Below, one piece after another: positions 1-44,324 of a stretch of DNA of 44,324 nt. This DNA is from an uncultured Eubacteriales bacterium (GTDB taxonomy: Bacteria; Bacillota; Clostridia; Oscillospirales; Oscillospiraceae): assembly GCA_900319695.1 (NCBI GenBank), contig ONPN01000042.1, positions 1-44,324 of the forward strand. Direction: 5' to 3'. The position numbers and the translations under genes are program-made. How positions within the stretch are numbered: the stretch's first letter is position 1; every line of letters starts with the position of its first letter. Under the pieces are notes generated by a model. The model was not told the DNA's origin and searched no databases. It worked only from the letters and a program-made list of their open reading frames with translations.

Positions 1-106
1 AGCGCCCTGCTGGACGCTTGCTTTTGTGCACCTTTTTTCCTCTTCACCAATCCACAACTTTTCCCATTTCGGGGCTTGACTTTTAATAGTTAGTCTACGA
101 TTTTCT

Positions 107-1285
107 CTATTGATATTCGTCCGCCTGTACCTCGTCCGGGTGCTTGCGCTCCCAGCGGCGGCGGCTCCAGGCGCGGACAAGCTCGCGGCTCTTCTTGCCC
201 GTGTTCGGCAGGATCTCGTCCTCGAGCTTTTTCTTGCCCTTCTCGGCATAGCGGATCAGCTCATAGAACAAAAGGGCGATCGGAAAGACGCCGGTCACCA
301 CGCCGAGCAGCAGCCAGAGCGCGGCGCGATCCTCCGCGGCGCGGGCGGCGTTTTCCCAATAGGGGAAATAATAGGTTCCCCTTCTCATAGACCGTTCCGT
401 GATGCCTTTCAGAAGCTTAAACAAGCGATCCGTTTCAAAGCGGTAGGTGTTTTCTGTAATTGAGACTGTCTTCAGCGGGAACTTTTCCGTCACCGCGCCA
501 TAGGCGAAGCCCTTGACCGGCTCCGCAATCACCGCTTCATAGCAGATAATCGTGCGCAGCACGTCTTTTTCAAGCGTGTTGGCCACGGCATTCGCAACGG
601 TATTCGTGACAGCGCCCACAAGCGTTCCATCATTCAGATTCATTGAGAGCGAATCTATCCGCTCATAAGCGCTGTAGCTCATATAGATTCGCATGTCTTC
701 GCCGTATGCCAATTTTGAGAAGGCGTCCTTCTCATGCTCATAGACGCCGGCTACGACAACGGGCGTCCCATCCAGGGAAAAGCTCATGCCTGCCACGTCG
801 AACGCGCCGAAGAGCAGCCAGGCGGTCTCCTTGTCGAGCAGGACACGGTCGTCCATCACATCGTCCGGCTGGATATAGCTGCCGCTGAGCAGGCGGAGCG
901 GATGGAAGTCGAAGAAGTTTCCGCCGACGGCCACGAGCTGCACGTCCCCGATCCGGCGGCCGCTGCTGACCGTGGCGGTGCTGGCCGTGCTCCAGGCGTC
1001 GAGGTACAGACCCTTCTCGCTTTCAATGTCATAGCCCGCGCCCTTGAGCTTCTGGTACATCTCGCCGCGGAACTTATAGACGTCGTCCAGCGTCAGCTGC
1101 ATGACAGGCGGCATGAGGCAGGTAATCTGCGCAAAGTCCCGCTCGCTGCCGCCCTTCCAGCGCTTTGCCGCCTGCTGGCTCGGCAGGAGGTTCGACACCG
1201 TCCAGACCCGCCACAGGCAGAAGGCGCAGAGCAGCGCAAGCAGGGCCGCCAGAGTGAGCGGCCAGTGCCTCAGCAGCTTTTTCAT
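107..1285 (-). CDS. MacB/FtsX-like ABC permease with few membrane helices
   Basis: A 392-residue membrane protein that looks like the extracytoplasmic core of a MacB/FtsX-type permease. Residues about 9-31 form one membrane helix, residues 35-310 an extracellular domain resembling the MacB periplasmic core, and about 320-345 a second helix followed by a basic cytoplasmic tail rich in Lys, Arg and Glu. Typical MacB permeases have four helices; only two are visible here. The start ATG overlaps the stop of the upstream adaptor gene as ATGA, so the two are translationally coupled. The ATPase that such a pair needs is not seen and may lie beyond the left edge. It could instead be a non-transporting accessory protein. 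The family call is by overall layout and is moderate. Confidence 0.6.
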   Translation of the reverse strand: MKKLLRHWPLTLAALLALLCAFCLWRVWTVSNLLPSQQAAKRWKGGSERDFAQITCLMPPVMQLTLDDVYKFRGEMYQKLKGAGYDIESEKGLYLDAWSTASTATVSSGRRIGDVQLVAVGGNFFDFHPLRLLSGSYIQPDDVMDDRVLLDKETAWLLFGAFDVAGMSFSLDGTPVVVAGVYEHEKDAFSKLAYGEDMRIYMSYSAYERIDSLSMNLNDGTLVGAVTNTVANAVANTLEKDVLRTIICYEAVIAEPVKGFAYGAVTEKFPLKTVSITENTYRFETDRLFKLLKGITERSMRRGTYYFPYWENAARAAEDRAALWLLLGVVTGVFPIALLFYELIRYAEKGKKKLEDEILPNTGKKSRELVRAWSRRRWERKHPDEVQADEYQ

Positions 1286-2904
1286 GTCTGGTTGTCCGCC
1301 ATGCGCACCATGTCGCCGCTCGAGACGGGGGCGGAGCTGGTGGTGATGACGTAGTCGCCGTTGGTGAGGTCGGCCACGATGGCGGAGTTGTTGTCGTCGC
1401 TCGCCAAAACCTCAACGCTCACACGCTTGGCGGTGTAGCGGTTGCCGAGGGGCGAGCTCTTGACCGTGACGGCCAGGACAAACTTGCCGTTGGTGTCGCT
1501 CTTGATGGCGGAATTGGGAACGATGAGGTCATAGTTGGCGCTCTTCTGGCCGACGGAGATGGTCATCTCCGCGCCGCTGGTCACGTCTCCAGTGAGGTCG
1601 AAGGTCAGAATCTTGTTGGTCTGGGGATTCTTCGGGTCGGTGCGGATGGTGGTGAGGGTGGCGGTGACGCTGTTGCCCCAGTAGTAGTTGCTGACGGTGG
1701 CGGTGTCGCCGACGCGCAGGCGCTGGGCCTGGTCATTGGTGACAGAGAAGGACAGGGTGTGGCCCATGTCGGGCACCTCAATGGTGCAGAGCAGGGCGTC
1801 CTTGAGCACGGTATCGCCCGCCGTGCAGTCGATGGTGTCGATGGTGCCGTTGACGTTGGCGGTGACGACGTTGCCCTCCTCGCCCGCCAGGGACTTGACC
1901 TTCTCCTGCTGAATGGCAATGCTCGCGGCGATCTCCTGGAGGTTGACGTTCGCGACGGCAACGCTCTGCTCAAAGTTTGAGTAGGCATAGTTGCGGGAAT
2001 TGACCGCGTTGTCGTAGTCGATCTGTGCGATATAGAGATCCGACTCGGCAGCGTCCAGCGCGTCCTTGTACGCGGCGGTCGAGGATGTGGTGAGGCCGTC
2101 AAGATGGGCGCTCAGGGTCGCGTAGCGATTCTGAAGCTCCTCATGCTGCTCTCTCAGGGATGCGATATATGTGTCATTTTGAAGATCGATAAGCTGCTGC
2201 TCCGCCTTTTCCAACTCCGTTCTGTCTGGGTAGACTCCAGTCTCACTGTATTCTTGGTCAAATTTATACTGAGCATCATAGTAACGCTGCCATGCAATGT
2301 CTAAGCGCTTATTATAGTCTTCTTCTGCTACATTTAGTTTCTCCACGATAACGGCCAACTGTCTTTCTACTTCCTGAATCTCCCGTGTGACAGAGTCGAT
2401 CTCGGGCGCTTCGATGGCGAGGGCGTTGTAGTAGACGTCGGAGGCGCTGTAATAGGCGTTTTCCGCGCGAATCAGTCTCTCATAGGCGACGTCCACAGAG
2501 CGGTCATAGCTGCTGCCGTCGTAAGTGGGGGTGTTCAGGGCCGTTCTCTGGTAGTCATACTGGAGAGAACGCAGGGTGTTCATGGCCTGCTCGAGCGCCG
2601 TCTCGTCCCCTTCGCCGAGGACGAAGAGCACGTCGCCGGTCTTGACCTCCTGGCCGGTCTTGACCATGACGGAGCGGATGGTGCGCGTCTCCTTGGCCTT
2701 GACCTGCTGCTTGCCGGCAGCCGTGACGGTACCGGTGCCCCTGACCTTCGCCACGATCGAGCCGCTGGTGACCCCGGCGGTGGCGACCTCCGGCAGGCTG
2801 CGGTTCATGATCGTGTTGGAAAAAAAGGTCAGCACAAGCAGCACCGCCAGAAAGATAATGGCGGCGTCCTTGACCCATTCACGTTTTTTGACTGTGTTTT
2901 CCAT
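1282..2904 (-). CDS. HlyD/MacA-type membrane fusion (adaptor) protein
   Basis: A 540-residue efflux adaptor. Residues about 9-28 are an N-terminal membrane anchor. A first half-lipoyl segment is followed by a long alpha-helical hairpin (about 110-350), rich in Glu, Gln, Tyr and Asp. A second lipoyl half (EGNVVTANVNGTIDTI region) and beta-barrel domains follow. This order is that of MacA/YknX-type adaptors, which link an FtsX-like permease to the cell exterior. The start was placed four codons inside the longest frame because GAGGTG lies about 6 bases before that ATG. Its stop overlaps the next gene (ATGA), so it works with that permease. Substrate is unknown; its position after sugar-ABC genes may be incidental, because a 180-base repeat region separates them. 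Confidence 0.8.
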   Translation of the reverse strand: MENTVKKREWVKDAAIIFLAVLLVLTFFSNTIMNRSLPEVATAGVTSGSIVAKVRGTGTVTAAGKQQVKAKETRTIRSVMVKTGQEVKTGDVLFVLGEGDETALEQAMNTLRSLQYDYQRTALNTPTYDGSSYDRSVDVAYERLIRAENAYYSASDVYYNALAIEAPEIDSVTREIQEVERQLAVIVEKLNVAEEDYNKRLDIAWQRYYDAQYKFDQEYSETGVYPDRTELEKAEQQLIDLQNDTYIASLREQHEELQNRYATLSAHLDGLTTSSTAAYKDALDAAESDLYIAQIDYDNAVNSRNYAYSNFEQSVAVANVNLQEIAASIAIQQEKVKSLAGEEGNVVTANVNGTIDTIDCTAGDTVLKDALLCTIEVPDMGHTLSFSVTNDQAQRLRVGDTATVSNYYWGNSVTATLTTIRTDPKNPQTNKILTFDLTGDVTSGAEMTISVGQKSANYDLIVPNSAIKSDTNGKFVLAVTVKSSPLGNRYTAKRVSVEVLASDDNNSAIVADLTNGDYVITTSSAPVSSGDMVRMADNQT

Positions 2905-2917
2905 GAAACACCTCAAA

Positions 2918-3081
2918 GCAGAGTGAAGAGTGGAGAGTGGAGAGTGGAGTTATGGTGTCGCTTCGCGACATTATAATAAGCGCAGTCGTCATCCTGAGCG
3001 CCAGCGAAGGATGACAGTCTATTTTTATCCGTCCCCGAAGGGGACTCCTTAACTCCACTCTTCACTCTCCACACTCCACAC
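2918..3081. repeat. intergenic palindromic repeat bounded by GTGGAGA / TCTCCAC arms
   Basis: The space between the permease operon and the adaptor gene carries tandem copies of AGAGTGGAG (about 2924-2950) and, in inverted orientation, ACTCCACTC and CTCCACACTCCAC (3053-3080). Between them lie the short palindromes TCGCTTCGCGA, a pair GTCATCCT/AGGATGAC and CCCCGAAGGGG. It has no coding potential and resembles dispersed intergenic repeats of gut Clostridia. Confidence 0.6.
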
Positions 3082-3084
3082 TTT

Positions 3085-3978
3085 TTATCCTTTAACGCTG
3101 CCCGAATTTGCGATGCCCTCCACCAGATACTCCTCGCCGTGGAGGAAGAGGAGCAGAGACGGGATCATATAGACCGTCGCCATGGCGAAGGCAAGGCCGA
3201 TCTCGCCGGTGTTGACCCGGGACAAAAACACGCTCAGCGGCTGGGCGTCCGCGTCCTGCAGGAGGATGAGGGGCTGCTCCACCATGTTCCAGTAGTCGAT
3301 GAAAACCAGGATCGCGATGGAGTACAGGGCCGAGCGGCACTGGGGCAGACAGATGCGGGTGAAGATCTCCCACTCCCCCGCTCCGTCGACCTTGGCGGCC
3401 TCGATGAGCGAGTAGGGGATGCGCCGCATGAACTTGGTCAGCAGAAAGACCGAGAAGGGCGCGAAGATGCCGGGCAGAATGATCGCCCAGGGCTTGTTGA
3501 GAAGGCCCAGCCACTCGCTGATCAGGTAGTTCGGGACGAGCGTGACCTGATAGGGCATGAGCATGAGGATGACGTAGAAGAAAAAGATGCCGCTGCGGAT
3601 CTTTCCGCGCCAGCGCGTGAAGCTGTAGGCCGCGACCGAGGCCACGCCCACCTGCAAAATGACAATGGGCACAACGAGCAGGATGCTGTTCCAGAGTTTT
3701 AATAAATATTCCGGGGACTTGATAAGGCCCGCTGTGTACTGGGAGAGCGTCACCTTGTCGGGGATAAACTTGAGGTTCACCGTCTTCGATACAAAGCCGC
3801 CCGAGGTGGTGGAAAAGACCATGCCGTAGTTGGATTTGATCTCCGCCTCGGACATGAAGGAGTTGGTGATGGTCAGCACCGTCGGCAGCAGGAACAGCAG
3901 CGAGAAGACCAGACACAGCAGGAACATCGCGCCGCGGCCGAAGAGGCGGCGCTTTCTTCTGCGGGGCGCTGTTTTCAT
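3085..3978 (-). CDS. carbohydrate ABC transporter permease, MalG type
   Basis: A 297-residue inner-membrane permease of a binding-protein-dependent sugar importer. It has an N-terminal basic stretch, a first helix at about 17-38 and five further helices. The cytoplasmic EAA loop that docks the ATPase is well preserved (EAAKVDGAGEWEIFTRICLP). Length fits MalG-type subunits (about 280-300). The start ATG overlaps the stop of the upstream MalF-type gene as ATGA. No ATP-binding subunit is encoded nearby; in many Firmicutes a shared MsmK-type ATPase serves several such importers. The large lipoprotein at 5368-7800 is the likely binding protein. Substrate cannot be read from sequence. Confidence 0.92.
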   Translation of the reverse strand: MKTAPRRRKRRLFGRGAMFLLCLVFSLLFLLPTVLTITNSFMSEAEIKSNYGMVFSTTSGGFVSKTVNLKFIPDKVTLSQYTAGLIKSPEYLLKLWNSILLVVPIVILQVGVASVAAYSFTRWRGKIRSGIFFFYVILMLMPYQVTLVPNYLISEWLGLLNKPWAIILPGIFAPFSVFLLTKFMRRIPYSLIEAAKVDGAGEWEIFTRICLPQCRSALYSIAILVFIDYWNMVEQPLILLQDADAQPLSVFLSRVNTGEIGLAFAMATVYMIPSLLLFLHGEEYLVEGIANSGSVKG

Positions 3979-4862
3979 CCCTCCACATCCTTTCCGAACC
4001 GGTCCTCGATCCAGAAGAGGATCGCGATGATGACCACCATGACCAGCGCCATTACCACCGCCGCCGCCGACAGCTTCTGATAGTCCAGCGAGCGGAAGGT
4101 GTTGTTCATAAAGTGCTGGAGCATGTAGAGGCTCTCATAGGGGTAGTCCCCCGTCAGCAGATACACCTCGCGGAAGACCTTGAAGGAGTTGATGAGCGAG
4201 AGGATGGTCACGAACAGCACCGTCGGCGAGAGAAAGCGCAGCTTGATGTTGAAAAACTTATAGGCGGCCGACGCGCCCTCCACATCGCAGACCTCCAGCA
4301 GGGCCTTCGGGATATTGGCAAGGCCCGCCATAAAGAGGATCATAAAATAGCCGAGGTTCTTCCACAGAAACAGCAGCAGCACCACGATCATGCTGTACTC
4401 GGACTGGAGCCAGTCGATGCGCTTGGTGCCGAAGAGCATCAGAAATTCGTTGACCGTGCCGTTGTAGTTAAACAGTACCTGCCAGATCAGCACCACCGAG
4501 GCCACCGGGACCATCATGGGGCTGAGGAAAAAGGTGCGGAACTGACTCTTCATCGGGATGCGGCACTCGAGCATCAGGGCCAGTACCATCGCCAGCACGA
4601 CCGCCAGCGGCACCGCCATGGCCGAGAACTTGAGTGTGTTGATCGACGCCATGCGGAAAGCGGAGTTTTGAAACAGACGCTTGAAGTTCTCCAAAAACAC
4701 GAAGTTTTTCGAGGCTACCCCGTCGATCATCGAATAGTAGACCACGACGCCGAAGGGCAGGATGAAGAACACGCCCACGCCCAGCAGACTCGGCATCAAA
4801 AAGCACAGGCTGCGCAGAAAGTCGATGCGCCTCTTTTTTCTGATTTCTCGGCTCTTGTTCAT
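3975..4862 (-). CDS. carbohydrate ABC transporter permease, MalF type
   Basis: A 295-residue permease partner of the MalG-type subunit, with a basic N-terminus and six predicted membrane helices starting at about residue 20. The EAA loop is degenerate but recognisable (EVCDVEGASAAYKFFNIKLR). The start was taken at the ATG preceded by AAAGGA 6 bases upstream rather than ten codons earlier, where there is no ribosome binding site. The stop overlaps the start of the MalG-type gene (ATGA), which implies coupled synthesis. Upstream it is separated from the binding-protein gene by 500 bases of structured repeats, so it may depend on read-through or on an internal promoter. Confidence 0.92.
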   Translation of the reverse strand: MNKSREIRKKRRIDFLRSLCFLMPSLLGVGVFFILPFGVVVYYSMIDGVASKNFVFLENFKRLFQNSAFRMASINTLKFSAMAVPLAVVLAMVLALMLECRIPMKSQFRTFFLSPMMVPVASVVLIWQVLFNYNGTVNEFLMLFGTKRIDWLQSEYSMIVVLLLFLWKNLGYFMILFMAGLANIPKALLEVCDVEGASAAYKFFNIKLRFLSPTVLFVTILSLINSFKVFREVYLLTGDYPYESLYMLQHFMNNTFRSLDYQKLSAAAVVMALVMVVIIAILFWIEDRFGKDVEG

Positions 4863-4875
4863 GCTTCGTCCTTTT

Positions 4876-5032
4876 ATTGCTCCCCAATACATTTCTGAAT
4901 GATTGGGGGAGCAATTTCGCCATGTTTCGCGGTTGCCCCGTCAAGGGGCGAGCGAAACGGCAATCAAATCGTTATTGATGTGCCGGTATGACTTTACATC
5001 TTGTTCCAAGATTCATCCGGCACATCAATAAC
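4876..5032. repeat. triple-hairpin repeat, copy A
   Basis: Three hairpins in a row. Hairpin 1 (4876-4915) pairs ATTGCTCCCC with GGGGGAGCAAT. Hairpin 2 (4924-4958) has outer stem GTTTCGC/GCGAAAC, an asymmetric internal loop GGTT/GA and inner stem GCCCC/GGGGC. Hairpin 3 (4971-5032) pairs GTTATTGATGTGCCGG with its exact complement across a 30-base loop. The same order occurs at 15260-15417, and a diverged version at 28056-28281. It lies directly before the MalF-type gene, whose ribosome binding site follows hairpin 1. Confidence 0.8.
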
Positions 5033-5092
5033 ATAACCCGGTCTACATAAAATCTTTATAGATTATAACACAGGGTTTTGGCAAATGCAATA

Positions 5093-5356
5093 AGGGGCTG
5101 TCTCAAATTGCATGTTCATACGCCGCCGTAGGGGGCGATCCCCAGATCGCCCCGTCGAACAACGCGCCTTGTCGTTAAACGGCGGGCCGATGAGGGGAAA
5201 GCGGGGTGTCGCTGCCAGTGACAGAAAAAGACACCCCGCTTTCTCCGCAGCCGCGCAATTGGCGATTTGGGCGTGTTGCCCGAATCGCCAATTGCTTTGC
5301 GGCAAAGCGGGAGGCCCCTACGGATTTGTATGCTTATGCGCTTTAAGACAGCCTCT
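5093..5356. repeat. nested palindromic element between binding-protein and permease genes
   Basis: Outer arms AGGGGCTGTCTCAAA (5093-5107) and TTTAAGACAGCCTCT (5342-5356) are inverted copies with two mismatches. Inside, a second pair starts CCGTAGGGGGCGAT (5126) and ends GGCCCCTACGG (5323); its left part matches the repeat at 35209-35293 in reverse orientation. Within that lie further hairpins: GCGGGGTGTC/GACACCCCGC, a long AATTGGCGAT...ATCGCCAATT stem, and GCTTTGC/GCAAAGC. It looks like one palindromic element inserted in another. Confidence 0.65.
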
Positions 5357-5367
5357 TGCTTTTTTCG

Positions 5368-7800
5368 TCAGCGCTGCTCGTTGACGTAGATGTTGGCCTT
5401 GCTCTGTACGAGCTTGGCGACCTCCTCGGCGGTCTTCTGACCGGCGAAGAAGGGCGCGGCCTGCTCCTTGACGATGTCCAGGATCTCCTGGTTGTAGTCG
5501 GCGACCTTGGTGGTGGTCAGGATGAGCTCGCGGATCTGCTGGACCTGGTCCTCGGTGAGGGCGTAGACCTCCTCCAGCTTCTGGGTGTCCTTGTTCCAGA
5601 CGGTGGTGCGCACGACGGGAATCTTCTCGCCGTCGTCGTCCAGGAGGTACTTGCCCTCGCCGTTCATCTGGTACTGGACGGTGGAGGCCTCCTCGGCCCG
5701 CTTGTCGAAGACGTCGAGGCGGCTCGGCAGGGAGTAGACGTTCTCCTCCTGGTACTCTCTGGTGAAGAAGCCGCGCAGGAACTGCCAGGCGGCCTCCTTA
5801 TAGGGGCTCTTGCTGCTGATGGCGTAGCCGGAGTCGCCGGAGAAGCTGATCATATTGCCGGTGCCGTGGGCGGTCGGGTAGCCGATGTAGGTGATCTTGC
5901 CGCCCATGAACTGCGCGTAGTTGTTGTAGAAGATGTCCTCGATGCTGTAGGCACTGGTCTGGACGAGCATCTGCTTGCCCTGGGCCAGGCGATCCTCGGT
6001 GCTGTCCTCGCGGGAGTAGTCGTAATTCTCCCAGTCAAACTCGGAGGGGAAGGAGTTGGCGAAGTTCAGCAGACGGATGAACTCGGGGTTGTCGAAGCGG
6101 ACCGTGCCGCTGCCCCAGTCCACATAGTCCGCCATGTCGAGGGCGAGGCAGGTGGAGAGGATGCTGTCGCGGGTGACATACTGGTCAAAGGCGGTGCAGC
6201 CCTCGGGCATGGAGGCGAGCGCCTCGTTGAACTGGTCATAGTTCCAGCCCGGCTGGTCGCCCACGACGGACGCCGCGCCGATGGCGGAGCTGATGAAGAA
6301 GCCGGAGACCGTGGAGCAGAGCTTGCCGTCCACCTCAAGCGCGGCGAGGACGTTCGGGAAGAAGTCGGAGCGTTTGAGATCGGGGTCGGAGTCGATGAAG
6401 GGGTACAGGTCCTCGAGAATGCCCTTGTTGGCGAGGTGGCGGTAGTTCAGGCCGTTGAGGCAGAGGATGTCGGGGACGTTGCCGGAGAGGATCTCGGTGT
6501 TGAGCTTGGTCTCGCCGATGCTCTTGCCGTCCGCGTCCACACCGTACTCGGAGTAGTCCAGGACCTCGATGCGGTATGCGTCGTTTTTGCGGTTGTAGTC
6601 GATGATCATGTCCTGCACGTTGTAGTCGAGGTACATGACCGCCATGGTGACGCTCTGCTTGTGGGGCACGGAGTCATAGGGGACCTTCTTGACGGTGACA
6701 AGCTCGGTGGTGTAAGTCTGGGTCTTGGGGCTGTAGTCGCTGATCATGCCGGTGACGGTGCCGTCCTCGGCCACGTCGAGCACGCTGACCTTGCTGGCGT
6801 TCACGTCACAGTTGATCCAGTTGAAGAGCTTGACGGGTTCCGCCTCGCCCAGCTTGTAGCCGTAGAACCAGGCGCCGTTGGTGTAGTAGAAGTCGTAATC
6901 GCCGCTGCCGGCGACGGCGTTGTAGGTGTCGATGGTCGTGGGCACGCCGTCGACGAGCTTGCCGGTCTCGGTGTCGAGGATGCTGATGAGCATATCCGTG
7001 TCGCCGCTGACGGAGACCGCGATGCGGCCGTCGGCCAGGGTGACGAGGCTGTTGACGTAGCCGTTGATGTTGATGTCGTAGGCGTCCTGACCGTCGAGGC
7101 CGATGGCCCGCAGGCCGGAGCCGGTGGAGACCACGGCGTTGCCCTTGTCGTCAAGCTGCATGCGGTAGGCCTCGAGCCAGCCGTCGGCCGGGACGTCGAT
7201 GGTCGCGCAGCTCAGCTCGCTGCCCGTGAGGTCGAAGGAGCGGATGTAATACTGCTGGTTAAACTTCTGGTGCTGGTAATACTCCTCGGTGTACATGGCG
7301 TAGTTGCCGTCGCCGTCGTTCCAGGAGGAATAGGCCAGCTCAATGGTCACGAAGCCGTCCGGCGTGAAGCAGATGCCGCTGATGTCGCTGCCGGAGCTGA
7401 ACTCCTTGTAGCCCTTGTCGTTTTCGGGCGTGGGGATGGGCTGGTAGTTTTCGAGTCTGGTGAGCTTGCCGTCCTTATCCATAAAGTAGACGTAGGTGGC
7501 GTAGACGTCGTACTGTCCCTCGTACTGGGGCTTGACGCCCTCGGGGATATTCTCGCCGATCTTCTCCCAGCTGGTGCAGTACATTCCGTCGGGGCTGAAG
7601 CTGCGGACGCTGAAATAGTTTTTGCTGTCCTTGCTGAGGGTCTTGTATTCCGAGACGTACACGTCCTCGGGCGTGGCCGTCGCCTCGGGGGTGCTGGTGG
7701 CTGCGGGCGCGGACGTCTTCCCGGAGCCGCCGCAGGCGGTGAGCGTCAGGCACATGACAAGCGCCAGAAGCAGGCAGACGGGGGTTTTCAGTTTCTTCAT
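5368..7800 (-). CDS. large extracellular solute-binding lipoprotein (sugar ABC importer)
   Basis: An 810-residue lipoprotein. The signal peptide ends in the lipobox LTAC, with Cys23 as the lipidated residue, followed by a Ser/Thr/Ala/Pro linker. About residues 45-370 are beta-rich with blade-like repeats (for example DGRIAVSVSGD and LDTETGKLVD), suggestive of a beta-propeller. About residues 380-800 resemble a type-1 sugar-binding protein (an N-terminal MAVMYLDYN strand, SGNVPDILCLNG, a WNYDQFNEAL segment, a late KSPYKEAAWQFLRGF helix). Typical binding proteins are 400-550 residues, so the propeller-like half is extra. The start follows AGGAGG by 7 bases; an earlier in-frame start has no such site. 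It probably feeds the two permeases downstream and is probably controlled by the divergent two-component system. Confidence 0.85.
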   Translation of the reverse strand: MKKLKTPVCLLLALVMCLTLTACGGSGKTSAPAATSTPEATATPEDVYVSEYKTLSKDSKNYFSVRSFSPDGMYCTSWEKIGENIPEGVKPQYEGQYDVYATYVYFMDKDGKLTRLENYQPIPTPENDKGYKEFSSGSDISGICFTPDGFVTIELAYSSWNDGDGNYAMYTEEYYQHQKFNQQYYIRSFDLTGSELSCATIDVPADGWLEAYRMQLDDKGNAVVSTGSGLRAIGLDGQDAYDININGYVNSLVTLADGRIAVSVSGDTDMLISILDTETGKLVDGVPTTIDTYNAVAGSGDYDFYYTNGAWFYGYKLGEAEPVKLFNWINCDVNASKVSVLDVAEDGTVTGMISDYSPKTQTYTTELVTVKKVPYDSVPHKQSVTMAVMYLDYNVQDMIIDYNRKNDAYRIEVLDYSEYGVDADGKSIGETKLNTEILSGNVPDILCLNGLNYRHLANKGILEDLYPFIDSDPDLKRSDFFPNVLAALEVDGKLCSTVSGFFISSAIGAASVVGDQPGWNYDQFNEALASMPEGCTAFDQYVTRDSILSTCLALDMADYVDWGSGTVRFDNPEFIRLLNFANSFPSEFDWENYDYSREDSTEDRLAQGKQMLVQTSAYSIEDIFYNNYAQFMGGKITYIGYPTAHGTGNMISFSGDSGYAISSKSPYKEAAWQFLRGFFTREYQEENVYSLPSRLDVFDKRAEEASTVQYQMNGEGKYLLDDDGEKIPVVRTTVWNKDTQKLEEVYALTEDQVQQIRELILTTTKVADYNQEILDIVKEQAAPFFAGQKTAEEVAKLVQSKANIYVNEQR

Positions 7801-7864
7801 GTTTGGTCCTCCTGATATGTGATACCCACGGGACAAACCCACGGGCGGTTCTTGACACGGGCAC

Positions 7865-7907
7865 AGTATAGCACAGCTTTCTTAAAAAGTGTCTTAATCT
7901 TTCTTAA
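7865..7907 (-). promoter_or_regulatory. promoter of the binding-protein gene with three TTAAGA operator repeats
   Basis: On the minus strand a -10 TATACT (7870-7865) has no good -35 at the right distance. Instead three direct copies of TTAAGA (7907-7902, 7897-7892, 7885-7880), spaced 10 and 12 bases, cover the -35 region. Direct hexamers at about 11-base period are the usual binding pattern of OmpR/PhoB-type regulators, and such a regulator gene starts 54 bases away in the opposite direction. Activation by that regulator is inferred. Confidence 0.6.
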
Positions 7908-7914
7908 GAGCGGA

Positions 7915-7943
7915 TTGTCAGTTTTCGGCCGACATGGTAAAAT
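7915..7943 (+). promoter_or_regulatory. sigma-A promoter of the two-component operon
   Basis: TTGTCA (7915-7920), 17 bases, TAAAAT (7938-7943). A GAGGTG ribosome binding site follows at 7951-7956 and the ATG at 7961. The TTAAGA repeats lie just upstream of the -35 element, so the same operator could also set autoregulation. Confidence 0.65.
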
Positions 7944-7960
7944 GTCCCCGAGGTGATAAC

Positions 7961-8650
7961 ATGGAAGAACGTTCCCTGATACTCATTGTGGACGACGATC
8001 CCGATATCCGCAAGGTTTTGTATATGCTCCTGCGCGACGACTACGCGGTGGCCGAGGCCGCCGACGGTCAGGCCGCCGTGCGTTATATTGAGGCCCACCC
8101 CGAGACCGATCTCATCGTGCTGGACGTGATGATGCCCGGCATGGACGGCTTTGAGACCTGCGACCGCATCCGCGCGCTCTCAAACGCGCCGGTGCTGTTT
8201 CTGACCGCCAAGTCCGCCGAGGCTGATCGTCTCTCCGCCTACCGCAGCGGCGGCGACGACTTTCTGTCCAAGCCCTTCTCGCAGGGGGAGTTTCTGGCGA
8301 AGGTCTCCTCCCTGCTGCGCCGCTACAAGCAGTATAAGGGCAAGCCCGCCTCCGCGCTGAACCTGGAGGGGCTGGAGGTCGACCTCGCCGGGCGCAGTGT
8401 GAAGAGCGGCGGGAAGGACGTCACGCTCACGGACACGGAGTTTGCCATCCTGGAGCATCTGCTCAAAAACCGGGGCAAGACCGTGACCGCCGCCGACATG
8501 TACGAGGCCGTGTGGAAGGAGCGCTTTCTGCCCGGCTCCGGCAACACCGTGATGGTGCACGTACTGAATCTGCGCCGGAAGATCGAGGAGAACCCTTCCA
8601 ATCCGCGCATCATCCGCACCGTCTGGGGAAAGGGCTATCAAATTGACTGA
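7961..8650 (+). CDS. OmpR/PhoB-family response regulator
   Basis: A 229-residue two-component regulator. The receiver domain (about 5-120) shows the acidic pocket DDD at 11-13, the phosphoacceptor Asp55 in LIVLDVMMPGMDG, the switch Thr in LFLTAK and Lys in LSKPF. The C-terminal winged helix (about 135-229) has the usual LTDTEFAILEHLL and VHVLNLRRKIEENP...RTVWGKGYQID segments. The start was placed at the ATG 5 bases after GAGGTG. The gene overlaps the histidine kinase by 8 bases. Targets are unknown, but the TTAAGA repeats between it and the divergent lipoprotein gene make that gene the best candidate. Confidence 0.93.
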   Translation: MEERSLILIVDDDPDIRKVLYMLLRDDYAVAEAADGQAAVRYIEAHPETDLIVLDVMMPGMDGFETCDRIRALSNAPVLFLTAKSAEADRLSAYRSGGDDFLSKPFSQGEFLAKVSSLLRRYKQYKGKPASALNLEGLEVDLAGRSVKSGGKDVTLTDTEFAILEHLLKNRGKTVTAADMYEAVWKERFLPGSGNTVMVHVLNLRRKIEENPSNPRIIRTVWGKGYQID

Positions 8651-9953
8651 GGGGCAAAAGCAGACCCGTTCCCTGCGCGTGCAGGTGCTGGAGGCGGCGC
8701 TGCTGGCTCTGGCGGCGGGCGCGCTGCTCTTTCTGGCGTTGACGCGGCTGGGCGGCTTTCTGATTCAGGAGCGCTACATGAGCCCCGAAAACGTCAACCG
8801 CCGCAAGGCTCAGATTTTTTCCGAGTTCAGCAGCTTTGTCAGCTCCCAGGGCGTCAGCGGCCGGGACACCGCCGCCGTCGCCCGCTGGACCGCGTCGCAC
8901 GACTATGTGACCATCTTCCTGTTCAGCACCGGGCGGGAGCAGCAGCTCTACTCCGGCGGCAGGCTGACCCCCGGCGCGGGCGGTTACGATCCGCAGCTGC
9001 ACGGCAGGCTCTACCCCATCCGCTTTGCCGACGGGGTATATCAGGTGGCCATCGGCGACAACTCCCAGCTCCGGCAGCGCCAGCTGGTGAACATTGTGTC
9101 CTTCGCCCTTGCGGGGGTGTGCATCCTGCTGATCCTGCTGTGGTACACGGGGCGTCTGACCCGGCGTATCATCGCGCTGTCCCGGGAGGCCTCCGCCGTC
9201 AGCGCGGGCGATCTGGAGCGCAGCATCGAAGCCCCCGGCGGGGACGAGCTGAGCGTCCTGGCCGACTCCATGGACGAGATGCGCCGCTCCGTCATTGAGC
9301 GCATGGGCAACGAGAAGCGCGCCTGGGAGGCCAACACCGAGCTCATCACCGCCATCTCCCACGACATCCGCACGCCCATGACCGCCATGATCGGCTATCT
9401 GGGGCTGCTCTGCGGCGGCGCGGAAGACGAGGCGACGCGGGCCCAGCTCGCCTCCTCGGCCTATGTCAAGGCGATGGAGCTCAAGGATTTGACCGACCAG
9501 CTCTTCCGCTATTTTCTGGTCTACGGCAAGGCGGAGCTCGACCTCAGTCTCGAGCGCATGGACGCGCGCCTTTTGCTCGAGCAGCTTTTGGGCGAGATGG
9601 AGTTTGACCTTGCCGACGCGGGCTATACCATGCGCCGCGCCGACTTTGAGGGCGAGTGCATGATCACGGTCGACCCGCTGTTTTTAAAGCGCGTGCTCGA
9701 CAATCTCCAGTCCAACATCCGCAAGTACGCCGACCCCGACAAGCCCGTGGAGGCAGTCTCGGCGCTCGGCGGCGGCAGTCTCACGCTCCGGGTATCCAAC
9801 GGCGTGGCGGAGCTTCGCACGCGCAAGGACAGCACAAAGATCGGCCTGCGCACCTGTGAGAAGATCATGACCGCCCTGGGCGGCAGCTTTCATGTTGAAA
9901 ACGACGGGGAGACCTTCACCGCCGAGCTCACCCTGCCCGCGGAGATGGCGTAA
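8643..9953 (+). CDS. sensor histidine kinase
   Basis: A 436-residue membrane sensor kinase partnered with the response regulator. Helices at about 14-36 and 150-168 enclose an extracellular sensor region of about 110 residues. A HAMP linker follows (about 170-222), then the phosphoacceptor His240 in AISHDIRTPMTAMIGY, and an ATPase domain with an N-box (LKRVLDNLQSNIRKYA) and a C-terminal glycine-rich strand (ALGGSFHVENDGETF). The start is a TTG inside the end of the regulator gene, the only start that keeps the first helix intact; GGGGAAAGGG lies upstream. Sensor ligand is unknown; a cell-envelope or sugar-related signal would fit the neighbours. Confidence 0.9.
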   Translation: MTEGQKQTRSLRVQVLEAALLALAAGALLFLALTRLGGFLIQERYMSPENVNRRKAQIFSEFSSFVSSQGVSGRDTAAVARWTASHDYVTIFLFSTGREQQLYSGGRLTPGAGGYDPQLHGRLYPIRFADGVYQVAIGDNSQLRQRQLVNIVSFALAGVCILLILLWYTGRLTRRIIALSREASAVSAGDLERSIEAPGGDELSVLADSMDEMRRSVIERMGNEKRAWEANTELITAISHDIRTPMTAMIGYLGLLCGGAEDEATRAQLASSAYVKAMELKDLTDQLFRYFLVYGKAELDLSLERMDARLLLEQLLGEMEFDLADAGYTMRRADFEGECMITVDPLFLKRVLDNLQSNIRKYADPDKPVEAVSALGGGSLTLRVSNGVAELRTRKDSTKIGLRTCEKIMTALGGSFHVENDGETFTAELTLPAEMA

Positions 9954-9955
9954 AC

Positions 9956-9983
9956 AGGGGCCGCTGCAAAGCAGCCCGCCCCT
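9956..9983 (+). terminator. probable terminator of the two-component operon
   Basis: Three bases after the kinase stop, AGGGGCCGCTGC pairs with GCAGCCCGCCCCT with a small bulge, loop AAA, followed by TTTCTC. The T-tract is short, so termination may be partial. Confidence 0.5.
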
Positions 9984-9989
9984 TTCTCG

Positions 9990-10098
9990 CTGTAGGGACG
10001 GCTCTCGCGGCCGGTCGCGCGGTATAGCCTCCCCTACACCCGGTAACAAATGATATTCACCGTAGGGGCGACCCTTGCGGTCGCCCGCGCGGTATGGC
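9990..10098. repeat. two GTAGGGG-type palindromic repeat units
   Basis: The first unit runs from CTGTAGGGACGG to CTCCCCTACAC (9990-10039). The second starts CCGTAGGGGCGACC at 10060 and keeps GCGCGGTATGGCC like the first, but lacks the closing CCCCTACGG arm, so it is truncated. Related units lie at 5126-5323 and 35209-35293. This is the left part of a 600-base gap with no convincing gene (9954-10553). Confidence 0.6.
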
Positions 10099-10175
10099 CT
10101 TCAAATTGCATAAAACATCTGGCGAATCCGCACATTGTACGAAGCACAATTGAGAAAATGCCCGCAGGGCCGGGA

Positions 10176-10204
10176 TTGACAAAAGCGCCCGCCTGCCCTA
10201 TAAT
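10176..10204 (+). promoter_or_regulatory. perfect sigma-A consensus promoter with no recognised gene downstream
   Basis: TTGACA (10176-10181), exactly 17 bases, TATAAT (10199-10204). The next 300 bases hold no plausible plus-strand gene with a ribosome binding site and end at a 15-base-pair hairpin (10504-10537). It may drive a non-coding RNA or be left over from a lost gene. Confidence 0.6.
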
Positions 10205-10252
10205 AACAGTGAAGAGCGAACCACGCACACGGTTAGCTCCTCAAAGTGTTAA

Positions 10253-10435
10253 TCAGATATGTGGCAAAGCCACAAAGTCAATCGTCACTTTGCGGGAGTG
10301 GCGGTTGACTTTTTTACGGGCTTTGCCTTTCGGGAAGTTTCCTTCACAAGAATTGTGATCGTCCACTTCTTGATATGAAAGGTAATCCGCATAAGTACGG
10401 AGGATGGAGCCAATCGCCTGCGTGTGAATGTTCAA
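10253..10435 (-). other. possible coding remnant or small gene, unrecognised
   Basis: A minus-strand open frame of 60 codons from a TTG, with natural-looking composition (polar, Lys/Arg-rich centre such as GKARKKVNRHSRKV, ending IDFVALPHI). The frame stays open about 26 codons further upstream without a start codon, which suggests the end of a decayed gene rather than an intact small gene. No good ribosome binding site precedes the TTG. It is antisense to the orphan promoter at 10176. I do not recognise the protein. Confidence 0.2.
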
Positions 10436-10503
10436 CTCTTCACCGTCCCCTTGCGGGGATTCTGATTTTACAGGAAAACAGCTTTTTCGTCAAGTTTTAT
10501 ATG

Positions 10504-10537
10504 AGCGGAGCCGGGCGCACAAGCGCCCGGCTCCGCT
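10504..10537. terminator. strong hairpin between pepT end and orphan-promoter region
   Basis: AGCGGAGCCGGGCGC pairs perfectly with GCGCCCGGCTCCGCT across a 4-base ACAA loop. It sits 16 bases beyond the pepT stop on the minus strand and could also end a plus-strand transcript from 10176. Neither side has a long T-tract. Confidence 0.6.
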
Positions 10538-10553
10538 GTATCATACGCGGTTT

Positions 10554-11768
10554 TTACGCTTTTTCGCACAGAATGTTCAGCAAAACCTCGACCGCCTTGT
10601 CCATGTCCTCGACGGTGATATACTCATAGGGGCCGTGGAAGGCCGCGCCGCCGGTACCGAGGTTCGGGCAGGGCAGGCCGCGGAAACTGAGGCGCGAGCC
10701 GTCCGTCCCGCCGCGCACGGGGACGCGCTTCGGTTCAAGCCCCGCCGTGCGCATGGCCTTCTCCGCCCGCTCGACGATCTCCATGTGGCCGTGCAGAATC
10801 TCCGCCATGTTGCGGTACTGCTCGGTCAGCGTGAGGGTGACGGTCCCCTCGCCGTATCGCTCATTCATAATGCGCTCGATCTCGCGGCACTTTTCGCAAC
10901 GCTCCTCAAAACGCCCGGCGTCGTGGTCGCGGATGATGTATTGAAGCTCCGCCCCGCTCACGTCGCCCCTCATGTCGGTCAGGTGATAAAAGCCCTCGTA
11001 GCCCTCGGTCTGGGAGGGGGTCTCCGTTGCGGGAAGCAGCTCATTGATGTGCATGGCGACGAGGGAGGCGTTCACCATCACGCCCTTGGCAGAGCCGGGA
11101 TGCACGCTCACGCCGCGGATTTGGAAGACGGCGCGGGCCGCGTTGAAGGTCTCGAAATTGATCTCTTCGACGTCGCCGCCGTCCACGGTGTAGGCAAAGC
11201 TCGCCCCGAAACGGATGAGCTCCAGCAGGTCCGCCCCGTGGCCGATCTCCTCATCCGGGGTAAAGCAGACCGCCACCGCGCAGTGGGGTCTGTCGCCCTT
11301 CAAAAGCGCCTCGCAGGCGGTCATGATCTCGGCCACGCCCGCCTTGTCGTCCGCGCCGAGCAGGGTCGTCCCGTCCGTGGTGATGAGGGTCTTGCCTATC
11401 CTCTCTCTGAGATCGGGGAAGTCCCTCACGCTCAGCACGCGCCCGCTCTCGCCGAGGGGCAGATCCTCCCCGTCGTAGTCCGGGTGGAGGCGGGGCTGCA
11501 CGCCCGCGCCCGAGAAGTCCGGGGCGGTGTCGATATGGGCGATCAGGCCGATCATCGGCTGGGCTTCCATGCCCGGACTCGGCGGGAGAAAGCCGTAGGT
11601 ATAGGCCCGCGGATCGCTGTAGACCCGCTTGAGTCCCAGATCCTGCATCTCATTTCTCAGCAGGAAGGCAAAGGCGTACTGTTTTTCGGTGCTGGGCGTC
11701 GTCCCGGCGCTTGCGCTGCTCTGCGTGTCGATGGACGCATAGCGCAGAAGCCGCTGATATGCTCTCAT
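10554..11768 (-). CDS. pepT: peptidase T (tripeptide aminopeptidase)
   Basis: A 404-residue cytosolic M20 metallopeptidase that removes the N-terminal residue from tripeptides. The metal site is intact: His78 and Asp80 in AHIDTAPD, the bridging Asp in LLGADDKAG, the catalytic Glu pair in TPDEEIGHG, the Asp in YTVDGG and the C-terminal His in AAFHGPYEY. The dimerisation domain lies in the middle (about 205-315). Length matches PepT (about 408). The ATG start is at the conserved N-terminus (RLLRYASIDTQS). It lies after the ylmH-type gene, separated by a 66-base spacer with tandem AACTCCA repeats, and ends before a strong hairpin. Confidence 0.95.
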   Translation of the reverse strand: MRAYQRLLRYASIDTQSSASAGTTPSTEKQYAFAFLLRNEMQDLGLKRVYSDPRAYTYGFLPPSPGMEAQPMIGLIAHIDTAPDFSGAGVQPRLHPDYDGEDLPLGESGRVLSVRDFPDLRERIGKTLITTDGTTLLGADDKAGVAEIMTACEALLKGDRPHCAVAVCFTPDEEIGHGADLLELIRFGASFAYTVDGGDVEEINFETFNAARAVFQIRGVSVHPGSAKGVMVNASLVAMHINELLPATETPSQTEGYEGFYHLTDMRGDVSGAELQYIIRDHDAGRFEERCEKCREIERIMNERYGEGTVTLTLTEQYRNMAEILHGHMEIVERAEKAMRTAGLEPKRVPVRGGTDGSRLSFRGLPCPNLGTGGAAFHGPYEYITVEDMDKAVEVLLNILCEKA

Positions 11769-11804
11769 TTATCATCTATCCTTTCCCAAACGACAGGGGT
11801 AAAC

Positions 11805-11832
11805 AACTCCAAACTCCAAACTCCGAACTCCA
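11805..11832. repeat. four tandem AACTCCA heptamers
   Basis: AACTCCA occurs four times in a row (third copy AACTCCG) between the ylmH-type gene and pepT, followed by a partial fifth unit. The same word (ACTCCA) builds the arms of the repeat at 2918-3081. Such short units can change copy number. Confidence 0.7.
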
Positions 11833-11834
11833 AA

Positions 11835-12578
11835 CTATCGAAAAAGCTCCGCCGTGACGAAGAGCCGCCCCTTGCGGGAGCTGCCGCCGATCTCCTTGAT
11901 GCTGCCCTTGCCCGCGCCGCGCAGGGAGAGCACGTCCCCCTCGGTGACCTGCGCGTCCGGCTTGAGACAGGGGGCGTAGTTGAGATTCAGCACGCCGAGG
12001 GCGATCTGCCGCGCGGTCTCAGTCCGGGACAGATGAAACAGTCCCGCCGCCACCGCGTCAAGCCTCGGGCTCATCACCGTGAAGCGGCGCTCCTCGGCCT
12101 TCTTCTCTCCGGCGGGGATGTCCGCAAGCTCCATCTGTTCGGCCTTCACGCCGAAGCGCCCCACCTTCTCGATACTCAGCAGGTGGCGCAGCACGCTCGG
12201 CTGGCATAACACAATTGCCTGCGGGCCGTCGACAAGGATATCCCCGACCCACTCGCGCCCGACGCCCATGCCGAGGATCGCGCCCATATAGTCGCGGTGT
12301 CCCGGCTCGCCGAAAAAGGCGGTGAGGCGGATGGCGCAGATATGCTCCGACAGATCCGGGGTCTCGTCCTCCATCCAGTCGGGCAGGAAGAAGGCGATGG
12401 TGCGCTCCGCCTCCGGGTATCCGCCGTGAAAGAACGCGCGGACAGAGCGCAGGGCGGGGTCATGCTCGATGGCGTAGCGCTCGGCGGGGGTGAGAAAGCC
12501 GGTGTTCGTCGGCGCCCCCCGCTGCTCACAGCGCCTCGCGAGGTCGCGCGCGCGTTTTAAGATGTCTTCATGTTCCAT
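11835..12578 (-). CDS. ylmH: YlmH-type S4 RNA-binding protein
   Basis: A 247-residue protein with the YlmH layout: an alpha/beta N-terminal domain (including GGYPEAERTIAFFLPDW and AIRLTAFFGEPGHRDYMGAILG) and a C-terminal S4 domain (about 175-245, including RLDAVAAGLFHLSRTETARQ and VTEGDVLSLRGAGKG). Homologues bind ribosomal RNA and have been placed in ribosome-associated quality control in Bacillus. The usual setting is the division-gene cluster after sepF/ylmG; here it instead follows a translation-GTPase/nuclease fusion, overlapping its end by 11 bases, so the two are probably co-translated. The start ATG has only a weak upstream purine run. Confidence 0.85.
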   Translation of the reverse strand: MEHEDILKRARDLARRCEQRGAPTNTGFLTPAERYAIEHDPALRSVRAFFHGGYPEAERTIAFFLPDWMEDETPDLSEHICAIRLTAFFGEPGHRDYMGAILGMGVGREWVGDILVDGPQAIVLCQPSVLRHLLSIEKVGRFGVKAEQMELADIPAGEKKAEERRFTVMSPRLDAVAAGLFHLSRTETARQIALGVLNLNYAPCLKPDAQVTEGDVLSLRGAGKGSIKEIGGSSRKGRLFVTAELFR

Positions 12579-15162
12579 TGCTGTCCGCAAGCCTCGTCTG
12601 ATGGGCGTTGAAATTCGTCTTCTTGAGCACGTCCTCGATCTGGGACAGGGCCCACTCGATCTCGCCCTTAAACTCCCCCGAGGAACAGCGCAGCACGCCC
12701 GAGCGCAGCGCTGACAGGCGGATGAGGTTGTCGCTCGTGACGACGCGGACGGCGTAGTTTTTGCCGATCTCGTCCACCAGGCGCTCGATATAGGCGTCGC
12801 CGGTCTCGCCGTCTTTCGTGAAGGCGACGGAGATATTGTGGTACTCCGCGCGGGAGCCGGGATTGCCCGGGGTGCGGAAGCCGTCGAAGACCAGCACCAG
12901 CTTTGCCCCCGTAAAGCCCACGTAGCCCGAGAGCAGGTCCATCAGCCGCTCGCGCGCGAGGTCGAGACGCTCCTTTGCCAGGGCCTTGAGCTCGTCCCAG
13001 GCGAAGATGAGGTTGTAGCCGTCGACGATGATATATTCCTTCCGGCCGGGGACCTTCGGCACGTCGCCCACGGCGGCGTTTAATTGCCGGGCCCGGTACT
13101 CCGGGCGGCGGATGGGGCCGAACTCCCGCTCCATGATGGCCTCAAGCTCTCGCTCGTCGATGTTGAGGCTGCGATAGCGCGGGGCGGGGGCGGGTTTTTC
13201 CGCGGCCTTCGGTTTCAGCACACTCTCGAGGTGCATGTAATCCGGCACCTGGTTCCACTTGATGTTGACGCCGGCCCCGTGGGCGCAGAAGACGGAGTCG
13301 GCGGGGTTGTCCTCGTCCCGCTCCGGCTCATAGCCGATCTCCTCCGCGATGCGCGCCTGCTCCCGGCAGGGGCGGTAGCCGCAGGGCGTGAGGCTCAGGC
13401 GGCCGCGCCCGTGGGACCAGGCCACGAGTTCTTCCATGTAGTTTAGCAGCTTCGCCGCCGGGGCCGCCCCCTCGAGGCGCAGGAAATCCCCGCGCTCCTC
13501 GGGCGAGGAAAAGCTGCCGTTCATGGCGCGCACATCGGAGATGGCCCTGCCGATCTGCTCGGCCGGGACCTCGAGCGCGAAGCTGTACCAGGGCTCGAGC
13601 AAAACGCTCTCGGCCTGCATGAGGCCCTGGCGCACGGCGCGATAGGTGGCCTGGCGGAAGTCGCCGCCCTCGGTGTGCTTGAGGTGGGCCTTGCCGGAGG
13701 CCAGGGTGATGCGCATATCGGTGATGGGCGCGCCGGTGAGCACGCCCCGGTGCTGCTTTTCCGCGAGGTGGGTCAGAATCAGGCGCTGCCAGTTGCGGTC
13801 AAGCGCGTCCTCGGGACAGATGCTGTCAAAGCTCAGCCCGCTCCCGGCGGGCAGGGGCTCGAGCAGAAGGTGCACCTCGGCATAGTGGCGCAGGGGCTCG
13901 AAGTGGCCCACGCCCTCCACGGTGTTTTTGATGGTCTCGCGGTAGAGAACGCGCCCGGCGTCCAGCTCCACCGCGGTATCGAAGCGCTCCTGCACCACGC
14001 TTTTGAAGATTTCGGCCTGGACGCGGCCCATGAGCTGGACGCTGATCTCACCCGCCTGGGCGTTCCAGACGATGTGGAGCTGCGGGTCCTCCTGGTCAAG
14101 CTGCATGAGCTTTGGGAGCAGGACCATCGGGTCAGTCCCCTTTTCCAGGCGCAGGCGGTAGCTCATCACCGGCTCGAGGACGGCGGCCTCCGCGTCCGCC
14201 TCCGCGCCGAGGCCCTGGCCGGGCCGCGTCGCGCTCAGGCCAAGGACGGCGCAGCAGGCGCCCGCGCCGAGCTCCTCCGCCGTCTCGAACTTCTCGCCGG
14301 AGTAGAGGCGAAGCTGGCTGATCTTCTCCTCCAGCTCCTCCCCGGCGGCGTTTTTATATTGCAGAGGTGTGCGCACGCGCAGCGTCCCGCCCGTGATTTT
14401 GAGCCAGGTCAGGCGGTTTCCCTGCGTGTCGCGGGAAATTTTATAGACCCGCGCGGCAAAGTCGTCGGCATAGACGGGCCGCGGGGCAAAGCGCTCGAGC
14501 GCGTCCAGCAGGACGTCCACGCCCTCGGTCTTGAGTCCCGAGCCGAAAAAGCACGGGAATACGCGCCGGTCGGTGACGAGGCTTCGGATCGTTTCGTCGC
14601 TGACCGTCCCGCTCTCGAGGTATTCCTCCATCGCGCCCTCGTCACAGAGGGCGACGGCCTCGAGGCGCTCGTCCTCCGGCGCGCCGAAGTCGACGCAGCG
14701 CTCCGAGAGGCGGGCGGAAAGCTCCCCCGTCAGGGCGTCATGTCCGGGGCCGGGCAGGTCCATCTTGGTGACGAAGAGAAAGGTCGGCACATGGTAGCGC
14801 TCCAGGAGCTTCCAGAGCGTCTCCGTGTGGGCCTGCACGCCGTCGGTGCCGCTGATGACCAGCACCGCGCAGTCCAGCACGCGCAGCGTCCGCTCGCACT
14901 CGGCGGAGAAATCGACATGCCCGGGCGTATCGAGCAGAGTCAGCGTCCCCTCCCCCAGCGGCAGATAAGCCTGCTTGGAGAAGATCGTGATGCCGCGCTG
15001 CCGTTCGAGACTGTGGGTGTCGAGAAAGCTGTCGCGGTGGTCGACACGGCCCAGCTTCCGGAGTCTGCCGGAGAGATAGAGCATCGCCTCGGACAGGGTG
15101 GTCTTGCCCGCGTCCACATGGGCCAGCAGACCGACGCAGAGATTTGGTTTTGTCCGGGCCAT
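12568..15162 (-). CDS. TetM-like translation GTPase fused to a Rae1/YacP-type NYN endonuclease
   Basis: An 864-residue fusion. Residues 1-640 follow the ribosome-protection/EF-G layout: G1 AHVDAGKT (14-21), switch RGIT (56-59), DTPGH (78-82), TKMD (132-135), then beta-barrel and EF-G domains III-V. Residues about 705-850 form a NYN/YacP domain with VDGYN (Asp714), LVFDGF (Asp760), GETGD (Asp789) and VTSD (Asp811), the acidic cluster of ribosome-dependent mRNA endonucleases such as Rae1. The domain IV tip that in TetM carries Tyr-Ser-Pro-Val and displaces tetracycline reads AHLKHTEGGDFR here, so drug resistance is unlikely. The start was placed at the ATG 8 bases after GAGAGGAG; the 64 extra in-frame codons upstream are repeat and promoter DNA. 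Co-transcribed with the ylmH-type gene. Confidence 0.88.
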   Translation of the reverse strand: MARTKPNLCVGLLAHVDAGKTTLSEAMLYLSGRLRKLGRVDHRDSFLDTHSLERQRGITIFSKQAYLPLGEGTLTLLDTPGHVDFSAECERTLRVLDCAVLVISGTDGVQAHTETLWKLLERYHVPTFLFVTKMDLPGPGHDALTGELSARLSERCVDFGAPEDERLEAVALCDEGAMEEYLESGTVSDETIRSLVTDRRVFPCFFGSGLKTEGVDVLLDALERFAPRPVYADDFAARVYKISRDTQGNRLTWLKITGGTLRVRTPLQYKNAAGEELEEKISQLRLYSGEKFETAEELGAGACCAVLGLSATRPGQGLGAEADAEAAVLEPVMSYRLRLEKGTDPMVLLPKLMQLDQEDPQLHIVWNAQAGEISVQLMGRVQAEIFKSVVQERFDTAVELDAGRVLYRETIKNTVEGVGHFEPLRHYAEVHLLLEPLPAGSGLSFDSICPEDALDRNWQRLILTHLAEKQHRGVLTGAPITDMRITLASGKAHLKHTEGGDFRQATYRAVRQGLMQAESVLLEPWYSFALEVPAEQIGRAISDVRAMNGSFSSPEERGDFLRLEGAAPAAKLLNYMEELVAWSHGRGRLSLTPCGYRPCREQARIAEEIGYEPERDEDNPADSVFCAHGAGVNIKWNQVPDYMHLESVLKPKAAEKPAPAPRYRSLNIDERELEAIMEREFGPIRRPEYRARQLNAAVGDVPKVPGRKEYIIVDGYNLIFAWDELKALAKERLDLARERLMDLLSGYVGFTGAKLVLVFDGFRTPGNPGSRAEYHNISVAFTKDGETGDAYIERLVDEIGKNYAVRVVTSDNLIRLSALRSGVLRCSSGEFKGEIEWALSQIEDVLKKTNFNAHQTRLADSNGT

Positions 15163-15193
15163 GGGCGTGCTCCTCTCTAAAAAGATGTTAGAC

Positions 15194-15222
15194 AGTATAT
15201 CATAAAAAGCCGCCAGCGTCGA
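15194..15222 (-). promoter_or_regulatory. promoter of the GTPase-nuclease gene
   Basis: Minus-strand -10 TATACT (15199-15194), 17 bases, and a partial -35 TCGACG (15222-15217). A better TTGACA lies further upstream but at the wrong distance. The ATG follows about 32 bases after the -10. Confidence 0.5.
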
Positions 15223-15259
15223 TAGTGTTATGTCAACTTGTTGAATTTTTTTCCATATT

Positions 15260-15417
15260 ATTGCTTCCCCCAATAAATTTTTGAATTTGTTGGGGGAGCA
15301 ATTTAGCCATGTTTCGCGGTTGCCCCGCCAGGGGCGAGCGAAACGGCAATTCAATCATTAATGATGTGCCTGCATTCGTCGCTGTCTTGATTTAAGAATA
15401 AATTGGCACATCATTAA
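15260..15417. repeat. triple-hairpin repeat, copy B
   Basis: Same order and orientation as copy A. Hairpin 1 (15260-15302) pairs ATTGCTTCCCCCAA with TTGGGGGAGCAAT. Hairpin 2 (15311-15344) has GTTTCGC/GCGAAAC around GGTT/GA and GCCCC/GGGGC. Hairpin 3 (15358-15417) pairs TTAATGATGTGCC with GGCACATCATTAA; compared with copy A one base pair is swapped (T-A to A-T), keeping the stem. Loops differ completely. Its last base pairs overlap the stop codon of the hydrolase gene. Confidence 0.8.
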
Positions 15418-16796
15418 AATGGGTAGGTGGATGTCCGATCCAGGGGGTAGTAGCTGTAGAGCTCGTTCTCCGGCAGCTCGCCCCGGCCGAGGGCCCAGTC
15501 GATCATGCCGTACTGCATGGCGTCGGTGATGACGCCGTAGTGTCCGCCCCAGGCGCACTCCACGATGGTGACGTCGCAGCCGTGGGCGACCATGAGCTGG
15601 ATGGCGCGTTTGTTCATGCCCACGCCGCCGAACTCGAGGAACATAAAGCGCGTCCCCGCCTTCGCCGCGCTGTCGCATTGTTCGGGCGTGAGGGTGTGGC
15701 TCTCCACCTCCCAGTGCATGCCGGCGTCAAAGGTCAGCACCGTTTTCGCCGCGAGGCCGTGGTTTTCATACAGGATGGCCGCGGCCTGGCTCGCGGTGTA
15801 CGCGCCCATGCTGGCCCCGCAGAGGACCAGATCGTGCAGGAAGACGTTGTTCTCGATCGCCGCCTGCTCGAGCGCGCGGTAGGAGTCCTCGACCTTGAGC
15901 GGCACCGCACCGAAGCCGTTGGCGTAGCACATGAGCATGATGGCGTTCGGCGGGTCGGCGGCGTAGACGTATTCGGTCAGGTAGCCGTTGGCCAGGGCCT
16001 CGTCATAGCCGCCGGGGTAGAAGATGAGGCAGGTGGTCTCCGGCCCCGCGTCCTTGGGGACGTAGATGAGCCCCAGGCGGTGGTAGTACAAAATACCCTT
16101 GCCGAGGTCGGTCCCGGCGTACTCGGAGTAGCGCACCGGCTCGTCCGTCCCTTCGGCCACAGTGACGATGCGCTCCAGGCAGCGCTTCAAAAGCAGGGGG
16201 CCGTCGCGGTAGTCGCCCAGCTCGTTCCAGAGCTTCACGGCATCGTCCATGCGGCAGGCGTAGGTCGCCGCGAGCGCCTGCCCGTACAGCGCCTCGCGGT
16301 AGGCCGCGATCCGCTCCGCCGCGTCCTCATACTCCCCCAGCGACTCCATCAGAGAGATTGCCTCGCCATAGCGCGTATCCGCCGCATAGGCTTCCGCCCG
16401 GCGATAGTCACACTCGAGCACGCGGGCGGCGGCGTCCCCATAATCGCCGAGGGCGAGGAAGGCGTCCCTGGCGTCGAGATACGCCCCGGTGTCCAGCAGG
16501 GCCTCCGCCGCCCGGTAGTCGGCCTCCAGCCCCAGGCGGGTAAGCTCCGCCTCGCAGTCGCTCACCTTCTCTTCAAGGCCGAGAGCATCATACGCCTCGC
16601 GCGCCGCGGCGTAGTCCTCCGCGGCATAGAGGGCCTCCGCCCTCTCAAACGCCACGCGGTACTGCCGCGCCTGCCAGAGGCGCCATCCGAAGAAGCCGAG
16701 GCACACGGCGGCGAGCAGCGCCAGCCCCGCAATCAGAAGGCGCGTCCCCCCTCGGCCGCCCTTTTCACGTCTCTCCATACTCTGTTTCCGATCCAT
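15414..16796 (-). CDS. membrane-anchored TPR-like protein with alpha/beta-hydrolase domain
   Basis: A 460-residue protein with one N-terminal membrane helix (about 19-41) and the rest probably extracellular. Residues 45-205 are helical repeats of the TPR/SEL1 kind (repeated A-L-x-x-L-G-x-Y-x-D-A pattern). Residues 225-460 look like an alpha/beta hydrolase: strand CLIFYPGGYDE, the nucleophile elbow GASMG with Ser329, a candidate acid Asp357 in LTFDAGMHWE and His419 in GGHYGVITD. The substrate is unknown; an esterase or peptidase acting on envelope material is possible. Start follows GGGAG by 7 bases. It is transcribed alone from a promoter at 16835-16863 and ends in triple-hairpin copy B, which could act as its 3' end. 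Confidence 0.75.
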   Translation of the reverse strand: MDRKQSMERREKGGRGGTRLLIAGLALLAAVCLGFFGWRLWQARQYRVAFERAEALYAAEDYAAAREAYDALGLEEKVSDCEAELTRLGLEADYRAAEALLDTGAYLDARDAFLALGDYGDAAARVLECDYRRAEAYAADTRYGEAISLMESLGEYEDAAERIAAYREALYGQALAATYACRMDDAVKLWNELGDYRDGPLLLKRCLERIVTVAEGTDEPVRYSEYAGTDLGKGILYYHRLGLIYVPKDAGPETTCLIFYPGGYDEALANGYLTEYVYAADPPNAIMLMCYANGFGAVPLKVEDSYRALEQAAIENNVFLHDLVLCGASMGAYTASQAAAILYENHGLAAKTVLTFDAGMHWEVESHTLTPEQCDSAAKAGTRFMFLEFGGVGMNKRAIQLMVAHGCDVTIVECAWGGHYGVITDAMQYGMIDWALGRGELPENELYSYYPLDRTSTYPF

Positions 16797-16834
16797 TTTG
16801 TTCTCCCGTGCGTTTAAAGAAAAAAATTTATCCT

Positions 16835-16863
16835 ATTTTACAACCGCCAGGCCCGCCGCGCAA
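16835..16863 (-). promoter_or_regulatory. promoter of the TPR-hydrolase gene
   Basis: Minus-strand TTGCGC (16863-16858), 17 bases, TAAAAT (16840-16835), about 39 bases before the ATG at 16796. Confidence 0.5.
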
Positions 16864-16891
16864 GCCCTTCTTGTTTCATAAAGAAGGCTCT

Positions 16892-17037
16892 AAGGCAACA
16901 CCGCACAATCCGCCTGCGGCATCTCCTGGAAAATTTGTGCCCTGATTTCGTCACTTTTTCTTGAGGTACACAAAGTACATCTGCGAAAAAAAGGCATTTT
17001 ATAAGGCGAGTTTTTCCCCTCCGCGCTCTTACTGGCA
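16892..17037. repeat. TTGA/TGC-loop palindromic repeat, copy 1 (right end degraded)
   Basis: Starts AAGGCAACACCGCACAATCCG and shares most of its length with the element at 28809-28975. The apical hairpin is TTTTTC-TTGA-GGTAC-ACAAA-GTAC-ATC-TGC-GAAAAA (16955-16990). The right inverted arm present in the other copy is lost here. It forms the left part of the 398-base gap before the polysaccharide operon. Confidence 0.65.
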
Positions 17038-17081
17038 GCAGCCTGGAGAGCCTTACAAAAAAAATCAGCTTTTCTCTCTCT

Positions 17082-17109
17082 TTGAATCTTGTTTTCCTTA
17101 TAATATTAT
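17082..17109 (+). promoter_or_regulatory. likely promoter of the polysaccharide operon
   Basis: TTGAAT (17082-17087), 16 bases, TATTAT (17104-17109), within an AT-rich stretch (17040-17130) unlike the GC-rich surroundings. Other TATAAT-like words overlap (17099-17104), so the exact -10 is uncertain. Confidence 0.4.
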
Positions 17110-17194
17110 GTTATATTATAAGATGCGTATGTTACTTTACCGGTTCACGCAACTTGTCATTACCATCATTACAACATTTACGGAGATAAGCCAC

Positions 17195-18484
17195 ATGTGG
17201 GAAAAACGAAGCGTGGGTAAAACCATTCTGAACATTCTGGTTTTTTTGATAATCGCGGTTCTTGCGGGCGGTCTTTACTATGCTATGCAGCGGGTTCAGG
17301 CAAACAGTGCCGAGCATGACAAGGAACTCTCCCAACTCTACGAACAGCAGAAGCAAGTGCAGGAGGAAGCCCGTCAGGAGTCGGCCCTCTGGGTTCAGGC
17401 GGAATACGAGAAAGATATGGAAACCGTGGCAAAGTACATGCCCGGTATCGTCTGCTGGGGCGACAACACGACCGCCGCGGCTTTTGGCTCGCTGAACTAT
17501 CCGTACGTCCTGCAGACCTATATCAACACATACATATGCGATACATACGACTTTGTCTCTACATTGGACACCTCTGCCGCGCTTCCGCGCATGGACTGGG
17601 ATCAGTTTAAGTTCAGTATCCCGGTAGTGAATATGGGCGCAGGCAAGGAGACCACCTATACGATTCTGGGCCGCGCGGGCGCGATCCCCTATGTTTTGGG
17701 TGAGGACATTGTCATCCCCGCCGAATGCGAGCCGGTCAAGGTCTATCTTTTGTCCGAAGGCGGGCAGATCGTCAATCCGCTTACCGGCGGTGACGCGGGC
17801 GTCAACCCCGTCACCATAGAGGGGATTGAAGGAACGCTCACAATCAACTCCGAGGACTACAGCTACGGCGGGATGCTCCACTATACCTTTACACGCGCGA
17901 CCCCCGGCGAAGAGACGCCGGCCCCCAAAGGAACCGTAGTCAAGACCGCCGCGACCGATCTCTACAAAGATTACATCAGCGTGATTCTCATCGGCATCTA
18001 CGGCGAATTTACTAACGCGGACGATCTGGTCAAGCAGGTACGCACGCTGCTGTCAAGGCAGACAAACAATCCGGAGCGTTTCATCGTGCTCGGCCCCTAT
18101 GTTGCCAACGCCTACGCCTACTCCAGTTATCAGCTTGACGCCGTTGACACCGCCATGCAGCAGGCTTTCGACAACCGCTATATCAGCATCCGCAAATACC
18201 TCGTCGGCGACGGCTACATCGACGCCGGCCTCTCGCCGACACATGACGACGGGTACTACACTTCGCAGTACATTGTTCCGCCGACTTTCAAGACCGGCAC
18301 GGACAGCATTGAGCTCAACAGCATCGCGCATAAGCTGATCGGCAAGCTGATTTTCAACCGTATGCAGAGTCTCGGCTATTTCGACGAGATCAGTGAGGAA
18401 CTGCACCTCAGCGAGGTCACCAACCGCATACTCAAGGACAACCCCGGCTACTTTGAAACCGTCATCCAGAACATTCTGAAATAA
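17195..18484 (+). CDS. membrane-anchored SGNH-hydrolase-like protein with degenerate catalytic blocks
   Basis: A 429-residue protein with one membrane helix (about 10-31), a short coiled coil (about 38-75) and an SGNH/GDSL-like domain (84-390) probably outside the cell. Family landmarks are visible but altered: block I is CWGDNTT (Asn91 where the nucleophile Ser is expected), block II NMGAGKE, block III LIGIYG (Tyr269 where the oxyanion Asn is expected), block V DSIELNS (Glu373 where the catalytic His is expected). It may therefore bind rather than cut, perhaps sensing or presenting a glycan. The start was set at the ATG 9 bases after GGAG, giving a clean N-terminal anchor; earlier in-frame starts lie in a repeat. 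It opens an operon with Wzz-, BY-kinase- and phosphatase-type genes, with 36 bases to the next gene. Confidence 0.75.
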   Translation: MWEKRSVGKTILNILVFLIIAVLAGGLYYAMQRVQANSAEHDKELSQLYEQQKQVQEEARQESALWVQAEYEKDMETVAKYMPGIVCWGDNTTAAAFGSLNYPYVLQTYINTYICDTYDFVSTLDTSAALPRMDWDQFKFSIPVVNMGAGKETTYTILGRAGAIPYVLGEDIVIPAECEPVKVYLLSEGGQIVNPLTGGDAGVNPVTIEGIEGTLTINSEDYSYGGMLHYTFTRATPGEETPAPKGTVVKTAATDLYKDYISVILIGIYGEFTNADDLVKQVRTLLSRQTNNPERFIVLGPYVANAYAYSSYQLDAVDTAMQQAFDNRYISIRKYLVGDGYIDAGLSPTHDDGYYTSQYIVPPTFKTGTDSIELNSIAHKLIGKLIFNRMQSLGYFDEISEELHLSEVTNRILKDNPGYFETVIQNILK

Positions 18485-18520
18485 TCGCGCCTTTTTGAGC
18501 CGCAGTCTACAGGAGGAATT

Positions 18521-19291
18521 ATGAACGGACAGGCAGAATTTGAAATAGACATTTTTAAGCTGATCAGAACGCTGTGGAGCAAGATTCTGATTATCATCCT
18601 GGCCGCTGTTCTGGTGGGTACTGCGGCTTTCGGCTACACCTATATGTTCATGGCGCCGACCTATGAGGCCACCGTCTCTCTCTATGTCAACAACAGCTCC
18701 ATCAACATCGGCTCCATCAGGTATTCGGTCACGGCCTCGGAGCTAAGCACATCCAGCGCCCTTGTCAACACCTATATCTACATACTGCGCTCCAGAACCA
18801 CGCTGGAGGATGTGGCCGCCAAAGCCGGGGTATCCTACGGTCCCGGTGCTCTCCGCAGCATGCTGAGCATTAGTACTATTGAAAACACCTCTGCCTTTAA
18901 CGTCACTGTCACGAGTCACAGCCCCACTGAGGCCGAACTGATTGCCAACACGATCGCATCCGTCCTGCCGGAGCGTATCGCGGAGATCGTTGACGGCAGC
19001 AGCGTCCGCATCGTGGACTACGCCATTGTTCCCAGCAGCCGCTCCGGTCCCGACTTTATTACCAATATGCTGATCGGCTTTGCCGCCGGTGCCGTACTCG
19101 CCATTGCCCTCATCGCACTCAAGTTCTTCATTGACGAGCAAAATGACGCCATGATCCACTCCGCAGATGAGCTGCGCGCGATGTATCCTGACATCTCGGT
19201 GCTTGCGCTCATCCCGGATATGCGGCTTTCGGAAAAGAAGGGCTATTACTACTCCTCCTATTACGGGGACAAGAAAGGAAAGGAGGCCTGA
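18521..19291 (+). CDS. Wzz/YveK-family chain-length determinant (kinase modulator)
   Basis: A 256-residue membrane protein with helices at about 22-43 and 178-200 flanking an extracellular Wzz domain. A proline/serine-rich motif precedes the second helix (YAIVPSSRSGPD), as usual for polysaccharide co-polymerases. The cytoplasmic tail ends in a Tyr cluster (KKGYYYSSYYGDKK) that may contact or be phosphorylated by the kinase. In Firmicutes this protein is the transmembrane activator of the separate BY-kinase, which is the next gene, 6 bases on. The start is supported by AGGAGGAATT directly before ATG. Confidence 0.9.
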   Translation: MNGQAEFEIDIFKLIRTLWSKILIIILAAVLVGTAAFGYTYMFMAPTYEATVSLYVNNSSINIGSIRYSVTASELSTSSALVNTYIYILRSRTTLEDVAAKAGVSYGPGALRSMLSISTIENTSAFNVTVTSHSPTEAELIANTIASVLPERIAEIVDGSSVRIVDYAIVPSSRSGPDFITNMLIGFAAGAVLAIALIALKFFIDEQNDAMIHSADELRAMYPDISVLALIPDMRLSEKKGYYYSSYYGDKKGKEA

Positions 19292-19297
19292 TTTTGA

Positions 19298-20059
19298 ATG
19301 GACGAAAAGGAAATGCAAAAGCGCTCTCACCGGCGTGAAAAGACCTGCGAAAATCTGAGCTTTGCTGCCAAGGAAGCCTTTAAGCGTCTGCGCACCAACG
19401 TCGTGATGCGCTTTGTGGACGGCGACAATCCCGGCCATATCATCGGCGTGACCAGTTCCCAGCCCTCAGAGGGCAAGAGCACTGTCTCCATCAATCTCGT
19501 TTATTCGCTGGCAGAGCTCGGAAAACGGGTGCTGCTGGTGGACGCGGACATGCGCCGCTCCTCCATCCATACGAAGCTTGGTTTTCCAAAAGAACCCGGC
19601 CTGAGCAATCTGATGGCAGGCGATAATTCAATCAACGCCGTGCTCAGAAAATACCAGAGCAGCAAGGGCAACGTCAGCTTTGACGTAATCACCGGCGGCG
19701 TGCCGCCCTCTAATCCCTCCGAAATTTTGAATTCAAAGCGTATGGAGACTTTTCTGAAAACGCTGGTTACCGCCTATGACTATGTGATTTTGGATCTGCC
19801 TCCTGTCGCCGTTGTGACTGACGCTGTCGCGATCTCTTCCCAGACGGACGGCATGATCTTTGTGATACGCGAAGACCACTGCCCGCGTGGCCTGCTGGCC
19901 GACTGTGTGACCCAGCTCCAGGAAGTGAAGGCGAACATTCTCGGCTTTGTTGTCAACGGCGCGCTTGAGGGCGTTGGCAAAAAATACGGCTACGGGAAAG
20001 GCTACTACGGAAAAGGGTATTACGGCAATTACGGTAATTACGGCAATTACGGTTCATGA
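19298..20059 (+). CDS. CpsD/CapB-family bacterial tyrosine kinase
   Basis: A 253-residue cytosolic BY-kinase. Walker A is SQPSEGKST (Lys60), Walker A' VLLVDADMR (about 79-87), Walker B YVILDLPPV. The N-terminal EAFKRLRTNV motif mediates oligomer formation. The C-terminal tail (about 228-253) is a Gly/Tyr cluster with some ten tyrosines, the autophosphorylation region. At DNA level its end is three 9-base units (AATTACGGY) encoding Asn-Tyr-Gly. AGGAGG lies 11 bases before the ATG. Its last codons overlap the phosphatase gene by 4 bases (ATGA). It would regulate polysaccharide export or polymerisation together with the Wzz protein and phosphatase; no glycosyltransferases are nearby. Confidence 0.93.
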   Translation: MDEKEMQKRSHRREKTCENLSFAAKEAFKRLRTNVVMRFVDGDNPGHIIGVTSSQPSEGKSTVSINLVYSLAELGKRVLLVDADMRRSSIHTKLGFPKEPGLSNLMAGDNSINAVLRKYQSSKGNVSFDVITGGVPPSNPSEILNSKRMETFLKTLVTAYDYVILDLPPVAVVTDAVAISSQTDGMIFVIREDHCPRGLLADCVTQLQEVKANILGFVVNGALEGVGKKYGYGKGYYGKGYYGNYGNYGNYGS

Positions 20060-20772
20060 TCGATATACACTCGCATTTTCTTCCGGCCATTGATGACGGT
20101 TCCGACAGCGTCAGAACCAGTCTCTCCATGCTCCGAGAAAGCCGTCGCCAGAATGTCGACCTGATCGCGGCGACGCCGCATTTCTACGCGGACGAGGATG
20201 ATCCTGAGAGCTTTCTGGCGCGGCGGAACGAGGCCTATGCCCGTCTGCAGGCCGCTATGGCTTCGGTTCAGGATAGCTTTCCCCGTATTCTCCTCGGTGC
20301 CGAGATCATGTATTTTCCGGGGATGAGTGTGGCGGACGAGCTGTACGAGCTGCGCCTCGGCAGCGCTCCCCTGCTGCTGATCGAGCCGCCTATGATTCCC
20401 TGGACTGACAGCATGCTTGACGAGATTGAGCTGACCGGTCAGAATCTGCACTGCATCCCGATGATTGCCCATGTGGATCGTTACATGTACATGCTGCGGG
20501 ACAACAGCCTGATCGAACGGCTGGGCCAGCGGCGTTTGCTCACGCAGGTCAACGCCAGTTTCTTTATCCGGCCCATGAGCAGGGCTATTGCGCTGGAGCT
20601 TCTGCGAGACGACAGGATCCACTTTATCGGCTCTGACTGTCACAATATGGGCGAGCGCGCGCCCAACATGGGCACTGCGGCGGAGATCATTGCGGAAAAC
20701 GGCGAAGCAGATAAACTTGAAACACTCGACAGACGTATTCGATTTTTTCTGGAGAAAACAGGCTCTATATAG
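20056..20772 (+). CDS. CpsB/CapC-type PHP-family tyrosine phosphatase
   Basis: A 238-residue metal-dependent phosphatase that resets the BY-kinase. PHP motifs are complete: IDIHSHFLPAIDDGS (His5, His7, Asp13), TPHFYADEDD with a ligand His at 42, a Glu in LGAEIMY, IAHVDRY, and GSDCHN near the C-terminus. Length is typical (about 240-255). The start ATG overlaps the kinase stop, so kinase and phosphatase are made in a coupled way. The operon ends at a strong hairpin 7 bases after the stop. Cleavage of phosphotyrosine is inferred from family; PHP folds also serve in other phosphoesterases. Confidence 0.93.
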   Translation: MIDIHSHFLPAIDDGSDSVRTSLSMLRESRRQNVDLIAATPHFYADEDDPESFLARRNEAYARLQAAMASVQDSFPRILLGAEIMYFPGMSVADELYELRLGSAPLLLIEPPMIPWTDSMLDEIELTGQNLHCIPMIAHVDRYMYMLRDNSLIERLGQRRLLTQVNASFFIRPMSRAIALELLRDDRIHFIGSDCHNMGERAPNMGTAAEIIAENGEADKLETLDRRIRFFLEKTGSI

Positions 20773-20778
20773 CGTATA

Positions 20779-20804
20779 CGCCCCGCTCTTGAAAGAGCGG
20801 GGCG
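20779..20804. terminator. terminator shared by polysaccharide operon and converging gene
   Basis: CGCCCCGCTCTT pairs perfectly with AAGAGCGGGGCG across a 2-base GA turn (or a 4-6-base loop), followed by TAATTCTTGTTATT. Genes on both sides end here, so it probably acts in both directions. Confidence 0.75.
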
Positions 20805-20820
20805 TAATTCTTGTTATTAT

Positions 20821-21153
20821 TCAGCGCAAATGCTCCAGGCGGTCGCGGAGCTGTTTGTTCTGCTTTTTCAGCTCCTCGTTCTGCGCCTCAAGCTGGTCGA
20901 GCTTTTTGTTGATCGGCTCAAGCTGCTTTTTGAGCTCCTTCGACATGGCACGGCGGTACATGCGCATTTCGCTGGCGGTTCCGATCGCCGACCCGGCAAG
21001 GGACACGCCTATGGCTGCGACGGCGATGTGCTTGATATGCTTCGGCTCCATCAGCCAGCTCACGAGCTTGAGCGCCCTGGGGCTGACCGGCAACTGCTCC
21101 ACCAGGGCCTCCTCCGCCCTGGCCGCCATGGCCCTTTTTGCTTTTGTCAACAT
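20821..21153 (-). CDS. small membrane protein with C-terminal coiled coil, unknown function
   Basis: A 110-residue protein I cannot assign to a family. Residues 1-37 are amphipathic and basic; about 38-57 (HIKHIAVAAIGVSLAGSAIG) form a weak membrane helix; residues 62-110 form a charged coiled coil with Leu at heptad spacing (KLDQLEAQNEELKKQNKQL). GGGAGG precedes the ATG by 8 bases, which supports a real gene. It is the last gene of the run that starts with the peptide exporter, 36 bases after the YdcF-type gene. A scaffold or membrane-remodelling role would fit the shape, but nothing proves it. Confidence 0.6.
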   Translation of the reverse strand: MLTKAKRAMAARAEEALVEQLPVSPRALKLVSWLMEPKHIKHIAVAAIGVSLAGSAIGTASEMRMYRRAMSKELKKQLEPINKKLDQLEAQNEELKKQNKQLRDRLEHLR

Positions 21154-21189
21154 GAAGATTTCCTCCCATATACTTTGTATTTGTTCATC

Positions 21190-22398
21190 TTATCCCCCGT
21201 ACACGAGCACGGTCAGCGCGGTGTAGACCGCAGTCAACCCCAGGAGCAGCAGGCCCTGCTTGAGGCGGTGCTCCGTGAGAAGGCCCACGAACTCACGCAC
21301 GGCGGCGTTTGGCCAGAAGTACCACTTTGTCGGCGCGCCCATGCCGACGGCGCGCATCTTGACCTGCCGCGCCTTGAGCCCGGCGCGGAAGACATGATAA
21401 TTTGTTGTGAAAAACGCGACCTTGCCCATGCCCGCAGCCTCGATCTTCGCCTTGGAAAAGCGCATGTTCTCCGCCGTATCGGTGGACTGATCCTCCAGGA
21501 TGATACGCTCGGCCGGGACGCCCTTCGAGAGCAGCCAGTCACGCATGGAGGCGGCCTCCGACTGGACCTCGTCCGGGCCCTGGCCGCCGGAGACCACGAA
21601 GCGCGCCTCCCTGCCCGTCTCCTCACGCTGTCGCTCATCAAAGTGCAGGGCAAGCTCCAGACGGCCTCGGAGCAGCGGCGTGGGCGTGCCGTCCTTTTTC
21701 AGGCCGCAGCCGAGGACGATCAGATAATCCTTGTCGCACTCCGGCACATAGCGCGCGGCGAGCAGATCGGCCACGATCGAGCCGAAGATCATGCACTCAA
21801 AATACAGATAGAAGGCCGCCAGCAGGTTCACGATCAGATTCTCCGCGAGGCTTCCGCCGGTGACGGCGCTGTGGAGATCCAGCACCGCGATCAGCCCCGC
21901 GCCCGCCATGATGAGAAAGGCGAGGATCATGCCGAGGATGTTGACAAAGCGCCGCCCCTCATGCCGAATGAGCGAGACATTGGAGATAAACAGGGCCAGC
22001 GAAAAGCACAGCAGCAGCGGCATGGTCATGAGCATGTAATTTTTGGCGGAGTGGAGCAGCATGAACAGCATCTCCAGCGAGCTGTAGCCGCCGGGCTCCC
22101 GGAAGCAGCGCAGCGTCATGCTCAGGAATGTGATAAGGAGAAAGACGCAGAACAGCGCAAAGCCTGAATACAGAATCGTATTGTAGGAATACGGGTTATA
22201 GCGGAGCTGGCCGAAGAAGGCACGCAGCAGCAGGATCACCGCGCACGCAAAATAGAGCGTGAGGATCAGGCTGCCCCAGCGCAGGCGCAGCGTCTCCTCC
22301 GCGCGCAGGAGCGGCACAAAGCACAGCAGCGCAAGCGCGCTGAGCACCGCGACGCTGTACAGCTTGGGCTTGACGTCTCTCGTATTGAATCTTAGCAT
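21190..22398 (-). CDS. YdcF/SanA-like DUF218 membrane protein
   Basis: A 402-residue membrane protein. The first half has about six helices; the second half (about 220-370) is a DUF218 domain (YLIVLGCGLKKDGTPTPLLRGR, FVVSGGQGPDE, SEAASMRDWLLSKGVP, ILEDQSTDTAENMRFSK), and a last helix lies at about 380-400. Family members are linked to envelope and polysaccharide metabolism, for example cyclic enterobacterial antigen or vancomycin barrier phenotypes, but the reaction is not settled. It follows the precursor peptide gene after a 13-base-pair hairpin. Only a weak purine run (AAGAGAG) lies before the ATG. Linkage to the exporter may be loose. Confidence 0.85.
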   Translation of the reverse strand: MLRFNTRDVKPKLYSVAVLSALALLCFVPLLRAEETLRLRWGSLILTLYFACAVILLLRAFFGQLRYNPYSYNTILYSGFALFCVFLLITFLSMTLRCFREPGGYSSLEMLFMLLHSAKNYMLMTMPLLLCFSLALFISNVSLIRHEGRRFVNILGMILAFLIMAGAGLIAVLDLHSAVTGGSLAENLIVNLLAAFYLYFECMIFGSIVADLLAARYVPECDKDYLIVLGCGLKKDGTPTPLLRGRLELALHFDERQREETGREARFVVSGGQGPDEVQSEAASMRDWLLSKGVPAERIILEDQSTDTAENMRFSKAKIEAAGMGKVAFFTTNYHVFRAGLKARQVKMRAVGMGAPTKWYFWPNAAVREFVGLLTEHRLKQGLLLLGLTAVYTALTVLVYGG

Positions 22399-22428
22399 CT
22401 CTTGCAGCTCTCTTCACCGATAGTTTTG

Positions 22429-22458
22429 CCCGGCGGACGGCCTGAGCCGTCCGCCGGG
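22429..22458. terminator. intercistronic hairpin after the precursor peptide gene
   Basis: CCCGGCGGACGGC pairs perfectly with GCCGTCCGCCGGG over a CTGA loop, 21 bases after the precursor stop. There is no T-tract on either side, so it may stabilise the precursor message or reduce read-through into the YdcF-type gene rather than terminate fully. Confidence 0.5.
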
Positions 22459-22479
22459 TCTTCATGTTTCCGGAGTGCT

Positions 22480-22713
22480 TCAGGGTCTGGTGCTGTAGTC
22501 ACCGACAACGAGTGTAGTGAACGGGATTTCACTGTTCTGCGCTTCATACCCGGGCGGCGGCGTAACTCCAAGGCCGCCGTTCGGCATTCTTCTGCGCACG
22601 AGTCTGACAAACCAGGAGTCACGGTCCAGGCCGTCAGCCCCCTCGTAGAGGCTGGTGCCGCCCATGACCAGATCCAGGATGTCGTCGTCCAACACGGTTT
22701 TCTTGTCTGTCAT
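22480..22713 (-). CDS. double-glycine leader precursor peptide
   Basis: A 77-residue precursor. The leader MTDKKTVLDDDILDLVMGG (1-19) has the acidic/hydrophobic spacing and Gly-Gly end recognised by C39 peptidases, and shares K-T-V-L-x4-L-x2-V-x-GG with the leader of the Cpl-7 protein at 28377-28706. The 58-residue core starts TSLYEGADG, has a basic helix (WFVRLVRRRMPNGG), a PPPGYE turn and no cysteine, so lanthionine or disulfide formation is not expected. No modification enzyme is encoded nearby. The start was chosen at the second of two close ATGs, 7 bases after GGGAGG. It is the last gene of the export operon, 32 bases after the second transporter. A bacteriocin or a signalling peptide are both possible. 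Confidence 0.75.
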   Translation of the reverse strand: MTDKKTVLDDDILDLVMGGTSLYEGADGLDRDSWFVRLVRRRMPNGGLGVTPPPGYEAQNSEIPFTTLVVGDYSTRP

Positions 22714-22745
22714 TGTCATTCCTCCCGATTCGGATTGCTGAGCGT

Positions 22746-24956
22746 TCACTTTGCGGCCGCGGCCGTCTCTGTCGGGACGTCCAGGCGCTGGCGCGCAACC
22801 AGCTCCGCGAAGAAGCCGTTTTTCGCGATCAGCTCGTCATAGGTGCCGTCCTCCATGATGTGCCCCTTGTCGAGCACGAGGATGCGGTCGCAGTTGCGGA
22901 TGGTGGAGAGGCGGTGCGCGATGACGATGCGGGTGCACTTGAGCTTGTCGAGCGCGTCCGACACCTGCTTCTGCGTGCGGTTGTCAAGGGCGGAGGTCGC
23001 CTCGTCGAAGATCAGGATCTTGGGCTTCGGCGCGACCGCGCGCGCGATCATCAGCCTCTGCTTCTGGCCGCCGGAGATACCGCCCGCGCCCTCGGCAATG
23101 ATGGTCTGCATGCCCATGGGCATGGCGCGGATATCGTCGGCAATGCCCGCCATCTCAGCTGCCGCCCAGGCGTCGTCCAGCGTGAGCTGGGGCGCGGAGA
23201 TGACGATGTTGGAGTAGATGTCCCCCTGGAAGAGGCTGCCGTCCTGGGTGACGGCGCCGATCCTGCGGCGCAGGGAGCGCAGATCCAGCTTGGACATGTC
23301 CTTGCCGTCGTAGTAGATGGCGCCCTTTTCCGGGGTCTCAAAGCCGAGCATCAGGCGCACCAGCGTGGATTTGCCGCAGCCGGTCGTGCCGACGAGGGCG
23401 ATGTACTCTCCCGCCTTGATCTTGAGACTCATCCCGTCGACCACATAGGGCATGGTGTCGGTATAGCGGAAGTAGACGTTTGAAAGCTCGATCGCGCCGT
23501 TGAGAGAGGTCACCATGGTCTTGTTCTCGGAGGACTCGGGCTCCGCCTTGAGGATGGGCTCCGCCATTTCGAGGATGGGCTTGATCTGGGCAACCGACAG
23601 GGCCATGCCCGTCAGCGCGCCGAAAGCGCCGGAGACCATGCCGAAGGCCGCGTTAAAGGCGATGTACTCCGAGCCGCTGACTTTGGTCTGCACCGCGAGG
23701 TAGTAGAGCACGACCGTACCGAGCAGCTCAATGGCCAGGGAGATCGCCCCATTTACCTTGATGAACAGGGGCGGGTTATAGGTGAGCTCGGCGACCTTGG
23801 AGTAGGCGTCCGCCCAGCGGGCGAAGGCGCGCTTCTCCGCGCCGGCGAGCTTGACCTTCTGTACGCCGGAGACCATGGCAAAGGCGATGCCGTTCTCCTT
23901 CGCCCCCAGCTCCATGGCCTGCTTGCTGATGCTCATCTGCCGGAAGGAGGCGATCAGGCTGACCGCGAGCGAGGCGGCCAGGATCAGCAGCGCCGGGGTC
24001 ACCAGCGCGGGCGCGTAGTGGAAGATCTGCGTGATGTACAGCAGACTCGTCAGCGCCCCGAGGCCCGTGGAGAAGACGCTGCCCAGCAGCAGACTGCTCA
24101 GCTGATTGACGGAGTTTGAGCGGCTGGACAGTTCGCCCGAGGAGAACTTGCGGAAGAAGTTGGCCGGCAGGTTCATAATACGCATCATGACCGCGGCCTC
24201 CACGGCGAGGGAGGTCTTGATCTCGAGGCGGCTCATCATCAGCTCGCGCACGCTTGTGATGATCTGGCTGGAGAGGATGGCCGTCAGCATAAAGACCGCC
24301 GTGCCGACCAGCAGATTCGTGCTCCCGCTGTCCAGCACGAAGCCGGTGAGCACGCGGGTGATGGGCGTCGCCACCATGCCGAAGAGCGTGACAAGCAGAG
24401 ACATGGCGACGATGGCGACATAATCGCCGACGTCCAGGCAGTTTGTGAGGTACTTGATCAGGTCCGCAATACCGAGTTTCTTAAGGGGCAGGGGCTTATA
24501 GAAGCAGATCGCCTCCGCCTCAAACGCCTCCGCTGTCTTTTTGTTGAGGTTCTCCTTTTTGCCGCTTGCCGGATCCCGGTACCAGTAGCCCTTGACCTGC
24601 TTGGGCATGAGAGCCACGGGCAGGCCGTCCTCCTTGCGGAAGGCGATCATCGGGCCGTAGGCGTCCTTGTACCAGTCCTCTTCGAGCCTGACGCCGCGGC
24701 GCATGATGCCGTGCGGACGCAGGCAGTATTCCAAGGCCTCGTCCGCGTCGTGGATGCTGCCGGGGATTTCAACAGGCTTTGCGCGGTAATACTTCAGAAT
24801 GTCGTCAATGGCCGCCTTGGTGATGACGCGGTTGTCCTCCAGGTCGTTAGCGCCGCGCTGTCCGAGCACGACGGAGGCCATGCGAAAAATGGATTCTTCA
24901 AAGGTGTCCTGATCCTGCTGCTTGCGCATCCGGATCTGTTCGTCAAACCATCCCAT
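22746..24956 (-). CDS. ABC exporter (NHLM-type second transporter, ATPase fused to permease)
   Basis: A 736-residue exporter half. Residues 1-150 are an extra cytoplasmic N-terminal domain without peptidase residues, as in the second transporter of NHLM-type bacteriocin systems. About 165-460 hold six membrane helices. The ATPase domain has Walker A GTTGCGKST (523-531), signature ISGGQ (627-631), Walker B ILIFDEATSALD and the His of IVIAHRLST. GAGGAGG precedes the ATG. It starts 13 bases after the C39 transporter gene, so the two are very likely co-produced and may form a heterodimer or act in sequence on leader peptides. Confidence 0.92.
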   Translation of the reverse strand: MGWFDEQIRMRKQQDQDTFEESIFRMASVVLGQRGANDLEDNRVITKAAIDDILKYYRAKPVEIPGSIHDADEALEYCLRPHGIMRRGVRLEEDWYKDAYGPMIAFRKEDGLPVALMPKQVKGYWYRDPASGKKENLNKKTAEAFEAEAICFYKPLPLKKLGIADLIKYLTNCLDVGDYVAIVAMSLLVTLFGMVATPITRVLTGFVLDSGSTNLLVGTAVFMLTAILSSQIITSVRELMMSRLEIKTSLAVEAAVMMRIMNLPANFFRKFSSGELSSRSNSVNQLSSLLLGSVFSTGLGALTSLLYITQIFHYAPALVTPALLILAASLAVSLIASFRQMSISKQAMELGAKENGIAFAMVSGVQKVKLAGAEKRAFARWADAYSKVAELTYNPPLFIKVNGAISLAIELLGTVVLYYLAVQTKVSGSEYIAFNAAFGMVSGAFGALTGMALSVAQIKPILEMAEPILKAEPESSENKTMVTSLNGAIELSNVYFRYTDTMPYVVDGMSLKIKAGEYIALVGTTGCGKSTLVRLMLGFETPEKGAIYYDGKDMSKLDLRSLRRRIGAVTQDGSLFQGDIYSNIVISAPQLTLDDAWAAAEMAGIADDIRAMPMGMQTIIAEGAGGISGGQKQRLMIARAVAPKPKILIFDEATSALDNRTQKQVSDALDKLKCTRIVIAHRLSTIRNCDRILVLDKGHIMEDGTYDELIAKNGFFAELVARQRLDVPTETAAAAK

Positions 24957-24969
24957 TCTTCACACCTCC

Positions 24970-27150
24970 TCAGTCGCTGGAAATGAGCTCTGTATAGTAG
25001 CCGCCCCTGGCGTAGAGCTCCTCATGGGTGCCGCGCTCGATGACCTTGCCCTTGTCGAGGACAATGATCTCGTCGCAGTCGCGTATGGTGGACAGACGGT
25101 GGGCGATCACGATGCAGGTGATGCCGCGCTCCTTGACGGCCTTGACCAGCTCATACTCGGTCTTGGCGTCCAGCGCGGAGGTAGCCTCGTCCATGATGAT
25201 GACGGAGGGATCCTGGGCCAGGACGCGCGCGATCTCGATGCGCTGGCGCTGGCCGCCTGAGAGATCCTTGCCGCCCTCTGTGAGCTTGCCGTAGAAGCCG
25301 CCGTCGCGCGCCATGATGTCGTCGTAGATCTGGGCGTCGCGCGCGGCGAGGATCATCTCGAAGTCCTCGATGGAGTTGTCCCACATCTTGATGTTGTTGG
25401 CAATGGTGTCCTCAAAGAGGGTGATCTCCTGGTCGACGACCGCGACCGAGCCGGTGAAGACGCTGCGGTCGATCTCGGAGATGGGTTTGCCGTCGAAGAG
25501 GATCTCGCCGCTCCAGGGCTGATACAGTCCGGAGATCAGCTTGGAGAGCGTGGACTTGCCGCAGCCGGAGGTGCCGACAAAGGCGACGCGGCTACCGGGC
25601 TTCATGTTCATGGAAAAATGCTCGATCAGGGGCTTGCCGAGGCGGGAGTAGCCGAAGCTCACATCCCTGAGCTCCACCGCACCGGAGAGCTTGGAGTAGT
25701 CCGCGTCCTCCTGCAGCGGCGTATCGCTGAAGCTGGGGTCTGTGGGATACTGCATGACGTCCTCGACGCGCTCCATATCGGTGCGCATCTCCTGGATGGT
25801 CTGTCCTGCCGAGACCAGCGTCATGGCAGGCGCCATGAAGGCGCTCAGAAAGCCCTGAAAGCTCATGATCGAACCGAGGGTGAACTCGCCGTGCATCGCG
25901 AGCCCCACGCCGATAACCATGACGGAGGCGCTGGCAATGGAGCTCAGCACAGCCGGGATCACACCGAGATACTGGTTGAGCTTGGCGTACTTCACTTTCT
26001 GGGTGTTGACCGAGGCCTGATAGCCGGCCCATTTCTGGAAGTAGCCGTTCTCCGCGCCGCTGGCCTTGATGGTCTCCACCATCTGGATACCGGAGACCGT
26101 GGCCGCGACGAGCTTGCCGGCGTCGCGCATCTGCACGCGCGTGATGTTCACGCGCTTGGAGGAGATAAGCTGGGACGTCAGAAGGTTGAGCACGATGGTC
26201 ACAATGCCGATGAGCGTGAGCAGGGGGCTGAGCCTGAGCATCACAAAGAGATAGAAGAACATCATAAGCGTGTTCAGCAGCAGCGGGGTCAGCGTGTTTA
26301 CCAGCGTGCCCGCGATGGTGGCGTTGGTGCTCTGGCGCTGGAGGATATCGCCCGCCATGCGCTGGGAGAAGAACTCCATCGGCATGCGCAGGATCTTCCA
26401 CATGTATTCACTGCTTCCAACAACGCTCATCTTGCCGTCGATCTTGCGCGAATAGATCGCCTGAACCCAGGAGACGACCACCTGCGCCAGCCCCATCAGG
26501 CTCAGCAGAAGGATAAACGGCATCAGCAGCTCGCGGTTCTCGCCGGTCAGAAGTCTGTCCATAAAGAAGCGGCTGAAGATGGGGTTGATGATGCCGAAAA
26601 GGGAGCTGATCACCGTCGAAATCAGCACGAAGGCCACCGCCGCGCCCGCGCCGCGCAGGCGCTTGCGGGCAAAGTCCAGCGTGCTCTTGCGTTTGCCGCC
26701 CGGCTCAAAGGCGGGCCCCGGGGTGATCTGCAGGCAAATGCCCGTAAAAGCCTGGTCAAGCTCCTCCATGGTGATCCTGACCTCGCCGCGGGCGGGATCG
26801 TTTATGTAGGCGTGCTTTCCCTGGAAACCGTCAAGCACCACAAAGTGGTTGAAGTTCCAGTGGATAATGCAGGGCAGGCTGATGCTGTCGCGCAGCGCAG
26901 AGAGCTCACAGCGAAAGCCCTGGGCCTCAAAGCCGTAGTTGCGTGCGGCGATCAGGATGTTTTTGGCGCTCGACCCGTCGCGGGAAACGCCGCAGTCAAG
27001 GCGTACCTGCTCAAGCGCCACCCACTTGTCATAATAGGCCATGATCATCGCCAGCGAGGCCGCGCCGCATTCCAGCGCCTCCATCTGCATGACGACCGGA
27101 ACCTTGGCCCGCTTTCCGATCACCGGTTTTTTTATCTTGTCCTTTGCCAT
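24970..27150 (-). CDS. C39 peptidase-containing ABC exporter (PCAT)
   Basis: A 726-residue exporter that cuts double-glycine leaders and moves the mature peptide out. The N-terminal C39 peptidase is intact: Gln22, Cys28 in ALECGAASLAMIMAYY, His102 in NFNHFVVLDGF and Asp118 in INDPARG. Six helices follow (about 165-455). The ATPase shows Walker A GTSGCGKST (526-534), DLSGGQRQR (629-637), VIIMDEATSALD and IAHRLST. Size and order fit NHLM-type peptidase/ATPase transporters. Within the window two genes have matching leaders, the peptide at 22480-22713 and the Cpl-7 protein at 28377-28706; these are its likely cargo. Confidence 0.95.
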   Translation of the reverse strand: MAKDKIKKPVIGKRAKVPVVMQMEALECGAASLAMIMAYYDKWVALEQVRLDCGVSRDGSSAKNILIAARNYGFEAQGFRCELSALRDSISLPCIIHWNFNHFVVLDGFQGKHAYINDPARGEVRITMEELDQAFTGICLQITPGPAFEPGGKRKSTLDFARKRLRGAGAAVAFVLISTVISSLFGIINPIFSRFFMDRLLTGENRELLMPFILLLSLMGLAQVVVSWVQAIYSRKIDGKMSVVGSSEYMWKILRMPMEFFSQRMAGDILQRQSTNATIAGTLVNTLTPLLLNTLMMFFYLFVMLRLSPLLTLIGIVTIVLNLLTSQLISSKRVNITRVQMRDAGKLVAATVSGIQMVETIKASGAENGYFQKWAGYQASVNTQKVKYAKLNQYLGVIPAVLSSIASASVMVIGVGLAMHGEFTLGSIMSFQGFLSAFMAPAMTLVSAGQTIQEMRTDMERVEDVMQYPTDPSFSDTPLQEDADYSKLSGAVELRDVSFGYSRLGKPLIEHFSMNMKPGSRVAFVGTSGCGKSTLSKLISGLYQPWSGEILFDGKPISEIDRSVFTGSVAVVDQEITLFEDTIANNIKMWDNSIEDFEMILAARDAQIYDDIMARDGGFYGKLTEGGKDLSGGQRQRIEIARVLAQDPSVIIMDEATSALDAKTEYELVKAVKERGITCIVIAHRLSTIRDCDEIIVLDKGKVIERGTHEELYARGGYYTELISSD

Positions 27151-27160
27151 CCGTCAGCCC

Positions 27161-27580
27161 TCATTTATTGAACAGCAGGCTGAGCACCTGCGTGTATTTA
27201 TAGCTGACGCGCACGTTATAAAAGCCGTCGGAGAGACCCGTCTGCGCGGTGGCGATGATGAGACCGTTGGAGTCCCGGCCGACGTTGGCGACCGTGCAGG
27301 TATGCTCACCGGCGGTGACGGTCATGCCCTCCTCAATGTTTTTGGCGAAGTTCTGATCCGTGAAACGGATGGTCATCAAACCGCCCTTCACCTCGGCGCT
27401 GCCCTCTGCATAGCTTTCGACCACCGCGGAAGAGCTCCAGATCAGCAGGCCCGCGAGCAGCAGCACAACGGCCAGCAGGATCACCCAGACGGTGGGGCTG
27501 GTCACGCGCAGATAGTCGTTGAGCTGCTCCGGCGACGAGATGCGGTCGATGCTTTTTTCGCGAAACAGGTTTTGTTCCAT
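27161..27580 (-). CDS. short HlyD-like membrane fusion protein of the exporter
   Basis: A 139-residue protein with a cytoplasmic N-terminus (EQNLFREKSIDRISSPEQLNDYLRV), one membrane helix (about 31-51) and a small extracellular beta domain (GSAEVKGGLMTIRFTDQN, EGMTVTAGEHTCTVANVG). The N-terminus and helix match the adaptor subunits of NHLM-type export systems, but the long coiled-coil hairpin of normal adaptors (250-400 residues) is absent. It could be a minimal cap for export across a single membrane. AAGGAG lies before the ATG; the transporter gene begins 10 bases after its stop. Confidence 0.75.
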   Translation of the reverse strand: MEQNLFREKSIDRISSPEQLNDYLRVTSPTVWVILLAVVLLLAGLLIWSSSAVVESYAEGSAEVKGGLMTIRFTDQNFAKNIEEGMTVTAGEHTCTVANVGRDSNGLIIATAQTGLSDGFYNVRVSYKYTQVLSLLFNK

Positions 27581-27612
27581 GTTTTTCTCCTTATCCTCCG
27601 TTGTGTGTGCGC

Positions 27613-27918
27613 TCAGTCGTTCACGATATTCAGGATATCGACGAAGCCCGTCACCTCAAAGATCTCCATAATGGCCTCGCTCACATGGCGAAGGGTCATG
27701 CCGCCCTTTTTCGCCATGAGCTTCTGTGCCGAGAGCAGCACACGAAGTCCGGCAGAGGAGATGTACTCCAGCTTTTCAAGGTCCAGCTCCAGTCTGTCCG
27801 CGCCGTCCAGCGCCTCTCTGAGCTCGCCCTCAAGCTGGGGCGCGGTAGTCGTGTCCAGACGTCCCTCCAGCGCTGTGTTCAAAACGCCGTTATCCATTGC
27901 TTTTTCAATCTTGAGCAT
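27613..27918 (-). CDS. STAS-domain protein (anti-sigma factor antagonist type)
   Basis: A 101-residue single STAS domain, like SpoIIAA/RsbV. The loop that carries the phosphorylation site in this family reads YISSAGLRVLL (about 52-62). Members usually bind an anti-sigma kinase in their unphosphorylated form and so release a sigma factor. No anti-sigma kinase, phosphatase or sigma factor is encoded in the window. It is the first gene of the exporter operon, directly after promoter 28008-28036, and AGGAGG precedes the ATG. It may couple exporter activity to a regulatory switch, or act on a partner encoded elsewhere. Confidence 0.85.
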   Translation of the reverse strand: MLKIEKAMDNGVLNTALEGRLDTTTAPQLEGELREALDGADRLELDLEKLEYISSAGLRVLLSAQKLMAKKGGMTLRHVSEAIMEIFEVTGFVDILNIVND

Positions 27919-28007
27919 TGCTGTGTCCTCCTGTTTTCTGTTCTGTGCGCAGCGCGGCGGCTGTCTCCACAGATACTTTCCCCAAGGGGGTATACATTTA
28001 CAGGATA

Positions 28008-28036
28008 ATTATACTCTCCCCCCCGGGCGAAATCAA
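28008..28036 (-). promoter_or_regulatory. sigma-A promoter of the STAS-exporter operon
   Basis: Minus-strand TTGATT (28036-28031), 17 bases, perfect TATAAT (28013-28008). The 83-base leader contains a CCCC-TT-GGGG hairpin and an AGGAGG site before the STAS gene. Confidence 0.7.
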
Positions 28037-28055
28037 CGGTCTGTGTTGATTTTTT

Positions 28056-28281
28056 ATGTAAATCCCCATGCGGTAATGCCGCACCACGATGAATAAAAGC
28101 TGATTCATGGGGATTTACATGTGCATGAAATCCGGTTGCCGCGTGAGCGGCGAGGACACCACGATACATGAAAGCATAGTCAGCATGGGGATTTACTTGT
28201 GCATGAATTCCGGTTGCCCCGCCAGGGGCGAGGAATTCGCACATTTAAATCTTACTATGGAAGCGTCAGCTTTCATAGTAA
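28056..28281. repeat. triple-hairpin repeat, copy C, with internal 78-base tandem duplication
   Basis: Hairpin 1 (28056-28120) pairs ATGTAAATCCCCATG with CATGGGGATTTACAT exactly. Two GGTT/GA hairpins follow: 28131-28156 with inner stem GCCGC/GCGGC, and 28205-28238 with inner GCCCC/GGGGC and outer GAATTCC/GGAATTC. CATGGGGATTTAC recurs at 28184, giving a 78-base tandem unit. Hairpin 3 (28252-28281) pairs TTACTATGGAAGC with GCTTTCATAGTAA. It fills most of the 458-base gap between the Cpl-7 gene and the STAS gene, outside the STAS promoter. Confidence 0.75.
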
Positions 28282-28323
28282 ATCAAGCTTCCCTGAACAT
28301 GGGCGTTTTGGGCATTCAAACAA

Positions 28324-28354
28324 TGGGGGCAGCGCCTTTGCGGCCCTGCCCCCT
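28324..28354 (-). terminator. probable terminator of the Cpl-7 leader gene
   Basis: About 23 bases after the stop, on the minus strand, AGGGGGCAG pairs with CTGCCCCC around a GC-rich inner loop, followed by ATTGTTTG. The T-content is modest. Confidence 0.45.
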
Positions 28355-28376
28355 GTTTCGGTGCGTGATTCGGTTT

Positions 28377-28706
28377 TTACCGCCAGATCATGTTGTTGAC
28401 GAGTTTCTGAACCTGATCGGGGTCATAGCCCGCGCGGATCAGGTTGTTGCGGCGGGCGGCGCCGTCGCCGTACTTGCCGTTCATCACGTCGTTCGCGACA
28501 GGGCCGTAGCCCTTGCACAGGGCGTTGACCAGGGACTGAACGTCGTTATAGTTATAGCCCGCGGCCGCGAGGTTTCTCTTGCGCGCCTCGCCGTCGCCGT
28601 ACTTGCCGGCCAGAACGTCATAGGCGCAGGCCAGATTTGCGGTCACGCCGCCGGAAACGGCGTTAAGCTGCTCCTCGTTGAGGACGGTTTTGTTCTCTTC
28701 ACTCAT
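28377..28706 (-). CDS. double-glycine leader fused to two Cpl-7 (CW_7) cell-wall-binding repeats
   Basis: A 109-residue protein. Residues 1-20 (MSEENKTVLNEEQLNAVSGG) are a bacteriocin-type leader ending in Gly-Gly. The remaining 89 residues are two tandem units of about 40 (AYDVLAGKYGDGEARKRNL...AGYNYNDVQSLVN and ANDVMNGKYGDGAARRNNL...AGYDPDQVQKLVN). These match the Cpl-7 lysozyme repeat pattern (V-x-x-G-K-[WY]-G-x-G-x-x-R...L-x-x-A-G-Y-x-x-x-x-V-Q-x-x-V-N), with Trp replaced by Tyr. Cpl-7 repeats bind peptidoglycan muropeptides. There is no catalytic domain and no Sec signal. It was started at the ATG 8 bases after AGGAGG. It has its own strong promoter just upstream of the exporter operon, so the C39 transporter is the likely exporter. 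It contains two cysteines. Confidence 0.85.
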   Translation of the reverse strand: MSEENKTVLNEEQLNAVSGGVTANLACAYDVLAGKYGDGEARKRNLAAAGYNYNDVQSLVNALCKGYGPVANDVMNGKYGDGAARRNNLIRAGYDPDQVQKLVNNMIWR

Positions 28707-28753
28707 GATATGCTCCTCCTTGTAATCTGTTTTTCTCACCTGAGTCTGGCTGT

Positions 28754-28782
28754 ATTATAGCAAAGGAGCACGTTTTTGTCCA
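28754..28782 (-). promoter_or_regulatory. strong sigma-A promoter of the Cpl-7 leader gene
   Basis: Minus-strand TGGACA (28782-28777), 17 bases, perfect TATAAT (28759-28754), about 48 bases before the ATG. One mismatch to consensus overall suggests high expression. Confidence 0.75.
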
Positions 28783-28808
28783 TATTTTGAGCGGCAGTTT
28801 CAGAATTG

Positions 28809-28975
28809 TTAAGGAAACACCGCATAATCCGTCTTCGGCATCTTCCGGAAAAATTGCGCTCTGATTTTGTCACTTTTTCTTGAAATACACAAAGTATTCC
28901 TGCGAAAAACTGCCTTCATCAGAACTCAATTTTTCTCGAAATCTGCTCTTGCCGAATTATGCGGTGTCTCCTTAA
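28809..28975. repeat. TTGA/TGC-loop palindromic repeat, copy 2 (full length, MITE-like)
   Basis: 167 bases with inverted ends TTAAGGAAACACCGCATAAT and ATTATGCGGTGTCTCCTTAA (one mismatch over 20). The apex is TTTTTC-TTGA-AATAC-ACAAA-GTATT-CC-TGC-GAAAAA. No gene inside. Its right end overlaps the TAA stop codon of spoVAE, and its left end lies about 27 bases upstream of the -35 of the Cpl-7 gene promoter. Confidence 0.75.
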
Positions 28976-29346
28976 GGTTCTCCCTTGTCCTTCGGTCTGC
29001 CCAGCAGAGAGACGATGAGCCCTGCCAGAACCGCCGCGCCGAGGCCGGCGGAGGCCGCCGTAAATTCTCCGGAGAAGACGCCGAGAAAGCCCTTCTCCGC
29101 CACCGCCTGCCGCACACCCCGGGCAATGGCGCTGCCGAAGCCGGTCAGCGGCACGCTCGCCCCGGCGCCGGCCCAGTCGATCAGCGGCTCATAGAGGCCA
29201 AGCGCCCCGAGCACCACCCCGGCCACCACATAGCTTGTGAGGATGCGGGCGGGCGTGAGCTTGGTATAGTCGATCAGCACCTGTCCGACCAGGCAGAGCA
29301 GGCCCCCGACCAGAAAGGCCCTGCCGTAAGGGAGCAGGACATTCAT
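28972..29346 (-). CDS. spoVAE: stage V sporulation protein AE (SpoVAEb type)
   Basis: A 124-residue membrane protein of the SpoVA channel that brings dipicolinic acid into the forespore. Four hydrophobic segments are visible; family signatures include FLVGGLLCLVGQVLIDYTKLTPARILTSYV and PLTGFGSAIARG. Length fits (about 116-125). The ATG overlaps the spoVAD stop (ATGA). The frame ends at a TAA that lies in the terminal repeat of the MITE-like element at 28809-28975, so the original 3' end may have been altered slightly. The usual neighbour spoVAC is not in the window. Confidence 0.93.
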   Translation of the reverse strand: MNVLLPYGRAFLVGGLLCLVGQVLIDYTKLTPARILTSYVVAGVVLGALGLYEPLIDWAGAGASVPLTGFGSAIARGVRQAVAEKGFLGVFSGEFTAASAGLGAAVLAGLIVSLLGRPKDKGEP

Positions 29347-30356
29347 GCGCGCTCCCCCCTCTCGATCGTGACCGCGTGGCACACACCGGGGATGGAGCAG
29401 CCCTGCTGGCAGGTCAGCGGGGACATGAGCGCCCCGGTGCCCGCAAAGAGGACGCGCCGCCACACGCCGCGCTCCATAGCCGGGAGGATGTGCGCGCACA
29501 GGACCGCCGCCGAGCAGCCGCAGCCCGAGCCGCCCGCGTGTACGTCCTGGGTCAGCAGATCATAGATCAGCACTCCGCAATCGAGGTATTTAAGCCCCGG
29601 CGAGAGGCCGTCCTTCTGCAAGAGATCCTGGAGGATGTCATGGCCCACCGCGCCGAGATCGCCGGTAAAGACCGCGTCGTAGTCGTCAAAATCCCGCCCC
29701 GTGTCGTCAAAATGGGCAAGCAGCGTATCGTGGGCCGCCGGGGCCATGGCCGCGCCCATGTTGTTGGCGTCGGTCACCCCCGCGTCCACAACACGGCCCG
29801 TCGTCACATGGGTGATGTTGAGCGCACCGCCGTCGCGCGCGAGCAGTACCGCCCCCGCGCCCGTGACCGTCCACTGGGAGGACGGCGTACGCTGTCCTCC
29901 GTATTCCAGAGGAAAGCGATACTGCCGCTCCGCCGCACAGAAGTGGGAGCCGGTAAAGGCCAGGGCCGAGCTCAGGCCGCCTCCATCCAGCAGGAGTGCC
30001 GCGAGGGCGAGGCCCTCCGCCATGGTGGAGCAGGCGCCGTAGAGTCCGAGATAGGGTATCCCCCGCTCCTTGACCGCGAAGGCGGAGCTGACGCACTGGT
30101 TGAGCAAGTCCCCGCCGAGAATACAGTCCGGCTTCACCCCGTCCGCCTTTTGGAGACAGTGATCCAGACAGCGGCCGAGCATCGTGGTCTCCGCCTTTTC
30201 CCAGCTGTCCTGCCCAAAATAGGAGTCGGCGGACACCTCGTCAAAGCCCTTTTTCAGCGGGCCCGCTCCCTCCTTGCCGCCGACCACAGACGCGCAGGCG
30301 AGCACACCCGGCCTCTCAGGCAGGGCGAGGGTACGCTTTCCGATCCGTTTTGCCAT
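29343..30356 (-). CDS. spoVAD: stage V sporulation protein AD
   Basis: A 337-residue thiolase-fold protein that binds dipicolinic acid during spore formation. Characteristic stretches are GCSIPGVCHAVTIE near the C-terminus, YGACSTMAEGLALAA in the middle, SHFCAAERQYRFPLEYG and TGDLGAVGHDIL. Length is right (about 338). The start was set at the ATG 8 bases after AAGGTG; 26 further in-frame codons upstream have no ribosome binding site. Normally the order is spoVAC-AD-AE; here the gene upstream is a cytidylate-kinase-like gene behind a terminator, so the AD-AE pair stands alone. A forespore sigma-G promoter is expected but I could not identify one with confidence. Confidence 0.95.
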   Translation of the reverse strand: MAKRIGKRTLALPERPGVLACASVVGGKEGAGPLKKGFDEVSADSYFGQDSWEKAETTMLGRCLDHCLQKADGVKPDCILGGDLLNQCVSSAFAVKERGIPYLGLYGACSTMAEGLALAALLLDGGGLSSALAFTGSHFCAAERQYRFPLEYGGQRTPSSQWTVTGAGAVLLARDGGALNITHVTTGRVVDAGVTDANNMGAAMAPAAHDTLLAHFDDTGRDFDDYDAVFTGDLGAVGHDILQDLLQKDGLSPGLKYLDCGVLIYDLLTQDVHAGGSGCGCSAAVLCAHILPAMERGVWRRVLFAGTGALMSPLTCQQGCSIPGVCHAVTIERGERA

Positions 30357-30411
30357 ATAACCACACCTTTCGTTGTTGATACAGGATGGTATTAGCATGT
30401 CCCCGAAAGAT

Positions 30412-30449
30412 GAAAAAACACGCCCGCTGTCCAAAAAGAACAGCGGGCG
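30412..30449 (-). terminator. Rho-independent terminator of the cytidylate-kinase-like gene
   Basis: On the minus strand CGCCCGCTGT pairs perfectly with ACAGCGGGCG, followed by TGTTTTTTC. It separates this gene from spoVAD. Confidence 0.85.
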
Positions 30450-30472
30450 CGGCGGTTTGTTCAGCGTTTTCT

Positions 30473-31060
30473 TTATTTTATCGCATCCAGACAGGCCGCA
30501 ATGGTTTCCACGCAGCCGTCAACGCCGAGTCTTGCGACGTTGAGGCAGAGATCATAGCTCTCAGTCTCGCCCCAGGTCTGATCGGTATAGTAGCTGTAGT
30601 AGCTGGCGCGGTCCTTGTCCACCACCTTAGCGCGCTTTTTGGCCTGGTCCTCACTGAGACCGTAGCGCGCCATGAGGGTTTTGATGCGGAAAGGCTGGTC
30701 CGCCATGACAAAGACCCGCAGCAGATCGGGGCGGCCTCGCAGTACATAGTCGGCACAGCGGCCCACGAAGACCGCGTCCCCCTTGGCGGCGAGACTGCGT
30801 ATCGTGTCAAACTGCGCCGAGGCGATCTGCGTATTGAGCTGGTAGATCTCGCTCGCCCCGAAGAAGGGCGTATCCGCGATAAAAAGGGGCAGGACCCGTT
30901 TCTCGTCGTAGGAACTGACCACGTCCCGACTGAGGTTCGCGCTCTTCGCGGTGTGGTCGACGATCTCCTTGCTGTAGCAGGGTACGCCGAGCTTTTTCGC
31001 CAGCGCTTCCGCCACGGCATGGCCGTCGCTGCCGTGCTGTCTGCCGATGGTTACGATCAT
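30473..31060 (-). CDS. cytidylate-kinase-like protein
   Basis: A 195-residue protein of the cytidylate kinase-like family common in Clostridia. It opens with MIVTIGRQHGSDGHAVAEAL, a P-loop variant in which the usual GSGG reads GSDG; other landmarks are VPCYSKEIVD, VFVGRCADYVL and RVFVMADQPFR, followed by a basic SEDQAKKRAKVVDKDRASYY lid. Family members are presumed to phosphorylate a nucleoside monophosphate or related substrate, but activity is unproven. Start chosen at the ATG after GGGAGGG. It has its own promoter (31091-31119) and terminator, and is divergent from the flippase gene. Confidence 0.85.
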   Translation of the reverse strand: MIVTIGRQHGSDGHAVAEALAKKLGVPCYSKEIVDHTAKSANLSRDVVSSYDEKRVLPLFIADTPFFGASEIYQLNTQIASAQFDTIRSLAAKGDAVFVGRCADYVLRGRPDLLRVFVMADQPFRIKTLMARYGLSEDQAKKRAKVVDKDRASYYSYYTDQTWGETESYDLCLNVARLGVDGCVETIAACLDAIK

Positions 31061-31090
31061 AGTGACACCCTCCCTGATGTTTCTGTTGAA

Positions 31091-31119
31091 AGCATAGCAC
31101 GAGCGCATTTGTATGGCAA
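31091..31119 (-). promoter_or_regulatory. promoter of the cytidylate-kinase-like gene
   Basis: Minus-strand TTGCCA (31119-31114), 17 bases, TATGCT (31096-31091), about 31 bases before the ATG. Confidence 0.55.
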
Positions 31120-31193
31120 GCATTTTTTCACGCGGGACAAGTGGCGCTTCTCCGCCGCATAGACTGTTGCAGACTGAGCGCGGGAGGGATGAG

Positions 31194-32600
31194 ATGAAAC
31201 GGGCGGTGCTTTACAATACGGCGCTTCTGACCGCGGCGTCGCTTTTAATGAGCGGCGTCGCCATGGCCTTTCAGGTCTGGCTCGTCGGGAAAATCGGCGC
31301 GGCGGGGATCGGGCTGTACCAGCTCACGCTGTCGGTGACGGGTCTCGCCGCGACCTTTGCGATCTCCGGCGTGCGCTTTGCCTCCACGCGCCTCGTCTCC
31401 GAGGAGCTGGGTCTCGAACGCCCGGGCGGCGTGCGCGCGGCCATGGGCCGCTGTCTCGCCTATGGGGCCTTCTTCGGGCTTGCGGCCGCCGTCATCCTCC
31501 GGGAGCTCGCCGAACCCGTCGGCTTTCTGTGGATCGGCGACGCGCGCACGGTAAAGCCGCTGAAGCTCTCGGCCCTGAGCATGCCCTGTGTCTCGCTCTG
31601 CTCGGCCATGTCCGGCTACTTTACCGCCTGCGGCAGAGTGTGGAAGAGCGCGCTGGTGCATTTCATCGAACAGCTCGCCGGGATCGCGCTGGTGGCATTC
31701 TTCCTCGGGCGCGTGCCTGCGGGGGACATCGAAAAAAGCTGCGCCGCCGTCACCCTCGGGCGGGTGGCGGCGGACGCTTTGAGTCTTGTTCTGATGGGCG
31801 TGGTCTATGCCCTCGACCGGCGCGGGCATTACGCGGCGGAGGCGGCGTCCGAGAGGCTCACGTCCCGGATGCTGCATATTGCGCTGCCCCTGGCCCTCTC
31901 GGCCTACGCGCGCAGCGCTCTGTCGACTGCGCAGCACCTGTTGGTGCCGCGCGGGCTCAAGGCGGCGGGCTACTCCGCTGACCGGGCGCTGTCCGGTTAC
32001 GGGGTCATTCAGGGCATGGCCCTGCCGGTGATCTTTTTCCCCGCCTGCGTCGCGGCGGCAATTGCCGAGCTCATCGTGCCGGAGCTCACCGCCGCGCAGA
32101 TGAGGGGCGATCAGAGAGGCATACGCCGCACGGCCGGGGAACTCCTTCGCCTCGGCGCGCTCTTCTCCCTCGCCGTGGCCGTTTTTCTCTATATCTGTTC
32201 GGACGCGCTGGGCATGACCATCTACGACAGCCGCGAGGCCGGGCGCTATATCCGCCTCCTCGCCCCGCTGGTGCCCGTCATGTACACGGACATGTGCGTG
32301 GACGGCTGTCTCAAGGGCCTGGGCCAGCAGGTCTGGAGCATGGGAATCAACATTCTCGACGCCCTCGCGGGGCTGCTGCTCACCTGGCGGCTGCTCCCCC
32401 GCTATGCACTGGCGGCCTATATCGGGATCATCTACGCCACCGAGCTTCTGAACTTTGCGCTCAGCGCCGGGCGGCTGATCCGTGTCACACGGCCGCTTTC
32501 TCGGCGCGGCGCTGCTGACGGCGCTGATCGCCCCGGTGCAGGATGGGCGAAATGCGCTTGTACAGCAGGAAGGTCAAGGCCGAGACGATCACGCCCTTGA
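31194..32600 (+). CDS. SpoVB-like polysaccharide/lipid flippase (MOP superfamily)
   Basis: A 468-residue integral membrane protein with at least twelve helices starting at about residue 9 (LLTAASLLMSGVAMAFQVWLVGKIGAAGIGLYQL). The layout and the SGVRFASTRLVSEELG and YGVIQGMALPVIFFPA segments fit SpoVB/MurJ-type flippases used in spore cortex or peptidoglycan precursor transport. GGGAGG precedes the ATG by 6 bases. The last 36 or so residues (SRRGAADGADRPGAGWAKCA...) are Arg-rich, unlike the family, and overlap the 3' end of the convergent ribU gene by 116 bases. This tail suggests loss of the original stop by a frameshift or deletion. Confidence 0.82.
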   Translation: MKRAVLYNTALLTAASLLMSGVAMAFQVWLVGKIGAAGIGLYQLTLSVTGLAATFAISGVRFASTRLVSEELGLERPGGVRAAMGRCLAYGAFFGLAAAVILRELAEPVGFLWIGDARTVKPLKLSALSMPCVSLCSAMSGYFTACGRVWKSALVHFIEQLAGIALVAFFLGRVPAGDIEKSCAAVTLGRVAADALSLVLMGVVYALDRRGHYAAEAASERLTSRMLHIALPLALSAYARSALSTAQHLLVPRGLKAAGYSADRALSGYGVIQGMALPVIFFPACVAAAIAELIVPELTAAQMRGDQRGIRRTAGELLRLGALFSLAVAVFLYICSDALGMTIYDSREAGRYIRLLAPLVPVMYTDMCVDGCLKGLGQQVWSMGINILDALAGLLLTWRLLPRYALAAYIGIIYATELLNFALSAGRLIRVTRPLSRRGAADGADRPGAGWAKCACTAGRSRPRRSRP

Positions 32601-33216
32601 GGAGGTTAAACGGCACGACCGCAAAGAGGACGAGAGTCGAGACACTGGTGATGGAGGGGTTGATCTTCGTGCCCATGCCGATGATGGCCTCCATGGGCAT
32701 GCCGAAGAGGACGGCAAACTTGGGCAGGAGGTAGATCGCGTTGAAGGCGCTGCCGAAGACGGTCATGACCGCGGTGCCGACCGCCATGCCGAGTAGAGCC
32801 GTCTTCCGGCCGGGCTTCGCGTGATAGATCACGCTTGCCGGGAGGACGAAGGAGCAGCCGACGGCGAAGTTTGCAAAGTCCCCGACGAAGGCGGTGCTGG
32901 TGCCCTTGAGCAGGAGCTTGACCATGACCTTCAAAAGCTCCGCCGCGACGCCCGCCACGGGGCCGAGGTAGAAGGTGCAGATCATGACGGGGATCTCGCT
33001 GAGGTCGATTTTATAAAAGCTCGGCGCGAAGAAAAGGGGGATTTCCAGGAACATCAGCGCGCCCGCGAGCGCGGCGAAAATGGCTGTATAGGTGAGATAA
33101 TGTGTGCTGGAGAAGGCTTTTCGCTCCTTGACCAGGTACTTTTCAAACAGCGCGGCGGCGACAAACAGCAGCGCAATGGTCGCGGCGCATGACAGAACAA
33201 ATCCCAGGTTTTCCAT
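32485..33216 (-). CDS. ribU: riboflavin ECF transporter S component
   Basis: A 243-residue membrane protein that captures riboflavin for a shared ECF energy-coupling module. Six helices are visible and the substrate-site signature FYKIDLSEIPVMICTFYLGPVAG-like segment is present near residue 68-90. The N-terminus carries an extra helix (about 5-24). AGGAGG precedes the ATG. Control is by the FMN riboswitch at 33308-33577, so it is made when flavin is scarce. The basic C-terminal tail (after LHRG) overlaps the end of the convergent flippase gene. The ECF ATPases and T subunit are not in the window. Confidence 0.95.
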   Translation of the reverse strand: MENLGFVLSCAATIALLFVAAALFEKYLVKERKAFSSTHYLTYTAIFAALAGALMFLEIPLFFAPSFYKIDLSEIPVMICTFYLGPVAGVAAELLKVMVKLLLKGTSTAFVGDFANFAVGCSFVLPASVIYHAKPGRKTALLGMAVGTAVMTVFGSAFNAIYLLPKFAVLFGMPMEAIIGMGTKINPSITSVSTLVLFAVVPFNLLKGVIVSALTFLLYKRISPILHRGDQRRQQRRAEKAAV

Positions 33217-33240
33217 GATGAATCCTCCTTTTTTCGTTTA

Positions 33241-33272
33241 AAAACAAAATACCCGAAGAAATCTTCTTCGGG
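33241..33272 (-). terminator. expression-platform terminator of the FMN riboswitch
   Basis: On the minus strand CCCGAAGAA-GAT-TTCTTCGGG is followed by TATTTTGTTTTT. It lies between the aptamer and ribU, so FMN binding most likely causes premature termination. A second hairpin CCGCGTG-TTTT-CACGCGG (33286-33303) sits between aptamer and terminator and may take part in the switch. Confidence 0.8.
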
Positions 33273-33307
33273 CAAACAACATGACCCGCGTGAAAACACG
33301 CGGCAGC

Positions 33308-33577
33308 CTTCTTCCATCCAGACTCTACTGTCGGTACCGGAATCGCACCGGTTCATGCCTGGATATCGGCCTATACGATAACCCTGCCGGCTTTTCGCCA
33401 AAATCTGTGCCATACTGCGTTAGTTTCCTTGCAAATATATATCCATTATTCGCTGCGGAAACTGCCTTGTCTGGCGCAGATTCTGTCTGAAAATCCATGC
33501 AGGCTTCCGTAAAGGACCAATATCCCCGGCTCGCGGACTGTACCGCCGGTCGGGAATTACACCCTGCCCTGAAGACG
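33308..33577 (-). ncRNA. FMN riboswitch (RFN element) with enlarged variable arm
   Basis: On the minus strand the conserved blocks appear in order: CTTCAGGGCAGGGTG, AATTCCCGACCGGCGGT, AGTCCGCGAGCC, then GAACCGGTGCGATTCCGGT, ACCGACAGT, AGTCTGGATGGAAGAAGG. These are the P1-P6 signatures of the FMN aptamer. Usual length is about 140 bases; here it is 270 because the variable arm holds about 100 bases of a dispersed repeat. The arm still pairs at its base (GGATATTGG with CCGATATCC, CCTTTACG with CGTATAGG, CCTGC with GCAGG). It precedes ribU. Confidence 0.93.
33391..33493. repeat. TTGA/TGC-loop palindromic repeat, copy 3, inside the FMN riboswitch arm
   Basis: About four bases in five match 44191-44293 (shared words TGTGCCATACTGCGTT, CCATTAT, CCTTGTCTGGCGCA). 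The apex is GTTTCC-TTGC-...-CGC-TGC-GGAAAC. The terminal arms of the full element (44164-44182, 44306-44324) are absent, so only the core lies here. Confidence 0.75.
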
Positions 33578-33582
33578 TCCTG

Positions 33583-33611
33583 AGTATAGCACAGGAGTTT
33601 GCTTTTGACAA
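33583..33611 (-). promoter_or_regulatory. promoter of the FMN riboswitch-ribU transcript
   Basis: Minus-strand TTGTCA (33611-33606), 17 bases, TATACT (33588-33583). The aptamer begins about where the transcript should start. Its -35 shares bases with the divergent promoter at 33605-33633. Confidence 0.75.
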
Positions 33612-33633
33612 GAGGGAGTTTCGGGCGTACAAT
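33605..33633 (+). promoter_or_regulatory. promoter of the SLOG-family gene
   Basis: TTGACA (33605-33610), 17 bases, TACAAT (33628-33633), 25 bases before the ATG. The -35 overlaps the opposite -35 of the ribU promoter within TTGACAA. Confidence 0.75.
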
Positions 33634-33658
33634 AAGATTTGGAAAAGAGGTGAGGCCG

Positions 33659-34165
33659 ATGGACGATCGGGAGCAAAGCTGCTGCTTTACGGGGCACCGG
33701 CCCATGAAGCTGCCCTGGGGCATGAACGAGAGTGACCCGCGCTGTCTCAAGCTCAAGGCGGAGCTGCGGGCGCGGCTCGAAGCGGTCTACGAGCTCGGCT
33801 ACCGCCGCTTCCTCTGCGGCATGGCCATCGGCTGCGACATGTACTTTGCCGAGGCGGTGATCGCCCTGCGTGAAGAGCACGGCGACGTGATCCTGGAGGC
33901 GGCGATCCCCTTCGGCGATCAGCCGGGGCGCTGGAATCAGGCTCTGCGCCGCCGCTACAACGCGCTCATCGACAGTGCCGACAAGGTCACGGTGCTGCAA
34001 TACGGCTACACGCCCGACTGCATGATGCGCCGCAACCGCTACATGGTGAACCGCTCGTCCCTGCTGTTGGCCTGCTTTGACGGCAAGCCCGGCGGAACGA
34101 TGAACACCATCCTCTATGCCGAGCGCAGCGGCGTGAAGACCGTTGTGATTGAAATTGAATCTTAG
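33659..34165 (+). CDS. SLOG-family (YpsA/DUF1273-like) protein
   Basis: A 168-residue cytosolic protein with a Rossmann-like SLOG fold. Landmarks are CCFTGHRPMKLPWG at the N-terminus, RRFLCGMAIGCDMYFAE (the glycine-rich loop), ILEAAIPFGDQPGRW, and LLACFDGKPGGTMNTILYAE near the C-terminus. Such proteins are thought to bind nucleotide-derived ligands; a precise role is not known for this branch. The start was set at the ATG after GAGGTGAGG. It is transcribed from its own promoter and followed after 66 bases by a P-loop ATPase gene, probably in the same transcript. Confidence 0.85.
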   Translation: MDDREQSCCFTGHRPMKLPWGMNESDPRCLKLKAELRARLEAVYELGYRRFLCGMAIGCDMYFAEAVIALREEHGDVILEAAIPFGDQPGRWNQALRRRYNALIDSADKVTVLQYGYTPDCMMRRNRYMVNRSSLLLACFDGKPGGTMNTILYAERSGVKTVVIEIES

Positions 34166-34231
34166 GGACATCCTGTTCCGTGTCATTGTCTCCCCTTCTG
34201 CATACACTATGGTGTGAGAGGGGGAGACATT

Positions 34232-35191
34232 TTGGATCAGACATTCTTTCTGGCGGCAAACTCCGGGCAGGGCTTTTATTCGCTCTACGACGCTTTCCCC
34301 GGCGACGGCTGCTTTCTGCATATCATCAAGGGCGGGCCGGGGACCGGCAAATCCGGCTTCATGCGGCGCATACGCGAGGCTGCCCAGGCACACGGGTTCG
34401 ACACGCTCAGCGTTCTCTGCTCGGGCGATCCCGACTCGCTGGACGGTCTCGCGGTCCCGGCCCTGGGGCAAGCCTGGATGGACGGCACCGCGCCCCATGT
34501 GCGCGAGCCGAAGCTCTTCGGCGCAGATTCTGATTATGTAAACCTCGGTCAATTCTGCCGTCTGCCGCTGACGGAAAAGGATCGGAACCGTGCGCTGGCT
34601 CTGAACCGGGCGTACAAGGAGCGCTATAAAGCGGCCTACGCCCACCTGGAAGCCGCCGCGGCACTGGAAAAGGCCGAGGAACTGCGTGACGCTGAGGTCC
34701 TGCGTGAAGAGGAAATGCGGATGCGCTCGCTGCTGGAAGCGCTGCCGGATCACGAGGGCCCCTGTGTTCGGGAGAAACGCTTTCTCTCCGCGATCTCCTG
34801 CCGGGGATTGATCAGTCTGAACAGCGCGGATAATATGTTATGTAAACAAAATTATTACTTTCGTGATGACGGCTCCGTACTGGCGCGGGCGGCGGCAATC
34901 GCCGCGAGCAAGACGGGGCGGGTGATTCTCTGCCCTCGCCCGCTGCGACCTTCGCAGTTGGAAGCCGTGCTGCTGCCGGAGCTCTCCATCGCCCTCCTGC
35001 GCGCGCCGGCGGCGGTGCCGATCCCGCGGGGCGAATTGCTTCTGAGCCATGAAGCCCTGTCACAGGGGATGGACGCGCTGCGCGAGGCCAAGGCCCTGCA
35101 CGACAAGCTCGAGGCGGTGTACCGGCCCTATATGAATTTCGGTGCGCTGACGGCCTATACGGAGGCATATATAGAAAAGCTGTTTCCGTAG
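34232..35191 (+). CDS. P-loop ATPase/nucleotide kinase-like protein (PRK06851 type)
   Basis: A 319-residue protein with an N-terminal P-loop IIKGGPGTGKSGFMRRI, followed by the phrases CSGDPDSLDGLAVP and DGTAPHV that mark this uncharacterised clostridial family. A helical coiled segment (about 130-185) and a second, degenerate alpha/beta half follow (SAISCRGLISLNSADNML, VILCPRPLRPSQLEAVLLPEL). The start is taken as TTG (34232), 7 bases after GGGGGAG, because it gives the family N-terminus (DQTFFLAANSGQGFYSLYD); a GTG six codons earlier is possible but overlaps the ribosome binding site. A hairpin TTGTCTCCCC/GGGGAGACA lies just upstream. Function unknown. Confidence 0.75.
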   Translation: MDQTFFLAANSGQGFYSLYDAFPGDGCFLHIIKGGPGTGKSGFMRRIREAAQAHGFDTLSVLCSGDPDSLDGLAVPALGQAWMDGTAPHVREPKLFGADSDYVNLGQFCRLPLTEKDRNRALALNRAYKERYKAAYAHLEAAAALEKAEELRDAEVLREEEMRMRSLLEALPDHEGPCVREKRFLSAISCRGLISLNSADNMLCKQNYYFRDDGSVLARAAAIAASKTGRVILCPRPLRPSQLEAVLLPELSIALLRAPAAVPIPRGELLLSHEALSQGMDALREAKALHDKLEAVYRPYMNFGALTAYTEAYIEKLFP

Positions 35192-35208
35192 TCATCAAAA
35201 CACAAAAG

Positions 35209-35293
35209 CCGTAGGGGCCGATGCCCTCATCGGCCCGCCGTCTAACGCAAGTGTGCGTTTTTGGCGGGTCGATCTGGGGATCGCCCCCTACGG
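35209..35293. repeat. CCGTAGGGG palindromic repeat, complete unit
   Basis: Begins CCGTAGGGGCCGATGCCC and ends GGGGATCGCCCCCTACGG, with GGCCGATG/CATCGGCC and GATCTGGGGATC palindromes. In reverse orientation it matches the left part of the nested element at 5126-5323. It separates the ATPase gene from the converging DnaJ-domain gene and may act as terminator for both. Confidence 0.65.
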
Positions 35294-35305
35294 TCGTATA
35301 TGGAT

Positions 35306-35971
35306 TTAGCAGCAGAAGATCAGCGGGAGGCCGCAGCGGCCGCCGGTGCAGAGGGAGGCGGCGCAGAGACCCAGCCACAGCGGATTGAGGTTCACCGATC
35401 TCGCGTAGCCGCGCGTATAGTTGTCGTAGAAGTCCCCGCCGCTTTGCAGTTGTTCGAGCAGCATACGGTACTCCGCGTTGTTCGGCTCCATGCGCACGGC
35501 GATTTTAGCGTGCTCAAGGGCCGCGACCTTGTTGCCGAGATACATGTTGGCCCCGGCGGAGAGGTAATACCACTTTCCGTCGCGCTCGGCCTCCGGCACG
35601 CCGGACAGGGCGTTGAGCGCCTCGCGGTACATGCCGTTGCGGATGAAGTTGACGGCGGCGGTATACTCGCTGCGCTCGGTCTGACGGGCCTGCTGCGCGC
35701 CGGTCCAGTCGGTCCAGCCGCCGTAGCCGTATTGCTGATAGGCCCCGGCCTGGCCGTAACCGTATTGCCCGTAACCCGACGCGCCGGGGACATTGCCGTT
35801 TTTGATCTGGTCATAGGCCGCGTTGATGTCGTTCATCTTGCTCGCGGCGGCCTCGTCGCCCGGATTGAGGTCGGGGTGGTATTTCTTTGTCAGGTCGCGG
35901 TAGGCTTTTTTGATCTCCTCGTCGGAGGCGTCCGGGGACACGCCCAGCACTTTATACGGATCCTGAACCAT
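35306..35971 (-). CDS. J-domain (DnaJ-like) protein
   Basis: A 221-residue co-chaperone-like protein. The J domain is at residues 3-70 with the HPD motif at 32-34 ([10 protein letters not shown]). A Gly/Tyr/Gln-rich linker follows (about 78-115), then helical TPR-like repeats (about 120-190: [32 protein letters not shown]) and a short hydrophobic C-terminus. There are no zinc-finger or substrate-binding DnaJ domains, so it is a specialised J protein that would recruit DnaK to a particular site, possibly the membrane. Its start lies inside the end of the DUF5685 gene (20-base overlap). Confidence 0.9.
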
Positions 35972-36797
35972 GTGCAGGTTCCTCTCTTTTGAATTTCTGA
36001 TTAAACGCCGACCAGAGGCCGAGGCACAGGATATTCCTCATGAGCCCCGTGTCGTCCACAAGCGGGAGCTTGTCGTACCAAAACACGCACTCGCCGAGCT
36101 GCAAACGCAGACTGTCGCGAAAGCGTTCCTCGTTGTCCGGATCACCGGCGAAGCGACGGAAGGGGTTATAGCGCCCTCGTTTCACGTCCTCCTCCAGGTC
36201 CATGGCCGCATCCAGAAGGTAGAGGAAACGGCCCAGCGCGTCGGCCATGTGCCGCAGAGGCTCGCTCCAGCGGTCTTCTCTGTAAACGAAGATTTCCCGC
36301 ATCAGGGCACCAAAGCAGGCGGCCGCGGCGTCCGGGTCCTCGCGGCCTTCGGCTTCGATCCGGGAGAGCCTGTCCAGCGCCTCAGCAATGGCGGCGCATT
36401 GGCGGGGATAGCGCTTTCGCACCGCGTCATAGCCCGCCTGCAGGGTCCTGGCCTCAGCGTAGGCGGTGAGACTTTTGTCGTCCTTCCAGTCGTCCAGGCA
36501 TTTTAAATAGGCCAGGGCGAGGTTCATGTTGGCTGCGTAGTCGGACAGCTTTGTCATAACATACGGCTGCGGCTCGAAGGGATGTCGGACGCAGGCGGCC
36601 TCCCCTCTCTCCTCCTCCGGTTCGTACAGGGAGGAGAGCAGCAGCACGAGAAAGGTCATATCATAGTTGAGCGTGAGGCGGGCGGTCTGCCCGAAGCAGC
36701 GTTTCAGACTCCGGCAGAGGCCGCAGTAGACACTTTTGTAGCGGGCGAGCTCCTCCGCCTCCAGGACGTTGGTCGCCGCGACGAGATAGCCAAACAT
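35952..36797 (-). CDS. DUF5685-family protein
   Basis: A 281-residue helical protein of unknown function. The N-terminal [36 protein letters not shown] carries a CxxC pair typical of DUF5685; a long helical region with acidic and aromatic residues follows ([34 protein letters not shown]), somewhat like a prenyl-synthase fold. The start was placed at the ATG that overlaps the upstream stop (TGATG), with GGGGAAAAG before it. It is embedded between a zinc-ribbon membrane protein and a J-domain gene, an arrangement that suggests a common assembly or quality-control task at the membrane. Confidence 0.75.
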
Positions 36798-37201
36798 CAG
36801 CTTTTCCCCGTGAAGGAGTTGCCGCACTTGCGGCAGACGATCTTGATCTTGCCGTGCCCTCTCGGTACGCGCAGCGTGGTCTTGCAGGAGGGACAGGTAA
36901 AGAACTTGTAGTCCTTGCGCTGCACCCATTTCTCCTTTCGGATCTTCCAGGCGGCGGCAATACGGTACTGCAGGCGCAGGTACTTACCGTTTTCCTCGCG
37001 GCGGCGGGTCACGTTGCGCGAGAACATGCGAAAATACACGTAGCCGAGCACGGCCAGCGCCGCAAGATAGAAGCCGCGGCTCAGATTTCCTCTCAGCAGC
37101 GCCGCGGCAAGGATCAATACCGCCGACACGCCGAACAGAAACAGATTCAATTGATCGTTGCCGTTTCTCCCGGCCATGAAGCGCGCCATTTTTTCTCTCA
37201 T
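36797..37201 (-). CDS. membrane protein with C-terminal zinc ribbon
   Basis: A 134-residue protein. Two close membrane helices lie at about 19-34 and 40-58, followed by a basic segment and a zinc ribbon at about 100-128 (CPSC...CRKC, with a basic loop TTLRVPRGHGKIKIV). Several ATGs are possible; the one chosen follows GGTGGA by 8 bases, while upstream ATGs have no ribosome binding site. The stop overlaps the next start (TGATG), so it forms an operon with the DUF5685 and J-domain genes. Zinc binding is inferred from the paired CxxC motifs. Confidence 0.75.
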   Translation of the reverse strand: MREKMARFMAGRNGNDQLNLFLFGVSAVLILAAALLRGNLSRGFYLAALAVLGYVYFRMFSRNVTRRREENGKYLRLQYRIAAAWKIRKEKWVQRKDYKFFTCPSCKTTLRVPRGHGKIKIVCRKCGNSFTGKS

Positions 37202-37369
37202 CAGAGCAGTTCCACCGCTTTCTTCCGGATTCATACAGAGGGATTTTACCACAGTGTTGAGGGGAATTGTATAAAAAATTGTGAATTTCTAACGGCTCCC
37301 GCTGTTCCCGGCTTCCCCTCCGTGGGAGCTGTCGGTGCCGCACACGGCGGTGACCGAGAGGGCAATGCG

Positions 37370-37399
37370 AATCCCGGCAGTCAGATGACCGCCGGGATT
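37370..37399. terminator. hairpin downstream of the LysM repeat protein gene
   Basis: AATCCCGGC and GCCGGGATT are inverted copies, and the pairing extends inward as AGTCA/TGACC. It lies about 90 bases after the LysM gene stop. The T-tract is poor on the minus strand, so the role as terminator is tentative. Confidence 0.4.
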
Positions 37400-37487
37400 T
37401 TGGGTTATATCTCTTCTTCCCTCCAGGTGAGCGACAGGACCGGAGCCCTGCCGCTCAGGGGGGAGATATAGGGGGAAAACTTGGTTA

Positions 37488-40400
37488 TCAGGTGATGTTC
37501 TCGAGCGCGAGGTTCACGGTGATCGTACCGGGATTCTCGATCTTGAAGGATCTGCTGCCGGTGTCGCCGGAACCGCTGACCGTGACCGCACCGTTGGCGT
37601 CGGTGACCACGCACGCATTACCGGTCCACTTGTATCCCGCCGCAGGCGTAATCGTGACGGTCGTGCCGAAAGCAGTCGTAACAGGTGTGGTACCGCTGGC
37701 GTTGATGCCATTGCCCGTGCTGAGATTGGCAACGATACCGTCAGCCGTGCCGGTGATGTACGGCGTGACATTCATCGTGACGGTCTGGGGCTCAAACTCA
37801 GCCGTGATCGTGACGCCGTCGTCGGGGATGGTGCCAGTGTTGATTGAATAGTACTTGGTGGTGCTGTCCTGGGAACCAAGAATATTCGTATCACCGATGT
37901 TGGTCATCACCTTCAGGCTGTCCGGCTTGAGCTGGTAGCCCTTGACAGGCACGACTTCGATGTAGAGCGGGTCGCCTGCCGCGAAGTTGCCCGCGACATA
38001 GGTCGGGTCAGTCGTGACGTTGTTCTTTCTGAGGTTGACTGTGCCGTTGGTCATGGACTTCACGGTGACAGCCTTGGCGGAACTGGACACCTTGATGGTC
38101 AGAATCGTCGCACCGGCGGGCAGGGTGTAGGAGACAGAAGCGCCGGTCTTATCGAAGCCGTTGCCGTCCGTTACGTTGACCGTATCATAGCCGTCCATCG
38201 GGAGAATCGTGACCACGGTTCCGGTAGTGAGATTCCAGGGGCCGGAGCTGTCGCCCATATCCAGTGCGATGCTGCCCTCTGCAATCGCAACCGCAGCCTT
38301 GGCCCCGGCTGTGGCGCTGTTGTTTTTGAAGGTGACCGACGCGGTGTTGTCGGCCTCAAAGGCGGCCTCGATGCTCACAGCGCTCGCGGGCATCTGGAAG
38401 TTCCAGGTCGTCGGATCGTAGGCGCTGAGACTGATCTCGGTGCCGTCAGCCATACGGGCCTTCGGGTAACCTGCAGCCCACTTATAGCCGGTGTCGGGCT
38501 GAGCAACGATAGAGACAATAGCGTCCTTCTGAGCAGAGTTGACATTGTTCGCGCCAACCTTGGCGGTCACGCTGCCGTTGCCGATAACGTTCCAGGTGAT
38601 CGGGAAGGTATCCTGCGTGAGGGTAACCGTCAGGGTATCGGTGGTGCCGGTCAGATCGTCGGGCACGGTGTAGGTTGCGCCGATGACGCCCTTGCCGCTG
38701 CCGGACTGCATCGTGCTGATGCTGTAGCCGTCGGTGGCCGACTCGACATACACAGTCTGGCCCTCAAGCACCGTGACAGTGCCGCTGCCAAGAATATTGG
38801 TCGGATTGCTGTTGACATAAACGTCGACCGCTGCGCTGGCGGGAACCGTGTTGACAGTGAGCTTGACTGTGGCTGCCTCTTCCTTCGGGAAGGTCGCCTG
38901 GAGGGTGATCACATTGTTGGGCAGGGTGAACTTCCAGATCGGGCCGGAACTCGCCGTGGCTTCCTTATGCAGGGTTGCCAGATTGTTCATGCCGGACATG
39001 ATCTTGAGATCGCCGATGCCAAGGTCGGCGTAACCGACATTGGGCTCACCCCAGACATAGACCGTATCGCCGATGGCGAATTCGTTGAGGCTGCAGGCCG
39101 GATCACTCGCGTTTGGCGTCTTTCTGAAGACCAGCTTGCCGTTGATTACCTGGTCCCAAACGATGTTGAACCTGTAGAGGTTCAGGGTATCGATGTACAG
39201 GTAGACCTCCGCGTCCTCGTTGGGCATGGAGAACCACATGCCGCCGAAGTAGCCGGCCAAGTCGAAGTAGGGCACAGTACCGGTCTTGGTCTTGATATCG
39301 GTCTTGACGATGACCTTGTTCTCGGCCGCCGCCTGGTTGCTGCGCCAGAGCTGGACCTGAGTGCCGAACGGGATATCGGCAAAGTTGTCGTCGCCCGCTA
39401 CGTCGTAGAAGTTGTCGCCGACCTGAAGTCTAATCATGCCGCTCACAGGCAGGTTGGTCTTGTTGTCCAGAACGTGGATCTTGATGCCCTGGCTTGAACC
39501 GATGAAGTTGACGTTGGCGGCAGCATCGCCGTCGGGCATGGTGAAGTAGAAAATGCGGTAGGGATGCTTGGCATCCTTGACGTCGCTGATCTCGCCGTCG
39601 TCAAGCAGGCTGATCCAGCCCTCGGTCGGGACAATGTAGTCCGCATCAGTGCCCCACCAGGAGTAGACGCTGACGTTGCCCTTCTTGACCTCATACTTGG
39701 AGTCATTGGAGTTGACAACGATTGCAACCACATCGCCGGTGTAAGCCTTATGGACATAGTTGAGCTTGCCGGACGCATTGACGCGCACGTCGTCGCTGTA
39801 CTGGGTCGGGGACTTGAGGATCACAAACTCCACACTGCCCTTGGTCGAATCATAGTTGGCGCTGAGGCCGTGCTGCACCGCGCTGTTCGGAATGCTCGGC
39901 TGCATGGTGGCTACGATCTCGAGATCCTTGGCCCAGCGATCGAGCATCTGGAAGTTGTAGAAGTAGTTGTCGACGTAGGCAATGTACTCGTTGCCGTCGA
40001 TGCGGAAGCTCTTCATGTTGTAGTTGGACCAGCCGGCCTCGGTCATGGCGACGGTGATGTTGTCACCGTAGGCCACGTCGACCTGGGTCATACCGAACAT
40101 GGAGTTGTCCATGATGCCGGGCACGCCGTTGATGGCGATCTGCCACAGGCCCTTGCCGCTGAGATCGTTGCCCTTCTGGTCGATGCACTTCAGCGTGAGC
40201 TTGAAGGGCTTGGGATCAAAGATGGCCTGGACGTTCACACCCACGTCGGGCATGACGAAGGAATACTGGTACGCATAGGTCTTGCCGCTGGCGTCTTTGA
40301 TCTCCTCAAGAGCAGCAACCCTGGTGAGGGGTACCGGCACGCCGTTGTCGCTGCGGGTGACAACAAGTTTGGTGTCATACTTGCTCTTCTCAAAGCTGTA

Positions 40401-42833
40401 GCCGTTGCCGGGCTGCGCGATGATGTAGACGGTATCGCCGGGCTTGGCGCTGTTGATGGAGACGCCCGGGAATCCGCTGCCGTCGCCTCTGTAGCCGACG
40501 GAGCCGACACCGGTGATAGCCGCATAGTTGATGGGCAGCTTGCCGGACTCAAAGTAAGCCTCGATACGGATGTCCTTCGCGGGCATCTTGAAGTAGCCGT
40601 GGAGGTTGGCCTCGTTGGTCTCCTCCTCCAGCAGAGTTGTGCCGTTCATAATGCGGTACTTGACGAAGGACATGCCATCGTTGCAGTCAAAGCGGAGATC
40701 GATGTACTCACCCACGGGGATCTTGCTCTTGATCTGCTTGAGCGTGCTGAGCTGCTTATCCGTCTCGGTGAACTCGGAGGTCTTGTTGTTCCAGGTGACG
40801 GAGAAGCTGCATCCGCCGTAGCTGTTGGGCGCTATCTCAACGCCGTTGACATAGAGCTCGGACCAGATGTCAAAGACATCCGTGCTGGTGATAACCGGCG
40901 TGATGGTGACGCCGCCCTTGGGCATCTTGAAGGAACTGATCATATTGCCGTCCGGGTCTGTGACAGAGACCTTCAGGCCGTCGCTATTACGGACCACGTC
41001 GTATACGATCTTATAACCGCCGGTAATCTGGGCGTCGTTTTCGTCATATGCTTTCAGGTAAATGATGCTGTTCGTATCGCCCTCGGTGATTTCCTTGCCC
41101 GGCGTATCGCCGTAATTGGCAAACGCATAGACGGTGGCGAACTGCGAGGGCATGATCAGGATATTGTTGCCCTTCGCGCCGAACTTCACTTCAACGTCCA
41201 CGTCAAACGCGGGCATGGTGAAGGTGTTGCTGAAGACGTTGACCGCCTGCGTGGGGTCGCCGTGCTTGGTCACGCTCAGAGAGATGGGCTCATAACCCTC
41301 GTTGGCCTTGGTAACGACCGTGACCTGAGCGCCCTTGGCCGCGCGGGTGACGGAGCTGCCGTTGACCTGGAGGTAGAAGCTGCCTCTGACAGGATCGTTC
41401 ACATAGAAAGCGTAAGTCGAGACAGGCTTGAGGGCGATTTCGACGGTAACGTCAGCGTCAGGCATAATGAACGCCTTGGAGCTGCTGACCGTGATGGGCG
41501 TCTTGTCGGACGTGGAGACCAGCTTCTTGTAGTAGGCCGTGATGGACTGGATCTCGTAGTTCGGGTCTGTGCTCTTGATCACGACAGCCGCGCCCTTGAT
41601 GGCGGACTGAACGGAGATGCCGCCGACGGAAGCCGTCGCCTTGCCGCTGTAGTTGGAGATGATGGTGATGTCGTGGCCGGTCTTGATAGAGGCGTCGACA
41701 CGCACGTCACAGCTTGGCATGATAAAGGTATCGCCCGACAGATTCAGATTGGCCTTGCCGTCGGAGTGCTTGACCGTCAGGCCCTGGACAGCCTTGCCGG
41801 AGGCGGTGTTGGTCTCAACGCTGACCTTCGCGCCGGCAGGAGCCGCGGTGACAGGCTGATTGTTCACGTAGAACAGCATGGTGCCGTCTGCGGAGCTCAT
41901 GTTGCTGACGAGCTTATAGAGCTTCGCGGTGGTCGTGGTCTGGGTGACCGTGGTGCCGTTGCCGTCGGTGACGGTGGTGGTGGTCGTCGTCGTGGCGGTG
42001 CTGCCGGGGTTGCCGGTGCCGGGCACGGAGACGGTCATGGGCACGGGATAGAAGAACTTCTGGCCCGTCTTGATGGCGCCCAGATTGCTGGTCTGGTTCA
42101 GGGCCTCAAGCAGCTTCTTGTTGGCGTTGTAGTTGACGCCGGCGTTGCTGGTGATGGAGTAGGCCGTGTCGTTGTTGGTCACATTGTGAACCATAACGCC
42201 GTAGCAGGTCGTGCCGACAGCGGGTTTGACAGGTGTCGGAATAATCAGGGTCTGGCCTGCCTTCACCTTGTTCCAGCTGGAAATGTCGTTCACCTGCTTG
42301 ATGAAGGACTGGAACACGTTGAAGTTCACGCCCAGGCTGTTGCACACGCCGGAGACGGTGTCACCCACGGACATGGTGTAGGGCACCAGGTAGTAGCCCA
42401 GCAGATCAGCCGTCTGCACGTTGTTGCTCGTGCTGAGCGTGCTGGTCGTGGCATAGGCCGTGTTGCCGGTGGTGGCGGTGCCGGTGATGCCGGTGGTCTG
42501 GACCGCGCCGGTGGTCTGCGTGGTCTGGTACGCGCCGTTTGTGATCAGAAGCGCGTCGTTGTCGCTCGCGGGCAAAGTCAGGACTCTGCCGACGGCCAGC
42601 TTGTTCCACTGGCCTTCCTGAATGTTGTTGAGGGTCATGATGGCCGACTTGCACGTATAGTAGTTCAAGCCGAGCTTCTGGCAGATCCTCAGAACGTAGT
42701 CGCCGTTATTCATCGTATACTCGATGGTGTTGGCGCCGTTCACTGTTGCCGCGGACGCGCTGACGGACATCCCCGGAAACAGGGACATGACCATCAGTAC
42801 GACAAGCAGCATGCTTATGAACCGTTTCTTCAT
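37488..42833 (-). CDS. giant secreted LysM protein with InlB-B-like repeats
   Basis: A 1781-residue exported protein. A Sec signal (MKKRFISMLLVVLMVMSLFPG...SASA, cut near residue 29) is followed by three LysM domains at about 36-88, 150-200 and 214-268, each ending in a KAGQTLIIP-like motif, then a Thr-rich linker (about 275-305). The rest is about twelve beta repeats whose core ends in F-x-M-P-x-x-D-V-x-V-x-x-x-F (for example FTMPAFDVDVEVKF and FKMPAKDIRIEAYF), like divergent InlB B-repeats. There is no LPxTG or other C-terminal anchor, so it should be held to peptidoglycan by LysM. GGGGGAG precedes the ATG. It may be an adhesin or surface layer component. Confidence 0.9.
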   Translation of the reverse strand: MKKRFISMLLVVLMVMSLFPGMSVSASAATVNGANTIEYTMNNGDYVLRICQKLGLNYYTCKSAIMTLNNIQEGQWNKLAVGRVLTLPASDNDALLITNGAYQTTQTTGAVQTTGITGTATTGNTAYATTSTLSTSNNVQTADLLGYYLVPYTMSVGDTVSGVCNSLGVNFNVFQSFIKQVNDISSWNKVKAGQTLIIPTPVKPAVGTTCYGVMVHNVTNNDTAYSITSNAGVNYNANKKLLEALNQTSNLGAIKTGQKFFYPVPMTVSVPGTGNPGSTATTTTTTTVTDGNGTTVTQTTTTAKLYKLVSNMSSADGTMLFYVNNQPVTAAPAGAKVSVETNTASGKAVQGLTVKHSDGKANLNLSGDTFIMPSCDVRVDASIKTGHDITIISNYSGKATASVGGISVQSAIKGAAVVIKSTDPNYEIQSITAYYKKLVSTSDKTPITVSSSKAFIMPDADVTVEIALKPVSTYAFYVNDPVRGSFYLQVNGSSVTRAAKGAQVTVVTKANEGYEPISLSVTKHGDPTQAVNVFSNTFTMPAFDVDVEVKFGAKGNNILIMPSQFATVYAFANYGDTPGKEITEGDTNSIIYLKAYDENDAQITGGYKIVYDVVRNSDGLKVSVTDPDGNMISSFKMPKGGVTITPVITSTDVFDIWSELYVNGVEIAPNSYGGCSFSVTWNNKTSEFTETDKQLSTLKQIKSKIPVGEYIDLRFDCNDGMSFVKYRIMNGTTLLEEETNEANLHGYFKMPAKDIRIEAYFESGKLPINYAAITGVGSVGYRGDGSGFPGVSINSAKPGDTVYIIAQPGNGYSFEKSKYDTKLVVTRSDNGVPVPLTRVAALEEIKDASGKTYAYQYSFVMPDVGVNVQAIFDPKPFKLTLKCIDQKGNDLSGKGLWQIAINGVPGIMDNSMFGMTQVDVAYGDNITVAMTEAGWSNYNMKSFRIDGNEYIAYVDNYFYNFQMLDRWAKDLEIVATMQPSIPNSAVQHGLSANYDSTKGSVEFVILKSPTQYSDDVRVNASGKLNYVHKAYTGDVVAIVVNSNDSKYEVKKGNVSVYSWWGTDADYIVPTEGWISLLDDGEISDVKDAKHPYRIFYFTMPDGDAAANVNFIGSSQGIKIHVLDNKTNLPVSGMIRLQVGDNFYDVAGDDNFADIPFGTQVQLWRSNQAAAENKVIVKTDIKTKTGTVPYFDLAGYFGGMWFSMPNEDAEVYLYIDTLNLYRFNIVWDQVINGKLVFRKTPNASDPACSLNEFAIGDTVYVWGEPNVGYADLGIGDLKIMSGMNNLATLHKEATASSGPIWKFTLPNNVITLQATFPKEEAATVKLTVNTVPASAAVDVYVNSNPTNILGSGTVTVLEGQTVYVESATDGYSISTMQSGSGKGVIGATYTVPDDLTGTTDTLTVTLTQDTFPITWNVIGNGSVTAKVGANNVNSAQKDAIVSIVAQPDTGYKWAAGYPKARMADGTEISLSAYDPTTWNFQMPASAVSIEAAFEADNTASVTFKNNSATAGAKAAVAIAEGSIALDMGDSSGPWNLTTGTVVTILPMDGYDTVNVTDGNGFDKTGASVSYTLPAGATILTIKVSSSAKAVTVKSMTNGTVNLRKNNVTTDPTYVAGNFAAGDPLYIEVVPVKGYQLKPDSLKVMTNIGDTNILGSQDSTTKYYSINTGTIPDDGVTITAEFEPQTVTMNVTPYITGTADGIVANLSTGNGINASGTTPVTTAFGTTVTITPAAGYKWTGNACVVTDANGAVTVSGSGDTGSRSFKIENPGTITVNLALENIT

Positions 42834-42940
42834 AATTGCTCCCCCTAATAACTACCCTCTCGGGTAAAATGATTACTGCGCTGTGGACTTGCTGTGAATC
42901 GCGTTTGCAAAAGTAAAAAAAGTATTACGATTCGGGTATA

Positions 42941-42969
42941 ATATTACAACAAGTCGCTCTGAATTGCAA
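42941..42969 (-). promoter_or_regulatory. promoter of the LysM repeat protein gene
   Basis: Minus-strand TTGCAA (42969-42964), 17 bases, TAATAT (42946-42941), about 108 bases before the ATG, so the leader is long. The 412-base gap to prmA is otherwise AT-rich near this promoter and shows only small palindromes (43040-43095). Confidence 0.5.
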
Positions 42970-43188
42970 GACCTAATCGCAAGAAAATTTCAATAAATTT
43001 CAATTTAGTAACGTTTTCCGCTTTCTCTATGTTCTGAAACCCTTGCGCCGCAAGGCTTTGCGGTCCTGCCCCTTGGGAGGGGTCCGGTGACAACGCGCCG
43101 CTCTCTCCCGCTGCTTTTGATAATATGACGCGGGCGGCCGCGCTTTGTTCCCGTTTTTTTCCGTGATTTTTTAGCAAGTTGACGACCC

Positions 43189-43217
43189 TTGTTTTTTGCC
43201 GCTTCGGATGGTACACT
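43189..43217 (+). promoter_or_regulatory. possible extended -10 promoter of prmA
   Basis: TGGTACACT (43209-43217) gives an extended -10; a weak TTGTTT (43189-43194) is 17 bases upstream. GGAGG follows at about 43234 and the ATG at 43246. Confidence 0.4.
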
Positions 43218-43245
43218 TATATAAAATCAGTCTTGGAGGACAGCC

Positions 43246-44163
43246 ATGAGATACATTGAAGTGACCGTGAATACCCCGAAGGAGGAGATCGACGCGCGCT
43301 GCGAGCGCATGGCCGCTATGGGCGCGGGTGGTTTCGTCATCGAGAACGAGGACGATTTCCGCGACTTTCTCGAGCACAACCGCCAGTACTGGGACTATGT
43401 GGACGAGGAACTGGAGAACCGCTTTCTCGGCGTCAGCCGCATCAAGTGCTATCTGACGGATGACGCGGACGGCCTCGCCGTGCTGCGTCAGATCCGCGCC
43501 GCCTATCCCGAGCTCACCACCGCCTTTGTGGAGGACAGCGACTGGGAGAACAACTGGCGCGAGTACTACAAGCCCATCGAGGTGGGCGAAAAGCTGGTTG
43601 TGGTGCCAGAATGGGAGCAGGCCCCGGACGACGGGCGCATCCCGCTGCGCCTCGACCCCGGTCTGATCTTCGGTACCGGCAGCCACGCCACCACACGCCT
43701 GTGCCTGGCCGCGCTGGAGCAATACTGCGCGCCGGAGGTCAACGTGCTGGACCTCGGCTGCGGCAGCGGCATCCTCGGCATCGGGGCGCTGCTGCTGGGC
43801 TGCCGCCGCTGTCTGGGGGTAGATATCGACCCGAAGGCACCGGACGTTGTGATGTCCAACGCTGCTCTCAACGCCATCGGCCCTGACCGCATGACCGCCC
43901 TCGCCGGGGACATTCTCGCCGACGCGGGGCTGCGCGCGCGCATTGGCGGCGGCTGGCATCTTGTGCTGGCGAACATTGTGGCCGACGTGATCATCGCGCT
44001 CTCGGCCCAGGTGCGGCAGTTCATGGCTCCGGGGGCGGTGTTCATTTGCTCCGGCATTATCGAAAACCGCTGGCCGGAGACCGCAAACGCGCTCAAGGCC
44101 AACGGATTTGAGATTCTGGACCATCGCTCCGAGGAGGAGTGGCACTGCTTCGTTTGCAGATAA
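43246..44163 (+). CDS. prmA: ribosomal protein L11 methyltransferase
   Basis: A 305-residue SAM-dependent methyltransferase that methylates ribosomal protein L11. The N-terminal L11-recognition domain (about 1-100) ends in EDSDWENNWREYYKP. The catalytic domain carries DPGLIFGTGSHATTRLCL, motif I NVLDLGCGSGILGIGAL, GVDIDPKAPDVV and the substrate motif LANIVADVI. Length is typical (about 310). GGAGG precedes the ATG by 7 bases. The stop codon is followed directly by the terminal arm of a repeat element. In many Firmicutes prmA follows dnaJ; here the J-domain gene is a different kind and is separated from it. Confidence 0.96.
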   Translation: MRYIEVTVNTPKEEIDARCERMAAMGAGGFVIENEDDFRDFLEHNRQYWDYVDEELENRFLGVSRIKCYLTDDADGLAVLRQIRAAYPELTTAFVEDSDWENNWREYYKPIEVGEKLVVVPEWEQAPDDGRIPLRLDPGLIFGTGSHATTRLCLAALEQYCAPEVNVLDLGCGSGILGIGALLLGCRRCLGVDIDPKAPDVVMSNAALNAIGPDRMTALAGDILADAGLRARIGGGWHLVLANIVADVIIALSAQVRQFMAPGAVFICSGIIENRWPETANALKANGFEILDHRSEEEWHCFVCR

Positions 44164-44324
44164 TACTATCCCCTAATAGAAACAGCAAAACCTTTCCGGC
44201 AGAATTGGTGCCATACTGCGTTGCTTTCCTTGACCATATATCTCCATTATGCTCTGCGGAAGGCGCCTTGTCTGGCGCAAATTCTGCTCGGAAATCTAAT
44301 TGCACTTTCTATCAGGGAATAGTA
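44164..44324. repeat. TTGA/TGC-loop palindromic repeat, copy 4 (full length, MITE-like)
   Basis: 161 bases with inverted ends TACTATCCCCTAATAGAAA (44164-44182) and TTTCTATCAGGGAATAGTA (44306-44324), 17 of 19 matching. The core matches the sequence inside the FMN riboswitch arm. The apex is CTTTCC-TTGA-...-CTC-TGC-GGAAGG. It begins at the base after the prmA stop codon and ends at the window edge, so it could extend further. Confidence 0.75.

Follow-up and report, generated by a model that had tools for sequence, protein, structure and literature searches.

The 44,324-nucleotide stretch of DNA analysed here (the window), from an uncultured rumen bacterium, encodes on its reverse strand a 109-residue protein (positions 28377..28706) in which a 20-residue double-glycine leader is joined to an 89-residue core of two CW_7 repeats. 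The gene lies close to those of a C39 exporter on the same strand, and all genes and promoters given below by window coordinates are on this strand. We propose, with about even confidence, that this protein binds peptidoglycan without any catalytic function, that it leaves the cell by the C39 route and that it coats or remodels the wall, limiting the access of hydrolases. The proposal draws on what can be read from sequence, namely the leader, the CW_7 repeats and their contact residues, purifying selection, linkage to and co-occurrence with the exporter, and a partly shared promoter element. In its wider form, which we judge to be evenly balanced as well, one rumen Oscillospiraceae lineage would use double-glycine leaders and C39 exporters as a second general secretion pathway for CW_7, LysM, SH3_3 and PepSY modules, many of them in the regulon of a SARP-like response regulator, and would build from them a non-catalytic, proteinaceous wall coat.

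Residues 1–20 form the leader (MSEENKTVLNEEQLNAVSGG, 28647..28706), which ends in GG, and residues 21–109 contain only CW_7 repeat 1 (28518..28625, E 2.8e-14) and repeat 2 (28389..28499, E 7.1e-14). Against CW_7 (PF08230) the protein scores 103.6 bits, where the Pfam cut-off is 25, and a Pfam search of the 109 residues found no other domain and, in particular, no catalytic domain by which a phage endolysin would be recognised. The preliminary description, which had proposed a 20-residue double-glycine leader followed by two Cpl-7 repeats and nothing else, is therefore upheld in its composition, its Cpl-7 identity and its lack of catalysis. Its expectation that the leader would be conserved among homologues is also borne out, GG being invariant in 35 of 35 family leaders. 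Leader model A4, in which the window gene's own leader is one of the rows, matches this leader with E 8.5e-8 in its own genome. The double-glycine motif and its conservation are present, while curated bacteriocin-leader models (Pfam, NCBIfam) score below cut-off. The term 'bacteriocin-type' names the leader here and not a demonstrated activity. The core is under purifying selection, as judged from 11 hand-chosen sequence pairs. The gene has a good ribosome-binding site and is preceded by TGGACA-17-TATAAT (28754..28782), by its sequence an ordinary sigma-A-like promoter. An inverted repeat with 45-nt arms, 73% complementary, lies just upstream of this promoter (28809-28975) and resembles a small MITE-type element.

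In an AlphaFold model, most of the core is predicted with confidence, and the top structural matches are two Cpl-7 entries, PDB 4CVD and 5I8L. One repeat superposes closely on 4cvd, whereas alignment of the whole module to 5i8l gives a large deviation, so that the arrangement of the repeats is either different from that of Cpl-7 or unreliable in the model. In the excerpted text of PMC5705596, the muropeptide contacts of Cpl-7 are Arg271, Gln286, Val260, Gly266 and Val289. Their equivalents are kept, in that order, in 35, 35, 35, 35 and 33 of 35 family sequences in repeat 2, and in 33, 35, 22, 35 and 33 of 35 in repeat 1, whose hydrophobic contact positions are less conserved across the 35 members. 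In the window protein the Arg271 equivalents are R42 and R85 and the Gln286 equivalents Q57 and Q100, and the residue equivalent to N267 is D in both repeats. Compared with the Cpl-7 endolysin module (CW_7, PF08230; 4CVD, 5I8L), the window protein shares the repeat fold and the peptidoglycan-contact residues, but it has two repeats instead of three, a different repeat arrangement in the model and no catalytic domain, and the double-glycine leader and C39 link are its own. Two variants of the family were also seen. A leadered subfamily carries a single CW_7 repeat and a conserved C-terminal DPYLG tail (L001:1342-1668, L030, L124-L128), and in two tandem paralogues (L079:1223-1582, L100:7736-8158) repeat 1 has, by eye, drifted from the contact residues, each being paired with an intact neighbour.

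Downstream of the CW_7 gene are the genes of an NHLP-type C39 exporter with two ABC subunits. A second promoter-like sequence, TTGATT-17-TATAAT (28008..28036), precedes genes for a STAS-domain protein of the anti-sigma antagonist type (27613..27918), a short HlyD-like protein of 139 residues (27161..27580), the C39 peptidase/ABC exporter of NHLP ABC1 type (24970..27150), which passes its curated cut-off and is placed in the exporter tree described below, and a second ABC exporter subunit of NHLP ABC2 type (22746..24956; TIGR03797, 728 bits against a cut-off of 709.4). The HlyD-like protein matches only the first 48 positions of TIGR03794, and its 27 bits are far under the cut-off of 156.2. Overlapping the end of the ABC2 gene by 4 bases is a gene for a second leadered peptide (22480..22749) with a VMGG leader end and a core containing DSWFVRLVRRRM; it has no Pfam or NCBIfam match, and similar SWFV peptides are present at the exporter loci of relatives. 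A DUF218 membrane protein (21190..22398) follows the exporter, as it does in one other locus (L074). Between the CW_7 and STAS genes lie two 51-nt direct repeats, 88% alike and 78 nt apart (28106-28234).

Both ABC subunits pass the curated cut-offs for NHLP/Nif11 natural-product export (TIGR03794/03796/03797), as that system is set out in the excerpted text of Haft et al. 2010 (PMC2887384). Unlike the precursors described there, the window leader is 20 residues and not long and nitrile-hydratase-like, with no TIGR03793 match; the HlyD protein is shortened, and no LanM was found at the window locus. In a tree of 48 exporters, a branch with support 99/95 sets apart a group of 37 rows that includes all 29 labelled as CW_7-linked, the rooting being by midpoint only and the branches outside the 37-row group being long. 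For the other 8 of the 37 rows, the loci fetched were short and contain no CW_7 gene. A lanthipeptide-type exporter of the same genome falls outside the group. This second C39 exporter lies on contig C49 (L211, G000:C49, 2121-13082) in an apparently separate NHLP lanthipeptide-type cluster, whose genes were named by eye as an NHLP precursor, a LanM-like and a radical-SAM-like gene; among the loci searched, the window included (ORFs of at least 150 aa), LanM occurs only in this locus, from which the LanM query itself came.

The source genome and 26 of the 60 others examined from its genus, which are rumen and gut Oscillospiraceae MAGs, encode leadered CW_7 proteins. A genus-weighted search of 99 genomes gave matches in the own genome, in the same 26 of 60 genus genomes and in 4 of 38 genomes of the order, where the matching frames are 308–329 aa and have no leader match. 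Among 394 order genomes, 18 had CW_7 matches (the own genome and 17 others), and no leadered CW_7 was found in the 393 others; here the best first-look candidates, at most 12 per genome (at most 15 in the LysM search below), were scored, so that absence from the order is not exhaustive. All matches in the 17 other order genomes start at model position 26 or later. A scan of named genomes returned 67 loci, mostly from rumen or other gut MAGs labelled Ruminococcaceae, Oscillospiraceae, Clostridiales or Clostridia, one of the leadered loci, L101, being labelled Lachnospiraceae. From our reading of the 67, 59 belong to the leadered group and 8 are unleadered CW_7 loci, three of the 59 (L066, L115, L121) being cut off before the leader.

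The leadered genes are linked to C39 exporters. A C39 gene was found in the fetched flank of 27 of the 59 leadered-group loci (L066 among them) and of 0 of the 8 unleadered loci (Fisher p 0.018), a value that overstates independence since the genomes are related MAGs of one genus. Where a fetched locus held both genes, they were on the same strand (27/27). Among the 61 genus genomes, the own included, C39 is present in 26 of 27 with leadered CW_7 versus 11 of 34 without, and in 19 of the 27 it is on the contig of the CW_7 gene, the same strand being used every time. When leadered LysM is also counted (query start at most 8, short frame, E < 1e-9), 32 of the 34 genomes that have either module in leadered form possess C39, versus 5 of the 27 that have neither, the five being G021, G039, G045, G050 and G059. 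The C39 linkage put forward in the preliminary description thus stands as a tendency, with C39 somewhere in 26 of 27 genomes and on the same contig in 19, but a stronger form, that C39 is always near, is ruled out by the 8 of 27 genomes without C39 on the same contig. Strict dependence on C39 is argued against by G009 (65% complete) and G060 (93% complete), where modules are present and no C39 was found, and by L064 and L065 (relatives at 71–74% identity), whose fetched flanks contain no C39, L064 reaching only 1.6 kb on one side. C39 is present with L066 and in G054, nearer relatives than L064 and L065.

CW_7 shares its leader type with stand-alone LysM, SH3_3 and PepSY domains encoded in the own genome. 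Judged by these sequences, CW_7 is one of several predicted cargoes, a genome-wide set of leadered envelope modules. Beside many CW_7 genes are other leadered small proteins, chiefly single LysM domains of two kinds; for the first kind, no match listed outside the own genome covers model positions 1–8 in the 394 order genomes (best candidates, at most 15 each). Searching the own genome with a model of the leader alone gave 17 places at E up to 10, in frames that are all 42–125 aa long; this is not an independent test since the model was partly built from leaders of this genome. Pfam assigned the cores to LysM, PepSY (3.3e-9) and SH3_3 (1.8e-6, 28.4 bits, cut-off 27), each a single module with no further domain recognised, and left other leadered cores without assignment or as zinc-ribbon-like below cut-off. 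Applied to 16 hand-chosen control genomes, all at least 90% complete, the leader-only model matched 8 of 8 with C39 and 0 of 8 without, one of the matched genomes (G054) having contributed a row to the model; this result rules out a chance leader. One leadered LysM copy (L243, G000:C94:36963-37247) has a second half unlike LysM and is apparently broken. Leadered PepSY proteins, possibly exported peptidase inhibitors, were noted at L376:3954-4217 (G000:C39:24453-24716; by Pfam) and at L297 and L323 (by eye).

Part of this set shares a promoter element. Of 113 leadered genes, 38 (18 CW_7, 15 LysM and 5 other) have the pattern TGTGA-N6-TGTGA upstream, and in 30 of the 38 the best -10-like match is at one fixed distance from it. 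These loci hold 43 occurrences in 1.67 million strand-bases, 36 of them inside the listed upstreams. A stricter TGTGACA direct-repeat pattern has 147 sites, spread over 23 of the 61 genomes, compared with 4 for the reversed control. All 21 genomes that encode a close orthologue of one response regulator (own included; E 1e-116 or better, identity at least 64%) have the element, versus 2 of the 40 others; at E 1e-20 the regulator has matches in 31 genomes, 10 of which have only paralogues of at most 38%. The own genome's copy of the regulator gene, at G000:C39:24811-25617, is immediately followed by a leadered PepSY gene, and a TGTGACA site lies between the two. The regulator has a receiver domain and a C-terminal region that matches EmbR (E 3.6e-5, profile positions 123–196). 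Trans_reg_C matches all 5 members of this family weakly, with a best E of 0.0068 and, for member 1, 15.2 of 26.2 bits, and the structure model is unreliable there.

According to the excerpted text of PMC10972967, SARP sites are heptameric repeats, classically 11 bp apart, that overlap the -35 region. The present element resembles them in that its direct repeats are heptameric, recur every 11 bp with 4 nt between them and lie at a fixed distance before a -10-like box, and the EmbR match of the regulator is a further likeness. It differs in that the regulator has a receiver domain, the sites precede exported envelope proteins and the window gene has no motif. In many, not all, genomes, the module set is a candidate part of the regulon of an OmpR/SARP-like response regulator; 12 genomes with leadered modules have no TGTGACA site. 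The motif is also absent from the window, including the region before its CW_7 gene, so that this gene can be excluded from the motif regulon. A CTTAA block before TGGACA/TTGACA promoters occurs in two forms in 9 and 10 of the 113 leadered upstreams, with 5 and 1 occurrences elsewhere in 2.26 million strand-bases, and is suggestive only of a second shared element. In the window this block sits at the end of the inverted-repeat element.

A survey covered 60 of 70 sites in seven hand-chosen genomes (G000, G009, G015, G024, G027, G056, G059). Thirty-three sites precede double-glycine-leadered genes, 27 by rule and 6 by reading (L331, L340, L356, L357, L365 and L374, the last ending in GA, not GG), 19 precede genes for Sec-type or membrane proteins, and 8 are other, unclear or without an ORF. 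Because of the Sec-type and membrane proteins, the element is not specific to the C39 export route. Two leadered peptides under the same element (L325, L338) are, by eye, GxxxG-rich and class II bacteriocin-like, which fits an antimicrobial programme. These peptides and the Sec-type proteins speak against a pure coat reading.

Altogether, we envisage the following sequence of events. The CW_7 protein is synthesised, as its sequence shows, with a 20-residue double-glycine leader, which the C39 domain of the neighbouring exporter would recognise and cut after GG, exporting the 89-residue core with VTANLACAY as its predicted N-terminus, as linkage, co-occurrence and leader type suggest. Once outside, each CW_7 repeat would fold and bind GlcNAc-MurNAc-L-Ala-D-isoGln units, as the conserved contact residues suggest, and would do so first in the producer's own wall, the most likely target by our inference. 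Together with co-exported LysM, SH3_3 and PepSY modules, the core could then coat or remodel the wall surface and limit the access of hydrolases, whether phage lysins, host lysozyme or enzymes of rivals; this last step is the least certain of the four.

C39 exporters are usually read as parts of bacteriocin or signal-peptide systems, and CW_7-type modules are better known as the targeting parts of lysins and hydrolases. Here, the likely C39 cargo includes folded modules otherwise known from such enzymes, and a bacteriocin-type exporter that apparently releases a family of wall-binding proteins suggests a second job for the export route. If this is true, exporter loci annotated as bacteriocin clusters may be secreting proteins of a wall coat, and it becomes testable whether wall hydrolases can be blocked or retuned by a natural means that needs no catalysis. 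Every part is known. Their combination, in which one lineage would send a set of stand-alone wall-binding modules through a bacteriocin-type exporter, was not encountered in the open-access literature searched. In that literature we found no description of a CW_7/Cpl-7, LysM or SH3 module with a double-glycine leader. CW_7 is described in wall hydrolases and wall-metabolism proteins in the excerpted text of PMC3466307 and PMC5705596, and the terms LysM, SH3 and cell wall-binding are absent from the main text of a 2026 rumen bacteriocin survey (PMC13289728).

The core could alternatively act as an unmodified bacteriocin-like inhibitor that binds the peptidoglycan of competitors and disturbs wall growth or division, binding itself being the toxic act. 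Class II bacteriocins usually leave the cell by means of a double-glycine leader and a C39 exporter, and the GxxxG-rich peptides of G024 and G056 (by eye) use the same leader type and promoter element; since bacteriocin-like peptides share both, an antimicrobial role is possible. According to the excerpted text of PMC3482391, OmpA in polymorphic toxins has been proposed to be a toxin domain that binds peptidoglycan without catalysis. The window protein shares with class II bacteriocins (Bacteriocin_IIc, TIGR01847, TIGR01193) the short GG-ending leader and a nearby C39 exporter, but differs in its 89-residue folded wall-binding core and in a leader below the curated cut-offs, and no small immunity gene was recognised among recurrent neighbour clusters (at least 5 loci, ORFs of at least 60 aa). 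Moreover, the reported ligand is a general peptidoglycan unit, presumably present in the producer too, the core is conserved under purifying selection, and the genes are scattered over the genome alongside leadered LysM, SH3_3 and PepSY genes. We therefore regard inhibition as a tentative and rather unlikely explanation.

Doubtful, and somewhat less probable again, is a role as wall-bound adaptors or scaffolds, neither protective nor toxic, that hold other exported proteins or tune the producer's wall hydrolases. With its two binding sites the core could link strands, large secreted proteins recur among the neighbours (clusters 3 and 12), and PepSY domains are known as peptidase inhibitors. 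Against this, no partner was identified, and in the LysM, SH3_3 and PepSY cores no domain besides the one module was recognised.

We consider a sporulation or cortex module highly improbable. By eye, the window gene does have sporulation-type neighbours and the single-repeat copy on C48 has spoIIA-like ones, neighbour cluster 26 is common to the window gene and L064/L065, and there are weak SafA-like LysM matches below cut-off. However, the promoter is sigma-A-like, the other CW_7 loci shown have different neighbours and, within the genus, the modules track C39.

A decayed prophage endolysin fragment with a chance leader has a negligible probability: CW_7 is common in phage lysins and 95 phage records match, but the promoter is shared in part of the family, and genus-wide leader conservation, purifying selection on the core and the C39 link rule this origin out. 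Among the matches listed for viral loci (at least 80), 84 ORFs match the family, 3 of them shorter than 170 aa and none of these 3 double-glycine-leadered by reading, and in two longer ORFs (L154, L159) the match segments reach model positions 1–10.
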